DNA of 64,000 nucleotides, from assembly GCF_025857195.1 (NCBI RefSeq), contig NZ_CP109787.1, positions 1,615,501 to 1,679,500 on the forward strand, given 5' to 3'. Origin of the DNA: Leisingera thetidis (GTDB taxonomy: Bacteria; Pseudomonadota; Alphaproteobacteria; Rhodobacterales; Rhodobacteraceae). Position numbers and translations under genes: made by a program. The first letter of the stretch is position 1. The number at the start of each line of letters is the position of its first letter. The notes beneath the pieces are model-generated. The model had not been told where the DNA came from. It ran no database searches and saw nothing but the letters and a program-made list of their open reading frames with translations. Shown here piece by piece: positions 1-64,000 of this stretch.

Positions 1-1035
1 AATAACACCGGCAACGGTTGCGGTCACGGCCTTCAGAGCCATGCCCAGCCGAGGGTGCGCCGCAATGCGCTCGACATAGGGGGCTGCGGCAAAGATCCAT
101 AGGAAACAGGGCATGAAGGTTGCCCAAAGCGCCACCGCACCCGCCGCCAGGAACAGCCCCAAGCCGTCCTGCAAAAGACCCGACAGCATGGCGACAAACT
201 GTGTGACCAGGATCAGCGGGCCGGGCGTGGTTTCCGCCAGCCCCAGCGCATCGATCATCTGCCCGGCGGTGATCCAGCCGAACTGGCTCACCACGGTCTG
301 GCTGATATAGGCCAGCACTGCATAGGCGCCGCCAAAGGTGACCACCGCCAGCTTGGAAAAGAACCATCCCGCGTCGGCCAGGAAACCCGCGCCGGACAGG
401 CTGAGCGCAATCAGCGGCAGCAGCCACAGGCTGCCCCAGACCGCAATGGTCTGCAGCGTGCCGGCGGCTCGGAAGGGGGCTGCGGAGGCAGGCCGTTCTG
501 AAACAGCCGCCTTGCGCATATATCCTGTGATGGCCGCCGCCAGAACAACCACCGGGAAAGGCAGATTGAACAGGAACAGCGCGGCAAAGCCGAAGCCGGC
601 CAGCATCCAGTCCAGCGTGTCATGCAGCGCTTTGCCCGCCAGCCGCCGCAGCGCCTGCAGGATGATGACGACAACGGCGGCCTTGATGCCCAGAAAAGCG
701 GATTGCACCGCAGGCAGGGTGCCGTATTGCGCATAGAGCCAGGCCAGCAGCGAAATCACCGCCGCGCCCGGCAGCACAAACAGCAGCCCCGCCAGCAGCC
801 CGCCCGGAGTGCCGCGCATCCGCCAGCCGGTGTAGGTCGCCAGCTGCATCGCCTCCGGTCCCGGCAGCAGCATGCAGAAGGACAGGCCGCGCAGGAAGCT
901 TTCCTCGCTCAGCCAGGGGCGGTCCTCGACCAGCTCCTTGTGCATCACGGCAATCTGCGCCGCGGGGCCGCCAAAGCTCAGCACCCCGATGCGCCCGAAC
1001 ACACGGAACATCTCCGGCCAGGAAGGCTGGCTCAT
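1..1035 (-). CDS. chrA: Chromate efflux transporter ChrA (partial, runs off left edge)
   Basis: Inner-membrane CHR-family transporter that exports chromate. The minus-strand frame is open from the ATG at 1035 to base 1 (345 codons), so the C-terminus lies outside the window. The N-terminus has the family pattern: an amphipathic start, then FGGPAAQIAVMH, then the LLPGPEAMQLATY segment (CHR domain 1). Hydrophobic helices follow, and a second CHR repeat begins near TFGGAYAVLAYI, with LAETTPGPLI as the matching PGP motif. The two-repeat layout is that of the long ChrA subfamily, about 400 residues in full. Its ATG overlaps the stop of the upstream chrB-like gene by ATGA, so the two are translationally coupled and form a chromate-resistance operon. 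Frame and motifs are seen directly; chromate specificity is inferred from family and neighbour. Confidence 0.9.
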   Translation of the reverse strand, partial: MSQPSWPEMFRVFGRIGVLSFGGPAAQIAVMHKELVEDRPWLSEESFLRGLSFCMLLPGPEAMQLATYTGWRMRGTPGGLLAGLLFVLPGAAVISLLAWLYAQYGTLPAVQSAFLGIKAAVVVIILQALRRLAGKALHDTLDWMLAGFGFAALFLFNLPFPVVVLAAAITGYMRKAAVSERPASAAPFRAAGTLQTIAVWGSLWLLPLIALSLSGAGFLADAGWFFSKLAVVTFGGAYAVLAYISQTVVSQFGWITAGQMIDALGLAETTPGPLILVTQFVAMLSGLLQDGLGLFLAAGAVALWATFMPCFLWIFAAAPYVERIAAHPRLGMALKAVTATVAGVI

Positions 1036-1847
1036 GCCCTGCGGTCCGCGGGCCAGTCGTGGCCTTCGCCCTGGCCGTCACGGGCCCAGCGGTACAGCGC
1101 GTCATAAAGGGTCATGCCTGCCTCAAGCTGCTGATGGTCGTCCTTGAACTGGCGCGACAGCCCCACCGAAAGGGCCAGAAGCCCTGCCGCCTCGGGTGCC
1201 AGATCGTGCCGGTTGGTGTCGGCGCCTCTCACAACCCGGGACAGGGTGTCAAGCGCCGGGGTTCTGAGGCCGAACTCATCCAGCATGGTGTCAAAGGTGC
1301 AGAGTTCCCCGCGGTGCGACCAGAACACATCCTCGACATCAAAAGGCGTGGCGCCGAAGCGGTCCGCAACTCCCGCGACCTCTGAGGGCGACACAAACAG
1401 AAAGCGGGCGTCAGGATCCACAAAGCGGCGGATCAGCCAGGGGCAGGCAATGCGGTCGATCTTGGGACGGTGCCGGGTCACCCACAGAGTGCTGCCGCCC
1501 GCCGGTGCAGGCAGGGCGCTGAAGGGCAGGCGCGGCGCCCCCTTCAGGTCGCGCCAGCCATGCATGCCGCCTTGCAGGTACTCCGCTTCGATCCCGTCAT
1601 TTCGCAGCCAGGCCGCCAGCCCTTGCGACAGCTTGATGCCTTTCTGGCAGATCACAACGCAGCGCCGACCCTCAAGGCGGGTTTTGAGGCCTTCGATATC
1701 CGTGTGCGGATGCCGGAAGGAGCCGGGGATCAGATAGGGATCGGCAGCAAAGTCTTCGTCAATGCTGATATCCGCCAGCACCGGCGCATTCGGCACGCCA
1801 ATCAGACGCAACAACTGGAGAGGGGTAATTTCATTCGGGGCAGCCAT
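1032..1847 (-). CDS. Rhodanese-domain chromate resistance protein (ChrB C-terminal type)
   Basis: Predicted cytoplasmic sensor or accessory protein of chromate resistance. The N-terminal half is a rhodanese-like fold with a candidate active-site loop at CVVICQKGIKLSQG. The C-terminal half carries the ChrB signature (WVTRHRPKIDRIACPWLIRRFVDP, then FDVEDVFWSHRGE and FDTMLDEFGL). Such fusions sit next to chrA in many alphaproteobacteria, and here the stop overlaps the chrA start by ATGA. Two in-frame ATGs lie at 1853 and 1847. The AGGAG upstream is only 2 bases from the first but about 8 from the second, so 1847 is preferred. Whether it senses chromate, as ChrB does, or helps reduce or transfer sulfur is not decided by the sequence. 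Confidence 0.88.
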   Translation of the reverse strand: MAAPNEITPLQLLRLIGVPNAPVLADISIDEDFAADPYLIPGSFRHPHTDIEGLKTRLEGRRCVVICQKGIKLSQGLAAWLRNDGIEAEYLQGGMHGWRDLKGAPRLPFSALPAPAGGSTLWVTRHRPKIDRIACPWLIRRFVDPDARFLFVSPSEVAGVADRFGATPFDVEDVFWSHRGELCTFDTMLDEFGLRTPALDTLSRVVRGADTNRHDLAPEAAGLLALSVGLSRQFKDDHQQLEAGMTLYDALYRWARDGQGEGHDWPADRRA

Positions 1848-1987
1848 GGGCATGTCTCCTCGCGAGCAAGGTTAACATGCGAACCTTGGGCTGTCGCCTC
1901 ACGGGGCGTCCGCGGTTTTCCCCATACCTCTTACAAGCGCATTTGCACCGGCATTGTCAAGGCTGTGCAATGGCCGCGGGCCGCTGG

Positions 1988-2551
1988 CTACTTCAGCCGC
2001 TCGCCGGTCATGCAGATGGCCAGCGCCTCCGGCGGCAGCTGGCCCAGCTGCTCGAACATCCGGAAGTAATCCATGTTGGAGTGCAGTTCGGAAATCCTGC
2101 CCTCTGCCACGCGCGCCATGACCTGGCCGGAAATCTCAAAGGGCGTGCCGTTCCTGGGATCGCTGGTGCTGGCCAGCAGCCGGACAGACACCCAGTCCCG
2201 GGTTTCCATTGCATGTGTAAAAGTGACAGTGATCGGGCCCAGAAGGTTGCGCAGCGCCGCGACCACCTCGCCATAGTCGCATTCCGGCTCGGCGAGGGCA
2301 GAGACTGCGCCGGTAATCAGCGTATCCGCGGTCATCACCTCGGCAACGGCGGCCAGATTGCCTTTGCACCAGACCTCCTCGAACCAGTAGTGCAGCAGCC
2401 GGGTCAGCGGCATGCGGTCAGTGCCGGCCGGATCAAACGGGGCCGCCATGGCGGGCATGCATTCCGCAGCCTGCATCGGCTGGCTGTGCGCTGGCGCGGC
2501 CCGGCGCTGGGACATAGTGCTGTTCCCGGGCATACTGATGGATTTGGACAT
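1988..2551 (-). CDS. SnoaL/NTF2-like cone-fold protein
   Basis: Predicted 187-residue protein whose second half resembles the SnoaL-like NTF2 cone fold: LLHYWFEEVWCKGNLAAVAEVMTAD (helix and first strand), then YGEVVAALRNLLGPITVTFTH, VSVRLLASTSD and VMARVAEGRISELHSNMDYFRMFEQLG. Members are small ligand-binding or isomerase-like proteins and the substrate cannot be read here. The first 35 residues are rich in Met, Ser, Pro and Ala and do not belong to the fold, so the true start could be further in (another Met lies at residue 7). It is transcribed in the same direction as chrB-chrA but separated by about 140 bases, so it need not be in that operon. No catalytic residues were assigned. Confidence 0.7.
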   Translation of the reverse strand: MSKSISMPGNSTMSQRRAAPAHSQPMQAAECMPAMAAPFDPAGTDRMPLTRLLHYWFEEVWCKGNLAAVAEVMTADTLITGAVSALAEPECDYGEVVAALRNLLGPITVTFTHAMETRDWVSVRLLASTSDPRNGTPFEISGQVMARVAEGRISELHSNMDYFRMFEQLGQLPPEALAICMTGERLK

Positions 2552-2694
2552 TTTGACCCCGAGGGTGTTCTTGTCTGGACAGACAGACGGCAAGGGCAAG
2601 CTTTCCGCAGACCGGTTTCGGTTCAGGCATCCTTGGTACCGCCGCGGCGGCCGGATTTGAACCTCCAATCCGAGTGATGCAGCAGGGTGACGCG

Positions 2695-3031
2695 ACGGAA
2701 TCGCATGCGCGGTGCGGAAAGTGCAGGTTTCTGTTGCCAGGTACCTGCGGACCCCGCCTTACACGGCTAGGCGCAAGGGCTTAGATTTCGATTCCTCGAA
2801 CTGCTTACGCAGCCAGAGCAACCGGAGCACGATTGTCGTTTGCAATTGTACTATTTTCGCCGGTAACGGTGGCAGACAGCCGAGACAAAGCAAACCCCTT
2901 TAGACGTCCGTCGATCCTGTTTCGGCCCCATGATCCCCAAACGAAGGATGTTGGTGGAGCCGCCGGGTACCGCCCCCGGGTCCGATCCGCTTATTACGAG
3001 CGCGTTTATGTCCATAGTTCCGCAAGGGAAC
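2695..3031 (-). ncRNA. ssrA: Circularly permuted two-piece tmRNA
   Basis: Reading the minus strand, the acceptor piece comes first: a T-arm (CCGGG, 7-base loop, CCCGG) and the 3' end GGCTCCACCA finishing at 2952. After a 22-base excised spacer, the coding piece begins with GGGGCCGAAACAGGATCGACGG at 2929. GGGGCCG pairs with CGGCTCC as a complete 7-bp acceptor stem (one G-U). The tag reading frame runs 2843-2805 and encodes ANDNRAPVALAA followed by TAA. Part order (3' half before 5' half) is the alphaproteobacterial permutation. The RNA rescues stalled ribosomes with SmpB and adds the degradation tag. Outer ends are estimates: the 5' end follows the promoter and the 3' end of the coding piece near 2695 is uncertain. 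Confidence 0.95.
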
Positions 3032-3037
3032 AGGAGC

Positions 3038-3065
3038 TATATAGTGCGCTTCTTTGCGGTTGCAA
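3038..3065 (-). promoter_or_regulatory. Promoter of ssrA
   Basis: On the minus strand a TTGCAA -35 box (3065-3060) and a TATATA -10 box (3043-3038) are separated by 16 bases. They would start transcription near 3031, just before the acceptor piece of the tmRNA. Sequence is read directly; activity is inferred. Confidence 0.6.
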
Positions 3066-3094
3066 AGGGGCAACCGGACTCCTTCGAAGATTCC

Positions 3095-3189
3095 GGCCAG
3101 AAATCCTGCGCGGAAAACCGGCGCTGTGCCGCCAGCCGAGCCGCCAGAAATCCTCGCAGGATTTCTGGCCGTTTTCCGCGCCGGAAAAC
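3095..3189. repeat. Block of competing inverted repeats between a small gene and ssrA
   Basis: Three related arms are present. GGCCAGAAATCCTGCG at 3095-3110 is the exact reverse complement of 3155-3170. The inner arm GCCAGAAATCCT (3143-3154) pairs perfectly with 3158-3169 around a 3-base loop. The two pairings use the same right-hand bases and so exclude each other. A further hairpin GTTTTCCG/CGGAAAAC lies at 3171-3189, and its right arm is echoed at 3111-3120. The block may act as a terminator for the small gene ending at 3197 or be a repetitive palindromic element. No poly-T run was seen on the minus strand. Confidence 0.7.
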
Positions 3190-3196
3190 GGCTGCG

Positions 3197-3427
3197 CTAC
3201 ACCAGTTTGCGGATCGGAGCGCTGTTGCAAAACACGACAATCTGCTCGCGGTTCAGCACCGCCTGAAACCCGCGGGCGCGGACTTCGGCCAGAAAGGCAT
3301 CCATCCCGGCATACCGCTCGATATCGCGGGTTTTGCGGCGCAGCACTTGGCCGTTCTGAACCGCCTTGCAGGCGAAGATATCGCGCAGCCAGATATCAGG
3401 AGACAGGGCGGAGCCGGGTTTGACCAT
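3197..3427 (-). CDS. Conserved small Roseobacter protein of unknown function
   Basis: Encodes 76 residues from the ATG at 3427. The sequence (PDIWLRDIFACKAVQNGQ, RRKTRDIERYAGMDAFLAEVRARGF, QIVVFCNSAPIRKLV) has the feel of a short conserved protein that, from memory, is widespread in Rhodobacteraceae and sometimes misnamed phosphoribosylanthranilate isomerase. It is too short for that TIM-barrel enzyme. No signal peptide, membrane segment or metal motif is visible. It lies 42 bases downstream of the GntR gene on the same strand and could be cotranscribed. The function is unknown. Confidence 0.6.
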   Translation of the reverse strand: MVKPGSALSPDIWLRDIFACKAVQNGQVLRRKTRDIERYAGMDAFLAEVRARGFQAVLNREQIVVFCNSAPIRKLV

Positions 3428-3469
3428 GCCCGGAGTGTTCCGGCTCAGAGTTGACAAAACGTTGACGTC

Positions 3470-4198
3470 TTACTTCTGCGCCCGTGCCGCGAAAACATCG
3501 GAGGCCAGCTTGCGGGTTTCGCCTTCCAGATCCTGCAAGCGGGATACGGCTGCACTGCCGTCGCCGGCCTCGATGGCGTCGGCAATGCGGGAATGCAGGC
3601 CGGTGATCGCTTCGCGGTCGCGGGCGGTAAAGGTGATCATGTTCATCAGGGGCTGCATCGCTTCCACCGCGCCGGCCAGCTGATAGGACAGCACCGGATT
3701 GCCAGCCCCATCCACCAGTGCCCGGTGAAAGGCCACGTCGGAGGCGCAAAACGCCACGTCGGTCAGCCCGGGCTGGCCCTGGCGGAAAATCTCCGCCCGC
3801 ATGGTGGCCAGGTGATCGGCGCTGCGCCGCTCCGCCGACAAGGGTGCACAGGCGCGCTCCAGCGCATAGCGCGCCTCGCAGGCGGTATCAAAGCTCACCG
3901 CGTTCATGCTGAGCAGCAGCGTCGAGGTGGTGATCTGCTGCGAATAGGCGTCTTCAAAGCTCAAGCGATTGACAAATGCCCCCCCCGACGCGCCGCGCTG
4001 AGTTCGGATCAGAGATTGCGCGGCCAGCCGTTTCAGCGCTTCCCGGACGGTGGAGCGGGAGACCTGAAACTGATCGGACAGTTCGCTCTCGGACGGCAGG
4101 CGCTCATCGACAATCAGCGCACCGGAAATGATGGCGTCCTTGATCGCCTGGGCTATCTGAACCGAGAGGTCGGCGGAACTATTGGGATCAATCTTCAT
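3470..4198 (-). CDS. FadR-subfamily GntR regulator, likely controls the adjacent DMSP genes
   Basis: A 242-residue transcription factor. Residues about 8-75 form the GntR winged helix (QIAQAIKDAIISGALIVDERLPSESELSDQFQVSRSTVREALKRL), and the rest is an all-helical FCD effector domain with candidate metal or ligand contacts at FHRALV and LHSRIADAIEAGD. In Ruegeria pomeroyi, as I recall, a GntR gene sits directly before dmdA-acuI in the same divergent arrangement. Here it diverges from DUF2182-DUF1326-dmdA-acuI, and the 110-base gap contains two copies of a TGTCTGACA-type half-palindrome typical of FCD-GntR operators. The inferred role is control of its own gene and the DMSP/acrylate genes by a DMSP-pathway metabolite. 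The effector is not deducible. Confidence 0.88.
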   Translation of the reverse strand: MKIDPNSSADLSVQIAQAIKDAIISGALIVDERLPSESELSDQFQVSRSTVREALKRLAAQSLIRTQRGASGGAFVNRLSFEDAYSQQITTSTLLLSMNAVSFDTACEARYALERACAPLSAERRSADHLATMRAEIFRQGQPGLTDVAFCASDVAFHRALVDGAGNPVLSYQLAGAVEAMQPLMNMITFTARDREAITGLHSRIADAIEAGDGSAAVSRLQDLEGETRKLASDVFAARAQK

Positions 4199-4251
4199 GC
4201 TGGTGGCCCCGATGCAGCGGTTCGCCGGAAGCGCTCCGGCAAAAAATCATT

Positions 4252-4281
4252 TGTCTGACATTTAAAAGTCTGACATTTAAA
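4252..4281. promoter_or_regulatory. Tandem GntR-type operator (15-bp-period direct repeat)
   Basis: GTCTGACATTTAAA occurs at 4253-4266 and again at 4268-4281, one every 15 bp. The first copy lies within the odd palindrome TGTC-T-GACA (4252-4260); the second reads AGTCTGACA. The TNGTCNGACNA shape is the known operator form of FadR/FCD-type GntR proteins. The pair lies 54 bases from the regulator start and 28 bases before the DUF2182 start, so one site could control both directions. Confidence 0.65.
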
Positions 4282-4308
4282 TTGCAAGGCTTGAGTCGGG
4301 AGAAGGCG

Positions 4309-5100
4309 ATGCTCAGATCATCCATGCGCAACGTTCTGTGGCTTGGTTTCTTTGCGGCCATTCTGGCGTCCTGGTGGAGTTTGTATTCCATGAGCACCGG
4401 CATGGGGCTGGACCTGATCGGCCGTCCCGGCCCGGTGGCCGAGGCCATGCGCAGCATGGATCCGCGCATGGACATGGATATGCCGATGGCCTCTTTTGGT
4501 CCGGTTTTTGCCATGTGGGCGGTCATGATGGCAGCAATGATGCTGCCAACCATGGTGCCAGCCCTGCGCAGCTACGATGATCTGATCGCCAGCGCCAACG
4601 GCACCCGTGCCGGCTGGCTCGGCTTGCTGCTGGGGTATCTGCTGGTCTGGATCCTGTTTGCAGCGGTCATTGCCGGGCTGCAGCTGGTGCTGCTGTTCGC
4701 CGGGATGGTCGACATGCTCGGCATCGCCAAGTCCCGGTTCTTTGCCGCCGGGCTGCTGATTGGCGTCGGAGTGTTCCAGTTCACCCGTGCCAAGGAACTG
4801 TGCCACGGCGTCTGCCACAGCCCGATGACCTATTTCCTGACCCGCTGGAGAACCGGGTTCGGCGGCGGTCTGCGGATGGGGCTGGGACTTGGCGTCTTTT
4901 GCGCCGGCTGCTGCTGGGGTTTCATGGCGCTGGGCTTTGCCGGCGGCGTCATGAGCCTGCTGTGGATGGGGCTGGCCACATTTTTCATGGTGCTCGAAAA
5001 ACTGCCGCAGATCGGCCACCTGATCATGAAACCGCTGGGAGGCGCGCTTGCCGCCGCAGGGATCATTGTGATCGCCTACCCGGTCTTTGTCGGAGGATAA
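4309..5100 (+). CDS. DUF2182 multi-pass membrane protein
   Basis: A 263-residue integral membrane protein with about six hydrophobic helices. It has the DUF2182 hallmarks: a Met-rich loop (MRSMDPRMDMDMPM), MWAVMMAAMMLPTMVP, a Cys/His loop (AKELCHGVCHSP) and FCAGCCWGFMALGFAGGVMSL. The Met, Cys and His clusters suggest handling of a soft metal such as copper, but no function is established. The start at 4309 is chosen because GGGAGAAGG lies just before it. It is 4 bases from the DUF1326 gene, its usual partner. Unusually, the pair is first in the operon that carries dmdA and acuI, behind the GntR operator, which implies co-regulation with DMSP use. Confidence 0.85.
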   Translation: MLRSSMRNVLWLGFFAAILASWWSLYSMSTGMGLDLIGRPGPVAEAMRSMDPRMDMDMPMASFGPVFAMWAVMMAAMMLPTMVPALRSYDDLIASANGTRAGWLGLLLGYLLVWILFAAVIAGLQLVLLFAGMVDMLGIAKSRFFAAGLLIGVGVFQFTRAKELCHGVCHSPMTYFLTRWRTGFGGGLRMGLGLGVFCAGCCWGFMALGFAGGVMSLLWMGLATFFMVLEKLPQIGHLIMKPLGGALAAAGIIVIAYPVFVGG

Positions 5101-5104
5101 CCAA

Positions 5105-5746
5105 ATGGCATCTTATCAGCGTCCGCAGGTCACGCCTGCTGATTGGGCGGTCAAGGGCGAGCTGTTCCTGAACTGCTCCTGCGAAGTGTTCTGCCCCTGC
5201 GTTGTGTCGCTGGGCGCGCACCCGCCGACCGAAGGCCATTGCCACGCCTGGATGGGCATCGCGATCGAGGAAGGCCATTTCGAAGGCGAGAGCCTGTCCG
5301 GCCTGAACGTCGGCCTGCTGGTGGATATCCCGGGCCGGATGGGGGAAGGCAACTGGAAGGTTGCGGCCTATGTGGACGACAACGCTTCGGACAAGGCTTA
5401 CGAAGGCCTGCTGCAGATCTTCAGCGGCCAGGCGGGCGGCACCACCGGTCTGTTCACCATGCTGGTGAGCGAGATCATCGGCGCCGAGCGCACCGAGGTC
5501 CTGATCGAGCGCGACGGCCGGCGCCGGGTGATCAGGATCGGCCGCAAGATCCAGGGGGAGATCGAGATGATCGAGGGCGCCAGCGAGGATCACCCGGTGA
5601 TGATCACCAATTCGAAATACTGGATGGGGCCGGACATCATTGCGGCGAAGGGGCTCAAGTCCCGTGTGCGCGACTTCGGCCGGGTCTGGGATTTCGGCGG
5701 CAAATCCGCTGAAATCTGCCCGATCGACTGGTCCGGCTCCAAGTAA
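5105..5746 (+). CDS. DUF1326 protein, partner of DUF2182
   Basis: A 213-residue soluble protein. The N-terminus has the conserved cysteine cluster of DUF1326 (LNCSCEVFCPCVVSLG) followed by GHCHAWMGIAIEEGHF, a plausible metal site. The rest is beta-rich (VDIPGRMGEGNWKVAAYVDDNAS, GLFTMLVSEIIGAE). It starts at 5105, preceded by GGAGGATAA at good spacing and 4 bases after the DUF2182 stop. DUF1326 and DUF2182 are commonly adjacent and probably form a complex. It is separated from dmdA by only 73 bases with no terminator seen. The biochemical role is unknown; metal binding is an inference from Cys and His content. Confidence 0.85.
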   Translation: MASYQRPQVTPADWAVKGELFLNCSCEVFCPCVVSLGAHPPTEGHCHAWMGIAIEEGHFEGESLSGLNVGLLVDIPGRMGEGNWKVAAYVDDNASDKAYEGLLQIFSGQAGGTTGLFTMLVSEIIGAERTEVLIERDGRRRVIRIGRKIQGEIEMIEGASEDHPVMITNSKYWMGPDIIAAKGLKSRVRDFGRVWDFGGKSAEICPIDWSGSK

Positions 5747-5819
5747 CGGCGCAGGGCGGCTCTGACCGGCACCGCCGTAGGCGAATTGCAATGCGTAACA
5801 CACATGCGGAGACTTGAGC

Positions 5820-6914
5820 ATGGCGAATATCTTTCCGTCCCGCCGCATCCGGCGCACGCCCTTTTCCAAGGGTGTCGAGGCCGCAGGCGTCAAGGGATAC
5901 ACCGTCTATAACCACATGCTGCTGGCAACGGTGTTTGACAGCCTGGAATATGACTGCGCACACCTCAAGCAGCATGTGCAGGTCTGGGATGTGTCCTGCG
6001 AACGGCAGGTCAGCATCAAGGGGCCGGATGCGCTGCGGCTGATGAAGCTGATCAGTCCGCGCGACATGGACCGGATGGCGGACGATCAGTGTTATTATGT
6101 GCCTGCGGTGGATCAAAACGGCGGCATGCTGAATGACCCGGTTGCGGTCAAGCTGGCAGCGGATCACTACTGGCTGTCGCTGGCCGATGGCGATCTGCTG
6201 CAGTTCGTGCTCGGCATTGCCATCGCCAAGGGCTTTGATGCCGAGATCGCAGAACCGGACGTCTCGCCGCTGGCGGTGCAGGGGCCGAAAGCGGACGATC
6301 TGATGGCGCGGGTGTTCGGCGATGCGGTGCGGGATATCCGCTTCTTCCGCTACAAGCGGCTGGCCTTTGAGGGCGTGGAACTGGTGGTCGCCCGCTCCGG
6401 TTGGTCCAAGCAGGGGGGCTTCGAGATCTATGTTGAAGGGTCGGATCTTGGCATGCCGCTGTGGGATGCGCTGTTTGCTGCCGGCGAAGACATGCATGTG
6501 CGGGCAGGCTGCCCGAACGCCATTGAGCGCGTCGAAAGCGGGCTGCTCAGCTACGGCAATGACATGACCCGCGACAACACGCCTTATGAATGCGGTCTGG
6601 GCAAGTTCTGCAACTCGCCCGAGGACTACATCGGCAGGGCAGCACTGGCGGAACAGGCGGCAAACGGGCCGTCCCGCCAGATCCGCCCGCTGGAGATCGG
6701 CGGAGAGATCCCGCCGTGCCAGGACGCCTGGCCGCTCTACGCGGATGGGCGCCAGGTGGGACAAGCCGGCTCAGCGGTGTTTTCGCCTGAGTTCGGGGTG
6801 AACGCGGCAATCGGAATGGTGGACCGGTCCCATTGGGCGCCCGGCACCGTGATGGAAGTGGAGACGCCGGCAGGGATGCGGCCCGCAACGGTGCAGGAGC
6901 GGTTCTGGCGCTGA
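5820..6914 (+). CDS. dmdA: Dimethylsulfoniopropionate demethylase DmdA
   Basis: GcvT-fold methyltransferase that moves a methyl group from DMSP to tetrahydrofolate, giving methylmercaptopropionate: the first step of DMSP demethylation. At 364 residues it has the usual DmdA length. The start MANIFPSRRIRRTPFSKGVEAAGVKGYTVYNHMLL, the glycine-cleavage-T-like body (VWDVSCERQVSIKGPDA, GLLSYGNDMTRDNTPYECGLGKFC) and immediate linkage to acuI match Roseobacter DmdA as I know it rather than plain aminomethyltransferase. The ATG at 5820 is preferred over an upstream TTG because GGAG lies 8 bases before it. It follows DUF2182-DUF1326 in what looks like one operon behind the GntR operator. Confidence 0.93.
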   Translation: MANIFPSRRIRRTPFSKGVEAAGVKGYTVYNHMLLATVFDSLEYDCAHLKQHVQVWDVSCERQVSIKGPDALRLMKLISPRDMDRMADDQCYYVPAVDQNGGMLNDPVAVKLAADHYWLSLADGDLLQFVLGIAIAKGFDAEIAEPDVSPLAVQGPKADDLMARVFGDAVRDIRFFRYKRLAFEGVELVVARSGWSKQGGFEIYVEGSDLGMPLWDALFAAGEDMHVRAGCPNAIERVESGLLSYGNDMTRDNTPYECGLGKFCNSPEDYIGRAALAEQAANGPSRQIRPLEIGGEIPPCQDAWPLYADGRQVGQAGSAVFSPEFGVNAAIGMVDRSHWAPGTVMEVETPAGMRPATVQERFWR

Positions 6915-6927
6915 GGCGGGGCGGGCA

Positions 6928-6987
6928 GGGGGCGCTGCCCCCGCCGCGGCAGGCCGCGGCTCCCCCGGGATATTTGGGGCCAGATGA
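6928..6987. repeat. GC-rich palindromic intergenic element between dmdA and acuI
   Basis: Two back-to-back hairpins, GGGGGC-GCT-GCCCCC (6928-6942) and GCCGCGGC-AG-GCCGCGGC (6943-6960), are followed by CCCCGGGATATTTGGGGCCAGATGA. From memory, this composite is a common dispersed intergenic repeat in roseobacter genomes. It may attenuate or stabilise the dmdA-acuI message. Only one copy was noticed in this window. Confidence 0.55.
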
Positions 6988-7028
6988 ACAAGGGATCTGG
7001 TCAGGGTTCAGAGGAAAGGGAATGCGAG

Positions 7029-8021
7029 ATGTTCAATGCATTGGTCGTGAACAAGGACGAGGACAGCGGCAAGACCTCCGCCGCAGTGGAGCAGATCAGC
7101 CTGGATCAGCTGCCCGAGGGCGAGGTGACCGTGGCCGTGGACTATTCCACCGTGAACTACAAGGACGGGTTGTGCATCGGGCCGGGCGGCGGGCTGGTGC
7201 GCAAGTATCCGCATGTGCCGGGGATCGATTTTGCCGGCACGGTCGAGGCCTCCTCGGATGACCGCTACAAGCCCGGCGACATGGTGGTGCTGACCGGCTG
7301 GCGCGTCGGCGAGGCCCATTGGGGCGGCTATGCGCAAAAGGCCAATGTGCGCGCCGACTGGCTGGTGCCGCTGCCCGAGGGGCTGGATACCCGCCAGGCA
7401 ATGGCGGTCGGCACCGCCGGTTTCACCGCAATGCTGGCGGTGATGGCGCTGGAGGACCACGGGCTGGAACCCGGCCACGGGCCGGTTCTGGTGACAGGCG
7501 CTGCTGGCGGCGTCGGCTCGGTGGCCACCGCGATCCTGGCCAATCTCGGCTATGAGGTGGCCGGGGTGACCGGCCGCCCGGAAACCGCGGACTATCTGAA
7601 ATCGCTCGGCGCCACCCGGATTGTGCCCCGCGAAGAGATCAACGAGACCACCAAGCGGCCGCTGGAAAGCGAAAACTGGGCCGGCTGCGTGGATGCCGTT
7701 GGCGGCGCCATGCTGGCGCGGGTGCTGGGGCAGATGAAGTACGGCGCCTCGGTTGCGGCCGTCGGCCTTGCCGGCGGCGCCGGGCTGCCGGCCACCGTCA
7801 TCCCGTTCCTCTTGCGCGGTGTGAACCTGTTGGGCATCGACTCGGTGATGCAGCCCTATGACAACCGTCTCCGCGCCTGGCAGCGGATTGCCAGGGATCT
7901 GCCGATGCAGAAGCTGGAGGCGATGATCCAGCCCGCGGCGCTCGGCGACCTGCCGCGGCTGGGGGCGGATATTCTCAAGGGCCAGGTCAAGGGCCGGGTT
8001 GTGGTCGATGTGAACGGCTGA
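7029..8021 (+). CDS. acuI: Acryloyl-CoA reductase (NADPH) AcuI
   Basis: A 330-residue zinc-free medium-chain dehydrogenase/reductase that reduces acryloyl-CoA to propionyl-CoA, detoxifying the acrylate branch of DMSP breakdown. It shows the YhdH/AcuI pattern: VDYSTVNYKDGLCI, YPHVPGIDFAGTVE, the nucleotide-binding VLVTGAAGGVGSVATAILANLGYEV, a substrate lid near LRGVNLLGIDSVMQP, and the C-terminal GRVVVDV. The start MFNALVV at 7029 matches the family N-terminus; the longer upstream frame would add unrelated residues from the intergenic repeat. It follows dmdA at 114 bases, the known Roseobacter arrangement, and is closed by a good terminator at 8048. Confidence 0.93.
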   Translation: MFNALVVNKDEDSGKTSAAVEQISLDQLPEGEVTVAVDYSTVNYKDGLCIGPGGGLVRKYPHVPGIDFAGTVEASSDDRYKPGDMVVLTGWRVGEAHWGGYAQKANVRADWLVPLPEGLDTRQAMAVGTAGFTAMLAVMALEDHGLEPGHGPVLVTGAAGGVGSVATAILANLGYEVAGVTGRPETADYLKSLGATRIVPREEINETTKRPLESENWAGCVDAVGGAMLARVLGQMKYGASVAAVGLAGGAGLPATVIPFLLRGVNLLGIDSVMQPYDNRLRAWQRIARDLPMQKLEAMIQPAALGDLPRLGADILKGQVKGRVVVDVNG

Positions 8022-8047
8022 GCCAGCTTGGAACGACAGCATAGGAA

Positions 8048-8074
8048 GGGGCCGGTTCTTCCGGCCCTTTTCCT
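8048..8074 (+). terminator. Rho-independent terminator after acuI
   Basis: GGGCCGG-TTCTT-CCGGCCC followed by TTTTCC, 26 bases after the acuI stop. A strong stem with a short T run ends the dmdA-acuI transcript. Confidence 0.85.
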
Positions 8075-8298
8075 GTTCCGGACCGCCGGACCGGGTCCCG
8101 GGGGCGTCTGCAAACCGGCGGTCTGGAGACATGTTTGCAATGCGGCATTCCGGTTGATATTTGCGCAGCTCACGCTGGACGCCCCTGTCATAAATCCGTT
8201 GCAATGTCGCTTTCCGCCGATGAGGGGTCCAAATTGCAAATCCTCCGGGCGCCATTCCCGCTGATGAAAAGCCCACTGACTATTCGGGGAGACACGTC

Positions 8299-9894
8299 AT
8301 GACTACAGAATCCAACGAACCCGAGGCGGACTATGAGGTCGGCCAGGACAATATCCAGGTGATGGGCCTGGACGTCCACAATCCTGTCTTTGCAATCTCG
8401 GCGCTGACCATCGTTGCCTTTGTGGTCGTATCCTTGGTGTTCAAGGAGCAGGCAGCGGCGTTCTTTGGCTGGCTGCGTCCGGCGCTGACCAGCAAATTCG
8501 ACTGGGTCTTCATGATCTCGACCAACATCTTTGTGCTGTTCTCGCTGTTCCTGGTGGTTTCGCCCTATGGCTCGATCCGCCTGGGCGGCAGCGATGCGCG
8601 GCCGGACTATTCCTATGCCGGCTGGTTTGCGATGCTGTTTGCCGCCGGCATGGGCATTGGCCTGGTGTTCTGGGGCGTCGCTGAGCCGATTTCGCATTTC
8701 GGCGCATCGCTGGGCGGCACCGCTGCCGGCGGGGATGGGGTGCGCACTGACTGGGCGCCCTTGGGGGCCGCCGCGGGCGATGATGCCGCCGCGCAGAGAC
8801 TGGCAATGGCCGCGACGATCTTCCACTGGGGCCTGCATCCCTGGGCGGTCTATGCGGTGGTGGCACTGGCGCTGGCTTTCTTCTCCTTCAACCGCGGCCT
8901 GCCGCTGACCATGCGCTCGGTGTTCTTTCCGCTGTTCGGCAATGCGACTTGGGGCGTGCTGGGGCATATCATTGACGTGCTGGCGGTCTTTGCCACTATC
9001 TTTGGCCTGGCAACCTCGCTGGGCCTGGGCGCGACCCAGGCGCTGGCAGGTCTGAACTATCTGTTCGGAGTGCCCGTCACCGACGGCATGAAGGTGTTCC
9101 TGATCGTTGCCATCACCCTGTTTGCGCTGATCTCGGTTGTGGCCGGGCTGGAAAAGGGCGTGAAGCGCCTGTCCGAGGCCAACATGATTCTGGCCGCCGC
9201 CTTGCTGCTTCTGGTGCTGATCGTTGGCCCGACTGTGGCGATCCTGTCCGGCTTCTTCACCAATCTTGCCGATTATGTGGTGACCCTGCCGCAGCTGGCC
9301 AACTGGGTGGGCCGCGAGGACACCAACTTTCTGCAGGGCTGGACCACATTCTACTGGGCCTGGTGGATTTCCTGGTCGCCCTTTGTCGGCATGTTCATTG
9401 CCCGCATTTCCCGCGGCCGCACCGTGCGCGAATTCGTGACCTGCGTGCTGCTGATCCCGACCGTTGTCGGCGCCCTGTGGATGAGTGTCTTTGGCGGCGC
9501 GGCGCTGGATCTGGTGGCAGGAGAAACCGGCCAGGCGCTGCAGGAGGCGGCGCTGGAGCTGAAGATGTTCAAGATGTTCGAGACTTTTCCGCTGACCGGC
9601 ATCCTGTCCTTTGTCGGCATTATCCTGGTGGTGGTCTTCTTCGTCACCTCCTCGGACTCCGGCTCGCTGGTGATCGACACCATCACCGCAGGCGGCAAGA
9701 CCGATGCGCCGACTGCACAGCGTGTGTTCTGGTGCATCCTCGAAGGTGCCATTGCCATCGTTCTGCTGCTGGGCGGCGGCCTGGGGGCGCTGCAGGCGGC
9801 GGCGATTGCCACCGGCTTCCCGTTTGCCATCGTGCTGGTGCTGATGTGTGTGTCGGTCTTCATCGGCCTGGCCCGGGAACGGCGCGGCGACTGA
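8299..9894 (+). CDS. BCCT-family betaine/DMSP-type transporter
   Basis: A 531-residue member of the betaine-choline-carnitine transporter family with 12 predicted helices. The glycine-rich helix 3 motif GMGIGLVFWGVAEP spans about 117-130, and the conserved tryptophan box (FYWAWWISWSPFVGMFIARISRGR) lies near 350-375, which forms the aromatic cage for quaternary ammonium or sulfonium groups. GMGIGL is the form found in Na+-coupled symporters. Placement right after dmdA-acuI suggests uptake of DMSP (as DddT/DmdT-type carriers do) or glycine betaine. A terminator separates it from acuI, so it has its own promoter within the 277-base gap, where three TTGCAA motifs lie. Substrate is inferred from context only. 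Confidence 0.9.
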   Translation: MTTESNEPEADYEVGQDNIQVMGLDVHNPVFAISALTIVAFVVVSLVFKEQAAAFFGWLRPALTSKFDWVFMISTNIFVLFSLFLVVSPYGSIRLGGSDARPDYSYAGWFAMLFAAGMGIGLVFWGVAEPISHFGASLGGTAAGGDGVRTDWAPLGAAAGDDAAAQRLAMAATIFHWGLHPWAVYAVVALALAFFSFNRGLPLTMRSVFFPLFGNATWGVLGHIIDVLAVFATIFGLATSLGLGATQALAGLNYLFGVPVTDGMKVFLIVAITLFALISVVAGLEKGVKRLSEANMILAAALLLLVLIVGPTVAILSGFFTNLADYVVTLPQLANWVGREDTNFLQGWTTFYWAWWISWSPFVGMFIARISRGRTVREFVTCVLLIPTVVGALWMSVFGGAALDLVAGETGQALQEAALELKMFKMFETFPLTGILSFVGIILVVVFFVTSSDSGSLVIDTITAGGKTDAPTAQRVFWCILEGAIAIVLLLGGGLGALQAAAIATGFPFAIVLVLMCVSVFIGLARERRGD

Positions 9895-9918
9895 GCGCGC
9901 CGCAGCCTGCCAAAGACG

Positions 9919-9948
9919 AAGGCCCCGGGACTCCCCCCGGGGCCTTTT
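9919..9948. terminator. Bidirectional terminator between BCCT and VOC genes
   Basis: AAGGCCCCGGG (9919-9929) pairs with CCCGGGGCCTT (9936-9946) across a 6-base loop, with TT following on the plus strand. It sits between convergent genes and can serve both. Confidence 0.85.
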
Positions 9949-9953
9949 ACGTT

Positions 9954-10334
9954 TCAGCTGTTGTATTTGAAGAAACCCAGTGAATTGCCGTCCGGATCGG
10001 TGGCATAGAAGAACCGCCCGGGCGGGATGGCGATGGTTTCCGAGACCACCTTGCCGCCGGCATCCGTGATCCGTTCCATCACATCCTCCAGTTCGCCTTC
10101 TGCGGTCAGGTGCAGGGTCGGGCCGCGGCCGTCGCCCGCGGGCCTGCCGGGGTAGAGGTGCAGCGCGATGCCTGCCGCCTCATCCGCGGGTTTGAACATC
10201 GCGATCGGGTTGGGGCCGCTGGTGTCGATGCTCAAACTGGCTCCGGTGACCTTGGAGTAAAACGTCACTGCCGCGTCCAGGTCGCTGACCGGCAGCTCGC
10301 CCCAGACCAGGAAATCCTTGGGAGTAAAGGCCAT
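9954..10334 (-). CDS. VOC-superfamily (glyoxalase/bleomycin-resistance-like) protein
   Basis: A 126-residue VOC fold with paired beta-alpha-beta-beta-beta units: FLVWGELPVSDLDAAVTFYSKVTG (first unit), ALHLYPG, GPTLHLTAEGELEDVMERITDAGGKVV (second unit), then FFYATDPDGNSLGFFKYN. The C-terminal DPDGNSLGF is a VOC signature with a possible metal ligand region. No operon partner is visible; it converges on the BCCT gene and diverges from the PLP enzyme. Substrate is unknown. Confidence 0.85.
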   Translation of the reverse strand: MAFTPKDFLVWGELPVSDLDAAVTFYSKVTGASLSIDTSGPNPIAMFKPADEAAGIALHLYPGRPAGDGRGPTLHLTAEGELEDVMERITDAGGKVVSETIAIPPGRFFYATDPDGNSLGFFKYNS

Positions 10335-10598
10335 GTCATATCCTCCATGTTTGCCTGGCAGCAGCCTGCCACGGCCTGTTGCCAGTTTCTGTCATCAGTC
10401 CGGGGGCTTGACCGCTCTGGCCCCGGGGCGCTATCACGCTTGGGTCCTGCGCCGGGAATTCCGGCTTGCAGGGCTGCCTGCGATCCCTCAATCCTTGTGC
10501 GGGAGCGCGGCTCGGCTGGAAGACCTGCCATGTTCGGGGAGATCCCTGGCATGTGCCGGCCTCCCCATCGGACCGCAGCGATTGAGGAGAGATCTGTA

Positions 10599-11822
10599 AT
10601 GACTGCATTGGATATCGATTTCGTCCGGGCCCAGTTTCCGGCCTTTGCCGAGCCCAGCCTTGCGGGGCAGGCGTTTTTTGAGAATGCAGGGGGGTCCTAT
10701 ACCTGCCGCCAGGTGATTGACCGGCTGACCCGCTTTTACACCCAGCGCAAGGTGCAGCCCTATGCGCCTTATGAGGCCTCCCGCCTCGGAGGCGCCGAAA
10801 TGGACGAGGCCCGCGCCCGTCTGGCCGCCCTGATGGGAGTTGCCACCGAAGAGCTGAGCTTTGGCCCCTCGACCACCCAGAACACCTATGTGCTGGCCCA
10901 GGCCTTCCGCAAGCTCATGAAACCGGGTGAGGCCATTGTTGTCACCAACCAGGACCACGAGGCCAACAGCGGCCCCTGGCGGCGGCTGGCGGAAGAGGGG
11001 ATCGAGGTGCGCGAATGGCAGATCGACCCGCAGTCCGGCCATCTGGACCCCGCGCAACTGGAAACCCTGCTGGACGAAAACGTGCGCCTGGTCTGCTTCC
11101 CGCATTGCTCCAACGTGGTGGGGGAGATCAACCCGGTGGCCGAGATCACCGCCATGGCCCATGCCGCGGGCGCCTTTGTCTGTGTTGATGGCGTCTCCTA
11201 TGCGCCGCACGGGCTGCCGAACGTGGATGACCTGGGCGCCGATATCTACCTGTTCTCCGCCTACAAGACTTACGGGCCGCATCAGGGCGTCATGGTGATC
11301 CGCAATGCGCTGGGCGGACTGCTGCCGAACCAGGCGCATTACTTCAACGCAGGCGACCTTTACAAGCGCTTCACCCCGGCAGGGCCGGACCACGCCCAGG
11401 TGGCAGCTTCGGCCGGCATGGCGGACTACTTCGAAGCGCTGGCCGCCCGCCACGGCCACACCGGCACCGCGGCGGAAACCGGCGCCTTTGTGCATGACCT
11501 GATGCGCAGGCATGAGATCACCCTGCTGCAGCCGCTGCTGGACGCGGTGAAGGACCGCAGCAACGTCCGCCTGCTGGGGCCGTCCACGGCCGAGAGCCGC
11601 GCACCGACGGTTGCCCTGGCCCTGAACCGCGCCGCGGAACCGGTGGCGGCCCAGCTGGCAGAATTCGGCATCATGGCAGGCGGCGGCGATTTCTACGCCG
11701 TGCGCGCGCTGGAAGCGATGGGCATTGATCCGAGCGAAGGCGTGCTGCGCCTCAGCTTCACGCATTACACCTCCGAGGCTGAGGTCGCAAAGCTGATCGA
11801 GGCCCTGGACCGGGTGCTGTAA
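10599..11822 (+). CDS. Cysteine desulfurase-like class V aminotransferase
   Basis: A 407-residue PLP enzyme of fold type I. FFENAGGSYTCRQVIDRL is the N-terminal substrate/PLP region, FGPSTTQNTYVLAQAF the phosphate-binding turn, VCVDGVSYAPHGLPNVDDLGADIYLFSAYKTYGPHQG carries the PLP-binding Asp and the Schiff-base lysine K223, and the C-terminus ends with LRLSFTHYTSEAEVAKL. The HxHN-type and catalytic-Cys features of true NifS/IscS are not evident, so desulfurase activity is uncertain; such proteins are usually annotated cysteine desulfurase-like. The start at 10599 has GAGGAGA just before it. It runs into the photolyase gene after 24 bases and is probably cotranscribed. Confidence 0.85.
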   Translation: MTALDIDFVRAQFPAFAEPSLAGQAFFENAGGSYTCRQVIDRLTRFYTQRKVQPYAPYEASRLGGAEMDEARARLAALMGVATEELSFGPSTTQNTYVLAQAFRKLMKPGEAIVVTNQDHEANSGPWRRLAEEGIEVREWQIDPQSGHLDPAQLETLLDENVRLVCFPHCSNVVGEINPVAEITAMAHAAGAFVCVDGVSYAPHGLPNVDDLGADIYLFSAYKTYGPHQGVMVIRNALGGLLPNQAHYFNAGDLYKRFTPAGPDHAQVAASAGMADYFEALAARHGHTGTAAETGAFVHDLMRRHEITLLQPLLDAVKDRSNVRLLGPSTAESRAPTVALALNRAAEPVAAQLAEFGIMAGGGDFYAVRALEAMGIDPSEGVLRLSFTHYTSEAEVAKLIEALDRVL

Positions 11823-11846
11823 CGCAGACAGGACAAGGAAAGCGAC

Positions 11847-13271
11847 ATGAGCAGCCGTCCCCCGGTGATCTGGTGGATCAGGCGGGATCTCCGCCTGGGT
11901 GACAACCCGGCCCTGACGGCTGCCGTGAACAGCGGCGCTCCGGTCCTGCCTGTCTATATCCTGGACGAACAGGAAGAGGCGCTGGGCGCCGCGCCAAAGT
12001 TCCGCCTTGGCCTGGGGCTGGAGCACTTCGGGCAGGACCTGGCCAAGGCCGGCTCCCGCCTGATCCTGCGCCGCGGCAATGCGCGTGCCGTGCTGCAGGC
12101 GCTGATCAAGGACACCGGGGCAGGGGCCGTGTTCTGGTCGCGCCTCTATGACCCGCAGGCCATCACTCGCGACACGGACATCAAGCAGCAGCTCAAGGCA
12201 CAGGGCATCAAGGCCGAATCCCACGGCGGCCGCCTGCTGTTCGAACCCTGGACGGCAAGGACCAAGGCCGACGGGATGTTCAAGGTCTTCACGCCGTTCT
12301 GGAAGGCGGTGCGGGGCCGGGATGTGGCCAGCCTGCTGCCAGCTCCCGCCAAACTATCGGCACCAGACAGCTGGCCCGCCAGCGAGGATCTGGCCAGCTG
12401 GCACATGGATGCCGCCATGCGCCGCGGCGCGGATGTGGTGAAGCGCTATTGCCGGGCGGGCGAGGCAGCGGCGCAGGCCCGGCTGGACGAATTCCTGGAA
12501 CACGCGGTGGACGCCTACAAGGCCCGCCGAGACTTCCCGGGAGAGGACGCCACTTCCGGCCTGTCGGAAAACCTCGCCTGGGGGGAAATCAGCCCGCACC
12601 GGATGTGGCATCAGGGCCGCGCCGCAATGGAACGCGGCAGCCAGGGCGTCGAGCACTTCCTGAAAGAGATCGCCTGGCGCGAGTTTGCCTATCACCTGAT
12701 GTACAACTCGCCGCAAATCCTGACCGGCAGCTGGCGCGAGGAATGGCAGGCCTTCCCCTGGTCGCAGGACATCACTCCGCAGGTGCAGGCCTGGCAGCGC
12801 GGGCAGACCGGCTACGGCTTTGTTGATGCCGCCATGCGGGAGCTTTATGTGACCGGCACGATGCACAACCGCGCCCGGATGATTGTTGCAAGTTTCCTCA
12901 CCAAGCACTTGATGACACATTGGAAAATCGGCATGGACTGGTTTTCTGACACGCTGGTGGACTGGGACCCGGCCTCCAACGCCATGGGCTGGCAGTGGGT
13001 GGCAGGCTCCGGCCCCGACGCGGCCCCCTTCTTCCGCGTCTTCAACCCCAGCGGCCAGCTGGAGAAATTCGACCCCGAAGGCACCTACACCCGCCGCTGG
13101 ATTGCCGAAGGCCAAGGCAGCCCGCCGCCGACCGCGCTGGACTTTTTCGACGCTGCGCCCTTCTCCTGGGACCTTGCCCCGGACATGCCGCGCGCGGACC
13201 CGGTTGTCAGCCTGCAGGCAGGCCGCGAACGCGCGCTCGCGGCCTATCACGCGGCCCGCGAAACCCGCTGA
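11847..13271 (+). CDS. phrB: Deoxyribodipyrimidine photolyase
   Basis: A 474-residue class I photolyase/cryptochrome-family enzyme that repairs UV-induced pyrimidine dimers with FADH and an antenna chromophore. The N-terminal Rossmann-like antenna domain starts VIWWIRRDLRLGDNPAL. The C-terminal FAD domain shows FLKEIAWREFAYHLMYN, RELYVTGTMHNRARMIVASFLTKHLM, and the signature WQWVAGSGPDAAPFFRVFNPSGQLEKFDPEGTYTRRW. Length and motifs are standard. The start at 11847 is preceded by AAGGAAAG. In the Rhodobacter relatives I recall, photolyase, cyclopropane synthase and trgAB lie near each other, forming a stress-response neighbourhood as seen here. Confidence 0.95.
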   Translation: MSSRPPVIWWIRRDLRLGDNPALTAAVNSGAPVLPVYILDEQEEALGAAPKFRLGLGLEHFGQDLAKAGSRLILRRGNARAVLQALIKDTGAGAVFWSRLYDPQAITRDTDIKQQLKAQGIKAESHGGRLLFEPWTARTKADGMFKVFTPFWKAVRGRDVASLLPAPAKLSAPDSWPASEDLASWHMDAAMRRGADVVKRYCRAGEAAAQARLDEFLEHAVDAYKARRDFPGEDATSGLSENLAWGEISPHRMWHQGRAAMERGSQGVEHFLKEIAWREFAYHLMYNSPQILTGSWREEWQAFPWSQDITPQVQAWQRGQTGYGFVDAAMRELYVTGTMHNRARMIVASFLTKHLMTHWKIGMDWFSDTLVDWDPASNAMGWQWVAGSGPDAAPFFRVFNPSGQLEKFDPEGTYTRRWIAEGQGSPPPTALDFFDAAPFSWDLAPDMPRADPVVSLQAGRERALAAYHAARETR

Positions 13272-13352
13272 CGCACAGTTGTCTTGCAGAAAGCCCCCTG
13301 CGGCCTAGCTTTTTCCCAGTAGAACATCCGTTTTACGTATAGGGGGAAGCGT

Positions 13353-14558
13353 ATGAAGCTCACATCCGTTGAGGGGCAGGAAAATCTGCCGCGCTACTTC
13401 GCAGCGGTGTTTGCCAGGGTCAAGGCCATGGAGGTCGGGCAGTTGGACATCCATCTGCCGGACGGGCGCGTGTTTTCGGCCAAGGGACGCAATCCCGGTC
13501 CGGTGGCCGATCTGCACATCCACAATCCGGAATGCTTTGCCCGGCTGATCCGCGAAGGCGACCTTGGCTTTTCCGACGCCTATCTGGAAGGCTGGTGGAG
13601 CACCTCGGATCTGCAGGCCTTCATGGATCTGGTGCATATGGGCGCCAACACCGTCTATGACGGCTTCCCGGGCCGCGGCCTGGCGCGGGCCTATGAACGC
13701 TTCCGTTTCTGGCTGCAGCGCAACCATCGCCGCCAGGCAAAAAAGAACATCTCCTATCACTACGACCTGGGCAATGATTTCTACCGGCTTTGGCTGGACG
13801 ACACGATGACCTATTCCAGCGCCCTGTTCCAGAGCGGCCAGGACAGCCTGGAAAAGGCGCAGACCGCCAAATACGCCTCGCTGGTGGACCAGATGGGGGT
13901 AAAGCCCGGCGACCACGTGCTGGAGATCGGCTGCGGCTGGGGCGGTTTTGCCGAATATGCCGCAGGTCAGCGCGGGCTCAAGGTCACCGGCCTGACAATC
14001 AGCAAGGAACAGTTAAGGTTTGCCCGGCAGCGTCTTGAAAAGGCAGGGCTTTCCGGGCAGGTGGAGCTTCGCCTGCAGGATTACCGCGACTGCCGCGGCC
14101 AGTTTGACGGCATCGCCTCGATCGAGATGTTCGAGGCGGTGGGCGAGAAATACTGGCCCGCCTATTTCGGCACCATCCACGACCGTTTGAAACCCGGCGG
14201 AAAAGCGACATTGCAGATCATCACCGTCGCCGACCGGCGCTGGGAGGTCTACCGCAAGGGCGTCGATTTCATCCAGAAGCACATCTTCCCGGGCGGCATG
14301 CTGCCGTCCCCGCAGGTGCTGCGCGAGCAGGTGGAAAGGGCGGGCCTCGGCGTGGTCCGCTCGATCGAGTTCGGCGACAGCTACACCCAGACCCTGCGGC
14401 GCTGGCACGACACGTTCAACGCCCGCTGGGACCAGATTGCCACCCTCGGCTTTGACGAGCGCTTCCACAAGATGTGGAACTTTTACCTCACTTCCTGCGC
14501 GGCAGCCTTTAAGACTGGAAATTGCGATGTGACGCAGATTACAGTTGCGCATCGCTGA
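13353..14558 (+). CDS. cfa: Cyclopropane-fatty-acyl-phospholipid synthase
   Basis: A 401-residue SAM-dependent enzyme that cyclopropanates (or, in some family members, otherwise methylates) unsaturated acyl chains of membrane phospholipids. The N-terminal lipid-binding part includes FARLIREGDLGFSDAYLEGWW. KKNISYHYDLGNDFYRLWLDDTMTYSSALF is the family signature before the methyltransferase. SAM motif I is VLEIGCGWGGFAEYAA, and IASIEMFEAVGEKYWPAYF and FIQKHIFPGGMLPS carry conserved catalytic-pocket residues. AGGGGGAAG lies just before the ATG. Such genes are often stress- or sigma-factor-induced; no regulatory box was identified in the 81-base gap. Confidence 0.93.
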   Translation: MKLTSVEGQENLPRYFAAVFARVKAMEVGQLDIHLPDGRVFSAKGRNPGPVADLHIHNPECFARLIREGDLGFSDAYLEGWWSTSDLQAFMDLVHMGANTVYDGFPGRGLARAYERFRFWLQRNHRRQAKKNISYHYDLGNDFYRLWLDDTMTYSSALFQSGQDSLEKAQTAKYASLVDQMGVKPGDHVLEIGCGWGGFAEYAAGQRGLKVTGLTISKEQLRFARQRLEKAGLSGQVELRLQDYRDCRGQFDGIASIEMFEAVGEKYWPAYFGTIHDRLKPGGKATLQIITVADRRWEVYRKGVDFIQKHIFPGGMLPSPQVLREQVERAGLGVVRSIEFGDSYTQTLRRWHDTFNARWDQIATLGFDERFHKMWNFYLTSCAAAFKTGNCDVTQITVAHR

Positions 14559-14588
14559 GTGAACTGCCCGCACGGATATTGACCAGAC

Positions 14589-15029
14589 ATGCCCACCGGA
14601 GCCCGACTGACTGCCGCTATTTGCCTGGGCCTGGTGGCGTTTTTTGTGTCATTCCTGGTCATGCCGCTGATGCCCGAGGGCACCGATTTCGGCTATTTCG
14701 TGTACGTGAACGTGGCGCTGGGGCTGCTCTGCGGCTGGGTGTTCATGGGCAAGCGCGCGGGCCGCGGCCTGGTGCCGGCCATCAACAACGGCCTCACCGG
14801 CATGGCGGTGATGGTGCTGTGGGCTCTGTTCATCCAGGGCGCCTGGGAAATGTTCCGCCTGGCCATGCGCCACCGCTACGACGGCCCGTTTGAGGCGCTG
14901 TCGGCCATCTTTGTCATTGCACTGGACTATTTCTTTGTTATCGCTGTGCCAACCGTGCTGGTGCCGCTGGTGGCCGGCGGGGTGCTGGCCGGGCTCGTGA
15001 CCGAAAACGCGTCCCGCCGCTGGCGCTGA
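14589..15029 (+). CDS. trgA: TrgA family tellurite-resistance membrane protein
   Basis: A 146-residue protein with four hydrophobic stretches (about 8-26, 35-50, 70-90 and 110-140). It resembles TrgA of Rhodobacter sphaeroides, where trgAB with downstream cysK raises tellurite resistance. The exact order trgA-trgB-cysK is kept here, which supports the call. The mechanism of TrgA is unknown. It starts 30 bases after cfa without an obvious Shine-Dalgarno sequence, so the precise start is less sure than the frame. It probably belongs to the operon running through cysK, mscS and alaX. Confidence 0.8.
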   Translation: MPTGARLTAAICLGLVAFFVSFLVMPLMPEGTDFGYFVYVNVALGLLCGWVFMGKRAGRGLVPAINNGLTGMAVMVLWALFIQGAWEMFRLAMRHRYDGPFEALSAIFVIALDYFFVIAVPTVLVPLVAGGVLAGLVTENASRRWR

Positions 15030-15059
15030 CAAGCACTCTTTTACAACAGGTTATCATCC

Positions 15060-16184
15060 GTGGCTGATCTCTTTTTCTTTGGCACGCTGCGCCATCTTCC
15101 TTTGCTTGAACTGGTGCTGGGCCGCAGCGGGTCAGCGCTGAACGCGCAGACGGCGAAACTGCCCGGGCATGGGGTTTATCAGGTCGTGGGGCAGCCGTTC
15201 CCGTCGATCGAGGCGCGGCCGGGCGCCACCGCCGACGGTGTTCTGGTGCAGGCGCTGTCCCCCGCCGACCTGGATGCGCTCAACTTCTACGAGGGCGGCT
15301 TTGGCTATGCGCTGAAACCGGTCTCCGTGCAGCTGGAGGACGGCAGCACCGCCCCGGCCGAAGTCTATTTCCCCGAACCCGGCCTGTGGCAGACGGCGGA
15401 GCCCTGGGACCTGGCCGCCTGGGTGCAGAAATGGGGCGCGCTGTCCCTGCGTGCCGCCGAAGAGGTGATGGCCTACCACGGCCGCATGACCGCCGCCGAG
15501 GTGGCCCGCTGTTTCCCTTCGGTCCGCCGCCGCGCCGCCGCCTGGCTGCAGGCGCAGGCCCGTCCGGGCGATGCGCACCATGATCTCTCCAAGGACGTGA
15601 TCGTCCACAGCCACACCCGCGCCTATCTGAACTTCTTCGCGATGGAAGAGATGGAGCTGCAGTTCCGCCGCTATGACGGCAGCATGAGCCCGGTGATGGA
15701 GCGCTCCGCCGCGATGGCGGGCCACGCGGCGGTGGTGCTGCCTTATGACCCGGTCCGCGATCAGGTGCTGCTGGTGGAGCAATTCCGCGCACCCCCCTTC
15801 ATCATGGGCGAAGCGCATCCCTGGATGTGGGAGCCGGTGGCGGGTGTGATCGACCCGGGCGAAAGCCCTGAGGAAACCGCCATCCGCGAGGCGCAGGAGG
15901 AGGCCGGCGTCACCGTGCAACGGCTGGAGCCGGTGGCGCAGGTTTATCCCTCCAGCGGCGCGCTGGCAGAATTCATACATGTTTTCATCGGTATAGCAGA
16001 CCTTTCTGATGTCAATGGCGGCGGCGGCGTTGCAGGCGAGGGCGAGGACATCCGCAGCAGGATCCTCAGCTATGACGAACTGATGGCGGGCGTTGATGCG
16101 CAAGCCTATCAGGACATGCCGCTGGTGACTGCGGCGCTGTGGCTGTCACGCCACCGCGGCCGGCTGCGCAACGCTTCGTCCTGA
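15060..16184 (+). CDS. trgB: TrgB: AIG2-like plus NUDIX hydrolase fusion
   Basis: A 374-residue two-domain protein starting with GTG at 15060. The N-terminal part begins LFFFGTLRHLPLLELVLGR, the FGTL loop of gamma-glutamylcyclotransferase/AIG2-like folds, and continues to about residue 130. The C-terminal part is an ADP-ribose-type NUDIX domain with the box GVIDPGESPEETAIREAQEEAGV near 262-285, preceded by VLLVEQFRAPPFIMG, which is typical of ADP-ribose pyrophosphatases. TrgB of R. sphaeroides has this architecture and contributes to tellurite resistance. The gene lies between trgA and cysK. The NUDIX substrate (ADP-ribose or a toxic nucleotide) is inferred from family. Confidence 0.88.
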   Translation: MADLFFFGTLRHLPLLELVLGRSGSALNAQTAKLPGHGVYQVVGQPFPSIEARPGATADGVLVQALSPADLDALNFYEGGFGYALKPVSVQLEDGSTAPAEVYFPEPGLWQTAEPWDLAAWVQKWGALSLRAAEEVMAYHGRMTAAEVARCFPSVRRRAAAWLQAQARPGDAHHDLSKDVIVHSHTRAYLNFFAMEEMELQFRRYDGSMSPVMERSAAMAGHAAVVLPYDPVRDQVLLVEQFRAPPFIMGEAHPWMWEPVAGVIDPGESPEETAIREAQEEAGVTVQRLEPVAQVYPSSGALAEFIHVFIGIADLSDVNGGGGVAGEGEDIRSRILSYDELMAGVDAQAYQDMPLVTAALWLSRHRGRLRNASS

Positions 16185-16252
16185 GCCGCTTCCCGCCTTG
16201 TGAACCCCGGGGCGCTTGGGTACACCTTGGGGGAACGATCGAAAGGGATACC

Positions 16253-17287
16253 ATGCGCATTGCACGCGATCTGGCTGATGCCATCGGCCACACTCCTCTT
16301 ATCCGCCTGAACCGTGTCAGCGAAGAGACCGGCTGCGAGATCCTGGGCAAGGCGGAATTCATGAATCCGGGCCAGTCGGTCAAGGACCGCGCCGCGCTCT
16401 ACATCATCAAGGATGCAGTGGCCCGCGGCGAGCTGAAGCCCGGCGGCACCATCGTCGAAGGCACCGCCGGCAACACCGGCATCGGCCTGGCGCTGGTGGG
16501 CGCCTCGATGGGTTTCAAGACGGTCATCGTGATCCCGGAAACCCAGTCGGAGGAAAAGAAGGACATGCTGCGCCTGGCCGGCGCCCAGCTGGTCCAGGTT
16601 CCGGCGGCCCCTTACAAGAACCCCAACAACTACGTGCGCTATTCCCAGCGCCTGGCGGAAAAACTGGCCCAGACCGAGCCGAACGGCGCCGTCTGGGCCA
16701 ACCAGTTCGACAATGTCGCCAACCGCCAGGCCCATGTGGAAACCACCGGCCCGGAAATCTGGGAACAGACCGGCGGCAAGGTCGACGGTTTTGTCTGCGC
16801 GGTCGGCTCCGGCGGCACCCTGGCCGGCGTGGCCGAGGCGCTGCAGCCCAAGGGCGTCAAGATCGCCCTGGCCGACCCGCTCGGCGCGGCGCTCTATTCC
16901 TACTACACCGAGGGCGAACTCAAGGCCGAGGGCAGCTCGATCACCGAAGGCATCGGACAGGGCCGGATCACCAGGAACCTGGAAGGCTTCACGCCTGATT
17001 TCAGCTATCAGGTGCCCGATGACGAAGCGGTCCCCTATGTCTTCGACCTGCTGCACGAGGAAGGCCTGGTTCTGGGCGGCTCCTCCGGCATCAACATTGC
17101 CGGCGCTGTGCGCATGGCCAAGAACATGGGGCCGGGCAACACCATCGTCACCGTCCTGTGCGACTATGGCACCCGCTACCAGTCCAAGCTGTTCAACCCG
17201 GACTTCCTGCGCGAGAAAAATCTGCCGGTGCCGGAGTGGATGACCCACACGCCCGCATCGATCCCAGGCGTTTTTGAGGACGTATGA
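16253..17287 (+). CDS. cysK: Cysteine synthase A
   Basis: PLP enzyme that makes cysteine from O-acetylserine and sulfide; 344 residues. The Schiff-base lysine is K44 in NPGQSVKDRAAL. The substrate loop GTAGNTGIGLALVGAS, the phosphate-binding GSGGTLAG and the C-terminal GGSSGIN are all present. The ATG at 16253 is chosen because the peptide MRIARDLADAIGHTPLIRLNRV is the family start; the frame upstream is unrelated. In R. sphaeroides the cysK next to trgAB also affects tellurite resistance, consistent with thiol supply. Its stop overlaps the mscS start by ATGA. Confidence 0.94.
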   Translation: MRIARDLADAIGHTPLIRLNRVSEETGCEILGKAEFMNPGQSVKDRAALYIIKDAVARGELKPGGTIVEGTAGNTGIGLALVGASMGFKTVIVIPETQSEEKKDMLRLAGAQLVQVPAAPYKNPNNYVRYSQRLAEKLAQTEPNGAVWANQFDNVANRQAHVETTGPEIWEQTGGKVDGFVCAVGSGGTLAGVAEALQPKGVKIALADPLGAALYSYYTEGELKAEGSSITEGIGQGRITRNLEGFTPDFSYQVPDDEAVPYVFDLLHEEGLVLGGSSGINIAGAVRMAKNMGPGNTIVTVLCDYGTRYQSKLFNPDFLREKNLPVPEWMTHTPASIPGVFEDV

Positions 17288-19743
17288 CCCCTGTTATGAC
17301 TGCTCTTCGGAGCCTGATTTTGGGGCTGGCCTTCGTGGCCAGCCTCGCTTTGCCTGCTATTGCACAACTCAATTCCGAACACCGCGCCTATTTTCAGCAG
17401 TGGCTCAAGACAGCTGACCGCGCCGAGCAGGTGATCGACGCCCGCCGCGCCTCCAGCGCCGCGCTGGAGCAGCTGCGCAAGGAATTGACCGACTACCGGC
17501 AAACCTTCCTGGCGCAGCGGGACGGCAACAGCGACCGCATCCAGACACTGCAGGGCCAGCTTGACGTGCTCGGCGAGGCGCCGGGCGAGGGCGATGCCGA
17601 GCCTGAGGACATCGCCGCCTTGCGCGATGCCCTGAGCAGCGAGCTGGACCAGCTTCGGGTGCCGCGCATGGTGTCGCAGGTGGCCTACAACCGGGCCGAC
17701 GGGCTGATCGGCGAAATTGACAAGATCATCCGCGAACGCCGCACCGAAACCCTGCTCGAACGCGGCCCGTCGCCGCTCAACCCCGAGCACTGGGGGCTGG
17801 CGGCGCGCACGCTGGTGCGGGCCGGGCAGGCGCTGTGGAACGAAACCCTGGCACAGATCAGCAGCGCCACCACCCACGAGCGGGTGCGCAGAAACCTGCC
17901 CGCGATCCTCTTCCTGCTGCTGTTTGCCGGCCTGCTGATCTTCCGCGGCCGCCCCTGGGCCCACCGCGCAGGCGACTACCTGCGCCAGTTCGGCAGCAGC
18001 GGCCGCGGCGTCTGGGGGTTCATCGTGTCACTGCTGCAGGTCGGCCTGCCGCTGCTCGGGATCGTCTTTGCAGTGGCTGCGGTGAACCTTGCCGGTCTTA
18101 CCGGCTCCCGCGGGTCGCTGCTGCTGGATTTCGTGCCGGGCTGGGCCTTTCTGATCCTGTCCTTCCACTGGCTCGGCAATCAGCTGTTTGCCAGCAAGAT
18201 CGACAACGACCTGATTCCGGTCAAGGAGGGACGCCGCAACGTCACCCGGCTGATGGTCGATGTCCTGGCCGTCCTGCTGGTGCTGCAGGACGCGCTGCGG
18301 CAGCTTGAGGAATTCGAAAACGTCTCGGACCGCGCCCACGCGGTCCTCAGCTTCCCGCTCATTCTGGCCACTGCGCTGGTGCTGCTGCGGCTGCACAGGA
18401 TCGGCGTCCAGCGGCGCCAGGAACAGAGCGGACAGGACGGGGAAAGCGACGACGGGGCCATCGCGGCCGGCGCCGGACATGTGTTCACCCTGGTGCGCCG
18501 CGCCATTTACCTGCTTGGCTTCATCTCGCCGCTGCTGGCCGCGTTCGGCTATGTCAACGCCGCCGAGGCGCTGGTCTACCCGGCCGCAACGACGCTGGCG
18601 CTGCTGGCGACGCTTCTGGTGCTGCACCGCTTCTGCGGCGACCTTTACGGCTGGCTTTCAGGCAAGGGCAGCGAGGCGCGCGAGTCGCTGTTCTCGGTGC
18701 TGATCGGCTTTGTGCTGGCGCTGCTGGCGCTGCCGCCGCTGGCGCTGATCTGGGGCGCCCGCGTGGCCGACCTGACAGAGCTGTGGTCGCAGTTCCTCGA
18801 GGGCTTCCATTTTGGCGAGACGCGGATCTCACCCACCGCTTTCCTGACCTTTGCGGTGGTCTTTGCCGTCGGCTACGCGATGACCCGGCTGATCCAGGGC
18901 TCGCTGCGCAATTCGCTGCTGCCCAAGACCAAGATCGACCCTGGCGGCCAGAACGCCATCACCTCGGGGCTTGGCTATGTCGGCATATTCCTCGCCGCGG
19001 TGGTGGCGATCTCCATGGCCGGGCTGGACCTTTCGTCGCTGGCCATCGTCGCCGGTGCGCTGTCGGTCGGCATCGGCTTCGGCCTGCAGACCATCGTGTC
19101 GAACTTCGTCTCCGGCATCATCCTGCTGATCGAACGCCCGGTCTCCAAGGGTGACTGGATCGAGGTTGGCGGGCTGATGGGCTACGTGCGCGACATCTCG
19201 GTGCGCTCAACACGGATCGAGACTTTCGACCGCACCGACGTGATCGTGCCGAACTCGGACCTGATTTCGGGCACCGTCACCAACTATACCCGCGGCAACA
19301 CCGTGGGCCGGGTCATCGTGCCGGTGGGTGTCGCCTACGGCACCGACCCGCGCAAGGTGGAGGCGATCCTGAACGAGGTTGCCAAGGCGCATCCGATGGT
19401 GCTGCTCAATCCGGCGCCCAGCGTGGTGTTTCAGGGTTTCGGCGCCGACAGCCTGGATTTCGAGATCCGGGCGATATTGCGCGACGTGAACTGGGTTCTG
19501 TCGGTGAAATCCGACATGAACTATGAAATCTCCAAACGGTTCGGCGAAGAAGGGATCGAGATCCCCTTCATGCAGCGCGACATCTGGATCCGCAATCCCG
19601 AGGCGCTGACCCCGGCAAAACCGGCAGCAGCTGCCGAAACACCCGCTGCCGCGCCTGCGCGGGCACCGCTGAAGCCGGATCTGGACGATCTGCAGCAGGA
19701 CCCCGATGAAGATTCCGATGGAGATGCCGATGCCGACAAGTGA
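17284..19743 (+). CDS. DUF3772-type mechanosensitive channel, MscS family
   Basis: An 819-residue large MscS-like channel. It has an N-terminal signal segment (residues about 10-27, SLILGLAFVASLALPAIAQL) and a periplasmic coiled/helical region (30-190, including the DUF3772 stretch near EHWGLAARTLVRAGQALWNETLAQIS). About ten membrane helices follow to residue 600. The MscS pore and beta domain has LSSLAIVAGALSVGIGFGLQTIVSNFVSGIILLIERPVSKGDWIEVGG and RSTRIETFDRTDVIVPNSDLISGTVTNYTR. The tail after 770 is Ala/Pro- and then Asp-rich. It protects against hypo-osmotic shock. ATGA overlap with cysK and overlap with alaX place all three in one transcript. Confidence 0.9.
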   Translation: MTPVMTALRSLILGLAFVASLALPAIAQLNSEHRAYFQQWLKTADRAEQVIDARRASSAALEQLRKELTDYRQTFLAQRDGNSDRIQTLQGQLDVLGEAPGEGDAEPEDIAALRDALSSELDQLRVPRMVSQVAYNRADGLIGEIDKIIRERRTETLLERGPSPLNPEHWGLAARTLVRAGQALWNETLAQISSATTHERVRRNLPAILFLLLFAGLLIFRGRPWAHRAGDYLRQFGSSGRGVWGFIVSLLQVGLPLLGIVFAVAAVNLAGLTGSRGSLLLDFVPGWAFLILSFHWLGNQLFASKIDNDLIPVKEGRRNVTRLMVDVLAVLLVLQDALRQLEEFENVSDRAHAVLSFPLILATALVLLRLHRIGVQRRQEQSGQDGESDDGAIAAGAGHVFTLVRRAIYLLGFISPLLAAFGYVNAAEALVYPAATTLALLATLLVLHRFCGDLYGWLSGKGSEARESLFSVLIGFVLALLALPPLALIWGARVADLTELWSQFLEGFHFGETRISPTAFLTFAVVFAVGYAMTRLIQGSLRNSLLPKTKIDPGGQNAITSGLGYVGIFLAAVVAISMAGLDLSSLAIVAGALSVGIGFGLQTIVSNFVSGIILLIERPVSKGDWIEVGGLMGYVRDISVRSTRIETFDRTDVIVPNSDLISGTVTNYTRGNTVGRVIVPVGVAYGTDPRKVEAILNEVAKAHPMVLLNPAPSVVFQGFGADSLDFEIRAILRDVNWVLSVKSDMNYEISKRFGEEGIEIPFMQRDIWIRNPEALTPAKPAAAAETPAAAPARAPLKPDLDDLQQDPDEDSDGDADADK

Positions 19744-20455
19744 ACCGTTGTTCCGCAAGGACGCCTATGCCCGGATGACCGAAGCGGAGGTGCTGGCCCA
19801 TACAGAACGGGGCGGCATCATCCTGGACCGAACCCTGTTCTACGCCACGGGCGGCGGCCAGCCCGGCGACAGCGGCCAGTTGCTCTGGGGCGATGGCCAA
19901 TGCACCATTGCCACCACTGTCAAAGGCGAAAACAGCGCGGTTGTTCTGGTCCCGCATGAGGGCGAAACTCTGCCGCCGGCCGGAACTCCGGTCACCCAGG
20001 TGCTCGACTGGGACCGCCGGTATGGCCACATGCGGGTGCACACCGCGCTGCACCTGCTGTCGGTGGTCATTCCGCTGGAGGTGACCGGCGGCTCGGTCAG
20101 CGCCGAAAAAGGGCGGCTGGATTTCAACATGCCGGAAGCGCCGGAAGACAAACAGGCGCTGCAGGACCAGCTGCAGGCGCTGATTGACCGCGATCTGGAA
20201 GTGACTGAGGACTGGATCTCCGACGAAGAACTGGAGGCCAATCCGCAGTTGGTGAAAACCATGTCCGTCTCGCCGCCGCGCGGGGCAGGGCAGGTGCGCC
20301 TTGTCCGCATCGGCACCGCTGATGAGCAGATCGATCTGCAGCCCTGCGGCGGCACCCATGTCAGGCGCACCGGCGAAATCGGCAAAATCCGCCTTGGCAA
20401 GGTGGAGAAAAAGGGCCAGCAGAACCGCCGGGTCTACCTGCATCTGGAGCCCTGA
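19730..20455 (+). CDS. AlaX-type alanyl-tRNA editing protein
   Basis: A free-standing editing domain of 241 residues that hydrolyses Ser- or Gly-tRNA(Ala). It has the zinc ligands H104 and H108 (VHTALHLL) and C206 and H210 (PCGGTHV), plus the GGIILDRTLFYATGGGQPGDSGQL start. Four in-frame ATGs lie inside the 3' end of the channel gene; 19730 is chosen because GGAG at 19720-19723 is 6 bases before it. Length fits AlaX without the C-terminal DHHA1 domain. The overlap with mscS implies translational coupling. Confidence 0.9.
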   Translation: MPTSEPLFRKDAYARMTEAEVLAHTERGGIILDRTLFYATGGGQPGDSGQLLWGDGQCTIATTVKGENSAVVLVPHEGETLPPAGTPVTQVLDWDRRYGHMRVHTALHLLSVVIPLEVTGGSVSAEKGRLDFNMPEAPEDKQALQDQLQALIDRDLEVTEDWISDEELEANPQLVKTMSVSPPRGAGQVRLVRIGTADEQIDLQPCGGTHVRRTGEIGKIRLGKVEKKGQQNRRVYLHLEP

Positions 20456-20535
20456 AAAAGAATGCGGGCCGGGATGCATTTTTTCCCGTTTCGGCCCTTG
20501 CATTTCACCCTCCGATCCTTCAAAAGCCCCCTCAC

Positions 20536-20625
20536 GGAGAGGTGGCCGAGTGGTCGAAGGCGCACGCCTGGAAAGTGTGTAGGCGGGAAACCGTCTCCAG
20601 GGTTCGAATCCCTGTCTCTCCGCCA
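20536..20625 (+). tRNA. tRNA-Ser (anticodon GGA)
   Basis: A 90-base class II tRNA with an encoded CCA. The acceptor GGAGAGG pairs with TCTCTCC, the anticodon stem is CACGC/GTGTG with loop CTGGAAA (anticodon 20570-20572), a long variable arm follows, then the T-arm with GGTTCGAATCC. It reads UCC (and UCU by wobble). It marks the change from core to accessory DNA and is a classic island insertion site. No copy of its 3' end was found elsewhere in the window. Confidence 0.97.
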
Positions 20626-21085
20626 CTTGCCCGATAGGAATGGTTCTCCGGTCGTGTCTGGCGGTCAAAATCAGCGATATTTTCGATTGTTGTAGGCGGC
20701 CAGCTGTTGACTGTGTCCAGCGCCAAGTACTGCGCCTGTGCTCTCTCTACCGCTGTCTTCTCTCAAGCTGATGACTGTTCTTGTTTGGTGAATGGATTTT
20801 TAACTAGCTGAAAAAATGGATTTTGTTGCCTGTGTAGCTCTTGTGTTCGGTGCCGGTCGCGATCGCGCAAATGGTACTCGGGTCGAACGAGCGTTACTTG
20901 TGGATTGAAACTCGGTCGCGAGAGGTGTCGCGCATCGAAGTGCCAGGCACGCAGCATCCTTGCGGACCGGCGAAGGGTGCCGTCTGCCGACGTCGATAAT
21001 GCGGGGCAGGGCAGGAGCTGCCGATGCAGTGGTTTCTGTCCGATGTCATTGGCGCTAGCACTGACGCTGGAAGAATGGAGAGCCC
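20626..21085 (+). other. Non-coding stretch after tRNA-Ser, no convincing gene
   Basis: About 460 bases with uneven composition. No ORF here has family features; the frame entering from 20905 only becomes meaningful after 21100. No tRNA 3'-end repeat, integrase or hairpin terminator was seen. It is probably junction debris at the island edge. Confidence 0.5.
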
Positions 21086-22324
21086 ATGGCCCGGAGAGCC
21101 CTAGACAAAAAAACCTCTTCAAGCTTGGAACGGACGTGTTGGCGGAGCTTCTGCTCGAGGCCGTGAAGGGCGACGCCGCGCGACAGCGACGCGTTCGCAT
21201 GGTGCTGTCCGCGGATCAGAGCCCTCAGGAAGCGACGGCGGATGTTCGGAAGCGGTTTGCGTCGATCCGGCGAACCGGCAGCTTCATCTCTCTGAAGACC
21301 CAGAGGAAGTTCGTGAAAGAGCTCAGCGATCTGGTCACTCTGATCGAAACGCGGATCGGATTCGACAGCCCGGATCTAGCTTTCGAGCTCCTGTGGGAGC
21401 TGCTGCATCTCGCGCCCGGCATCCATGAGCGGACCGATGGCAGCAACGGGTTGATCGGTGACGTCATGGATGACGCGAAGGAGGCCATCGCACGGCTTTC
21501 CCCCAAGATCAGCAAACACCCGTTCGAACTCGCGGAGATGATTTGCGACGCGCTACGGGGCAATGGCTATGGCGAATTCGATCGTGTCGTGCCGGCTCTG
21601 TCCGAACCTCTTGGCCGAGCAGCTAACCTATCACACTATCGCGCAGGACGCCGCGGGGCGCCTGCTCGCCGCAGGGCGTGCGGAGGAGGCCCTCCAGGTC
21701 GTGGAAATCGCACTGAGCCGCGAAACGCGCGATAGCGCGTGGTGCGACCCGCCGGAGTTGGACGATGCCCACTTCGCTTGCCTTGAAGCTCTGGGACGCG
21801 AAGAGGGCCTGCGGCGTTCGCTATGGGCTCGCTTCGAGCGATGCCTCTGCCGTGGTGCGCTTCGTCGCCTGTTGAAGCGCCTACCGGACTTCGATGATGT
21901 CGAGACCGAAGACCGCGCCCGCGAGGTGGTCTTGTTGTTCTCGCCCATCGAAGCAGGCCTGGCGTTCTGTTTTGCCCGGCCGGACCTTACGTTGGCGGCG
22001 CAGTTGGTGCTGAGCCGAACCGAAGAGATTGATGGGGACGCTTACGAGATCCTCACACCGGCTGCGGAGGCGCTGTCGTCCGCGCAACCGCTGGCCGCAG
22101 TTCTGATTTGGCGCTCGATGATCGAGTTCGCACTAGAGCGCGCACGATCGAGCCGCTACGGCCACGCCGCCCGTCATCTAGCCTCTTGCGCCGATGCGGA
22201 TGCGGCGATCGGGAACTATCAGGGCCGCCCCGAGCACGACGCTTTCATTCAGGGCCTGCGAAAGGCGCATCAGCGAAAGGCAGCCTTCTGGGCGCGCGTG
22301 CGGGAGGCCTCCGATGGAGTATAG
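21086..22324 (+). pseudogene. DUF6880-family gene broken by an A7 frameshift and an internal deletion
   Basis: The gene starts MARRALDKK at 21086 behind a GGAG. At the A7 run 21107-21113 the frame is lost: one extra base (or a -1 slip) would continue as NLFKLGTDVLAELLLEAVKGDAARQRRVRM, the DUF6880 N-terminal pattern. That frame then reads well (FISLKTQRKFVKELSDLV, FELLWELLHLAPGIHERTDGSNG) to EFDRVVPALSEPLG near 21615. The family-like sequence resumes in another frame at EQLTYHTIAQDAAGRLLAAGRAEEALQVVE (from 21617) and runs to 22324 (HFACLEALGREEGLR, ALERARSSRYGHAARHLASC). From memory, intact relatives have several dozen to about 100 more residues between these blocks, so a deletion with frameshift is inferred. 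The function of the family is unknown. Confidence 0.75.
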
Positions 22325-22801
22325 TTCGCTGTTCGATTGTCCTGAGACGAACGGCGCCTGTGGCTCGATCCGTCAGGCTCAGCTGGAACTACCCCTCACG
22401 ACGCATCAGAATCTGCAGGTGGCCGTCAGCAAAGCGCAGGAAGCGCCATTTGCAAACTTGGCCGTTTGACGCAACCAGCCGAGGTTTTGTGCTGCAGCGC
22501 AGCCCGCCGTTTCTGCCGTTCGCTGCGACTGCGAGGATTTGAAGCCGGTGAACGCACACAGTGCCGGACCTTGCTGCCGTTCGCTGCAGGCGCAGCAATA
22601 ACGACCTAGGGCGGTCGCACTGCGCAGGAACCGGACCTTGCCACTGGGGGACAACCGGCCCGACCGGCCCTCTGCGGACATTCGTACCTAACGCGACACA
22701 TATCCGCTCGTGAGCCCAAGGGAACATTAAGGCGATATCGATTGAGATTCTTTCTGGAGCTAGGTACGTCAGGATGCAGGCGCAAAAAAGAGGGCGGCAC
22801 C
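22325..22801 (+). other. Decayed non-coding stretch with short internal repeats
   Basis: About 480 bases between the DUF6880 remnant and the STAND gene. CTGCCGTTCGCTGC occurs twice (around 22513 and 22570) and CCGGACCTTGC twice (around 22563 and 22631). Short frames here have no family features. This looks like old degenerate intergenic repeat DNA of the kind seen around roseobacter islands. The 3' part must hold the promoter of the STAND gene, which I could not pinpoint. Confidence 0.45.
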
Positions 22802-25381
22802 TTGCAAGCAGAGACCATTAAGAACAACCTGTTTCAGCTCGTAAGAGATACAGATATTAGCGAAGCTGTTGGGTCGTACCTTTTCCCGGAGGGGAAACCG
22901 CTTTCTTTCGAAACAGAGCTGTGGGACTTCAAGAGAAAGCCCCCCTCTCTTGATGAGAAGCCAGATGATGATGCTCGGCTGTGTCACAAGTTAGAGATGC
23001 ACGAGCTGATCAAAGACGTCGTCTCTTTTCACAACTCCTTCGGTGGTTATATCGTCTTCGGAGTCGAGGATTCTGGCGAGGATAGAGTCGTAGGTTGCAA
23101 CCAAACTCTGGACCTTGGTGACATCTCGAGGCGGATTAAGTCGCACACAGGAAGAGATATAGAACTCTTTCAGAATACTTTGAGCATAGGGGGAATAAAT
23201 ATTCTCCTGCTTCTTGTGCCGAGAAGACGTCGCGTTGATGAACCTGTTAAATTTACGAAACAAGCCCCGAGCACTCCTAATAAAAAACCTTCTTATCAAA
23301 AAGGCTCGGTCTATATACGGAAACTTGATGAGTGCCGCCCTGCAGAGAACTCTCCTGAAGATTGGGCGTTTCTATTCTCGGACAGAATTATTTCCGCGCA
23401 AAAATCTACGCCCGTAAGAGACGCAATTCCATCTAATCTCCCTCCGAGAGACCCAGACATGGTTAAGTTCGTAGGGAGAGAGAAAGAGCTATCGATTCTC
23501 CGAACCTGGCTACTTGATCGTCGAAGCCCAGTTAAGATGATTTCCGGCATTGGTGGGCTAGGAAAGACCTCAGTAGCCTATCGGTTCTGCGAGGAGCTAG
23601 CTTCTTCTGGTGCCGGAGAGTTCGAGTATGTTGCTTGGGTATCTGCCAAGAGAACAACTTACGCTGCGCTACGCGGCGCGATGGTTAAGACAACTCGCCA
23701 CGATTTCTCGACCGTTGAGGAGCTTCTTCAAAGGCTGATTTGGATTTTGGCGGGGCAAAGTTCGGTGGACGAGGACGCAGATGAAGAGGAGTACGCGGAC
23801 ATACTAGTTGACGCGCTAACCTACAGTCCGTCGTTCATCGTTGTGGATGACTTAGACAGTCTTTCACCTGACGAACAACGAAAATGTGCGACTGTGTTGC
23901 AGGAGGTTGGATTTAGGACCGTCGATCGGGAGCATGCTGGCAGCAAATTTCTACTCACATCCCGCCTTGATCAGGGGCTCTCCCCAACGTCAGTCGTAAA
24001 AATATCTGGACTGGACGAAGAGGCCTTCAACCTTCATATCCGCAACCTATGCGAGCAGTTCGATTTAGAGAAATTTAAACCTCGCCTTTCACGGCAAATA
24101 TATTCGGCATCATCTGGTTCACCACTCTTCGCGAGTGCCATCGTTAGGATGGCCAGCCTAGGCGAGAAACCTAAAGAGATTTGTGAAAGATGGTCTTCCC
24201 ATGATGGCGAGGACGTCAGAGAATTTGCATTCAAAAGAGAGCTGGATCGTCTTACCAACGCGAGTGCGGCAGTATTGTTTGCCGTGGTCAAGCTAGGCGA
24301 GGTGACGTCGGAAGAGTTGCTTGAGGTTGTCGAGGCAACAAAAAGGTCACTGTTTGACTGCATAAACGAACTCCAGTCGTTTCACCTTTTGGGGAAAAAG
24401 GAAAATGCGCAAGGTGACTTTATTTTTTCAACCTCGAAAGAGTTGGTCGCATCAGCGGGAATTTTGAAAAGAAAGCTGGGCGAGAGAGCCAACGAAATCG
24501 AGAGGCGATGCGCAATCATGCGCAAAAGTGAAGGTGAGCAAGCGCGTGAAATTGGGAGGACCATTCGGAGCATTATCCGCTGTCTTGATGAGGGGGAGAC
24601 TGGAAAGGCTTTGCTGTTTGCCAAAGATTTGGTTCAGCGGAACCCAAGAAATGGGGACGCGTGGTGTATGCTTGCCAGGACATACCTAAGCGTGAAGCCG
24701 TCCAAGTATGCAGAGGCTGATGACGCCTGTACCAACGCGTTGAACACCTCATGTACCCGCAGCGAGCTTTTTGAGTATGTTGTGGCCGCCAAGACAGGGG
24801 TGGGCGACTGGCAGGGATTGAAAACGTACGCCGAGAAGAAGCGTTTCAAATCGAACAAAAGAGATCCGGGCCTAGACGCATATTTAACTGCCGTTCGAAA
24901 TCTAGTTGATCTTGCAAACCAGCGAGGGAGCTATCTGGAGGCGTCCAAGCACGCCCAAGACGGAACCCGCAAGCTATCTGAAAAAATTCAAAACAGCTAT
25001 TTGGACCCAGATCTATTTAGCAGCCTGGTGCGGGACCAAAATCAATTGGCCGATCTTTCGATCAAGTACTGTCGATTGTCCATTGAAAGACCGCGCGACA
25101 ACTTGCGCATCGCTGATCTCGGATTTGAACTATTCGATCGAAAGGTTCAAACTAAAGAGGCTGTTCGGGCTATTTGTGATGGTCTAACCGTCTGGTCTGA
25201 AGAGGTCAGAAAAAAGGCTGTTATGGACGAAGCCGAGAGGGAAATCATTGCCAACAACATAAGAAAGCTTGATCGCGTATCTGAACTACTGAAGTCAAGC
25301 GGCAGGGATGCATCAGAAGACTTGGTTGCCATTGCGCGCGCCCAAAGGCAACTCGGTTTCGTTGGCGCATCTTTTTCTTGA
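22802..25381 (+). CDS. AlbA_2 (Schlafen-type) / NB-ARC STAND NTPase, putative antiphage protein
   Basis: A large signal-transducing ATPase of about 859 residues. Residues about 35-190 resemble the AlbA_2/Schlafen domain (ELWDFKRKPP, ELIKDVVSFHNSFGGYIVFGVED, YQKGSVYIRKLDECRPA). The NB-ARC ATPase follows: Walker A GIGGLGKTS at 249-257, Walker B SFIVVDDLDSL near 345, a sensor-like KFLLTSRLDQG near 383, and SGSPLFASAIVRM as the GLPL-like motif. The C-terminal third is helical and TPR-like (GDAWCMLARTYLSVKPSKYAEADDACTNAL), a likely sensor for a phage component. No ATG is near the start. TTG at 22802 with AGGG before it is preferred; TTG at 22742 is the longer alternative. Its base composition is clearly more AT-rich than its neighbours, a sign of transfer. 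The antiphage role is inferred from architecture. Confidence 0.8.
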   Translation: MQAETIKNNLFQLVRDTDISEAVGSYLFPEGKPLSFETELWDFKRKPPSLDEKPDDDARLCHKLEMHELIKDVVSFHNSFGGYIVFGVEDSGEDRVVGCNQTLDLGDISRRIKSHTGRDIELFQNTLSIGGINILLLLVPRRRRVDEPVKFTKQAPSTPNKKPSYQKGSVYIRKLDECRPAENSPEDWAFLFSDRIISAQKSTPVRDAIPSNLPPRDPDMVKFVGREKELSILRTWLLDRRSPVKMISGIGGLGKTSVAYRFCEELASSGAGEFEYVAWVSAKRTTYAALRGAMVKTTRHDFSTVEELLQRLIWILAGQSSVDEDADEEEYADILVDALTYSPSFIVVDDLDSLSPDEQRKCATVLQEVGFRTVDREHAGSKFLLTSRLDQGLSPTSVVKISGLDEEAFNLHIRNLCEQFDLEKFKPRLSRQIYSASSGSPLFASAIVRMASLGEKPKEICERWSSHDGEDVREFAFKRELDRLTNASAAVLFAVVKLGEVTSEELLEVVEATKRSLFDCINELQSFHLLGKKENAQGDFIFSTSKELVASAGILKRKLGERANEIERRCAIMRKSEGEQAREIGRTIRSIIRCLDEGETGKALLFAKDLVQRNPRNGDAWCMLARTYLSVKPSKYAEADDACTNALNTSCTRSELFEYVVAAKTGVGDWQGLKTYAEKKRFKSNKRDPGLDAYLTAVRNLVDLANQRGSYLEASKHAQDGTRKLSEKIQNSYLDPDLFSSLVRDQNQLADLSIKYCRLSIERPRDNLRIADLGFELFDRKVQTKEAVRAICDGLTVWSEEVRKKAVMDEAEREIIANNIRKLDRVSELLKSSGRDASEDLVAIARAQRQLGFVGASFS

Positions 25382-25671
25382 TTGCTTGTGCCCATGCAAA
25401 ATTTGGATTCAGGCGACCGAGCTAACAGCTGAAGCTTTCGGAGATTAGGGCGTAGGAAAGGGCGACCTGCAGGCATATGCTGCACGTGGTAGCCATTCGC
25501 TACCGAAAGTGCTCGTACGCCCGGTTGTCCCCCCATTTTTGCGGGGGCTACCCGCCCCTTTCGGCCTGAGTGCGGCAGCAGCCTTGCTCAGTGAGACTGA
25601 CCGCTTCGGGCTGTCACCGACGTGCTGCGCCAGAGAAGGGCCGCACCAAGGACAATGACCAGCTGAGGGCT

Positions 25672-26160
25672 CTACATGCACATTGGCTCGAAACGGCCTA
25701 TCCGTGAGAGCTGTGAAAACGAAGTTTCTCTTAGGAACCTACGCTTTGAAACCCCTTGACGAGACCACTCTAGAGTGAGCTCGCTCATACCGGTTCCGTT
25801 CACAAAGTAAACGAATGATCGAGTGTTTCGGATTGGGTTGTCGTCCGTAAAGAACCTAAACTCATCTATGAATACTTCTTCGAAATCATCACCCTCGAAG
25901 TCGAACCACTCCCCTTTGTAAGCAAACGTAGCTAGCCCAACATGCATGTACGACTCGAGTTCGCTGTGAAACCAAAAGGGCTTCATACCGATCACCTCAA
26001 CATCAGGGATCCAGGTTTTCGCAACACTAAGCCTGTGCTCGGGTGATTTAGTTCGCCCAACCTTGTATCGGCCTCTGTCCCTCAACAAGTATATGTAGCC
26101 TGGGTCTGAGGGCTTCTTGAAAGCTTCCGAAGCCAAGGCAATGTTAAACACATTTTCCAT
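25672..26160 (-). CDS. T5orf172/GIY-YIG-like nuclease-family protein
   Basis: A 162-residue protein with the compact GIY-YIG variant known as T5orf172 (MUG113). The hallmark GYIYLLRDRGRYKVGRTKSPEHRLSVAKTWIP gives the GYIYLL and YKVGRT strands and a conserved Arg. FWFHSELESYMHVGLATFAYKGEWFDF holds the E..H.......GEWF part. The remaining 80 residues (RSFVYFVNGTGMSELTLEWSRQGVSKRRF) are unassigned. Members occur in phages and mobile islands and may cut or bind DNA. The ATG at 26160 is preferred over a GTG two codons upstream. It stands alone between decayed spacers, convergent to the STAND gene. The function is unproven. Confidence 0.72.
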   Translation of the reverse strand: MENVFNIALASEAFKKPSDPGYIYLLRDRGRYKVGRTKSPEHRLSVAKTWIPDVEVIGMKPFWFHSELESYMHVGLATFAYKGEWFDFEGDDFEEVFIDEFRFFTDDNPIRNTRSFVYFVNGTGMSELTLEWSRQGVSKRRFLRETSFSQLSRIGRFEPMCM

Positions 26161-26758
26161 TCGCACAATTTACGTTCAAAGCTCTGAAACAGCTAGCCAT
26201 TAGATCAGATATGCAATGCCCGCTGTCGGCGCATTACGGCATGCTGCAGAAGCGAAGTTCAAGACTTCGTCCAAAGTCCGGAGAGGGCTCTCTGCCGCCA
26301 TGCGGCGGCACAGCACCGAGAATCCAGCACCAGCCTGCTCCAGGCCAGTTGTGATCGGCTCAAGCCAGCCCAAACCGGACATGGCCTTCCAACACGTCGG
26401 GCGGAAAACGGACATTCACAGCGGATTGAACGAATGACCAGTCCTGGGCCGTTTGCTGACCGCCTGGCGCTTCCGGATCTCTGGGGGTATCAAGCTCTCC
26501 GACACGAATAGCCCCGTCGAAATGCCTGATACGATATGGGCAAGCTCTTCGCGTTCGGTGTTTAGCCTCTAAGCAAGGACGTCCTCGCCCCGAGAAATGC
26601 AGAGTCAGGTACACCGCCAGATGGGTGGACTGCGAGATGCGACGGCTTAAAGTTGGCAGATGCCGGTCAGGTGCGCAGTTGTGTTTCTGAACTAGAGATA
26701 GGGGCGAACATTGCGGTAGGCATCATGCCATCGCGTCACAAGAGGACAGGAGCGTCGC
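26161..26758 (+). other. Decayed intergenic stretch between T5orf172 and RelA/SpoT genes
   Basis: About 600 bases. Short frames such as the one over 26200-26415 have no family features and resemble the spurious reading of roseobacter degenerate repeats (they end in a Cys/Arg/Pro mix with the motif GCGGAAAACGGACATTC near 26400). The last 60 bases (AGAGGACAGGAG) provide the ribosome site of the next gene. A similar featureless 290-base gap lies at 25382-25671. Confidence 0.45.
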
Positions 26759-29752
26759 ATGGACATCGACGAATATAAGAATGGCGGCCGCGCGCTCTAC
26801 GCTGACTTCGCGGAGGCGGTAGCGGCGATCCTCAAGGCAGCGGTCGCCGAGCACAACGACCTGCGACTGCAAAACATCCAGCACCGCGCCAAGACGGTAG
26901 ACTCGCTGCGCGCTAAGCTCGTCAAGGCCGAGGCGGCAGTGGATGCGGCAATCAGTGATGTCGCCAAGGACGTCTCGGGCTGCCGTCTCATCTTCTACAC
27001 CAATGGCGATGTACACCGCTTCGGCCAGAGCCGCATTCTGCGCGAGAATTTTATGGTCGATTATGATCGCTCGAAAATCCACTACCCCGACAGCAGGGAA
27101 GACGGCGCCGAGTTTTTCATCTCCGAAAACTGGGTGGTTACGCTAAGCGATGCTCGCTGTGCGCTTCCCGAGTATCGCAGGTTCGCTGGGCTGCGCTGCG
27201 AGATCCAGGTTCAGACGATCCTCGATCATGCCTGGGCGGAGATGGCTCACGACACAATCTATAAGCCGATGACCGATGTCGGGTTCGGGGCCGCCAAGGT
27301 CGAGGCGATGCGCAAGCGGCTGCGCAAAACGATGCAGGAGTTCCTTCAGCCGGCAGGATATGCATTCGATAAGATCGCGAGTGACTATGCGCAATTGCGT
27401 GACGGCAAGGCGATGTTCGACAGCGACGCGCTTGGCGTGATCCGCGCCTGCACTGATCGCAATTGCCTCGACGATGCCGTCGAGAATTTCTCGAACTATG
27501 TGCTGCCCAACTATGACGACTATATCGCAGCCGCTCCCGAGATAATCGACACGCTGTCGGATGCCGTGATCCGTGCACCTGCGATGCCCGACGTACCGCA
27601 CCAGAGCTATTTCGGCGAATACCCCGGGACGAAGAGCGACTCGGTGATCGCCAAGATTTGCCGCATTCTCGAGAGCGGCTATCTCCTTTATGCGAGCCCT
27701 GAGCAGATGTTCGATGCGCTGATCGCGATGCGCCAGGCGGCGGTGGCCGAGGAGGAGCGCAAGCCTATAGACGATCTCACCCGGCGTTTCGCGCAGCACG
27801 ACCGGCGCGCTTGGCAGGAGGTCGGACCGGGGTTCCAGCGACTGCTGGTCGACCGCATCACAGGCCTTGAGGATGCAGCGCTCGTCGCAGCGGCGCCGAG
27901 CGCTACCATCGTGTTGCGTGAGGCTCTGTCGAGCACGGTGACTGGGACGAACTGGCAGGCTGAATCGATTACGTGGCATAGAGGGTCGGTCACGGTGACC
28001 GAAGACTTAAAGGCGATGCGGCGTGACGCACTGCACCAGCTCGAACGCTTGCATGCCCTGCTCAGCGAGTATGACGCGCTTAAGGATGTCCGCCGCGCCA
28101 TGCTCGCGGCAGGCGATACGCCGAGCAACGTCGGCTATACTGACCTGTTGGGCGAAGTCATCATGGACGATCTCGCGCAAGTCATCGACTTTTTCACCGC
28201 TGTGGTGCCCGACCTAGGCCTCGAAGCGAGGCGACAACTCGAGGTCGACCTGCACCGTAAATTCTACGCGTATCACGCCCTTCCGCCGGGGATGGCAGAC
28301 AAGCCCGAACTCGTTGCCGCTCAGGGCCGGTTGGTTGACGCGATTACCGAGTGCCGCGCAGTGATCGAATGCGATCCCGACTTCGTCCGCTACCGGTTGC
28401 TCGTCGGGCACGACAGCGTGACTCCGATCATGTGGGCAAAGCCCGGGTTCGATTATAAAGCGGCGGCAAAAGAGCGCTCCGCCGGGATCGACGCCTTGGT
28501 GGCGAGCTTCGATGCGGCAAGCGCCGGTGACTGGCTCGCGCGACTCGAGCGGTTTGTCGAAACCCGTAACGAGGATGGGGCGGCGTTCTTGGGCTTTCAG
28601 GAATTCATAAAAAAGCTCGCCGCAGCTCAGCCTGACATCATGCTCAACTGGATGCCGCGACTGAGCAACCGCCTCGCCAACTGGCTGCCTGGCATGCTAC
28701 ATGGTCTGTCGGACGCGGGTCATGGCGCGGCGGTCGATCCGCTGATCGAGACCTGGGTCGCGGAGGACAAGCATCTCTCGTCGATCGCCTGGTATTTCCA
28801 ATTCGCCGAGGCGTTCCGGTTGGACCTGCTCGCGACCATCACAGCCAAAGGTCTGGCGGCAGAAGACGATCAGATCCTCCACAACGTCGTGGTGGCCGCC
28901 GCGCGGCAGTCCACCAAGCGTCCGGACGGACTGTTCGACACTATTTTCCTCCCGGCGGTTCAGTCGCTGTCGGCCCGTAGGTCGTTCGCTTGGGTTGACG
29001 ACATGCTCAATTGGGATCAGCTGGGGTTGCTCAAGGGATTATCATCGGAACAGGTCGAGCCTCTACTCGACCTCCTAGTTGAATTGCCCCGACTCACCAC
29101 CGGTGGCGAAGCGCTGCTGGCTGTTGTGGCGCACGAGCACGTCCAAGCCGTGATCGATCTCATTGGCCGGCGCTTCTTGCATGAGCGGGACAACGGTGAT
29201 CTCAGGTACGTTGACCTGCCGCATACACTCCACTATCTGCGAGCGCCGCTTGCCGCTGTGCCGACCCAAGTTGTTGCTGCAGCTCGGAGTTGGTTCGATG
29301 CCGACCCCAGTTTTTCTGAGTTTCGTGGCGGCCGCCTGATTGCACAGCTGTTCCCAAATCTCGAAAATCCGATTTCCTCGCTGCTTAACAGTCAGATCGA
29401 AGAAAGCCGAGAAGGCATCCAATTCGTGCTGTCGGTTCTGCGGGCATATGAGGGTGAGAAGTTTCTGCACCCGCTGCTGCGGAAGATCGTCGGTTCCCTG
29501 ACGGCCGAAGACGAGTTGCTAGGGATCGTCCATATCGTCATCGATTCGAGCGGCGTACTCGTAGGCGAATATGGCAGCGTCGAAGCGCAGGAGGCGCGCA
29601 AGGCATTGGTCGCCGAATGGGAGACAGACGAGAATGAGGCGGTACGAGCTTTTGCCGCGAGGTTCATCAATTCCGCGAACAACCAGCTTGCCATGGAACG
29701 CCGCCGCGCTGACCGCTCGGTTGCACTGCGGAATATCGCTTTTGAGAAGTAG
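26759..29752 (+). CDS. RelA/SpoT-fold protein with a long helical C-terminal region
   Basis: A 997-residue protein of unusual size. Residues about 25-170 form a RelA/SpoT nucleotidyltransferase core: HRAKTVDSLRAKL (R43, K45, S49), KDVSGCRLIF (D71, R76), and GLRCEIQVQTILDHAWAEMAHD with the catalytic EIQ at 148-150. The G-loop that normally reads GYxSxH appears as FFISEN (119-124), so the base-stacking Tyr and the His are replaced. The remaining 800 residues are helical and acidic with no transmembrane segments, perhaps HEAT-like. It has no HD hydrolase or TGS domain, so it is not a housekeeping RelA. It may make an alarmone-like nucleotide or modify RNA or protein as toxSAS enzymes do. The ATG at 26759 has ACAGGAG upstream. 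The defence role is inferred from neighbours. Confidence 0.72.
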   Translation: MDIDEYKNGGRALYADFAEAVAAILKAAVAEHNDLRLQNIQHRAKTVDSLRAKLVKAEAAVDAAISDVAKDVSGCRLIFYTNGDVHRFGQSRILRENFMVDYDRSKIHYPDSREDGAEFFISENWVVTLSDARCALPEYRRFAGLRCEIQVQTILDHAWAEMAHDTIYKPMTDVGFGAAKVEAMRKRLRKTMQEFLQPAGYAFDKIASDYAQLRDGKAMFDSDALGVIRACTDRNCLDDAVENFSNYVLPNYDDYIAAAPEIIDTLSDAVIRAPAMPDVPHQSYFGEYPGTKSDSVIAKICRILESGYLLYASPEQMFDALIAMRQAAVAEEERKPIDDLTRRFAQHDRRAWQEVGPGFQRLLVDRITGLEDAALVAAAPSATIVLREALSSTVTGTNWQAESITWHRGSVTVTEDLKAMRRDALHQLERLHALLSEYDALKDVRRAMLAAGDTPSNVGYTDLLGEVIMDDLAQVIDFFTAVVPDLGLEARRQLEVDLHRKFYAYHALPPGMADKPELVAAQGRLVDAITECRAVIECDPDFVRYRLLVGHDSVTPIMWAKPGFDYKAAAKERSAGIDALVASFDAASAGDWLARLERFVETRNEDGAAFLGFQEFIKKLAAAQPDIMLNWMPRLSNRLANWLPGMLHGLSDAGHGAAVDPLIETWVAEDKHLSSIAWYFQFAEAFRLDLLATITAKGLAAEDDQILHNVVVAAARQSTKRPDGLFDTIFLPAVQSLSARRSFAWVDDMLNWDQLGLLKGLSSEQVEPLLDLLVELPRLTTGGEALLAVVAHEHVQAVIDLIGRRFLHERDNGDLRYVDLPHTLHYLRAPLAAVPTQVVAAARSWFDADPSFSEFRGGRLIAQLFPNLENPISSLLNSQIEESREGIQFVLSVLRAYEGEKFLHPLLRKIVGSLTAEDELLGIVHIVIDSSGVLVGEYGSVEAQEARKALVAEWETDENEAVRAFAARFINSANNQLAMERRRADRSVALRNIAFEK

Positions 29753-30375
29753 AAAGGCGACAGTGGACAATTCAGCCAAAACTTTGGCCGTCACGCCTTC
29801 GGTTAGTTGCTCCGCGAATGTCCGCTCCGGCCGGTGCGCTCAACTTTGCAAATGTCGCTATCTGCAGCTCCGCTGCCCCCGGTGCAACCCGCAGCATCCC
29901 GTGAAGCAGCTCGGCCCTGCCGAGCGTCCGCTTCCGGGAAATTGACCATGAAATTTCGCACCAGCAGCATCGTCGGTGTGGCACCAGTTGTCTGCGACCG
30001 CTTAGGGCTGGCACCGGTCGAATGTACTCGCAGACCAGGCGCGACCCCCGCGAGGGCAAGTCCGCGCTCAATGGAGACATCTAAGCAAAATTGTCAGATG
30101 GCCGTTCCAGTTCGGCAAACGGCCATTTGGCAGGAAGGCAGCGCTGCGGACTTCAAAACGGGACACGTCATCAAGCGCTTCGAAGACGGTAACGGCAAGA
30201 GCCTACTGGGGTTTGATGCTATTTGTTGCGCACCGCGCTCACCAAATCACCCCAGTGGTTCTTGTTGGTCGGTGATGAAAAAAGTCACCGCCGCTGCCGA
30301 TATCGTCACGGCATATGAACTTTGTCGCCACGGGGGCTGATCTGAAGCGGCCTGCTACGATCAGATGCGGGCCGT
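29753..30375 (+). other. Non-coding stretch without recognisable gene
   Basis: About 620 bases after the RelA/SpoT gene. Frames are short and the translations have no recognisable motifs. I see no RNA gene, attachment repeat or strong terminator. A small frame near 30270-30340 ends inside the convergent EamA-like gene and is not supported. Confidence 0.45.
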
Positions 30376-30798
30376 TCATGGCGCTGCCGCAACCAGCACC
30401 GCACTGGCCGCGATCAGCCCCGCGCCCAACCAACCCATGGCCGACAGCCGCTCGCCCAGCAACACCGCCGCGATCGGCGCCCCGAAGACCACGCTCAGGT
30501 TGTCCGCCGGCGCGACCCGCGACGCCTCGCCCAAATGCATTGCGCGGGAATGGCACAGCCACGACACGCTCGTCGCTAGCTCGGACAGGATGAGGAACAC
30601 CCACGTCCCCGGCCCGACGGATCTGAGGCTTTGGAACTTGCCGGTCGCGCCAACGAGAACGGAAAGGGCCACCAGAACCACCGCGGTCTGGATCAGGGCG
30701 TCAAAATCGGAATTGATGTCCTCGACCCCTAGCTTCAGCAGGAAGGTGATGAGGGGGGCAAAGGCCACCGCGAGATGCGCCAAAACTACCAGCTTCAC
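30376..30798 (-). CDS. EamA/DMT-family short transporter, possibly degenerate
   Basis: A 140-residue, four-helix half-size member of the drug/metabolite transporter superfamily, starting with GTG at 30798. The recognisable pattern is LLKLGVEDINSDFDALIQTAVVLV, GPGTWVFLILSELATSVSWLCHSRAMHLGEASRVAPADNLSVVF and LLGERLSAMGWLGAGLIAASAVLVA. Intact relatives usually read VAPVDKLSVVFVALFA; here several of these positions differ (ADN, GAPIAA), and there is no ATG or clear ribosome site. It may be a decaying copy. It lies between the RelA/SpoT gene and the Septu-like pair, with no obvious tie to either. Confidence 0.6.
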   Translation of the reverse strand: MKLVVLAHLAVAFAPLITFLLKLGVEDINSDFDALIQTAVVLVALSVLVGATGKFQSLRSVGPGTWVFLILSELATSVSWLCHSRAMHLGEASRVAPADNLSVVFGAPIAAVLLGERLSAMGWLGAGLIAASAVLVAAAP

Positions 30799-30908
30799 GC
30801 AATCGTTTTGGTCTTGGTCCCTTTCAGAGTTCCGGTGGCCCGGTGGAGCTGCCTGCACCGCGTATTGACAGGCGCATTTGCCTGACTGGCCACCTTGAAA
30901 CGCGGGCC

Positions 30909-31883
30909 TCAGGCGGCGATCAGGTCCATCGGGTCGATCCCGAAATCGCCGAGCAGGGCAAATGCCCCGGCCTCGTTCCGTGCGCGCAGCCAATCATGCT
31001 TCGCCGCCAGGTACTCCGCATTGTCATCGAACAGGCCCGCCAGCCGCTTCATGCATCGAGCAATCTGGGTCTTGTTGCGCTCGATCATATCGGGGGCAAC
31101 GCCATCTTCGTGCATCCGGTTGTTCTGGATCACCAGGTCGGTCAGTTCTTCTATCGAGAACTCCAGATCGAGCAGCGCCGCCTTCCGCGCCTCTACCAGC
31201 GCCTTGCGGCGCAGCGCGTAGACATCGATTGACACCGCGCCCTTGTCGCTCGGCACGCCGTTCCTGATCCGCGCCCGGACATTGCCGTCCAGGTCGAATT
31301 CCAGGTGATCCTCGGGATCTTCGACGCAGGGGTCAATCAACAGCCGCACAGCCTCCTCTGCGGCGAGTGAATCCGCGGGGGCGCGTACCCGCGTGGCCTC
31401 GTCCGCCAGCGGAAATTGCGTGGCCTTGCCCAGCACAACCCCGGCGCTTTGCCCCGGCACCTCATGGGTGCGCGACCGGTTGCAATCGGGGCAGGAAATC
31501 AACAAGTTCGTCCAGTCTCCGGCCAACCAGAAATAGCCGGGTTTCAGCTCTCCGGCGTCGATCTTGATTGCCGATTTCGGGCGGAAATGTTCGATGTCGC
31601 TCGGCGTAACCGCGGCGAAATTGCTTTCGCAGTAGGCGCACTTCTTGCCAAAGGTCTTTTCCAGAAGCGCCACCAGCCCGTCGTTCTTGTAGACCACGAA
31701 CTTGAACGACTTCTTGGTCTTCTTCTCGTCATTTTCGTAGTTGGCCGGGTCGGTGAAGAAGGCAATCGCCTTTTCCTTTTCCTGGTCGTATTTGGTGATC
31801 TTGGTGCCATCCAGCGCCTTTGAATTCTGCCGGGTGTAGACCGGCAGATCGGGCAGTGTCGGATCGCGCGGCACCTTGATCAT
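30909..31883 (-). CDS. HNH endonuclease, PtuB-like, partner of HNH-ATPase fusion
   Basis: A 324-residue protein. The nuclease core lies at residues 82-135: C82 and C85 (KKCAYCESNF), E98-H99 in DIEHFRPKS (catalytic His), then DWTNLLISCPDCNRSR with N126, C131 and C134. This is the zinc-bound HNH layout of Septu PtuB and retron-associated HNH proteins. The N-terminal 60 residues are charged, and the C-terminal half is helical (RKALVEARKAALLDLEFSIEELTDL). The start at 31883 is fixed by an ATGA overlap with the upstream ATPase gene, so the two are translated together. The expected role is DNA (or tRNA) cleavage once the ATPase is triggered by phage. Antiphage function is inferred. Confidence 0.82.
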   Translation of the reverse strand: MIKVPRDPTLPDLPVYTRQNSKALDGTKITKYDQEKEKAIAFFTDPANYENDEKKTKKSFKFVVYKNDGLVALLEKTFGKKCAYCESNFAAVTPSDIEHFRPKSAIKIDAGELKPGYFWLAGDWTNLLISCPDCNRSRTHEVPGQSAGVVLGKATQFPLADEATRVRAPADSLAAEEAVRLLIDPCVEDPEDHLEFDLDGNVRARIRNGVPSDKGAVSIDVYALRRKALVEARKAALLDLEFSIEELTDLVIQNNRMHEDGVAPDMIERNKTQIARCMKRLAGLFDDNAEYLAAKHDWLRARNEAGAFALLGDFGIDPMDLIAA

Positions 31884-34141
31884 AACGGTTTCCCGCCCTC
31901 CTCCTCGGCCAGGACCTGCTTCCACATGCTGCTGACCTGTTCGACCGCCTCGCTGCGCAGGTTTTCCGGGGATCGCCTTTCGCCAGTTTTCCGTTTGGCC
32001 AGCATCGCGTCGATAGCCTCGTAGAACAGGGTCTCGCGCTGGGTATTGCCCAGGTAGCGGCGGTCTTTTAGTTCGTCCTGCAACCGGGCCAGTTCGGCCT
32101 CCTGTTCTGGCGTGCGCGTGTCGAGCGCGAGCAGCGCGTAATAGGTGTCGAACAGCGCCTCGACCTCGGGGTCCACGGTCGAGCGCAGCCCGAAAAAATC
32201 CGAGGTCAGCAGCTGGTCGACGCGGAAATCCTCCGGCGAGGGCAGGTCGGTCAGCGGCTCGACTAGCCCGTCTTCACCGCGCTGCATGACCACCACTTCG
32301 CCCCTGGTCAGACCGCGCAGGCAGAGCGGCTGATGCGTGGTGGTGATGTATTGCACGCCGGGCAGGGCCTTGCGCAGGCTGCCGACGATCTCCATCTGCC
32401 AGGTCGGGTGCAGGTGGGCGTCGATCTCGTCGATCAGAACGACGCCTTCCGCCTCTGTCAGGTTGGGCCAGATCCGCGACAATACCTCCAGCAGATCGAC
32501 GGTGACCGCCACGATGGTCTGGTAACCGTCGCTCAGGTCCTTCAGCGCGGTCTTGCTGTTGCCATCACGCACCCAGACTTGCCCCTGGTCGCGGATCAGC
32601 TCCGACGCCTCATCGAGCGCCAGCAGATCCTTCAGCACAATTGCGGTTTCGTCAAAGGTCTTGCCGTCCAGCCCCATCAGCCATGTCTGCGCGTCGATCA
32701 GTGGGACAAAGGCGTCGAACAGGTTCTCGACCCGCGAAAACTTCTCCCCCGTCTCGGACCTCTCCTTTCGCGGCAGCAGACACGTCGCGCCGTAGCCCAG
32801 GACCAGCGTTTGCGCCTCCCAGCCTTCGCCTGAGGCCGAACCGTCAGCCGTCAGGGTCATGACCTGTCCGTGCGGGCTGTGGAATTCCAGCCGGTCGCGA
32901 TAGACGATCAGTTCATGGGGCTTGGGAAATCCGCTCAGCTTGACCGTGACCCGGCCCGACTGGCAGCGGTAGCGCACCAGCGTTGCCGGATCAAGCCGCC
33001 CGCTTTTCAGCAGGTTGTGCACCTGGTCGTGGCCCGACACCACCAGCGCGATGGCCTGCAAAACGGTACTCTTGCCGGTGCCGTTCTCGCCCAGAAGCAT
33101 CAGCCAGGGAGTCGGTCCGTGCGACTGCTGGCCGAAATCGATCTCCAGATCGCGGATCGCCCGGATATTGTGGATCGTCATCCGTTCGATGAAACGTTGC
33201 TGCGACTTGAACTTCTGCCGGCCCTCTTGGGTGTCCAGCGAATAGTCCGACATCCGGCTGGTGTAGCTCTTCGACTCCGCTTTCGCCCGTTTCAGCCGCG
33301 ACTTGGTGACCTTGCCCGGTTTTCTGGCGGGCGCGACGGCCTCAAGCGAATCCAGCAGAGCGCGCATTTCCTCTTCCCGCGACAACGCTTGGCGGATCAT
33401 GCCGGCATAAGGCGCATCGTCCTCGGCCATCTTCATCAGCCGGTCCAGGTTCTCGTCCGAGGTATCCCGTCCCGCCATAAACGGCTCTGCCAAAGCTTTG
33501 AACGTGGTCATCACTCGCTGACGCGCCTGAACCAGACCGACACGGTTCAGCCCCAGCACGGCAATCGTGGCATTGCCTCGCTCGGTGTCGCTGTGCACCA
33601 TGCCATCGGCATCGAAGACAAGGTGATTGGAAGGTTCGTCCATGGTCGGGTTCAGCAGCAGCGGCTGTTCCCGTCCGATATCGTCTGACGGGCTGCAGGC
33701 ACGCTGCGCCTCGTCGACAAGCGGGAACCGGTTGCCCTTGCCGCTGGTCTGGACCGAGGGCTCCATCTTCGACAAGTGGTTGCGCTGCCGGTTGCAGTCG
33801 ATGCAGGCCGCCAGCAGGTTGTCCCAGCTATTAGCCAGCCACCAGTAGCCCGGATGATTGGGCGCCTCGGTCACGCCGCCTTTGGGCCTGAACTGGTCGA
33901 TCTCGATCGGCTGATTAGCAGAAATCGAGGTTTCGCAATAGGCGCATTTGCCATGAAACAACTCTTCCAGGGCTTCCCGGACCCGTTTGTCCCTGTAGAC
34001 CTTAAACACCAGCCTGCGCTGCCGCGCCTCGCCGCTCTCCAGCTCCTGCCTGATCCGGTCAATCTCGGCTATGGCGGCTTCGCCAAGCTTGGTCGACGGA
34101 TCAAGCGGATTCGGCGCGCGGCTTCGGTTCACGAGAATCAT
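31880..34141 (-). CDS. HNH-AAA(OLD/SMC-like) ATPase fusion, Septu-like
   Basis: A 753-residue fusion. The N-terminal domain (1-230) is a second PtuB-like HNH: C66, C69, NSWDNLLAACIDCNRQR with C113 and C116. The expected catalytic His is Gln83 in EIDQFRPKG, so it is probably inactive. From 310 on is a PtuA-type ATPase: Walker A GENGTGKS at 351-358, Q-loop YGATCLLP (450), signature LSDGYQ (536-541), Walker B VVLIDEID (567-574) and switch His603 (TTHQP). A helical tail follows. No membrane segment is visible. It heads an operon with the stand-alone HNH gene (ATGA overlap) and diverges from the hydrolase gene. Known Septu keeps ATPase and nuclease as separate chains, so this split-and-duplicated form is notable. 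Confidence 0.85.
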   Translation of the reverse strand: MILVNRSRAPNPLDPSTKLGEAAIAEIDRIRQELESGEARQRRLVFKVYRDKRVREALEELFHGKCAYCETSISANQPIEIDQFRPKGGVTEAPNHPGYWWLANSWDNLLAACIDCNRQRNHLSKMEPSVQTSGKGNRFPLVDEAQRACSPSDDIGREQPLLLNPTMDEPSNHLVFDADGMVHSDTERGNATIAVLGLNRVGLVQARQRVMTTFKALAEPFMAGRDTSDENLDRLMKMAEDDAPYAGMIRQALSREEEMRALLDSLEAVAPARKPGKVTKSRLKRAKAESKSYTSRMSDYSLDTQEGRQKFKSQQRFIERMTIHNIRAIRDLEIDFGQQSHGPTPWLMLLGENGTGKSTVLQAIALVVSGHDQVHNLLKSGRLDPATLVRYRCQSGRVTVKLSGFPKPHELIVYRDRLEFHSPHGQVMTLTADGSASGEGWEAQTLVLGYGATCLLPRKERSETGEKFSRVENLFDAFVPLIDAQTWLMGLDGKTFDETAIVLKDLLALDEASELIRDQGQVWVRDGNSKTALKDLSDGYQTIVAVTVDLLEVLSRIWPNLTEAEGVVLIDEIDAHLHPTWQMEIVGSLRKALPGVQYITTTHQPLCLRGLTRGEVVVMQRGEDGLVEPLTDLPSPEDFRVDQLLTSDFFGLRSTVDPEVEALFDTYYALLALDTRTPEQEAELARLQDELKDRRYLGNTQRETLFYEAIDAMLAKRKTGERRSPENLRSEAVEQVSSMWKQVLAEEEGGKPL

Positions 34142-34292
34142 GGGCTATCCAAACGGGATTTGCTTGAATTGACCCTATTGAAGGGGGTTTTCGCAAGTAA
34201 AAGCACAAAATCGGCTTCGCTTTTGACGGGATCGCCGCAGCAGTTCACTCTGCTAATGGATTTCAGGATTGTATTTCAGCGGGGCGGTGACG

Positions 34293-35840
34293 ATGACCAA
34301 GAAACAGTTGCGGCAGGCCGTGGTAATCATGCACGGCATGGGCGAACAGGTCCCGATGGAGACCGTGCGCGGCTTCGTGGACTCCGTCTGGCGCGAGAAC
34401 CCGAATGTCATCGACAGGGACCGTCCGGTTCAGGGCGACGATGAGAAACGCTCGACGAACCCGACATGGACCCGTCCGGACGACCGCACCGGTCTGTACG
34501 AAACCCGCCGGATCACCACCGAGAAGGGCAACAACGGCTACTACACCGACTTCTTCGAATTCTACTGGGCGCATCTGGTCCACGGCACCACCTGGGAACA
34601 GGTCCGCGACTGGATATTCGGCCTGCTGTTTCGCAACCCGTTCACCCGTGTGCCCCGCAACGTGCGCACGGCATGGATCGTACTATGGATCATCACGCTG
34701 GTCATCGCTGGGTTGGCAATCTGGGCGGCCTGGCCTAAGGCGCCGGACGCAACCGTCGCGCCGGCATGGTCGCTGCTGATGGCCGGGGTCAGCGCGGCCA
34801 CCGCTTGGGTGGTGGCCAACGTCATGGTCGCGCGCTTCGGCGACGTGGTCCGCTACACCAAGGCCGACCCGCCCAACATCGCCCGGCGCGAGGAAATCCG
34901 CCGCACGGGCGTGGATTTCCTGAATGCGCTGATCGCCCAGCGGGACACGACCCATCCCGAAGAGCCGCATTTCGACCGGATCATCGTTGTGGCCCATTCG
35001 CTGGGCACGATCGTGGCCTATGACATCCTGTCAGTCTGCTTCGCCTATAACTGCCGTGGACTGCGCAAGGAGTTAGACGCAGATACAAGGCAGCCGGCCC
35101 GCGCCGCGCTCGAAGATGCCGTCCGCCACCGACTGGGTCTCTCGTCACTTGGCGAACTCCCCGAAAAGCTGACACCAGAGCGCTACCAGCAGCTACAGGA
35201 CGCCGCCCGAGAGGAGCTGAACCAGCTTGGCGCCACCTGGCAGGTCACCGATTTCGTGACCCTCGGCTCGCCGCTGACCCACGCTGAATTCCTGCTTGCC
35301 GAAAGCCGCGAAGACCTCGACGCCCGGAAGAAGGAACGCCTGCTGGCGACCTGCCCGCCAACGCTCGAATATGACGGCGAAACCAAACTGTGTCATTTCA
35401 CCTTCCGCCGTGGCGCCATCGCCGGCATCGGCAAGCTGACCGACGAGGAAAAGGACGACCTTTCCAGCGAGGTCAAGATGCCGCGCTGGCCGCATCATGC
35501 CGCGGTCTTCGGCTACACTCGCTGGACCAATATCTATTCGCCGCACAAGGCCGTGGTGACCGGTGACCTAATCTCCGGCCCGCTGGGATCGGTATTCGGG
35601 ATCGGCAAGGGCGAGGGGCATTTTTGCGGCATCCGCGACATCGCTGTGATGCCGCAACTGGTGCCGGAGACTGGAGCGCGCGACCCGAACCACCGCCGCC
35701 GCGTAATGACCCACAATTCCTATTGGAAAATGAAAGGCGGCACGGACATTAGACGCGAAACCGACAAGAAGACCGGCAAACTGGAACCGGCGCATCACAT
35801 CAGGGAACTGCGGTATGCGCTGGGCCTCGGCCGCAAGTGA
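34293..35840 (+). CDS. Membrane-anchored alpha/beta hydrolase (lipase-like)
   Basis: A 515-residue protein. VVIMHGMGEQVP is an oxyanion-type HGMG loop near the N-terminus. Two adjacent transmembrane helices lie at about 126-148 (AWIVLWIITLVIAGLAIWAAW) and 155-180. RIIVVAHSLGTIVAYDIL carries the nucleophile elbow with Ser236, followed by VTDFVTLGSPLTHAEFLLA, typical of lipases and esterases. A late His in RRRVMTHNSYW may complete the triad. The ATG at 34293 is chosen over a TTG 8 codons upstream because GGGGCGGTG precedes it. It is divergent from the Septu-like operon with 151 bases between, so a shared promoter region is likely. It could be a membrane-attacking effector or an unrelated cargo gene. 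Confidence 0.75.
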   Translation: MTKKQLRQAVVIMHGMGEQVPMETVRGFVDSVWRENPNVIDRDRPVQGDDEKRSTNPTWTRPDDRTGLYETRRITTEKGNNGYYTDFFEFYWAHLVHGTTWEQVRDWIFGLLFRNPFTRVPRNVRTAWIVLWIITLVIAGLAIWAAWPKAPDATVAPAWSLLMAGVSAATAWVVANVMVARFGDVVRYTKADPPNIARREEIRRTGVDFLNALIAQRDTTHPEEPHFDRIIVVAHSLGTIVAYDILSVCFAYNCRGLRKELDADTRQPARAALEDAVRHRLGLSSLGELPEKLTPERYQQLQDAAREELNQLGATWQVTDFVTLGSPLTHAEFLLAESREDLDARKKERLLATCPPTLEYDGETKLCHFTFRRGAIAGIGKLTDEEKDDLSSEVKMPRWPHHAAVFGYTRWTNIYSPHKAVVTGDLISGPLGSVFGIGKGEGHFCGIRDIAVMPQLVPETGARDPNHRRRVMTHNSYWKMKGGTDIRRETDKKTGKLEPAHHIRELRYALGLGRK

Positions 35841-35972
35841 CGGAGCACGCCAACAAGCCGCGCCTCCTGGCTTGGACGTGGACTGCGTTCCGCATCCGTA
35901 GCGATGTCGCAGCGCCTCGATCACGCCGAAGAGTGAGGGCACGAACAGGAGCGACAGTAGGGTGGAATGTTC

Positions 35973-36374
35973 TCAAAGCGTCGCACCCAACTGACTGAAG
36001 TGGTCCGCCTGCTCGCACCACTCCAGGGGGAATGGTTGCATTAGCCGCGCCAAAGTGGCCTCTGGGCCCTGTCGGCCGTCCAGGATGGCCTCGACGATGT
36101 CAGGGGCCAGCAGAGTGAGGCGGAGTACGCGCGTCATGTAGGAGGGGGCGATGTTCTCGTGACGGGCGAGTTCATTGATGGTTGTGAAGTCGCCAGTGTC
36201 CAACATCCGTTTCCACCGAAACGCTCTGCCCAGCGCCTTTATGAGTGCGTTGTCGGTCGCCGGTTGCGGCGGTGCATCCGCTGGGAGTTGTATTTCCTTT
36301 CGCCCGCCGCGCTTTTTCAATCGGAATGGCACATGGACGGTCAGGGTTTCGGGGGAGGCGCGGAGTTGGCTCAT
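35973..36374 (-). CDS. HTH accessory protein of serine-recombinase module
   Basis: A 133-residue protein. The first half is basic (ETLTVHVPFRLKKRGGRKEIQLP). The second half has a helix-turn-helix of KorB/ParB-like flavour: DNALIKALGRAFRWKRMLDTGDFTTINELARHENIAPSYMTRVLRLTLLAPDIVEAILDG, ending LMQPFPLEWCEQ. From memory, this short protein travels with large serine recombinases in alphaproteobacterial phages and islands. Its ATG overlaps the recombinase stop (ATGA), showing they are produced together. Possible roles are a directionality factor or a DNA-binding accessory. Confidence 0.82.
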   Translation of the reverse strand: MSQLRASPETLTVHVPFRLKKRGGRKEIQLPADAPPQPATDNALIKALGRAFRWKRMLDTGDFTTINELARHENIAPSYMTRVLRLTLLAPDIVEAILDGRQGPEATLARLMQPFPLEWCEQADHFSQLGATL

Positions 36375-37681
36375 GCCGCTACTCCGTTGTCGCCAGACAA
36401 CATCTCGCGGGCGAGACAGGTTAGCCCGTTGATCCGGAGACGGATGTTCAGGCCCTCCGGGCCAATGTCTATCCGCTCGACCAACAGCGCCAGGATACGG
36501 GCCTGCTCGGTCGGGAAGAGCTCATCCCAAAGTGGATCGAGCTGCTGGAGTGCCGTACGAGCCTCGGCCTCGGATACGGCCCCATCCCGCGTCTTTGCAG
36601 CTTTCCAAGTCCCCGCGATGATCTCGGGTTGGCGGAACACCTTGCGAAGGTGCTCGATGACCGCGGCCTCGATCTCTCCCGCGGGGACACGACCTATGGG
36701 ACACGTGCCGGCGCCATGCTTCAGAACGGTTTGGCTCACGTAGTATCGGTAGAGCCTTGCGCCTTTCCGCGTATGGGACGGCGAGAATGCGGCGCCGTCA
36801 GGGCCATACAACAGTCCCTTCAGCGGTGCGGGGGTCTCGGCACGGGTTCGGGCCGCACGCTTTCTCGGGCTTTCCTGAAGGATCGCATGGACCTTGTCCC
36901 AGGTCGTACGATCGATGATCGCGTCATGCTCGCCGGGATAAACGTTCCCTTTGTAGGCAACTTCGCCGATATAGGTGCGGTTGTTCAGCAAGCGATAGAT
37001 GAATTTCTTGTCGATCCGGTTGCCCTTTGGCGTGCGAATGCCACGCTTACAAACTTCGCGGGCCAGCTCTGTTCCCGAGCCGATCTCTATGAACCGTTCG
37101 AAGATCCAGCGGACGTGTTCGACATGCTCGCCGTCTGGAACAAGCTTGCGGTTCTCAACGCGATAGCCGTAGGGCGTCATGCCCCCCATCCAGATGCCTT
37201 TTTTTCGGCTGGCGGCGAATTTGTCTCGAATGCGTTCGGCGGTGACCTCACGTTCAAACTGTGCGAAGCTGAGCAGGATATTTAATGTCAGCCGTCCCAT
37301 GGATGTCGTGGTGTTGAAGGACTGCGTCACGCTGACAAAGGTCACTCCGGTCCGATCGAAGACCTCTACCAGCTTGGTGAAGTCCGTGAGTGCACGGCTA
37401 AGGCGGTCAATCTTGTAGACGACCACGACATCGATCAGCCCGTCCTCGATGTCCTGCAGAAGGCGGTGCAGGGCAGGGCGATCTAAGGTGCCCCCGGAGA
37501 TACCTCCATCGTCGTAGTGGTCACGAAGAAGGACCCAGCCCTCGGAGCGTTGACTGGCGATGTAAGCCTCGCAGGCTTCGCGCTGTGCGTGGAGGGAGTT
37601 GAACTCCTGTTCTAGCCCTTCTTCGGAGGACTTCCGGGTGTAGATCGCGCAACGAAGTTTTCGCGGAGAAGGCTCGATCAT
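36371..37681 (-). CDS. Large serine recombinase/integrase
   Basis: A 436-residue site-specific recombinase. The N-terminal resolvase domain has the catalytic serine region CAIYTRKSSEEG (Ser18) with the Arg-rich DRPALHRLLQDIEDGLIDVVVVYKIDRLSRAL active site. The recombinase domain follows (YGYRVENRKLVPDGEHVEHVRWIFERF, ELNRRGI-like EVCKRGIRTPKGN, RLLNNRTYIGEVAYKGNVYPGEHDAII). A zinc-ribbon-like region contains only one clear Cys (GAGTCPIG), less than the usual four, and the C-terminus is short. The start at 37681 has GGAGGAG 5 bases upstream. It overlaps DUF2924 by ATGA. It is the probable integrase of the element carrying this region. Confidence 0.92.
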   Translation of the reverse strand: MIEPSPRKLRCAIYTRKSSEEGLEQEFNSLHAQREACEAYIASQRSEGWVLLRDHYDDGGISGGTLDRPALHRLLQDIEDGLIDVVVVYKIDRLSRALTDFTKLVEVFDRTGVTFVSVTQSFNTTTSMGRLTLNILLSFAQFEREVTAERIRDKFAASRKKGIWMGGMTPYGYRVENRKLVPDGEHVEHVRWIFERFIEIGSGTELAREVCKRGIRTPKGNRIDKKFIYRLLNNRTYIGEVAYKGNVYPGEHDAIIDRTTWDKVHAILQESPRKRAARTRAETPAPLKGLLYGPDGAAFSPSHTRKGARLYRYYVSQTVLKHGAGTCPIGRVPAGEIEAAVIEHLRKVFRQPEIIAGTWKAAKTRDGAVSEAEARTALQQLDPLWDELFPTEQARILALLVERIDIGPEGLNIRLRINGLTCLAREMLSGDNGVAA

Positions 37682-38121
37682 GCGCTCCTCCGGCTCTTGA
37701 GGCCAAAGAACACCCAGCCGTTCCATCGAGTGCCGGCGATGCCGCGGGCGATGGCGGAGAGGGACTTGTAGGGTCTGCCCTGCCATTCAAACCCGTCGGT
37801 GGTGACCGTGACAACGTGCTCGACACCCTGCCATTCGCGCACAAGCCGCGTGCCGACGATGGGTTTGAGGTTCGCGCGGACGCGGCTCTTCTTGCGGTCA
37901 CCGCCGTCGAGGTCATTACCGATCCGCTCCAGCCGACGGATGGTCTGGGACTTGAGGCCTCCATAGGCCAGCTCCTGGATGCGGTAGGCCAACCGGCTCT
38001 CGAGATAGCGGCGATTAAATGCTGGCGGTTCGCTGTCAAACAGGGTGCGCCACTGCGCCTTCAATTCCGGCGTCGGGGTTGTCTTCAGCGCGGCGAGACG
38101 CGCAGGGATTGTGTCGGTCAT
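37678..38121 (-). CDS. DUF2924 protein
   Basis: A 147-residue basic protein with the DUF2924 pattern: LKAQWRTLFDSEPPAFNRRYLESRLAYRIQELAYGGL (helical first half), then GTRLVREWQGVEHVVTVTTDGFEWQGRPYKSLSAIARGIAGTRWNGWVFFGL, a beta-rich domain similar to those in DNA-binding or modification-associated proteins. It nearly always lies directly before a large serine recombinase in alphaproteobacterial mobile elements, as here (ATGA overlap). The function is not known; a recombination accessory role is inferred. Confidence 0.9.
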   Translation of the reverse strand: MTDTIPARLAALKTTPTPELKAQWRTLFDSEPPAFNRRYLESRLAYRIQELAYGGLKSQTIRRLERIGNDLDGGDRKKSRVRANLKPIVGTRLVREWQGVEHVVTVTTDGFEWQGRPYKSLSAIARGIAGTRWNGWVFFGLKSRRSA

Positions 38122-38136
38122 TTTCGGTTCTCCAGT

Positions 38137-38328
38137 CTAGCCATGCCAGTGCTGCTCGTCGGCGAGGCTTTGTGTAGTCGAACGATCTCTCTTCCCGTTG
38201 CGTGTCTCATATTGGTCGCTATTGCGCAGGCGGAGCCGCAGGACGCCCAGCGCCAGCAAGCGGCAGAGCTCATGCAAACGCTCGTGAGGTGCGAGGTGGC
38301 CAGGAGAGATAGGGTTAGGACGCTTCAT
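38137..38328 (-). CDS. Short conserved protein preceding DUF2924
   Basis: 63 residues, MKRPNPISPGHLAPHERLHELCRLLALGVLRLRLR and a hydrophilic tail. The P-x-x-R-x-x-E-L-C/V-x-x-L-A-x-G-L-x-R-L pattern is, from memory, common directly before DUF2924 genes in alphaproteobacterial islands. Its start overlaps the stop of the preceding frame (ATGA), and 15 bases with GGAG separate it from DUF2924. The function is unknown. Confidence 0.72.
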   Translation of the reverse strand: MKRPNPISPGHLAPHERLHELCRLLALGVLRLRLRNSDQYETRNGKRDRSTTQSLADEQHWHG

Positions 38329-38834
38329 CGGTCGATGCTCCGCACAGGGGAGAAGAGGCGGACAGTCCGTTCCAATCGGAGCCGCTTCGAGAGCTGCTGG
38401 ATTGAGGTCGCGAAATCTGCGACGGACCGGCGGGATATGCGGTGCCGCAAAATGGAAGTGAGTGGACCAACCGCTCGGCGGGTTTGATACCCGAGATCGT
38501 TTTGCATAGGTGCGCACCAGAGTGTGTGCGCACCTGCGAACCCGGGTGCGCACCCAAAAAAAATCGCTGGAACTAGCGAGTTCGCGCGCTTTCGCCCCCC
38601 GCATAGGGAAGTGCCACGGAAGGACCCAAAAGGCGGGCTGTGAGGCACTGCGCTCTGGGTGCCATCTCCGGCCCCCATGCTTGAGGCGCATTTTTCCGTG
38701 AAAGAGGAAGGCGCAATCGCAGATTGGCAGTCCGCGCAGTCCTTTTCGGAAGTGTTCGCAGATCCAGGCGCATCAGCTTTTTTTCGGAGCGCACCTTCTT
38801 CTTTCGCGGCGCTTCTTTTTACGGTCTTGTTCAT
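38325..38834 (-). CDS. Hypothetical protein in recombinase operon
   Basis: 169 residues starting at 38834 behind a strong GGAGGAAACAGGGAA. The N-terminus is lysine- and glutamate-rich (KRSAAKEEGALRKKAD); the rest is Ser-, Arg- and Cys-rich without recognised domains. Composition in the second half is odd for a folded protein. Support comes from the ribosome site and from the stop codon overlapping the next start (ATGA). A shorter product with a frameshift after the basic N-terminus is also possible. Confidence 0.45.
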   Translation of the reverse strand: MNKTVKRSAAKEEGALRKKADAPGSANTSEKDCADCQSAIAPSSFTEKCASSMGAGDGTQSAVPHSPPFGSFRGTSLCGGRKRANSLVPAIFFGCAPGFAGAHTLWCAPMQNDLGYQTRRAVGPLTSILRHRISRRSVADFATSIQQLSKRLRLERTVRLFSPVRSIDR

Positions 38835-38854
38835 TTCCCTGTTTCCTCCCCTGT

Positions 38855-39202
38855 TTATTGGTTGATGGGGCGCAGGGCGGTTAGGCGCCGTTGATAGGGG
38901 GTGTGCCGCTCAGCTGCATGGGGTCCGTCTAAAGCCGGGAAGGTGTAAGACGACGAAATGCTTCCTCCGTGGCCGGGGTGACAGTGCCGCATACGGGATA
39001 TGAGCTCTCGCTGTTCTAGCGCGTGCAACCCTTTGTTGATCGTGGAAACCGAAACGCCCACCTCCTTGGCCAGAAGGGACTGGCTGGGGTAGCATCGGTA
39101 GTCCTTGTCGTTTCTGTGATAGGCTAGGCCGATCAGAATGAGCTTTGTCGTCGTGTTGAGATCGGTTTGCTCGAATGCCCATTGCATTGCCGAGTAAGAC
39201 AT
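38855..39202 (-). CDS. HTH_36-type winged-helix protein
   Basis: 115 residues: MSYSAMQWAFEQTDLNTTTKLILIGLAYHRNDKDYRCYPSQSLLAKEVGVSVSTINKGLHALEQRELISRM. This is the helix-turn-helix family often seen in plasmid or phage replication proteins, where SQ.LA...GVS..T....L..LE..G/ELI is the recognition region. AAAAGGAGACC precedes the ATG at good spacing. It lies between the primase/Toprim gene and the downstream recombinase genes. The likely role is regulation or replication initiation of the element. Confidence 0.85.
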   Translation of the reverse strand: MSYSAMQWAFEQTDLNTTTKLILIGLAYHRNDKDYRCYPSQSLLAKEVGVSVSTINKGLHALEQRELISRMRHCHPGHGGSISSSYTFPALDGPHAAERHTPYQRRLTALRPINQ

Positions 39203-39264
39203 ATTTGGTCTCCTTTTCAGTGGAAGGGGAGAGACAGGTGAGGGGGGATGAGGCGAAAGCACTC

Positions 39265-40137
39265 TCAGGTCTGCGTTCGCAGGAGCACGTCGTTCCAATC
39301 CAGACCGGAGGGCGCGGCGTCGATCTCCACCTCCCATCCGAGGTCTGCTGCACGCGCTTCCAGTGTGAGGGCGGCGGCGTGTCCTTCCCGGTCTCCGTCG
39401 GCTGCTATGATAAGCGTCTTAGGTTCGGGCGGGAGGTTCAGGCTGCTCATTGCCGCTGTGCCTAGTGAGGCCCACGTCATCGCTGCGGGCGGCCTGCAGA
39501 ACTGAAGATACGACATGGCTGACTCAATGCCCTCGGCAACGACCAGGGTGCCTCCACCGTCCGAGAGTCTGACGTGTCCCCCTTCGGTGGTTCCCAGGCG
39601 CGCTTTTTGCAAGCCTTTGCCAATATCTGCTTTCCCATGACCGTCAGGGCGGAGGAATGTCCGGTTGATAGAGAAGCCCGAGCCCCCGTCGATACGTGCG
39701 ATCATGGCGGGCAGATTGCGACGCAGGGGGCCAAGCCAAAGAGAGGGATGAAATCGCAAGCTGTCCGGATAAGGTCCTTTCAGGCCGCGAGCCACGCGGA
39801 GGTAGGTTTCTGCGGGCGTGCCGGTAATCGAGCAGCCTTCGTGCCAAGCCTTCTTTGCATAACGATCGTAAGTGGGTTTCGGGAGGCGGCGTGACGCATT
39901 AGACTGTGCCGATGCGGGTTTTGAACGTTGCCAATCGAGCCCGCAGGCAACCGCCAAATCCTTGAAGGCGCAATTGGACTTCTTGCAATGCATCAGGAGA
40001 CGATAGTCGCCGTCGCTTATCGTAAGCGCGTTGTGAGACTTGTCGGCATCCTGCTGGCAAACAGGGCAAGGGGCAGTGCCGTAACGACCGTACCATTTCC
40101 CGCCCAGCGCCTTTGTGATGTCTTGCGCGGTTCTCAT
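39265..40137 (-). CDS. Primase-like zinc-finger/Toprim protein
   Basis: 290 residues. A zinc finger of DnaG/gp4 type comes first (CPVCQQDADKSHNAL then MHCKKSNC: C-x2-C and C-x4-C). A linker domain follows (WHEGCSITGTPAETYLRVARGLKGPYPDSLRFHP), typical of phage-type primases of mobile elements. The Toprim fold has GGTLVVAEGIESAMSYLQF (catalytic Glu) and KTLIIAADGDREGHAAA (DxD). No helicase domain is attached. The start at 40137 is fixed by an ATGA overlap with the upstream short gene and a GAGGTG. It may prime or initiate replication of an excised element. Confidence 0.88.
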   Translation of the reverse strand: MRTAQDITKALGGKWYGRYGTAPCPVCQQDADKSHNALTISDGDYRLLMHCKKSNCAFKDLAVACGLDWQRSKPASAQSNASRRLPKPTYDRYAKKAWHEGCSITGTPAETYLRVARGLKGPYPDSLRFHPSLWLGPLRRNLPAMIARIDGGSGFSINRTFLRPDGHGKADIGKGLQKARLGTTEGGHVRLSDGGGTLVVAEGIESAMSYLQFCRPPAAMTWASLGTAAMSSLNLPPEPKTLIIAADGDREGHAAALTLEARAADLGWEVEIDAAPSGLDWNDVLLRTQT

Positions 40138-40334
40138 GAGCGCACCTCGAAAGATGATCGGTTGAGGGCGACTATGGTCCGAAATACTTTTCTGGCTGAG
40201 GTCCGGTAACCCGGGCTGCGACACTCCTGTCTTCGGCCTGTGTCTTCTATCCTGCGACGAGCGTTGCTTCTTAGGCGTACCGTATTGGCGATTGGAACCA
40301 AGTGGTCGGTTCGCAGTTGAAGGCTTGCATGCAT
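40134..40334 (-). CDS. Short basic protein, first gene of the mobile-element operon
   Basis: 66 residues starting MHASLQLRTDHLVPIANTVRLRSNARRRIEDTGRRQECRSPGYR. It is basic overall and has no recognised domain. AGGAG lies exactly 6 bases before the ATG, and the stop overlaps the primase start by ATGA, two independent signs of a real gene. It may be a leader or small DNA-binding protein. Confidence 0.6.
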   Translation of the reverse strand: MHASLQLRTDHLVPIANTVRLRSNARRRIEDTGRRQECRSPGYRTSARKVFRTIVALNRSSFEVRS

Positions 40335-40892
40335 GGTTTGCTCCTGTGTTTTGACGCAGGAGAAACTTGGCATGTGTCCTTCGAGGGGACGTAGGCGGGC
40401 TTAGGCGCGGAATAAGTGCTGTAACGCCTGAAGTTCCTAAGGTTTTGAAATATAATCTTAGTTGTTCTGCCTGTTGTTCGTGGCTTCAAGAAGGGAAGGG
40501 TTGCCGTTAGACGAAACACAGAGTGTTCTTTTTGTTCGGGTCGTATATGAAATTCCAATGCCTAAGCACGCCTTGACACTGGTTTGGTGCATTGCGCTGG
40601 GCGATTCTATGGGGGCTATTCAGATCTTCTTGCCGCTTCTTCTTCACCGGCGACCTACCGGCGCAGTCCTCGTGAACCGTGCCGGGTGTGCCAGAGGCTT
40701 TGATTCCTGAGCAGGGGAAAGCGACGATTAGCAAGACAGCAAACAGGCGTTCTCCTGCGGTCTGCGCGCTTTTGGTGCCGCTGGTGGTGAGCAGCTTTGG
40801 CCAGCTCAATTTCCATTGACAGGTGATCATGTCGGTCTCCGTAAAGAGCGACTGATCGGCGCACGTGTTGAATGAGGGGGACATGAACGCTT
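40335..40892 (-). other. Stretch without assignable genes upstream of the primase operon
   Basis: About 560 bases, more AT-rich than the surroundings. A minus-strand frame at 40507-40884 has a hydrophobic stretch (LFAVLLIVAFPCSG) but no homology cue, and its 5' end meets the istB remnant. It may be a minor secreted protein or chance. The promoter of the primase operon should lie at 40335-40460 (AT-rich, TATAATC near 40450 on the plus strand), not resolved further. Confidence 0.4.
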
Positions 40893-41207
40893 AGGCCAAC
40901 TCATCACGGACCGCCAAATCGGTTCTCAGTAGGCTTTCGACAATCTCGCCCGCCTTGCCGGCGGCTTTTTCTGTTCAAAGGCGTTGACCAGCTTGACGGT
41001 CTAGAAAAAGCGGACTTATTTGCGATGGTGCTCAATGGTTTGCACGCCGGTGGCGGTGGCGATAAGGCTTTTGCTCGTTCCCGACCTTCCGATCAGGACA
41101 ATACTGTGTACAGTCGAGGAAGTCGAAGCGGTGCAGCAGTGTTCGAATTTCGGGGCGGGGGCAGTAGACGAACTTCGCTCAGCCAGTGAGAGTAAGAAAT
41201 AATTCAC
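40893..41207 (-). pseudogene. IS21 helper ATPase istB remnant
   Basis: On the minus strand the sequence reads IVLIGRSGTSKSLIATATGVQTIEHHRK, stop, VRFF, stop, TVKLVNAFEQKK, then GEIVESLLRTDLAVRDELA, stop. This follows IstB (VLIGxxGTGKSHLATAIG, HHRKxVRFFSTVELVNALEQEK, GKAGQIAERLVRLDLVILDELGY) in one frame, with at least two internal stops and a ruined P-loop (GRSGTSKS). Both ends of istB and all of istA are missing, so it is an old fragment of an IS21-family element at the island/catabolic cluster boundary. Confidence 0.8.
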
Positions 41208-41232
41208 CGCTCTGTTACACGCGGTGAATTAT
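41199..41232 (-). terminator. Perfect 12-bp inverted repeat, probable terminator of the catabolic operon
   Basis: ATAATTCACCGC (41199-41210) and GCGGTGAATTAT (41221-41232) are exact reverse complements around a 10-base loop. On the minus strand the stem is followed by TTTCTTACT, and it lies 15 bases after the stop of the DHDPS-family gene. It overlaps the start of the istB remnant, so it may instead mark an insertion-element edge. Confidence 0.65.
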
Positions 41233-41247
41233 GTAGCCCGGCTGAAA

Positions 41248-42219
41248 TCAATGGGGCATAAGCTTAGAGCGCAAAAGAACTCTAGTTTCTTTCAGCAGGT
41301 CCTGGTCAATTGGAGACCCGGTGCCGCTCAAGTGTTTGGCGGCTCCCCCCCGCCTAATTACGTCCACGCCGCGATTGGCAAGCGCAAATGTGTTTTCGGA
41401 CGGCCAGCGGCTTGCAATCTCGAAAAGGCTTTCAACGACCTCGGTCAGTGTACCACTTAAAGCTTGCGCCCGCTGCCTGTCCCCTTGTCGAACGGCCCGC
41501 TCGATCTGCCGCAGTTCGGGGGCAAGGCCGTTCGCGGTGCTAAGCAGCCACCCGTCGTAGGGCCCCTCCGGCGCGATCCAACGGGCATAGTCACCTTCGG
41601 CGCCGCGTAGCATGGTCACTTCTGACGCCCGCAGACTTTCGGAAATGATTGCGTCGGTTCCGCTGGTGTCCTTGAAGAAGGCGATGCGGCCGCTTTCCAC
41701 TAGCTTGTCAAAGCTTTCGGCTGACAGGGTGCATCCGGTGACCTGCGGCAGTTGGTAGACTGCCAGTGGCAGCTCGGTGGCCTCCATTACACGCTCAAAG
41801 TGCGAGAGGATGCGCTCCTGGGTCGCCGCCGGATCGACCGGCGGGCAGATGGTCAACGCGACGACCTCGCCTGACAATGGGCGCTTGCCGATCTGGCCCT
41901 CAATCCAGCGCGCCCGCGCCACCACCGCCTCGGTGTTCGGCTCAAGCACGCCGAGCATCAGCTTTTGCCCGCGCGGCATGTCTTCAGAGCGTAGAAGATC
42001 GAGCCAGTCGGCAAGCAACGCCTGCGGCATGGACCAGCCGTCGCCAGTGGTGCCGGCGATCAGCAATTGACGGACGTGCGGCGCGATCTGGGCGATGTGA
42101 TCCGCGGCACACTCTGCGTCGAGGCGCGAGGGCGCGTTGGCTTGATAGTGGGTGAGTATGGGAACCCAGAGCGGATCTGCTATCGGCTTCTCTTGCGGCG
42201 TCGAGACGTTAGCCATCAT
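41248..42219 (-). CDS. DHDPS/NAL-family class I aldolase or dehydratase
   Basis: A 323-residue TIM-barrel enzyme of the dihydrodipicolinate synthase / N-acetylneuraminate lyase family. The GTTGD phosphate/carboxylate loop lies at about 56-60, Tyr155 in LAVYQLPQVTG is the proton relay, and Lys183 in FFKDTSG is the Schiff-base lysine. The usual second GxxG and C-terminal helices are present. DapA itself is unlikely, because the gene is the last of a catabolic operon and lacks DapA-like context. Related catabolic members act on 2-keto acids (deoxyglucarate dehydratase, hydratase-aldolases releasing pyruvate). Its start overlaps the transporter stop by 11 bases; ATG at 42219 or 42216 is possible. 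Confidence 0.85.
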   Translation of the reverse strand: MMANVSTPQEKPIADPLWVPILTHYQANAPSRLDAECAADHIAQIAPHVRQLLIAGTTGDGWSMPQALLADWLDLLRSEDMPRGQKLMLGVLEPNTEAVVARARWIEGQIGKRPLSGEVVALTICPPVDPAATQERILSHFERVMEATELPLAVYQLPQVTGCTLSAESFDKLVESGRIAFFKDTSGTDAIISESLRASEVTMLRGAEGDYARWIAPEGPYDGWLLSTANGLAPELRQIERAVRQGDRQRAQALSGTLTEVVESLFEIASRWPSENTFALANRGVDVIRRGGAAKHLSGTGSPIDQDLLKETRVLLRSKLMPH

Positions 42220-44131
42220 AGGCGTGTGCTCCCCGGTTGGATTTTTCGATTTGGCGTGGGCTGCGCACCTTCTGCCAAGCGGCGATGCCGGCCAGGAGCG
42301 CGATGCCTGCCAGGTCGGTTTCCCAGCTACCTAGCAAAAGCAGCACTGCTGAGACCGCCAGCAGTCCCCTCTGGATCACGGTCAGCGCGCCGATCAGCCA
42401 GCCCTGGACGCAGGCGGCGAGCGAAACGATGCCGATAATGGCGGTCGCCGCGGCCAGCACGATTTGAAGCGGATCACCGATCATCAGCAGCGCCGGATTG
42501 GCCACGATCACGAAGGGAGTGAGGTAGGCCGCGGCGCCGAGACGCATCGCCGTGAAGCCTGTCGCCTGTAGTGACGTGCCACCGGCAATGCTGGCCGCGG
42601 CATAGGCGGCGACCGCGATCGGCGGGGTGATTGCTGACAGGATCGCGTAGTAGAACACGAAGAAATGCGCGGCCAACGGTTGCACCCCCAGTTTGATCAG
42701 CGCTGGCGCCGCAAAAATTGCCACGATGGTATAGGCTGCCGCGGTAGGCAGGCCCATGCCCATGATGATGCAGCTGATCATGACCAGGATCAGGGTGATA
42801 GTTAGCTCTCCGCCGCTGATCGACAGCAGCAGCGAGGTAAACCGTAGACCGAGCCCGGTCAGTTCGATGGTGCTGATGATGAGACCGGCGATGAACAGGG
42901 CGGCGGCGATCGGGGCGATGGTACGTCCGCCGAATTCCAGCGCATCTGAGATATCCCGTAGGGACATCCGGGTACGCGCCCGTAGCTGCGCCAGAACAAA
43001 GGTGGTCAGCATCGCCCAATAGGCGGCGTTGAAGGGCGAATGCCGCTCCAGCAGCAGATAGATGATGACGGCCAGCGGCAGAAGCATATGAATGTAGTCC
43101 AGTACCTCCTCGCGGGCACGCTGCACCAAAGACGGCTCCATCGCAGCCAGTCCCATACGCAGGGCTTCGAGATGGACCATCAGGAAGACCGCAAAGAGAT
43201 AGAGTATTGCCGGGATCAGCGCCGCTGACAGAACACCAACGTAAGGCGTCGAAGTGAAATCGGCGATCAGAAATGCGGCCGATCCCATGATGGGTGGAAC
43301 CAGCTGGCCGCTGGAGGAGGCCACGGCCTCGACTGCGGCGGCAAAGCGCGGGTTGAAGCCGTTGCGGATCATCAGCGGGATGGTGAAACTGCCGGTGGCA
43401 TAAACATTGGCCACCGCCGAGCCCGAGAGTGAGCCGAAGAGGCCGGAGGAGATCACTGCTGCCTTGCCGGGCCCGCCACGCATCTTGCCGGTCAGCAGGG
43501 CGGAAAGATGCATGAACAACTCGCCACCGCGCGCCTTGTCGAGTACCGCGCCGAACATCACGAACATCAGCACGTATGTTGCCGACAGCCCGGTGATTGA
43601 ACCGTAGAGCCCGGCGGTGGTCAGGAAGCTGTGGTCGAGGAACCGCTCGGGCGTGATTGCGGGCTGTTGCAGCACGCCGGGGAAGTAAGGGCCGAAGAAA
43701 GCATGCAGGACAAAAACCGCCAGCATGATCGGCAGCGTCCAGCCGAGCGCCCGGCGGCAGGCTTCGACGACGAGAACCAGCATGAGAATGCCCATGGCCC
43801 AGTCCAGCGGCTCGAGCGCGGTGATGTAGGGATAACGATCCTGCAGCCTGTCATGCTCGAGGTGGATGTAGGCGGCAGGCAGGATTGCCAGAAACGCCAA
43901 CCCGAAGTCGAGCCAGGGAATGCGGCCATCCTCGCGCCCTAGAAAGGCGTTGTAGGCCAGGAATATCAGGGCCACGTACATCGACACGTGGGACGAGCGG
44001 AACAGCATGACGCTCGGCGCGCCGAACTGGACTGCATAAAGATGGTAAGCGACGACGCAGAGCGCGAAAACCTTCAGGACAAGTCGTTGATTTCCAACGC
44101 CATCGCGTTGTCCGGTCACTTGGACGGTCAT
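42209..44131 (-). CDS. TAXI-type TRAP transporter fused 4TM/12TM permease
   Basis: A 640-residue inner-membrane protein. The first ~150 residues carry the small DctQ-like helices (VFALCVVAYHLYAVQFG, FLAYNAFLG). The rest is the large DctM-like subunit with MFVMFGAVLDKARGGELFMHLSALLTGKMRGGPGKAAVISSGLFGSLSGSAVANVYATG, ELTGLGLRFTSLLLSISGGEL and AITPPIAVAAYAAASIAGG. This is the fused permease type that pairs with TAXI solute-binding proteins. GGAGGAAC precedes the ATG. It is 77 bases after the binding-protein gene. It imports an organic anion with a Na+ gradient; the ligand is unknown. Confidence 0.92.
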   Translation of the reverse strand: MTVQVTGQRDGVGNQRLVLKVFALCVVAYHLYAVQFGAPSVMLFRSSHVSMYVALIFLAYNAFLGREDGRIPWLDFGLAFLAILPAAYIHLEHDRLQDRYPYITALEPLDWAMGILMLVLVVEACRRALGWTLPIMLAVFVLHAFFGPYFPGVLQQPAITPERFLDHSFLTTAGLYGSITGLSATYVLMFVMFGAVLDKARGGELFMHLSALLTGKMRGGPGKAAVISSGLFGSLSGSAVANVYATGSFTIPLMIRNGFNPRFAAAVEAVASSSGQLVPPIMGSAAFLIADFTSTPYVGVLSAALIPAILYLFAVFLMVHLEALRMGLAAMEPSLVQRAREEVLDYIHMLLPLAVIIYLLLERHSPFNAAYWAMLTTFVLAQLRARTRMSLRDISDALEFGGRTIAPIAAALFIAGLIISTIELTGLGLRFTSLLLSISGGELTITLILVMISCIIMGMGLPTAAAYTIVAIFAAPALIKLGVQPLAAHFFVFYYAILSAITPPIAVAAYAAASIAGGTSLQATGFTAMRLGAAAYLTPFVIVANPALLMIGDPLQIVLAAATAIIGIVSLAACVQGWLIGALTVIQRGLLAVSAVLLLLGSWETDLAGIALLAGIAAWQKVRSPRQIEKSNRGAHAYDG

Positions 44132-44208
44132 TTATGTTCCTCCCAGATGGTATCCGTGTCCTCACTCACGGATGGTCGGGCCCCGCCGCTTGGCGGAGCC
44201 CAGCGCAA

Positions 44209-45195
44209 TTATTCGATCGCGCCGATTTCGCGGTAGAACCGTTCCGCGCCCGGATGCAGAGGGATCTGCACACCTTTGGAGCCTGCCTGCGGGTCGAGGT
44301 TGCCATAGGAGGCATGCCCGGCCACGAGGTCTTCCTTCTTCTCGAAGAGCAGCTTGGTCATTTGATAGACGGTCTCTTCGGGCGTGTCGGCATTGGTGAA
44401 GAAGACGACGCTTTGCAGCGTGGTCGGCAGATCCGCATCCTGGCCTTCGTAGGTGCCTGCCGGGATCACGGCCGGTGTATAGCCGTAGGTCTCCTTAAGG
44501 TACTGGATGGCCGCCTCGTCTTGGGGCAGCAGCGTGATGTTCTCGTCCGAGGCAAACTCGGCAAACAGCGGCTGGCCCAGCAGTTCGTCGTTCATGAATG
44601 CGTCGATATGACCGTCGCGCACCCGGTCGATGGCTTCACGGTAGGGGCTGTGGGTGATCGCGCCGCCGAATTCCTCGATCTTGTGGTAAGACGCACCATG
44701 TGCCTCGATCACTCGGCTGGCCGCCAGTTCGCCGCCGGTGCCGCGCGGGCCCGTGTCGATCTTGATGGGGATCTGCTTCTCGGCGATCTCACTCAGGCTC
44801 GAAATGCCCACGTCATCCTTGACGAAGGGGTGGATATAAGCGGTGATTTCGAGGTTCGCGATGGCGCGCAGGTTCTCCATCTTGTTGTCATAGGGGTCCT
44901 TGCCTTCGGAGGCGGCGAAGAGGTTGGTCGAATAGGACAGCCCAAACTGCGTGCTGCCGCCCGAGACCGCGATCGGGTTCGCGACGCCGCCGCCTGGAAC
45001 GGTGTTGTAACGCAGTCCTTCGATTTCTTTCTGATAGGTTTCGAATAAGGTGGTCATCAGCACGAACCAGCCGCCGCCGATGGAACCTACCGACACAGTT
45101 ACATCTTTTTGTTCCACTGCCTGCGCAGGCATGACGCTGGACAGTAGCGCGACCGTCGACGCGACGGCGAGACCGGATTTGATGATGTCTTTCAT
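44209..45195 (-). CDS. TAXI-family periplasmic solute-binding protein
   Basis: 328 residues with a clear signal peptide (MKDIIKSGLAVASTVALLSSVMPAQA, cleavage after AQA). The TAXI fold shows VTVSVGSIGGGWFVLMTTLFETYQKEIEGLRYNTVPGGGVANPIAVSGGSTQFGLSYS, GPRGTGGELAASRVIEAHGASY and FMNDELLGQPLFAEFA. It delivers the substrate to the fused permease downstream. TTGGGAGGAG precedes the ATG at 45195. Ligands of TAXI proteins are mostly dicarboxylates, glutamate-like compounds or aromatic/hydroxy acids; none can be read from the sequence. Confidence 0.92.
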   Translation of the reverse strand: MKDIIKSGLAVASTVALLSSVMPAQAVEQKDVTVSVGSIGGGWFVLMTTLFETYQKEIEGLRYNTVPGGGVANPIAVSGGSTQFGLSYSTNLFAASEGKDPYDNKMENLRAIANLEITAYIHPFVKDDVGISSLSEIAEKQIPIKIDTGPRGTGGELAASRVIEAHGASYHKIEEFGGAITHSPYREAIDRVRDGHIDAFMNDELLGQPLFAEFASDENITLLPQDEAAIQYLKETYGYTPAVIPAGTYEGQDADLPTTLQSVVFFTNADTPEETVYQMTKLLFEKKEDLVAGHASYGNLDPQAGSKGVQIPLHPGAERFYREIGAIE

Positions 45196-45220
45196 GATTT
45201 CTCCTCCCAAGGTTGATTGA

Positions 45221-46381
45221 TTAAGCCGCGGCCGTTCGGGCAGGCGGCACATAGGAAGCGCCCGGGATTGCCGGGTAGGCTTCGAGCATGGCTTCGTCGA
45301 TTTCCAAGCCCAATCCCGGAAGGTCGTTGGGTTCGATGAACCCTTTCTCTACCTTCAGGGGGTTCGTTGCGAGATCGTCGCGCCACGGGTTCCTGGCCGA
45401 AATATCGGCCTCGTAGATCAACCCGTTAGAGATCGCGCAAAGCAGGTGAACGTTGGCGGCCGTGCCGATCACGCTTTGACTGGTGTGTGGTGCGACTTGC
45501 AGGTGCCAGGCGGCGCCCATGTCCGCGATCTTCTTGGTCTCGGTCAGACCGCCAGCCTTGGCGCTGTCGGGTTGCAAGATAGTGATCGCACGGCGCTCCA
45601 GCAGGTCGCGGAAGGCATGTTTGGTGAAGTGGTTCTCGCCAGCCGCGATTGGCACCTGCGTCGCCTGGCGGAGCTCGGCATAGGCGTGCAGATCATCCGG
45701 CGCGAAAGGTTCCTCAAGCCAGAGCACTTGGCCGTCCTCGCAAAACCGGGTGACCGCCGCGATATCGCTCTGGGTATAGCGGGTGGCGGCATCGACCGCG
45801 ATGTCCAGCGTGTCGCCGAAGACCTTGCGGATATGGCGCACCTTTGAAGAATCGGGTCCGATGCCTTGACCGATCCGCAGCTTTACGGCGGTATAGCCTT
45901 GATCAACGAGTTTGCCGATTTCGCGCTCGAGGTCGGTATCGGGCTGCCAGCCCAGTCCCATGCCCCCGGCATAGGCCCGCAGTCGCTTTTTCGAGCCGCC
46001 CATCAGCTTGTAGACCGGCAAGCCCAGAAGCTTGCCGCGTAGGTCCCAGAGCGCGATGTCAACACCGCTCATGGCGATGACGCTGCCGGCGCCCAGTCCG
46101 TGGGTCACAATTTGATGGCGATAGACCGCCTGCCAACAGCCTTCCACGTCATGCGAGTCGCGCCCGACCAGCTGTGGCGCGATGGAATGGTTGATAACCT
46201 CGGCGATGGCCGTGGGGTTCAGCCCCATATGCGCTTCGCCGTAGCCCACCGTGCCGTCGCTGGCCACCACGCGCACCAGCACGAGGTCACGCTTGACCAT
46301 GTTGCCGACGCCCTGGGTCACCGCCACGCCGTCAAATTGGCATGAATGCACCGTTGCGTAGATCTGTTCGATTGTCGCCAT
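45221..46381 (-). CDS. Mandelate racemase/muconate lactonizing enzyme-family protein
   Basis: 386 residues, enolase superfamily. N-terminal capping domain to about residue 130, then the barrel with K167-x-R169 (VKLRIG), metal ligands D197 (VDAATRY), E223 (LEEPF) and E249 (GENH), D272 (QPDSAK) and catalytic H299 (APHTSQS). The KxR in place of KxK, with a His after the seventh strand, fits acid-sugar dehydratases and mandelate racemase more than muconate cycloisomerase. It lies between an enoyl-CoA hydratase and the TAXI binding protein in the catabolic operon. The start at 46381 has GGGAGGAG. It probably acts on an alpha-hydroxy acid; the substrate is unknown. Confidence 0.9.
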   Translation of the reverse strand: MATIEQIYATVHSCQFDGVAVTQGVGNMVKRDLVLVRVVASDGTVGYGEAHMGLNPTAIAEVINHSIAPQLVGRDSHDVEGCWQAVYRHQIVTHGLGAGSVIAMSGVDIALWDLRGKLLGLPVYKLMGGSKKRLRAYAGGMGLGWQPDTDLEREIGKLVDQGYTAVKLRIGQGIGPDSSKVRHIRKVFGDTLDIAVDAATRYTQSDIAAVTRFCEDGQVLWLEEPFAPDDLHAYAELRQATQVPIAAGENHFTKHAFRDLLERRAITILQPDSAKAGGLTETKKIADMGAAWHLQVAPHTSQSVIGTAANVHLLCAISNGLIYEADISARNPWRDDLATNPLKVEKGFIEPNDLPGLGLEIDEAMLEAYPAIPGASYVPPARTAAA

Positions 46382-46411
46382 GTTCTCCTCCCTCAATGGC
46401 TGGTCCGGGGC

Positions 46412-47239
46412 TTATCTGCCGGTGAAGGCGGGGGGGCGCTTTTCGAGGAAATGCGCCACGCCCTCCTTGAAGTCCTCGCTCCGGATCGAGGCGACCATTT
46501 CGCGGTTGGCCCGGGTCGTGGCTTCGGCCAGGGTTTCGAAGGGCGCCTCCCAAACCTGGCGCTTCATCACCCGCAGCGAGCGGGGCGAAACCTCTTCGGC
46601 CAGCCCCCGTGCATACTCCGCGACCGCTTCGGCAAAGCCCTCGGAGGGCAGCACCCGGTGCACCAGCGACATCGCCAGCGCCTCCTGCGCGCTCACCTTG
46701 CGCGAGGAAAACAGCATCTCGGTGGCATGGGCTTGGCCCACCACACGCGGCAGTATCCAAGAGATTCCATGCTCGGCCACCAGCCCGCGCCCGGCGAAGG
46801 CTGTGACGAACTTGGCGTTCTCCGAGGCGATGCGAATGTCGGAGTAAAGCGCGAAGATCAGCCCGAGCCCGGCTGCCGCGCCGTTGATCGCGGCGATGAT
46901 CGGCGTGTCGAAGCCGGGAAAATAGCCGTAGCGCGACTGGTAGTCCGGGCGGGTCGACATGCGGTAGGGCCGGGTCATCGCCGGATCGTCGATGTCCTCT
47001 GGCGGCAGGCCCTCGAGCTCTTCCATGTCCATGCCGGCACAGAAGGCGCGGCCCTCGCCGGTCAGCACGATGATCCGCACCGAGCTGTCTGCATCGAGCG
47101 AGCGCATCGCGTCGAAAAGCTCGTGCTCCATGCGCCGGGTGACGGCGTTCATCCGGTCTGGCCGGGCCAAGGTGACGGTCGCCACATGGCCGGTCTGCGA
47201 GACCGCGAGCGTCCTGAAATCGTAACGTGAGCCGTCCAT
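46412..47239 (-). CDS. Enoyl-CoA hydratase/isomerase family protein (first of two)
   Basis: 275-residue crotonase fold. VATVTLARPDRMNAV is the start signature, GEGRAFCAGMDMEELE the first oxyanion region, and AAINGAAAGLGLIFALYSDIRIASENAKFVTAFAGRGLVAEHGISWILPRVVG the active site. In the last segment the residue pair after GLVAEHG differs from the two-Glu pattern of classical hydratase. It lies 2 bases after the aldehyde dehydrogenase gene. Some crotonase-fold enzymes cleave hydroxycinnamoyl-CoA to aldehyde and acetyl-CoA, which would fit the neighbours, but specificity is not decided here. Confidence 0.88.
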   Translation of the reverse strand: MDGSRYDFRTLAVSQTGHVATVTLARPDRMNAVTRRMEHELFDAMRSLDADSSVRIIVLTGEGRAFCAGMDMEELEGLPPEDIDDPAMTRPYRMSTRPDYQSRYGYFPGFDTPIIAAINGAAAGLGLIFALYSDIRIASENAKFVTAFAGRGLVAEHGISWILPRVVGQAHATEMLFSSRKVSAQEALAMSLVHRVLPSEGFAEAVAEYARGLAEEVSPRSLRVMKRQVWEAPFETLAEATTRANREMVASIRSEDFKEGVAHFLEKRPPAFTGR

Positions 47240-47241
47240 GC

Positions 47242-48663
47242 TCAGACCTCCTTGTACTGTACCGATTTGAGTTCCTGGAATTCCTCGAGCCCGTAGGGTC
47301 CGTTCTCCCGGCCGATGCCGGACTGGCCGAAGCCGCCGAAGGGCGCCCTGAGGTTGAAGGGCGCGCCGTTCAGGTCGATCTGCCCGGCCCGAATGCCGCG
47401 GGCGGCGTCCTCGGCCGCGGCGTCATCCGCGGCCCAGACCGCGGCCGCCAGCCCGTAAGCGGTGTCATTGGCAATGCGCAGGGCATCCTCGGTCCCGCGG
47501 TGCACCAGCACCGAGAGCACCGGGCCGAAGACCTCCTCTCGGGCGATCTCGGCATCCTCCGGCACCGGGCCGAAGACCACCGGCGTCACGAAGAACCCGG
47601 GCCGGTCACCGGCGTCCTCGCCGCGCGCGATCACCGGCACACCCGCCGCCTCGGCCCGGGCGATCATCGCCGAGACACGCGTCTTCTGCTCGGCGGAGGC
47701 CAACGGTCCGAGCCGCGTTGCCGGATCGTCGGGCGCGCCGAGGGTGAATTTCGACAGCCCCGTCCGGAGCAATTCAGCCACCTCGTCGAGCCGCGCCTCA
47801 GGCACGATCAGCCGGGTCATCGCGTTGCAGGTTTGGCCGGAGTTGAGCAGGCAGGAGCCGAGCGTCGCCTTGACCGCCGCCGCCAGGTCCGCGCCTTCGA
47901 GCACCACGGCGGCGGATTTCCCGCCAAGCTCCAGCGAGACCCGCTTGACGCCTTCCGCCGCCAGTGCCGCCACGCGCTTGCCCGCCGCGGTCGATCCGGT
48001 GAAGGACACCGCGGCAATCGCCGGGTGTCGCACCAGCGCTTCGCCCACCTCGGGGCCGGTGCCGGTTACGAGGTTGAAGACACCCGCCGGAAGCCCGGCT
48101 TCTTCGGCCGCCTCCGCCAGAGCAAAGGCGCTGAGCGGCGCCACTTCCGAGGGTTTCAGCACCATTGTGGCCCCGGCGGCCAGCGCTGCGGCCACCTTCG
48201 AGGTGACCTGGTGCAACGGGTAGTTCCAGGGCGTGATGCAGGCGACCGGCCCAACCGGTTCGCGGTACACCCGCGAGTTGCCGATGACCTCCGGGACCTG
48301 CGGCTCAGCCGCCAACGCGGCATAGAATTTCCACGCCGCCAGCGGGCCGCCGACCTGGATCATACCGGTCAGCTTGCGGGGCATCCCGGTCTCGCGCGAG
48401 ATCAACTCAACCAGCGCCTCGTGACGCGCCTTCAGCGCCTCGCGCAGGCGGGTGATATGGGCGGCGCGCTCGGCCGGGGGCAGGGCGGCCCAGGCGGGAA
48501 AGGCGCGCGCGGCGGCCTCGGCGGCGCGGTCGGCCATAGCGGCATCGGCCAGCGGCACTGTGGCAAAGGTTTCACCGGTGCCGGCATCGGTTACCTCGGC
48601 CAGGGGAACGTCCCCGGCCGCGACCCATGCGCCGTCGATGTAAAGGTCGGTTTTCTCGATCAT
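47242..48663 (-). CDS. NAD(P)-dependent aldehyde dehydrogenase
   Basis: 473 residues, standard ALDH length. The catalytic Cys279 is in [11 protein letters not shown] and Glu245 in [37 protein letters not shown] is the cofactor site, and [10 protein letters not shown] a conserved late motif. The start at 48663 is set by an ATGA overlap with the upstream enoyl-CoA hydratase. It probably oxidises the aldehyde produced in the pathway (an aromatic aldehyde or a semialdehyde) to the acid. Of the family, benzaldehyde/vanillin-type and succinate- or ketoglutarate-semialdehyde-type are both possible. Confidence 0.92.
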
Positions 48664-49439
48664 TGCGTCTTTCCTGTCAGTTCTTTCCTGGTGCGCCGGG
48701 CCAGAAAGGCCTCCTGGGCCGCCTGAGGCTCGCCGCTGGCGTAGCATTCCATTTGCAGCCCGACAGCCGCGTCGCAGGCGGCGTCGAACCCAGGCTGGGT
48801 GAGGGAGCGGAAGCGCGCCTTCGACACGCGCATCGCGGTGCGGGGCAGGGCAGCCATGGCCTCGGCGCGCGCGAGCGCGGTCTCGAGCACCGCCTCGGGG
48901 GCGACCAGCTCGTTGATCAGCGTCAGGCGATGTGCCTCGGTGCCGGTGATCAGATCGCCTGCCAGCGACAGCTGTGTATTGACCGAGAGGCCTACGTGCA
49001 GCGTCATGAGATAGGAGCCGACGATGCTCGCCAGACCGGCCTTGAGCTCCGGCTGACCGATACGGATGCCGGCATGGCCGATCCGCAGATCGGCACAGAG
49101 CGCTAACTGAAACCCGGCGCCGGCCGCCACACCGTTCAGCGCCGCGACACAGCCCTTGTCGAGGTCGCGCACCGCCTGGTACATCGCGCGCTGATGCGAC
49201 AGCCAGCGCGGCAGATCCGCATGGGCGACGGCCCGGCTCTCCTCAAGGTCCTGCCCGGCGCAGAAGGCCCGATCGCCGGCCCCGGTCAGCACGATTGCGC
49301 CGACCTGCGGATCGTCATTGGCAGCCCGGAGGGCGGCGATCAGCCCGTCGCGCAGCGCGCCGTTGACCGCGTTCATCCGCTCGGGCCGGCTCAGCGTGAT
49401 GACCTCCACCGCGCCATGACGCTCACTCACGACGCTCAT
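48660..49439 (-). CDS. Enoyl-CoA hydratase/isomerase family protein (second copy)
   Basis: 259-residue crotonase fold: VEVITLSRPERMNAVNGALRDGL, GAGDRAFCAGQDLEESR, and AALNGVAAGAGFQLALCADLRIGHAGIRIGQPELKAGLASIVGSYLMTLHVGL, including the acidic residue in QPELKAG at the position of one catalytic Glu. It overlaps both neighbours by ATGA (upstream acyl-CoA synthetase and downstream aldehyde dehydrogenase). Only modestly similar to the other crotonase-fold protein of the operon, so the two likely carry out different steps. Confidence 0.88.
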   Translation of the reverse strand: MSVVSERHGAVEVITLSRPERMNAVNGALRDGLIAALRAANDDPQVGAIVLTGAGDRAFCAGQDLEESRAVAHADLPRWLSHQRAMYQAVRDLDKGCVAALNGVAAGAGFQLALCADLRIGHAGIRIGQPELKAGLASIVGSYLMTLHVGLSVNTQLSLAGDLITGTEAHRLTLINELVAPEAVLETALARAEAMAALPRTAMRVSKARFRSLTQPGFDAACDAAVGLQMECYASGEPQAAQEAFLARRTRKELTGKTQ

Positions 49440-51520
49440 GCCAGACCCTCCGGTTGCGCCGGCACCACCAGCGCGTCGAGCGCGACGGCCCCTTGCCCCT
49501 CGGGTTTGACGAGCAGCGGGTTCACATCGACGCTCTCGATCCAGGGGTTGGCCTCCATCAGTCCGGAGAGGCCGACCACGGCCTGGCAGACCGCCACTAC
49601 ATCCATCGGCGGCGCGCCGCGCGCGCCCTGAAGGATTGGCCAGATGCGCAGCTCCTGCAGGGCGCGGCGGGCGGCGGCCGCGTCGACCGGGGCGGCCAGG
49701 GTGGCGACATCCTTCAGCACCTCGACAAAGACGCCGCCGTCGCCCACCACCACCATCGGTCCGAGCACGGGGTCGCGGCGCGCGCCGACCATCAGCTCGC
49801 GGCTGCCGCGCTCCATGCGGGCGACGAGGGCCTTGAAGGGCAGGCCGAGACTGGTGAGGCCATCGCCAAGCGCAGTGACTGCCGCCTGCACCGCGTCGCT
49901 GTCAGTGAGTCCCAGATGCACCAGCCCGTGATCGCTCTTGTGCGCCACTTCCGCCGCGCAGCCCTTGAGGACCACCGGCCCGCCGATCTCATCAAAGGCG
50001 GCCAGCACCTGCTCCGGCGTCACGCAGACCCGATGCTCGACGCAGCGGATCCCTGCCGCGGCTAGAACCGACAGGCTCTTGGCCTCGTCAAGCGGGCCGG
50101 ACCGGGGGGGCAGCGTCGGGGCGGTCCCGGCGACAATCGGCAATGGCTCAGGTCGGGCGGCGGCCGCCGCAATGGCGCGCACCACGTCGAGATCCTCGTC
50201 ATAGGTGGGGATGCCCCTGGCGCGAAAGACCGCGCGGACTTCGGCCTGCGGGCCGGCCATGACCACCGGCTTGCCGGAGGCTGCTGCGGCCGCCGCGCTT
50301 GCCTCCGCCAGCGCTGGGACGTCATAGCCGTCGCCCGCGACCGGGATCGAGACCTGCAGCACGTCGATGTTGGGGTCGGCTGCGATCGCGGTGAGCGCGC
50401 GGCCGAACATGGCATTGTCGCCGAGCAGCCCGGCGGTCAGGTCCACCGGGTTTCCCACGGTGCCGAAGCTGGGCAGGATATCGTGCAGCGCACGGCGGGT
50501 CTCCTCGGCGAAATCCGGCAGTTCAAGCCCGGCGGCGGCGGCGTGATCGGCGATCATCACCCCCACGGCGCCGCTGTGGCTGAGCGCCGCGATGCGGCCG
50601 CGGCCCACGCCCCGCGCTCCGAGCAGCAGCGGCACCGGGCGCAGCCAGTCGCGCAGGCTGGTCGCGCGCTGATAGCCGTGGCGGTCGAAGAAGGCCGAAA
50701 CCGACCTGTCCTCGGTGGCGAGCGCGCCGGTGTGCGAAGCGGCGGCGGCCGCGCCCTTGGCGCTGGTGCCCGGCTTGAGCACCCGCAGCGTCACTCCGCG
50801 TTCGCGCGCCATGCCACCGGCGCGGATCAGCGTCTCGCGGTCGCGGATCGCTTCGAGATAGAGCAACACGACGCGGATCTCGTCATCTTCGAGCACCCGG
50901 GTCAGCAGCTCCGGCGCCGAGAGGTCGGCATCATTGCCCGTCGCCATCAGGTAGCGCACGCCGATCCCGGTCTCGCGTAGCAGGGCAAAAGGCATCACGC
51001 TGGCGGCGCCGCTCTGGCTGATGACCGCGACCGGCCCGTCCTGCGGCGCGACCGAGGTGAACATGGTCGAGAAGTTGGCCACTGCGCCGGTGGCGAAATT
51101 CGCGATCCCCTGGGCATTTGGCCCGATGATGCGCATGCCAGTGGCTGCGGCAATCCGGGTCAGCTCCTTCTGCGCGCTGGCCCCTGCCTCGCCGGTTTCC
51201 GCATAGCCGGAGGTCATGACGATTGCGGCGGCGGTGCCTATCTCGGCCAGCTCCGCGACCGCTCTCGCCGCCAGCTTGGCAGGCAGGCAGACAACGCCGA
51301 GGTCGGGCGCGGCGGGAAGATCGGCTACGCTGGCATAGGCGCTCAAGCCCTGAATCTGCGACCGCTTCGGGTTGACCGGGAAGATCGTGCCGTCGAAGCC
51401 GAATTCCAGCATATATCGAATGGCACGCCCGCCGACCTTGTCGGGATCGTCGCTGGCGCCCAATATGGCCACGCTCCGTGGGTTAAGGACCGGATCGTGG
51501 TCGGCAAGTACTTGCAGCAT
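49436..51520 (-). CDS. ADP-forming acyl-CoA synthetase
   Basis: 694 residues of the nucleoside-diphosphate-forming acyl-CoA synthetase family. The CoA-binding domain comes first (RSVAILGASDDPDKVGGRAIRYMLEFGFDGTIFPVNPKR). The succinyl-CoA-synthetase-like domain has VAVISQSGAASVMPFALLRE, and the phosphorylated His263 lies in AASHTGALA. The C-terminal ATP-grasp part has LGPMVVVGDGGVFVEVLKDV and IESVDVNPLLV. Family members include feruloyl-CoA synthetase FerA of Sphingobium and pimeloyl/acetate-CoA ligases. The start at 51520 has GGGGAGG. A LysR-like box lies 48 bases upstream, so this gene probably heads its own transcript. It likely activates the imported acid. Confidence 0.9.
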   Translation of the reverse strand: MLQVLADHDPVLNPRSVAILGASDDPDKVGGRAIRYMLEFGFDGTIFPVNPKRSQIQGLSAYASVADLPAAPDLGVVCLPAKLAARAVAELAEIGTAAAIVMTSGYAETGEAGASAQKELTRIAAATGMRIIGPNAQGIANFATGAVANFSTMFTSVAPQDGPVAVISQSGAASVMPFALLRETGIGVRYLMATGNDADLSAPELLTRVLEDDEIRVVLLYLEAIRDRETLIRAGGMARERGVTLRVLKPGTSAKGAAAAASHTGALATEDRSVSAFFDRHGYQRATSLRDWLRPVPLLLGARGVGRGRIAALSHSGAVGVMIADHAAAAGLELPDFAEETRRALHDILPSFGTVGNPVDLTAGLLGDNAMFGRALTAIAADPNIDVLQVSIPVAGDGYDVPALAEASAAAAAASGKPVVMAGPQAEVRAVFRARGIPTYDEDLDVVRAIAAAAARPEPLPIVAGTAPTLPPRSGPLDEAKSLSVLAAAGIRCVEHRVCVTPEQVLAAFDEIGGPVVLKGCAAEVAHKSDHGLVHLGLTDSDAVQAAVTALGDGLTSLGLPFKALVARMERGSRELMVGARRDPVLGPMVVVGDGGVFVEVLKDVATLAAPVDAAAARRALQELRIWPILQGARGAPPMDVVAVCQAVVGLSGLMEANPWIESVDVNPLLVKPEGQGAVALDALVVPAQPEGLA

Positions 51521-51567
51521 GTTTCCTCCCCTTGTTGCTATCCCCAAGGTGACAGCATTGCTTGAAT

Positions 51568-51581
51568 TCCGGAATTTGGAT
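51568..51581 (-). promoter_or_regulatory. Candidate LysR box before the acyl-CoA synthetase operon
   Basis: ATCCAAATTCCGGA on the minus strand, 48 bases before the ATG. It matches the box in front of the LysR gene (54706) at 13 of 14 positions. Surrounding sequence is AT-rich (GATTTCGGAAATATGAGATATTCG), suitable for a promoter. Confidence 0.5.
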
Positions 51582-51602
51582 TTCGGAAATATGAGATATT
51601 CG

Positions 51603-53312
51603 TTATTCGGATGAGTCTGAGAAGTTTATAGGGGCGCCGGTGGTCGCGCCCTTTGGCAGCGGGCCGACATTGCGCTGATAGAGCGCGAGCCACCCTTTGG
51701 GCTCTGCCAGGCGCAGCTTCGGCGCTTCGGAAATGCGCCGGGCGATCACCTCCGGCGCCAGATCGAGATCAATGCGCCGTGCGCCGAGATCGAGCGAAAT
51801 CCTATCGCCATCCCGCACTGCGGCGAGGGGGCCGAGGTCTGAGGCTTCCGGGCAGACCTGTCCGACAACCAGCCCGTGGTTCAACCCCGAGAGCTGGCCA
51901 TCGGTCACCACGCAGACCTGTGAGGCTAAGCCCGATCCGCTGAGCGCCGCGACAAACCAGGAGGCCGAAGCGACGCCTGGCCCGCCGCGCGCGCCGAGCC
52001 CGCGCAGGACGACAACGGAGCCGGGGGCGATCTCATTGCCAGTTAGGGCGTCGAGCGCCTCCTCCTGCGATGAGAACACCTGCGCCGGGCCGGAGAACCG
52101 CTCGGGCGCGCTGCCGTCCCCGGATTTCAGGATGGCGCCCTCAGGCGCAAGCGTACCCCTCAGGACCATGACCGACGGGCCGTGGCGGAACGGGTTGTCG
52201 AGGCTGCCCAGCGCTGGATGGGGCGGCGCGCTCGGGGCCGCCTGCATCTCGTCTGTCAGACATTGCCCGCTCGCGCCCAGGCAACTCAAGTCTAGCAGGG
52301 GCGCCAGCGCCTGCATCACCGCGCGGGTGCCTCCGGCGGCCTCGAGGTCTTCGATCCGATGCGGACCGCAGGGCTTTACCCCGGCCAGCTGCGGCACGCG
52401 CTCGCCCAGCTCCGAGATCATCTCGTAGAGGTCGAGGTCAAGCCCGGCCTCAGCCGCTACCGCCGCCAGATGGCGCAATACGTTGACCGATCCCGAGACC
52501 GCCAATGACACCGCAAGCGCGTTACGGAATGCGCCGCGGCTCAGGATGGAGGAGGGCCGCAAATCCTCTGCGATCATCTCGACGATGCGGCGGCCGGCGC
52601 TCTGGGTGTTGTGCCGCAGCGCCTCGCCGGCCGCCGCCACGGGAGTGGTGCCTGGCAGGGCGAGGCCCAGCGCCTCGGCCATGATATGCATGCTGTTGGC
52701 CGTACCCATGCCAGCACAGACGCCCGGCCCGGTGATCGCGCGGTCGGTCATGGCGGTCAGCGTCGCCAGCGTGATCTTGCCGGACAGATATTCGCCGACG
52801 CCTTCAAAGACATCTTCGATGTCGAGTGCCGTGCCGTCGATATGGCCGCTCCGATGGTAGCCGCAGGCGAGGATCAGCGCCGGAATGTCGAGACGTGCCA
52901 TCGCCATCATCTGCGCCGGTGCGGTTTTATCGCAGGAGGCGAGGCAAATCATGCCGTCGAGCTGCGCGCCCTCGACGCTGACCTCGATGTCATGGGCGAC
53001 GAGTTCCCGCGCCGGCATCAGGTAGCGCCCGCCGCGGGCAGCGCCGGTGACGAAATCCGAGGGTGCAGTGGTCCTGATCTCGAAGGGCACGCCGCCGGCG
53101 GCGCGGATCGCTGCCTTCAACTCAGCTACGATTCCGTCGAGATGTGCAAAGCAGATCGACAGCTCCGACGAGGTGTTGACGATCGCCACCTTAGGCTTTT
53201 CCAGGTCCTCTGGAGGGATGCCTAGGGCGCGCCATTGCGCCCGCCTGACGGCCCAGCGCGTGCTGCCCGGGTCGAAATTGCTGCGGAGTGTTTTTTTGGT
53301 AGTGTCAGTCAT
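51603..53312 (-). CDS. IlvD/Edd-family Fe-S dehydratase
   Basis: 569 residues. Iron-sulfur ligands are C54 (ELSICFAHLDG), C127 (CLASCDKTAPAQMMA, with the carbamylatable Lys129) and C199 (GPGVCAGMGTANSM). The C-terminal swivel domain shows VVLRGLGARGGPGVASAS and VTDGQLSG. The sequence fits sugar-acid dehydratases (arabinonate, xylonate or gluconate type) at least as well as dihydroxy-acid dehydratase, and the cluster context argues against branched-chain amino acid synthesis. Only 3 bases separate it from the FAD oxidoreductase gene, so they are cotranscribed. Expected reaction: dehydration of a 2,3-dihydroxy acid to a 2-keto-3-deoxy acid. Confidence 0.9.
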   Translation of the reverse strand: MTDTTKKTLRSNFDPGSTRWAVRRAQWRALGIPPEDLEKPKVAIVNTSSELSICFAHLDGIVAELKAAIRAAGGVPFEIRTTAPSDFVTGAARGGRYLMPARELVAHDIEVSVEGAQLDGMICLASCDKTAPAQMMAMARLDIPALILACGYHRSGHIDGTALDIEDVFEGVGEYLSGKITLATLTAMTDRAITGPGVCAGMGTANSMHIMAEALGLALPGTTPVAAAGEALRHNTQSAGRRIVEMIAEDLRPSSILSRGAFRNALAVSLAVSGSVNVLRHLAAVAAEAGLDLDLYEMISELGERVPQLAGVKPCGPHRIEDLEAAGGTRAVMQALAPLLDLSCLGASGQCLTDEMQAAPSAPPHPALGSLDNPFRHGPSVMVLRGTLAPEGAILKSGDGSAPERFSGPAQVFSSQEEALDALTGNEIAPGSVVVLRGLGARGGPGVASASWFVAALSGSGLASQVCVVTDGQLSGLNHGLVVGQVCPEASDLGPLAAVRDGDRISLDLGARRIDLDLAPEVIARRISEAPKLRLAEPKGWLALYQRNVGPLPKGATTGAPINFSDSSE

Positions 53313-53315
53313 GTC

Positions 53316-54647
53316 TCAGCCCAAAAAAGCTTGGTCAGCGGTTAGCCGCGCCTGCAGTTTGTCGATCGCAATGGCGCCCACCGCGGCGATGCTGTCGTCG
53401 ATGGCAATCGCTGCGGCGAGGCCCGCCGCTTGGCCCATCGCCATGCAGGTCGCGCCCACCCGTAGCGAGGCATGGGCATCATGCTCGGCCGACACGCAGC
53501 GCCCGGCGATCAGAAGGTTGCCGGGGCCGCGTTCCGGCACCAGGCAGCCGAACGGCACCTGGTAGTAGGAGCCGGGCTCGAGCCAGACCCAGCGGGTCTT
53601 GCGATCGGCGCCGTGATCCTCCACCGGCCAGGCGGAACAGGCGATGGCGGTGTCGCTCTTGGCACCGCGCAGCACTTCATCTGCGGTCAGCACGTGCCGA
53701 CCGCAGATGCGGCGGCTTTCGCGAATCCCAGCCAGGCTGCCGGCGTCGGCGACGAAGGCCTTTTCGAACCCAGGCACGAAGCGGCGGAATGCGGACTCGT
53801 ACAGCTTGACCTGACGGCGCCCTTCGATCTCAGTGGCCGTCATCTCCTCGGCGGACAGCGGATCGGGCGAGCGGGCTCCATGTTCCAGCCGAGTGACATT
53901 GGCGTGCACCATCCCATCGCGCAGCGAGAACAGACCGCCAGCGGTCCGGGGCAGATCCATTCCTTCGGCGACCGCAAGCTCCAGCCGCGCGCGCAGCGCG
54001 GCGCGGTCCAGCGTGTCGAGGGTGCCAGGGGCCACCCCGCCGAACCGGAACATGGCCGAAGGCATCTGCAGGTGCTCAAGATCGCACTCCCAGGGAACTC
54101 CGGCCAGCGCCGCGACTTCGCCATCGCCGGTGCAGTCGATAATCTGTCGGCAGCGCACCGCGAAAAGCTGGGATCGAAAGCCGAGGACAAGGCCGGTGAT
54201 GCGGTTCTCTTTCTGGTCCAGGTCAATGCAGCGGGTGTGCATCAAGGTCTCGACACCGGCTTCATGTATCATTTCGTCAAGCACGCAGCGCATCGCAAAG
54301 GGGTCGTAGATCGTCGTCGCGGTTTGCAGCCAGCACTCCGGACCGCGTGCTTCACCACGTGCCATGAGCCTGTTTACCAGTTCCTCGATCAGACCGCCGA
54401 CGATGCGCCGGGGTGTCCCATTCTCAAGCACGTATTCGCCGCAAATGGAGCCGACCGTCACCGCGGTCATGGTTCCGCCCAGAAATCCCTGGGCTTCGAC
54501 GAGCAGAACGCGTGCTCCTGCGCGGCCTGCAGCGATCGCCGCTCCGACGCCCGCAAGCCCGCCGCCGACGACCACAATATCCACCTCACGCCAAACGGGA
54601 ACTTCGCGCGCAGGTAGGACGATTTCATCTATGTGAATTTTTGACAT
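53316..54647 (-). CDS. FAD-dependent oxidoreductase (FAD_oxidored type)
   Basis: 443 residues. The dinucleotide motif VVVGGGLAGVGAAIAAGRAGARVLLVE lies at 24-50, GGTMTAVTVGSICG just after, DCTGDGEVAALAGVPWE near 190 (second FAD contact), and NLLIAGRCVSAEHDAHASLRVGATCMAMGQAAGLAAAIA at the C-terminus. No transmembrane or signal segments. This is a broad family with few known substrates, often hydroxy acids. It is first in the transcript with the IlvD/Edd gene and divergent from LysR, which has a dyad in the 81-base gap. An initial oxidation step in the pathway is inferred. Confidence 0.87.
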   Translation of the reverse strand: MSKIHIDEIVLPAREVPVWREVDIVVVGGGLAGVGAAIAAGRAGARVLLVEAQGFLGGTMTAVTVGSICGEYVLENGTPRRIVGGLIEELVNRLMARGEARGPECWLQTATTIYDPFAMRCVLDEMIHEAGVETLMHTRCIDLDQKENRITGLVLGFRSQLFAVRCRQIIDCTGDGEVAALAGVPWECDLEHLQMPSAMFRFGGVAPGTLDTLDRAALRARLELAVAEGMDLPRTAGGLFSLRDGMVHANVTRLEHGARSPDPLSAEEMTATEIEGRRQVKLYESAFRRFVPGFEKAFVADAGSLAGIRESRRICGRHVLTADEVLRGAKSDTAIACSAWPVEDHGADRKTRWVWLEPGSYYQVPFGCLVPERGPGNLLIAGRCVSAEHDAHASLRVGATCMAMGQAAGLAAAIAIDDSIAAVGAIAIDKLQARLTADQAFLG

Positions 54648-54705
54648 GCAGTCAGGTTAGAAGCCCGGTAAGGTATCAGAAAGTCGGTCAGAGTAGATAT
54701 CAGGT

Positions 54706-54720
54706 ATCCAAATTTCGGAT
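54706..54720. promoter_or_regulatory. Candidate LysR operator in divergent gap
   Basis: ATCCAAATTTCGGAT, a near-perfect dyad (ATCC...GGAT with A/T-rich centre), lies 59 bases before the FAD oxidoreductase and 9 bases before the LysR gene. It is almost repeated at 51568-51581. This is suitable for autoregulation and activation by the LysR protein. Confidence 0.55.
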
Positions 54721-54728
54721 GACTAAGG

Positions 54729-55622
54729 ATGAATGATCTCCGCGCCTTGCGCGTTTTTTCCGAAATCTGCCGACTGGGCAGCTTCTCGAAAGCCGCGGTT
54801 GCTCTGGGCATGGCACAGCCGAGCATCAGCCGAATTGTTCGTGAACTCGAAGAGGCTGTCGGATCGCCGCTGTTCCTGCGAACCGGTCGGGGGGTAGTAC
54901 CCAGCGAAGTTGGCGAGGTAGCATTCGAACGGGCAGAACGCTTACTGCTCGAGGCAGATCAGATGATGGTCGACCTAAGGAATGCTTCAGACAACCCATC
55001 AGGCAAGGTAATCGTCGGCTTGCTGCCCTCGGTCGCCCAGCATGTGGCAGCGGATCTCACCAAACATGTGATAAATCACGCGCCCGAGATTTTTCTGTCC
55101 TTTCGTGTCGGATCCAGCGATCAGGTAGATCGCTGGGTGTCCGAAGGCCGTGTCGATATCGGGCTGCTTGGTTTTTACAAGGGATCCGACGAGGGGGGGG
55201 AAACGGTTCTGTTTCGCTCCGAGCTACTTCTCATCGGGTCTGCGCGGCATCGCTGTTTGCCCGAGGTGGTAAACATGCAGCAGCTGTCAGAGTATCCGTT
55301 GGTGATCGCGCCTGAGCCCAACGGACTGAGATTGCTTTTGCGCGATGCGGCCAGATCAGTCGGCAGCACCCTCAATGTAGTGGTGGAAGCTGAAGCCATC
55401 GAGCTGCAGAAGACTATCATCCAGGAATGCCTGTACTTCTCGGTGGTCGCTCGAACCGCAGTCGAGGATGAACTGCGTTCAGGTATTTTTCATTCTGCAC
55501 GCATAGAAAGCCCACAACTCCTTCGTTCAGTCGCACTTACGACCACCCAGCAGCGTCCCACCAGCCGGGCCGCGCGCTTAGTTACTGATGTTCTCATCGA
55601 AAAGTTTCGGCGGTCCAGGTAG
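54729..55622 (+). CDS. LysR-family regulator of the catabolic cluster
   Basis: 297 residues. Winged helix at 1-62: MNDLRALRVFSEICRLGSFSKAAVALGMAQPSISRIVRELEEAVGSPLFLRTGRGVVPSEVG. A periplasmic-binding-like effector domain follows (GKVIVGLLPSVAQHVAADLTKHV, RVDIGLLGFYKG, LSEYPLVIAPEPNGLR), similar in layout to NAC/CbbR-type regulators. It diverges from the FAD oxidoreductase gene, and its own operator candidate abuts its start. The ATG at 54729 has AAGG directly next to it, so the mRNA may be leader-poor. The effector is probably a pathway intermediate. Confidence 0.92.
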   Translation: MNDLRALRVFSEICRLGSFSKAAVALGMAQPSISRIVRELEEAVGSPLFLRTGRGVVPSEVGEVAFERAERLLLEADQMMVDLRNASDNPSGKVIVGLLPSVAQHVAADLTKHVINHAPEIFLSFRVGSSDQVDRWVSEGRVDIGLLGFYKGSDEGGETVLFRSELLLIGSARHRCLPEVVNMQQLSEYPLVIAPEPNGLRLLLRDAARSVGSTLNVVVEAEAIELQKTIIQECLYFSVVARTAVEDELRSGIFHSARIESPQLLRSVALTTTQQRPTSRAARLVTDVLIEKFRRSR

Positions 55623-55676
55623 TGAAGGTGATTCACAAATTTGCAGTTCGGCTTCAACGAGAGCGTAGACGGAAGC

Positions 55677-56728
55677 GGCTTTGTTGCCAAAAAGACGGCT
55701 GGGAATTCACTACGTGAATACAGTATGATAGCTGAAACAGCATAAGAAGTTGGGTCCCTAGGTAGTACAAAACTAGGAACTGGCCTTCGTACAACACAGC
55801 ACTAAGGCAGCGCGGATCACTTTCGGTTTGAATTGATCCTGAGATGGTCTGGGTGCCACCGCAGAGCGACAAGCGGCGCCGACAACAGTAATTCAGCGAC
55901 GCTGCGATTCAGACCTGCCTGACCTTGTAGGTGTTGTTCGGCAGGCCGCTGCGACAGGCGACCGGGTTTGTCGAAAGTCTGCTGCGGCTCGTTGGACGGG
56001 ATTGGGTCGTGCCCGATTTCAGCACAGTTTGCCGCCGTCAGAAGACACTGAACGTGAGCCTGCCGTATCGCGGTGGAACCGGCCCGCTGAATCTTCTTAT
56101 CGATAACACCGGCATCAAGGCCGAGGGTGAAGGGGAGTGGAACGCCCGCAAGCATGGTGGCCCCAAACGCCGGATTTGGCGAGAAATTCATATGCGGATC
56201 GACGAAGTAACGCTAGAAGTTCGGGCGGTCGAGATCACCACCAGCAATGTTGGTGATGCGCCGATGCTGCCGGAACTGCTCGCCTAAATCCCGTCTGATC
56301 AGGACATCGGATCAGTGACCGCCAACGGAGCTTATGGCACGCGCAAATGTCACGACGCGATTGCTGCCCGTGGTGCCGACGCCGTCATTCCGCCTCGCAA
56401 GAACGCAAAACCCTGGAAGCCCACAAGCGCCGGGGCCACCGCCCGAAAATAAGCGGTCAACGCGTCGCGATACCTGGGCCGTGCCCTGTGGCGGCGATGG
56501 AGCGGATACCACCGCAGAAGCCGTGTTGAGAGCAAGGTGAACTGTGTGACACTTCTTGGGCAGTTACTCACGGCACGCGACTTCGACAGACAAGTTGCGG
56601 AAATCCAAATCCGCGTCGCCGCGCAAAATCGCTACACCGCTCTGGGCACACCAGTCACAGAGCCCGTAGGATAAGTCCGCCCGGGGAAGGCGGAAGCCTG
56701 CCTATCAACAGATTTGCGCAACAAAGGC
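55677..56728 (+). mobile_element. Decayed IS5-family insertion sequence (about 1.05 kb)
   Basis: The left end reads GGCTTTGTTGCCAAA (55677-55691). The right end, ATTTGCGCAACAAAGGC (56712-56728), is its inexact reverse complement, as expected for IS5-family terminal repeats. The length of 1052 bases and the single transposase match this group. The element follows the LysR gene and abuts a truncated gene on its right. No target duplication was verified. Confidence 0.82.
55844..56674 (+). pseudogene. IS5-family transposase with four in-frame stops
   Basis: One continuous frame of 276 codons reads as an IS5-type DDE transposase: FSDAAIQTCLTL, then VLFGRPLRQATGFVESLLRLVGRDWVVPDFSTVCRRQKTL, LLIDNTGIKAEGEGEWNARKHGGPKRR, IGSVTANGAYGTRKCHDAIAARGADAVIPPRKNAKPWK, and LWRRWSGYHRRSRVESKVNCVTLLGQLLTARDFDRQVAEIQIRVAVQNRYTALGTPVTEPVG-like end. 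Stops interrupt it at 55889, 55928, 56285 and 56450 with the frame otherwise intact. That indicates slow decay by point mutation rather than deletion. Confidence 0.85.
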
Positions 56729-56904
56729 GCTTTGAATGCGATCCAAAGGAAAATGAAACGCGCATCATCGTCCTCGCCGCAAGCTTCTGCACGGCCGATC
56801 CAACTGATGGCGCGATGGGCGCGCAGTCCCATGGTTTCGGGGAAGCCTTCGCGAATAGCGCGTTGTTTTGCTTTCAAGGCTGCATGCTCAAGACCGTTGT
56901 TCAT
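56729..56904 (-). pseudogene. N-terminal fragment of a conserved gene cut by the IS
   Basis: Starts MNNGLEHAALKAKQRAIREGFPETMGLRAHRAISWIGRAEACGEDDDARFIFLWIAFKA at 56904, behind AGGAATGAGTT. After this the frame enters the right end of the IS. From memory, full-length relatives are a few hundred residues long and may be HEPN/Apea-like. The fragment lies 22 bases after the WYL regulator stop on the same strand, so the intact gene may once have followed it. Family assignment is tentative. Confidence 0.55.
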
Positions 56905-56926
56905 AACTCATTCCTGTTCGATATCG

Positions 56927-57910
56927 TCATGGCAGAGCGTCGAAATCCGACCTCTGGTGGCCCGCAATCAATTCGCGCAAGCCCGCAGGCGCCAACACGT
57001 CCACCTTGTCGCCCCATTGATAAAGGTGCCATGCCATTTCCAGCCAGCCCGCCGCCTTGAACCTGACGATCAGGCTGCCATCGTCCTGAGGCTCGACAAC
57101 TTGGGTCGGGTGAAAACGGAATTCGGCGGCACGCTCAGCGGCTTCCGTCGAGAAGCGCCACACGACTTCGCTATATTGTTCAGGGTCTTGATAGACACCA
57201 AACGCCTGAGCGGCATAGGTCTCTAGGGAGAAACCCGAGGCCAGCTGAAAGCTCTCGTTCAGAACCTCCGCCTCATAAATCCGATCCATGCGGAAGTTCA
57301 GGATGTCTTCTCCACGCGCGGGTTGGCGTGCGACGAGATAACTGCGGTGCCCCAGCAGCATGCCATGCGGTTCGATCACGCGCGGCGCAGCACCCTGAGC
57401 GCCATAGCAGACGCGCAGCCGGAACGGACCGCGCAGCGCTTCGATGACAGCATCTGTCACTGCAGGCTTAAGTGTGACGGTAGGGCCTGGGCGCGTGACC
57501 TGGCCTAATCCAGCCAGCACCGCTTCTGCATCGGCTTCCGACCGAAGCGCATCCCTTGGATTCAAACGCGCCAGCAGCCCGTCGCGGAGATCCTCCAGAG
57601 CGCGTGAGTGCCTTATTCGCCCTTCGTCGCGCGCGGTACGTGCCGCAATTTCCAGCGCCTCGATCGCCGTTTCCTGCCGGGGCTGCAGTCGGTCTGGCAA
57701 GGGTGCGTCCATCCGCCAGTAACGCCGCCTTTCGGCATCGTCTGTGGTCGAAACATTCACGAAAGTTGCTTCGAGAGCCTCGGTCATCCGTTGAGCGGTG
57801 CGATGCGACACATCGAACTCGGCGCAGATGTCCTCAAGGCTGACACCTCCCCGGCGGGACGCCGCCATCTGGGCAAGCCGAAGCAAATCCTGCGCTTTTG
57901 CAAAAGACAT
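56927..57910 (-). CDS. WYL-domain transcriptional regulator
   Basis: 327 residues. The N-terminal winged helix (MSFAKAQDLLRLAQMAASRRGGVSLEDICAEFDVSHRTAQRMTEAL) is followed by the WYL domain near 150-230 (RVCYGAQGAAPRVIEPHGMLLGHRSYLVARQPARGEDILNFRMDRI) and a WCX C-terminal region (EVVWRFSTEAAERAAEFRFHPTQ, GWLEMAWHLYQWGDKVDVLAP). The start at 57910 has GGAG 5 bases before it. It diverges from the nuclease-helicase gene across 105 bases. WYL proteins of this layout (BrxR, CapW) repress phage-defence operons until DNA damage or infection, and the same job is inferred here. Confidence 0.9.
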   Translation of the reverse strand: MSFAKAQDLLRLAQMAASRRGGVSLEDICAEFDVSHRTAQRMTEALEATFVNVSTTDDAERRRYWRMDAPLPDRLQPRQETAIEALEIAARTARDEGRIRHSRALEDLRDGLLARLNPRDALRSEADAEAVLAGLGQVTRPGPTVTLKPAVTDAVIEALRGPFRLRVCYGAQGAAPRVIEPHGMLLGHRSYLVARQPARGEDILNFRMDRIYEAEVLNESFQLASGFSLETYAAQAFGVYQDPEQYSEVVWRFSTEAAERAAEFRFHPTQVVEPQDDGSLIVRFKAAGWLEMAWHLYQWGDKVDVLAPAGLRELIAGHQRSDFDALP

Positions 57911-58015
57911 TTGATCTCCATGCCAGAAATTGACACCCTCAAACGGTATTGATGACCTTGCGGTCTGTCGAGGTGATTCCCTTGGAGATTGATTTGCAAA
58001 GGTAATGGAGTAGCC

Positions 58016-61000
58016 ATGAGGGATCTCGACGGTCGCATCTTTCTGTCCGCAACGGATCTCATGCGCTTCACAGGCTGCGCACATGCGACCACCCTTGATC
58101 TGGCACATATGCGGGGAACGGGCCCGGAGCCGGGCGACGACACCGAAGACGCAGCACTGTTGCAAAAGCAGGGCGATGCCCACGAGGCCGCGCATTTGGC
58201 TCGCCTCAAAAAGGGCGGGCGCACGGTCATGGAAATCGCGCGCGGCAAACTTGGCGAAAACGCTGAAACCACGCGCGCGGCGCTCACTACTGGTCCGGAC
58301 GTCGTGTTTCAGGGCGCGTTTCTGTCGGGGAACTGGGGCGGCTGGTCCGACTTCCTGGAGCGTGTTGAGACACCCTCAGCGCTCGGACCGTTCAGCTACG
58401 AGGTGGCCGACACCAAGCTGAAACGTCGGGCCGATCCCAAACATGTGCTTCAGCTGGTTCTGTATTCCGATCTGTTGGCGGAAATTCAGGGGGTGGTGCC
58501 CGAGTTCGCGCATGTCGAATTGGGAGACGGCACCCGCGCTACGCTGCGCCTGGCAGACTACTCTTCCTATGCTCGGATGGCGCGACAACGGTTGGAAGCC
58601 TTCGTCGCCGATCCGCAGCCAACACGCCCGGTGCCATGTGCGGATTGCGGTCTGTGCCGCTGGGTCGAACATTGCAACAGCGTCTGGCACGCCGAAGACA
58701 GCTTGTTCAATGTCGCCAACATCAGTCGTGGTCAGGTGAAAAAGCTAGAAGCAGCGGGTGTTAACACATTGGAGGCTCTCTCGACGCTGGATCACCCGGT
58801 GCGCGGAATGGCCGAAAACACCCAGGCCCGATTGGTCACTCAGGCCCGCCTGCAACAGGCCCGCAAAACCGGGGAGCCAGATTTTGAACTGCGGGCACTG
58901 GAGCCTGGCAAAGGTTTCGACCTCCTGCCGGAACCCCAGACGGGCGACCTGTTCTACGACATCGAAGGCGATCCTCACTATGAAGGCGGCCTCGAATATC
59001 TGCACGGCATCTGGTTCGACGGGCAGTTCCAGGCGTTCTGGGCCCATGACCACGACACAGAAGCGCGGGCATTGTCGGACTTGCTGGCGTTCTTTCGCGC
59101 GCGGATTTCGCAATACCCCACTGCGCGCATTTATCACTACGCGCCATACGAGATCACCGCGCTGAAACGCCTGACCGCGAAATATGGTATCGGTGAAGCT
59201 TTCCTCGACCGGCTGCTCCGGGAACGACGCTTCGTCGACTTGTTCGCCGTGGTCCGCGGCGGGCTGATCGGGTCGGAACCAAACTATTCCATCAAATCGA
59301 TGGAAGCATTTTACGACCGCAAGCGGGACGGTGAGGTCAAGACAGCGGGTGGCTCGGTCGTGGCCTATGAGCGTTGGCGTAAAACGCAAGACCAGCAGAT
59401 TCTGGACGAGATCGAGGATTACAACCGCGTCGATTGCATCTCGACCGAGGAATTGCGCGACTGGCTGGTAGGCATCCGACCTGTCGGCCCTTGGCCAAAA
59501 CTTGCCCCGGATGCAGGCGATAAAGAAGTCGAAGAGGACGCCGACACGCAAGCTCTGCGCAACCTGCTAGCAACATCAGGCTTGCCCGAGGCGCGGCAGG
59601 ATATGCTGTTCAACCTCGGCGTCTTTCACAACCGCGAGTTAAAGCCCGCGCAATGGGCCGTATTCGATAGCACCGCAAAGGACGAGGATGATCTGCTCGA
59701 CGATCTCGATGCACTTGGCGGGCTTGAGGCAGCGGGTCCTGTCGAACCCGTCAAGCGATCCTTCGCGCGCCGATACACCTATCCCGAACAGGAGACGAAA
59801 CTGCGGAGCGGCAAGAAGGCGACGGTTCCCGTATTCGATAGCCCACCTACAACGGTTGGGATCGAGTCTATGGATCGCCGCGCTCGTCAGATCACCGTCA
59901 AAGCAGGCCCGGGCAAGGCCGACCTACTGACGGAACAGCTGACGCTGCATCCGGACTGGCCGATCCAGACAGGCGTCATTGCCAGTGCTTTGCGTGATGT
60001 GATCGATGATCAATGCGGCGCGGGCCAATATACGGCCGTGGATGACCTGCTCTCGCGCGCTGCACCGCGTCTGCGCTCTGGCCCGCGGGGCGATCTTTTG
60101 GGCGGGGCAGACCCTGTAGCGGGCACTATTGCCGTGGTGAATGACATGGATGGAACGGTCCTGCCGATCCAGGGGCCACCTGGTACCGGCAAGACCTATG
60201 TGAGCGCGCGCGCGATCCTGTCTTTGGTGCGCAAGGGCCATCGCGTCGGCGTCGCATCCAACAGCCACGAGGCTATCAGGAATGTGCTGATGGGCTGTCT
60301 TTCAGCTTTGGAAGACGAAGACCTGCCGATCAATCTTGATCTCGTCCACAAGGTTTCCAGCATCGAGGATGGTTATCCCGAAGGCTGCCCTGTACATCGT
60401 ACGACTGACAACGCAGAAGCCGCGAAAACCGGGCATGTCGTGGGCGGCACCGCGTGGTTCTTTTCGCGCGACGAAAATGTTCAGGCCTTTGATTGGCTGT
60501 TCGTGGACGAGGCAGGTCAGGTCGGACTTGCCAACATGGCTGCCATGGGGCGTGCCGCGCGAAACATCGTCCTTGTGGGCGACCCACGCCAGTTGCCGCA
60601 AGTCATTCAGGGAGCGCATCCCGAGCCTGCGAACCTGTCGTGCCTGGATTGGATGCTCGGTGAGCATGCGACGGTTCCAGCCGACCGGGGCATTTTCCTT
60701 CCCACTTCACGGCGCATGCACCCTGACGTCTGTCGGTTTGTCTCAGAACAGGTGTATGAAGGCCGACTGACCAGCCATCCTGATACGGCTAACCAGTGCG
60801 TGACAGGCACGGCGCTCCCCGAAGCCGGAGCTTTCTGGGTGCCGGTCCCGCATGAGGGTAATGCCCAGATCGCACAGGAAGAAGTCGACGCTATTGGCAA
60901 AACCGTCACTGACCTCCTTGACGGCAGCTGGACGGAGAAGGACGGCAGCACGCGGCCGATGCGCGATACGGACATCATCGTCGTCGCCCCATACAACGCA

Positions 61001-61291
61001 CAGGTAAACGCTTTGCGGGATGCCCTTCCGTTGGGCGTTCGCGTCGGAACCGTGGACAAGTTTCAGGGGCAAGAGGCGCCGGTCTGCCTGGTTTCCATGA
61101 CCGCATCTTCCGCCGAAGAAACCTCGCGCGGGATGGAGTTTCTGTTTTCTCTGAACCGCATCAATGTAGCGGTCTCCCGCGCCAAGGGACTCGCATTGGT
61201 ATTTGGAGCCCCGCGATTGCGTGAGGCGAAGTGCAATACTGTTGAGCAAATGCAGCTGGTGAATACGCTCTGCGCATTGTCGGCATTTTGA
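58016..61291 (+). CDS. TM0106-family RecB-like nuclease fused to SF1 helicase
   Basis: 1091 residues with three enzymatic parts. (1) A Cas4/RecB-like nuclease at 1-225 with Fe-S cysteines C21 and C208/C211/C214/C220 and a conserved YEVADTKLKRRADPKHVLQLVLY core. (2) A DEDDh-type exonuclease-like region at 310-490: DLFYDIEGDPHYEGGLEYLHG, HYAPYEITALKRL, YNRVDCISTEELRDWL. (3) A superfamily 1 helicase: Walker A GPPGTGKT (from 720), WLFVDEAGQV, LVGDPRQLPQV, VGTVDKFQGQEAPVCLVSM, NRINVAVSRAKGLALVFG. The start at 58016 has GGAG before it. The McrB-like gene begins 18 bases later on the same strand. It resembles Dna2-like DNA-processing enzymes and likely degrades or unwinds invading DNA; the defence role is inferred. 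Confidence 0.9.
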   Translation: MRDLDGRIFLSATDLMRFTGCAHATTLDLAHMRGTGPEPGDDTEDAALLQKQGDAHEAAHLARLKKGGRTVMEIARGKLGENAETTRAALTTGPDVVFQGAFLSGNWGGWSDFLERVETPSALGPFSYEVADTKLKRRADPKHVLQLVLYSDLLAEIQGVVPEFAHVELGDGTRATLRLADYSSYARMARQRLEAFVADPQPTRPVPCADCGLCRWVEHCNSVWHAEDSLFNVANISRGQVKKLEAAGVNTLEALSTLDHPVRGMAENTQARLVTQARLQQARKTGEPDFELRALEPGKGFDLLPEPQTGDLFYDIEGDPHYEGGLEYLHGIWFDGQFQAFWAHDHDTEARALSDLLAFFRARISQYPTARIYHYAPYEITALKRLTAKYGIGEAFLDRLLRERRFVDLFAVVRGGLIGSEPNYSIKSMEAFYDRKRDGEVKTAGGSVVAYERWRKTQDQQILDEIEDYNRVDCISTEELRDWLVGIRPVGPWPKLAPDAGDKEVEEDADTQALRNLLATSGLPEARQDMLFNLGVFHNRELKPAQWAVFDSTAKDEDDLLDDLDALGGLEAAGPVEPVKRSFARRYTYPEQETKLRSGKKATVPVFDSPPTTVGIESMDRRARQITVKAGPGKADLLTEQLTLHPDWPIQTGVIASALRDVIDDQCGAGQYTAVDDLLSRAAPRLRSGPRGDLLGGADPVAGTIAVVNDMDGTVLPIQGPPGTGKTYVSARAILSLVRKGHRVGVASNSHEAIRNVLMGCLSALEDEDLPINLDLVHKVSSIEDGYPEGCPVHRTTDNAEAAKTGHVVGGTAWFFSRDENVQAFDWLFVDEAGQVGLANMAAMGRAARNIVLVGDPRQLPQVIQGAHPEPANLSCLDWMLGEHATVPADRGIFLPTSRRMHPDVCRFVSEQVYEGRLTSHPDTANQCVTGTALPEAGAFWVPVPHEGNAQIAQEEVDAIGKTVTDLLDGSWTEKDGSTRPMRDTDIIVVAPYNAQVNALRDALPLGVRVGTVDKFQGQEAPVCLVSMTASSAEETSRGMEFLFSLNRINVAVSRAKGLALVFGAPRLREAKCNTVEQMQLVNTLCALSAF

Positions 61292-61309
61292 TATAAGGAA
61301 CTAGAAGGT

Positions 61310-64000
61310 ATGGATAATATGGCAAGCGAAAGCGGCTGGCTTGTCATCCGCAAAGAGCAGGCGGAAGCCTACGGAAAGAAATTGTCCGAGGCGGAATTCT
61401 TGGTCAGGGCTGGCTCAACCGCCATGCGCGAAGGCACCCCAAAGGTGAAACGCAATCGTCCAGAGCGTGATCGTTTGGTTCAGCAAGGGATTTTGGTTCC
61501 AGATGCCAATGTCGCGCTGTTCCGCTTTTCTCAGGACCATGTTTTTTCAAGCAAGAGTACAGCAGCGGGCGTTGTCATTGACGGAAACAGCAATGGCGAC
61601 CATTGGAAGGAAGCTGGGGGCTCGCCGTCGCTGGTTGCTTTGGTCGCGCAGGTAACGAGGCGCCATATCGAACTGGCGATGGATGAGTGCGATAGGAAGG
61701 GCTTGAGTGCCTTTCTTGCCGAACATGAATTCGGTAAACCTCGTGTATGGGCATTGCGCAACAATCACCGCTATCCTGCAAAGGCGACTGTTGCTGTTGC
61801 AATTCAGTATTTGCCTGCCGGTCCTAGGTTCTCCGCCAAGACATTTTTCAACGGGTTCGGCGAAAAGAAGGCCTTCGCGCGTCTCGAAGAACTTGGGTAT
61901 GAGTTGGACCGCGATGACGAAACGCTGAGCCGCACAAGCGTCGAAGCCGCGATGGACGCACTCGACAGCTACCGTACGACAGGGGCGCATGGCGAAATCT
62001 TTGGTGCCTTCGGAGAACCACGCGATTATTGGGTCCGGTCATCGCGTGAGCGCGAAAATCGCGTCTATCCCACCAAACCGGTGATTGGCTTCATTCTGGG
62101 CAAGACAGAACTAAACGGTGGTTGGGGACAGAAGGCAGATGCTGCTGCGCGTCTTCACAACGCCGGATTTATCATTGTCGACCAAAACGATCAGCCCATC
62201 GAGCCCCCAAAACGCTACGAACACCTGATTGAAGGTGCCGACCGGACCAGGCTTTGCGCCCTGAATTATTACATAGAACCTGCCCGGGAAAAGGCGGCCA
62301 GCGAGGTCTCCATCCGCGCAGGAGACTTGGCTACGGCGATCGGGCTGAAAGACGCATTCCCGAACATCTGCCAGGCCCTTGGCGGTGAGAAGTTCCAGAA
62401 TCTTGCGCAAGTACCGCCGCCCACGAGCACCGAACCGAATCCAAGCAGCTCGACCGTTTTCACATATACGCTCAATTCCCAACCGGAGGCGGACACCGTG
62501 ACCGACACAAGAAAAGCGCCCTCGCCATCCGCCGTAAACTTGATCCTCTATGGCCCGCCTGGCACGGGCAAGACGTATCAGACGGCATGGGAAGCAGTAC
62601 GGCTGTGCTTGGGAGACGAGGCTGCCGCTTTCTTAAATGGACAGGATAGCCGAGCAGAGCTCATGAGCACGTACCGCAGCCTCGTGAGCGAGGGGCGCAT
62701 CGAATTCGTGACCTTCCACCAGTCGATGTCCTACGAGGAGTTCATCGAGGGGCTGCGACCGACCACGGATCAGTCCGAAGACAGCTCGGCGGGCACCGGG
62801 TTCCGGCTGGAGCCGGCACCCGGGATATTCAGGCGCATCTCGGAGCGTGCGGAGAAGGGCGTGGCAACTGTACCGCGAGAGAACGTCGTTTCCCTCGAAG
62901 GGCGGCAGGTCTTCAAGATGTCGATCCCGCGCGCCAACGTGGCCGCGGAGGACTACCTGTTCGAGGAGGCCATCTCCGAGGGGCACACGCTCCTCGGCTG
63001 GGAGGACATCGACTTCTCCGACGACAGGTTTTCCGATGTCGAGGAAATACTGGAGACTTGTCGTACCCAGGGCGAGCGCGAAGGCGAGGTCACTCTCCAG
63101 TCGGGCCAAGTGAGCCAAGTGGACGTTTTCCGCAACCAGTTGGACGTCGGAGACATCATCGTCGTCACCAAGGGCAACCGACTATTCCGGGCCATCGGCG
63201 AGGTCACGGGCGAGTACGAATACCGGCAGCGGGACAACCGGAAGTACTGCCACCGGCGGTCCGTGCGGTGGCTCTGGGTCGACAGAGATGGGGTTTCTGC
63301 CTCCGAGATCTACGATGGCAACTTCACCATGAGGTCGATCTATGCTCTCGATCGGGCCCGCCTCGATACCGTTGCCCTCGAAAGCTACATGAATAGCGGC
63401 GGCGATCCGGTGCATCGCGAGGCAAGACCGCATGTCCTTATCATCGACGAGATCAACCGGGCGAATATCTCCAAGGTCTTCGGCGAATTGATCACGCTTC
63501 TCGAGCCCGATAAGCGGCTCGGGATGGCCAACGAAATCCGCCTCACGCTTCCCTATTCCAAGAAGTCTTTTGGGGTACCTCAAAACCTCCATGTCATCGG
63601 TACGATGAACACAGCCGATCGCTCCATCGCGCTCTTGGATACAGCACTACGCCGCCGGTTCTCTTTCAAGGAACTGATGCCCGACCCTTCAGTTCTGTCG
63701 GACAACGTTGAGGGGGTCGATCTGCAAAAGCTGCTGTCTACGATCAACGAGCGGATCGAGTATCTGTTCGACCGGGAGCATCAAGTCGGGCACGCCTACT
63801 TCACAGGCTGCCAGACGCGGTCGGATATCGAGAGCGTCATGCGAGACAAGGTGATCCCTCTTCTGGCTGAGTATTTCTATGAGGATTGGTCCAAGGTCGC
63901 AGCTGTTCTTGGCGACTCTGCTCACGGTCCCGCCCGTTTCCTCGATGCCAATCGAATTGCTGTACCCGGAGGCATGACTGAAGACGACTTTTCTAGCGAA
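61310..64000 (+). CDS. McrB-type GTPase with DUF4357-like and EVE/PUA-like domains (partial, runs off right edge)
   Basis: The frame is open from the ATG at 61310 (AGAAGG upstream) to base 64000, 897 codons with no stop. Residues 25-105 resemble DUF4357 (FLVRAGSTAMREG, RDRLVQQGILV, FRFSQDHVFSSKSTAAGVVI), usually attached to GIY-YIG proteins. After a linker, the AAA+ McrB core begins with ILYGPPGTGKT (415-422). An insert at about 525-690 looks like an EVE/PUA reader (VDVFRNQLDVGDIIVVTKGNRLFRAIGEVTGEYEY, CHRRSVRWLW). The core resumes with Walker B LIIDEINRANISKVFGELITLLE (D713, E714) and the McrB motif MNTADRS (766-772). A partner McrC nuclease would be expected downstream but is outside the window. 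Probably a modification-dependent restriction factor. Confidence 0.87.
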   Translation, partial: MDNMASESGWLVIRKEQAEAYGKKLSEAEFLVRAGSTAMREGTPKVKRNRPERDRLVQQGILVPDANVALFRFSQDHVFSSKSTAAGVVIDGNSNGDHWKEAGGSPSLVALVAQVTRRHIELAMDECDRKGLSAFLAEHEFGKPRVWALRNNHRYPAKATVAVAIQYLPAGPRFSAKTFFNGFGEKKAFARLEELGYELDRDDETLSRTSVEAAMDALDSYRTTGAHGEIFGAFGEPRDYWVRSSRERENRVYPTKPVIGFILGKTELNGGWGQKADAAARLHNAGFIIVDQNDQPIEPPKRYEHLIEGADRTRLCALNYYIEPAREKAASEVSIRAGDLATAIGLKDAFPNICQALGGEKFQNLAQVPPPTSTEPNPSSSTVFTYTLNSQPEADTVTDTRKAPSPSAVNLILYGPPGTGKTYQTAWEAVRLCLGDEAAAFLNGQDSRAELMSTYRSLVSEGRIEFVTFHQSMSYEEFIEGLRPTTDQSEDSSAGTGFRLEPAPGIFRRISERAEKGVATVPRENVVSLEGRQVFKMSIPRANVAAEDYLFEEAISEGHTLLGWEDIDFSDDRFSDVEEILETCRTQGEREGEVTLQSGQVSQVDVFRNQLDVGDIIVVTKGNRLFRAIGEVTGEYEYRQRDNRKYCHRRSVRWLWVDRDGVSASEIYDGNFTMRSIYALDRARLDTVALESYMNSGGDPVHREARPHVLIIDEINRANISKVFGELITLLEPDKRLGMANEIRLTLPYSKKSFGVPQNLHVIGTMNTADRSIALLDTALRRRFSFKELMPDPSVLSDNVEGVDLQKLLSTINERIEYLFDREHQVGHAYFTGCQTRSDIESVMRDKVIPLLAEYFYEDWSKVAAVLGDSAHGPARFLDANRIAVPGGMTEDDFSSE

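Follow-up and report, generated by a model that had tools for sequence, protein, structure and literature searches.

The window, by which we mean the whole 64,000-nt stretch of DNA analysed here, carries towards its end a WYL-domain regulator gene, a divergently oriented helicase-nuclease gene of the TM0106 family and, directly behind the latter, a gene for a McrB-type motor. The genes and features are given below; coordinates are positions in the window, and L-numbers denote individual loci or sequence records.

55931..56287, + strand: fragment of an IS DDE transposase (PF13737 3.9e-23, PF01609 3.1e-8), adjoining the HEPN-like stump
56632..56904, − strand: stump of a HEPN-like gene, 90 codons (from its translation and comparison with the second copy)
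56927..57910, − strand: WYL-domain regulator (WYL and WCX domains)
57930..57971, no strand: candidate operator TTGACA-N30-TGTCGA, 42 bp (motif kept in WYL/TM0106 spacers)
58016..61291, + strand: enzyme of the TM0106 family, TIGR03491 (profile and domain matches)
59228..61269, + strand: tract holding the module exchange relative to L007 (mismatch distribution against L007)
61310..64000, running on to 64054, + strand: McrB-type AAA+ motor, 914 aa (domain, motif and fold matches)
L003:9510-10868: McrC gene, directly beyond the window edge after McrB (PF10117 4e-72)

The gene content agreed with the preliminary description, and the McrC that had been predicted beyond the window edge was indeed found directly after McrB. 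A second, complete copy of the locus was found on another contig of the same genome, in which the TM0106–McrBC linkage is thus present twice.

The TM0106 enzyme combines a RecB/Cas4-like nuclease with a Cys cluster, a DEDD-type exonuclease-like domain and an SF1 (DNA2/UPF1-like) helicase. It scored 259.4 bits against TIGR03491, whose curated cut-off is 97.45, and its helicase part matched AAA_11, AAA_12 and AAA_30 above cut-off; the nearest solved structures by sequence include SMUBP-2, UPF1, SEN1 and DNA2. Key residues were invariant in 71/71 sequences, except one in 70/71 and one cysteine in about 65. The available text of PMC3985635 describes COG2251 as a RecB/Cas4-like nuclease with an RNase H-like exonuclease domain and AAA helicase domains, and the window enzyme has the same nuclease, exonuclease domain and helicase make-up as the TM0106/COG2251 family and DNA2. 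No PADLOC-DB model matched the enzyme end to end; the best stretches were partial and mainly in the helicase (MkoA, MkoC, DpdJ and PDC-S37), with DruK matching weakly in the nuclease part. A defence role for the TM0106/COG2251 family was not found in the literature searched, and TM0106 genes of at most 55% identity in genomes of the class stand mostly without such a setting (L116, L117, L119, L120).

The McrB protein starts with a DUF4357-like N-terminus, followed by a ScoMcrA-N-like stretch (residues 113–204) and an AAA+ core, which carries a YTH/EVE-like insert at residues about 520–702. AAA_5 matched at 8.7e-16, the best PDB matches of the motor were McrB, and the motifs G415–T422 (Walker A), D713/E714 (Walker B) and N767–D770 (NxxD, here NTAD) were invariant in 42 sequences. 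Fold comparison revealed that the insert folds like the EVE/YTH modified-base readers of the PUA superfamily, supporting the earlier assignment of an EVE/PUA-like insert between Walker A and B. The window module probably cuts chemically modified virus DNA. It shares with the type IV McrBC systems of E. coli K-12 and Thermococcus gammatolerans the NxxD AAA+ motor, an adjacent PF10117 McrC and a PUA-superfamily reader, which in T. gammatolerans McrB is an m6A reader of YTH type (available part of PMC7641849). In contrast to known McrBC, the window protein has its reader embedded in the AAA+ domain between the two Walker motifs, the DUF4357-like and ScoMcrA-N-like N-terminal parts are added, and the gene stands behind a TM0106 gene. 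The insert as such is not new, because insertions are already reported to be frequent in McrB GTPase domains (PMC11090510, in the sections available). Furthermore, in L141–L143 McrBC relatives have no TM0106 as neighbour, indicating that the McrBC module does not need TM0106.

Loci were chosen for comparison by TM0106 similarity, and all counts per 80 loci given here refer to the best 80 of 140. A WYL gene was present in 70/80, divergent to TM0106 in 68/80 and divergent within 1 kb in 64/80. The window regulator would have 327 aa if it starts at the Met that is residue 96 of its ORF, which itself reaches 58195. Profile search placed both its WYL and WCX domains above cut-off; an N-terminal helix-turn-helix was seen only as HTH_23 at E 0.0011, below cut-off, in the WYL copy on the plasmid contig, with none at E<=0.001 in the window copy. 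Most spacers between the WYL and TM0106 genes measure either about 105 or about 550 bp. Within them, the pattern TTGACA-N-TGTCRA was found in 48/65 spacers, 42 bp long every time, and in none of 50 shuffled sets; since the loci are related, this conservation is partly common descent. We therefore regard the 42-bp element as a candidate operator between the two genes. The front of the operon is probably under WYL control.

A HEPN-like gene was found in 49 of the 80 loci. Its intact form, encoding 221 aa, lies in the second copy of the locus (L005:2103-2768). The first ~59 residues of the 90-codon stump in the window match this gene, and the half containing RNQLVH is absent; the same 90-aa ORF, with 59 residues matching, is carried by L007. 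The stump had not been listed in the preliminary description. The R-x4-H motif of HEPN RNases is present as RNQLVH or RNQLIH, with R167 and H172 invariant in 26/26 aligned sequences, and source annotations call some of the matches HEPN or Apea-like HEPN. A Pfam profile search of the intact protein gave no family at E<=1, hence the name HEPN-like, and no clear match to HEPN came out of the fold searches.

Behind this front, the 80 loci differ. McrBC follows in 36, Tiamat-like genes in 20, a big ATPase/DrmD in 5 and Mza in 2; seven further labels occur once each, some of them weak, and no module was recognised in 10. Two refutation tests of the module idea had been set beforehand, and it passed both: a nuclease subunit, McrC, follows McrB, and the helicase-nuclease and McrB genes are linked elsewhere, in 36/80 loci and, among 192 sampled members of the class, for 3/8 of the TM0106 genes above cut-off. 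Among the weak single labels, the GajB-like gene of L042 lies 2.5 kb away as the fourth gene, and the LmuB-like match in L073 covers only the first 100 residues. Of the module-less loci, three are truncated by a contig end within about 0.4 kb (L014, L058 and L064), one (L079) has a DUF4357-like gene only, and one (L086) carries Hhe on the opposite strand; the remaining five, L017, L044, L051, L062 and L078, are unexplained. Judged by longest ORFs, the McrB gene overlaps the TM0106 stop or starts no more than 18 nt after it in 33/34 listed loci, and the big ATPase is spaced as tightly in 5/5; Tiamat-like genes start −73 to +460 nt from the stop. On plasmids, WYL and TM0106 are followed by inositol genes in L133, L136 is without a clear module, and a cyanobacterial plasmid has McrC, McrB and TM0106 together in a different order. 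In independent plasmid records, WYL–TM0106 pairs are followed by an AAA ATPase/restriction endonuclease pair, a Tiamat-size DUF3883 protein or an exonuclease/ATPase pair.

Comparison of distances showed that front and module are nearly independent. The front genes covary (rho 0.735 for TM0106–HEPN, the strongest of the pairs tested, and 0.438 for TM0106–WYL), as does McrB with McrC (0.662), compared with only 0.183 for TM0106–McrB and 0.185 for TM0106–McrC. Module type is scattered on the TM0106 tree as if shuffled, with 31 changes against a shuffled mean of 30.7 and counts as low in 137/200 shuffles.

Between loci with different modules, homology is lost, in most cases, within the final 12 codons of the TM0106 gene. 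In 64 such pairs with a match reaching the last 900 nt of the gene, which are not independent of one another, its end point lies between −36 and +13 nt relative to the last sense codon. Over 12,254 bp the window and L007 share 99.69% identity, after which the window continues with McrBC and L007 with a Tiamat-like protein. Mismatches here number 8 in 8,569 bp and then 28 in the final 223 bp compared: 59228–61068 is mismatch-free, 15 mismatches occur up to 61238, and homology is gone by 61269. An exchange exactly at the gene end was rejected for this pair, identity dropping already from codon 1018. Among 34 close different-module pairs, three (L023/L075, L020/L075 and L032/L057) drop to 76–77% identity in codons 601–900, showing that crossovers inside the TM0106 gene occur. 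Modules are stacked in L028 and L071 with a relic of the TM0106 gene end between them, and L037 has such a relic before McrB. That the 3′ end of TM0106 is a target of site-specific recombination was considered and rejected: codon conservation there is not raised (block 1077–1088 ranks 720 of 1,075 windows), and downstream gene-end repeats stand out only in L071, L037 and L028 of 76 loci scanned, with a mean excess over shuffles of 0.5 matches of 33. Homologous recombination is therefore preferred. When module type was compared with TM0106 protein sequence in bins, the differences were at most 0.01 up to residue 1070, 0.04–0.05 in residues 1071–1082 and 1086–1088, −0.004 in 1083–1085 and 0.02 in the last three; with values this small, the claim that the TM0106 tail goes with the module rests mainly on inspection by eye.

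On balance we lean towards reading the locus as a mobile modular anti-phage operon, with a constant WYL/HEPN-like/TM0106 front and exchangeable defence modules behind it. The front would consist of TM0106, as the first gene of the operon, and a divergently oriented gene for a candidate WYL repressor, which in many loci is followed by a HEPN-like RNase gene. The rear would be a module that can be exchanged and suffices by itself for recognition and attack; in the present locus it is McrB with its YTH/EVE-like reader, together with the nuclease McrC. WYL would keep the divergent promoters shut via the conserved 42-bp element until an infection signal lifts the block. The module would then recognise its target, modified DNA in the case of McrBC, and cut or stall it, and the TM0106 enzyme would load on the DNA ends or single strands that arise, degrading or unwinding them. 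Recombination within the 3′ end of the TM0106 gene, or close to it, may exchange one module for another or stack a further one, which would bring the incoming module under the same control and beside the same helper enzyme. A bolder version, which we consider rather doubtful, makes WYL–HEPN–TM0106 a universal effector chassis, in which the DNA2-like helicase-nuclease, with the HEPN-like RNase, would be the common executioner or helper, and unrelated sensors (McrBC, Tiamat, Mza, Druantia-like, DrmD-like and others) would be plugged in behind its 3′ end like integron cassettes, all switched on by the same WYL.

It is quite conceivable, if short of probable, that the front is an anchor and nothing more: WYL and TM0106 would form a small unit for defence or repair that acts on its own, and the TM0106 end would be a hot spot at which homologous recombination brings in and removes unrelated defence genes; these would use its promoter but share no mechanism. 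The modules are known systems on their own, McrBC relatives stand without TM0106 and TM0106 without a recognised module, and the near-independence of front and module distances fits, as does the window/L007 tract, which resembles the outcome of homologous recombination towards the end of TM0106, with a few other pairs crossing over further inside. Such an anchor accounts less well for the near-zero same-strand spacing of McrBC and the big ATPase, or for three distant TM0106 genes (from Beta- and Gammaproteobacteria and a cyanobacterium) that also adjoin defence-type genes. An abortive-infection front, in which a HEPN-like RNase silenced by WYL is triggered as TM0106 senses damaged DNA and the modules are cargo, appears improbable. 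The helicase of Hachiman is reported to sense damaged DNA (available text of PMC12278908), and the HEPN-like/TM0106 covariation, the invariant R-x4-H residues and the HEPN names in source annotations are in its favour; the gene, however, is present in only 49/80 loci, is broken in the window copy and gave no clear HEPN fold. The single type IV system put forward in the preliminary description, with WYL, the RecB/SF1 enzyme and EVE-McrBC as one composite whose helicase-nuclease processes McrBC products, is very improbable. McrC is present, the genes are linked elsewhere, on the cyanobacterial plasmid as well, and the EVE/YTH fold is borne out, so this much of the module idea holds; EVE-McrBC, however, is not a fixed partner of TM0106, another module taking its place in 34/80 loci, module type not following the TM0106 tree and rho reaching only 0.18.

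The favoured modular operon was compared with known systems. In the BrxR family, too, a WYL regulator stands beside many different defence systems; the available text of PMC9122601 describes inverted repeats upstream and, in the case studied, repression. Unlike BrxR, the regulator here is tied to one constant enzyme gene, and the variable systems begin behind that enzyme. CoCoNuT types II and III share with the window locus McrBC relatives and a UPF1-like SF1 helicase, with a HEPN effector in types II and III-A (PMC11090510, available sections). According to the same sections, CoCoNuT McrB has an NxD motif and its helicase OB-fold, RNase-toxin-like or Vsr-like parts, whereas the window McrB has NTAD, falling outside the NxD definition, and the window enzyme a RecB/DEDD arrangement. 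Moreover, McrBC is here only one of many partners. Different defence systems likewise swap at one place in the hot spots of P2/P4 phages and satellites (PMC9122126, in part) and of Pseudomonas islands (PMC12629846, in part). The literature searched, in which long lists were available in part, gave no description of the WYL–TM0106–module arrangement, and a term check of the accessible text of PMC12839542 and PMC12458937 gave no passage on it.

The loci form a natural matched operon set, with the same front and only the defence module differing, which makes a shared helper enzyme or switch directly testable. In the P2/P4 and Pseudomonas hot spots the cargo reportedly sits between core or phage genes, whereas here the constant part, a gene pair, is mobile and defence-like in its own right and takes the cargo into its operon. 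Whole defence systems would thereby be exchangeable at one place without rebuilding their control. This suggests that the genes directly behind WYL–TM0106 pairs are a good place to look for undescribed defence systems.

The right end of the window was laid out as follows:

55931-56287, plus strand, IS transposase fragment
56632-56904, minus strand, HEPN-like gene cut to a 90-codon stump, beside the IS fragment
56927-57910, minus strand, WYL regulator
57930-57971, 42-bp element TTGACA-N30-TGTCRA, between WYL and TM0106
58016-61291, plus strand, TM0106 enzyme
from 61310, plus strand, McrB, after TM0106
beyond the window edge, McrC (PF10117, E 4e-72), its ORF overlapping the McrB end

The preliminary description was correct in its coordinates, Walker positions and 18-base TM0106-McrB gap, and the McrC that it had placed off the edge was found when the sequence was followed further. 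The 5.47 Mb genome (G000; eight contigs, window at C1 1615501-1679500) carries a second complete WYL-HEPN-TM0106-McrBC locus on contig C6 (102.9 kb; L004:12206-19979 and L005:837-2768). This copy comprises McrC, McrB and TM0106 and, in divergent orientation, WYL and a HEPN-like gene that is intact (221 aa). Its McrB is a 1150-aa ORF with an N-terminus unlike that of the window McrB, and its TM0106 shares about 77% identity with the window protein (L114). Genes that we take from their translations to be of the virB (conjugation) type adjoin it.

When one genome per species was scanned with the TM0106 protein, 140 relatives were obtained and the best 80 of 140 were retained; these loci are a similarity-ranked subset, and the locus tallies should not be read as numbers of independent events. 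Their record titles were mostly alphaproteobacterial. Two contigs titled 'Nocardioides marinus' (L008) and 'Oceanobacillus' (L038) bore loci close to the alphaproteobacterial ones, and these assemblies are probably mislabelled or contaminated. A WYL gene was found in 70 of the 80 loci, divergent in 68 and divergent within 1 kb in 64; intergenic gaps are lower bounds, because the gene calls take the longest ORF. The HEPN-like gene was present in 49, six of the loci without it being uninformative on its presence since they begin within 2.6 kb of TM0106. The element TTGACA-N30-TGTCRA occurred, always 42 bp long, in 48 of 65 usable WYL/TM0106 spacers, which are not 48 independent cases because the loci are related, and in none of 50 shuffled spacer sets. 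In L034, L041 and L042 an insert of about 4-6.5 kb separates WYL from TM0106, with unknown genes in common (protein clusters c16, c27 and c39). L054 and L077 have an alternative front upstream of TM0106 and codirectional with it, made up of a 686-690-aa protein, which in L077 is an AAA ATPase, together with WYL and one further gene.

Behind this front the modules varied. Calls were made with PADLOC on 27 proteins, five of which had no match, and the remaining loci were assigned to those by BLAST. McrB and McrC were both found at the TM0106 3' end in 36 of the 80 loci by tblastn (the match to the McrB core spans just 288 residues in L065; the ORF caller overlooked McrC in L046 and McrB in L072), so that the linkage suggested in the preliminary description recurs in other genomes. 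Tiamat-like proteins followed in 20 loci, three being fragments or cut by a contig end (L054, L056, L063), a big ATPase (up to 2,485 aa) with DrmD in five (in L019 it is split and in L032 truncated where the contig stops), and Mza in two.

Modules found at a single locus
L009, SNF2 pair
L068, Druantia DruE
L043, PbeA and MzaA-like protein
L073, LmuB-like protein (weak)
L042, GajB-like protein (fourth gene)
L069, PDC-M26A
L084, DRT-associated SbcB-like protein (third gene)

Ten loci had no assigned module: the sequence stops within about 0.4 kb in L014, L058 and L064, a DUF4357-like gene alone remains in L079, L086 has Hhe on the opposite strand, and PADLOC/BLAST assignment recognised no module behind TM0106 in L017, L044, L051, L062 and L078. 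A stand-alone DUF4357-like protein, mostly 109 aa (cluster c6), followed TM0106 in ten loci, with Tiamat-like or Mza genes behind it in nine and nothing known in L079; it is akin to the N-terminus of the window McrB, and PF14267 was above cut-off in L018. A 476-aa protein (L009:12285-13715, L028:16170-17600, L071:16157-17587) was paired with a 939-942-aa SNF2 helicase in each of these three loci. The L009 protein had no match in Pfam or PADLOC, and the pair is a possible undescribed two-gene defence module.

We then compared the histories of front and module. Module type requires 31 changes on a TM0106 tree of 82 proteins (quick method; 72 with labels), against a mean of 30.7 for shuffled labels, and the starred branches on their own imply no fewer than 15 McrBC changes. 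Distances correlated between TM0106 and HEPN (rho 0.735, 45 loci), TM0106 and WYL (0.438, 67 loci), WYL and HEPN (0.554, 40 loci) and McrB and McrC (0.662, 35 loci). The values for TM0106 with McrB (0.183, 35 loci) and with McrC (0.185, 36 loci) were equalled or exceeded in 21 and 14 of 500 permutations, respectively. These correlations argue for two units, front and McrBC, that move largely separately with a weak tie at most.

The exchange point was examined in 64 locus pairs, not independent of one another, whose modules differ, whose DNA is ≥85% identical and whose homology extends into the final 900 nt of TM0106. This homology ended -36 to +13 nt from the last sense codon of TM0106, and in 63 pairs at -36 to -1. 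Among 34 closely related pairs that differ in module, identity was mostly even through codon 1081 and then dropped, three falling to 76-77% in codons 601-900. The last stretch, following VNTLCAL, tends to track the module more than the TM0106 lineage, judged by eye from the listed sequences; a separate test of this was weak. The window and a Leisingera locus, L007, were 99.69% identical over 12,254 bp, with 8 mismatches in 8,569 bp and 28 in the next 223 bp; beyond the homology lie McrBC in the window and a Tiamat protein (PADLOC 1318 bits) in L007. The pattern resembles an exchange by homologous recombination within the terminal part of TM0106. Because the DNA behind the L007 module has its best match in G000 near 1.00 Mb, 0.67 Mb away, at 84-86%, a larger rearrangement or transfer accompanied or preceded it. 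L007 also has the 90-codon HEPN-like stump, and the break therefore probably predates the exchange.

Stacked modules were found in L028 and L071, where the 476-aa/SNF2 module lies behind McrBC. Immediately before the SNF2 module, L071 retains a relic of the TM0106 3' end, EQMRLVNALCAL, and L028 a more diverged form; in L037 such a relic precedes McrB. The relics match the trace expected if a module had been inserted between TM0106 and an older module. Farther 3' in six loci (L023, L024, L048, L056, L065, L076), behind the modules and on the opposite strand, lies a large serine recombinase (Pfam assignment tested in L056 alone), accompanied by one or two RepB/ParB-like genes; it is possibly a mover of islands.

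TM0106 relatives were present on 63 plasmid records, 20 of them at ≥60% identity, and nine of these 20 were opened. Behind TM0106 there were an AAA ATPase and a restriction endonuclease (L135), an AAA ATPase only (L137), a DUF4357 gene with a 1,776-aa DUF3883 protein, the size of the L012 Tiamat protein (L134), and a 1,405-aa hypothetical protein, Tiamat-like in size alone (L132); L133 and L136 had no clear module beside TM0106. Three Sphingobium conjugative plasmids (L138, L139, L140) carry, behind WYL-TM0106, genes for a DNA repair exonuclease and an AAA ATPase, perhaps an SbcCD-like pair; behind these, L138 and L140 add a methyltransferase and a restriction endonuclease. Seven distant relatives (36-51%) were inspected as well: two adjoin multiubiquitin/ThiF/DUF6527 operons (L125, 7899-14148, with a divergent WYL; L126, 5573-12306, with E2), others have alongside a DUF2357 protein (L127), BREX and TrlF (L128) or McrC-McrB (L130), and L129 and L131 showed no clear partner.

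Among 192 genomes of the class, TM0106 was above cut-off eight times in seven genomes and McrC 12 times in ten. Three TM0106 genes adjoin McrBC, two in G000 and one in G133 (L121). Five other McrC genes were strong, one of them in G138, and four were weak. The three strong ones examined (L141, L142, L143) had no TM0106 beside them, and for a further one, in G054 (L144), the contig did not extend far enough. McrBC therefore does not depend on TM0106. L143 has, upstream, what we recognise as guaA. The distant relative in L118 stands with a GajB-like gene (BLAST), in surroundings that we read as type I restriction and OLD genes. No clear module accompanied the distant relatives in L116, L117, L119 and L120.

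In a proposed working, WYL would be the switch of the operon, TM0106 a DNA2-like enzyme processing DNA ends, the HEPN-like protein an optional RNase and the rear module a changeable sensor/attacker. In the window copy, McrB with its YTH/EVE-type reader would be the sensor and McrC the cutter, and known EVE and YTH readers make modified phage DNA, by analogy, the likeliest target. Operon position suggests that TM0106 may assist the module; a serious alternative is that TM0106 is a mere anchor for recombination and not a helper. Type II and III-A CoCoNuTs have the same ingredients (McrBC, UPF1-like SF1 helicase, HEPN). We rejected the window locus as a CoCoNuT, however, because its McrB motif is NxxD and its helicase-nuclease is built otherwise. 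Within McrB (L003:6811-9555), a ScoMcrA-N-like stretch at residues 113-204 is, by eye, seemingly repeated at about 208-300.
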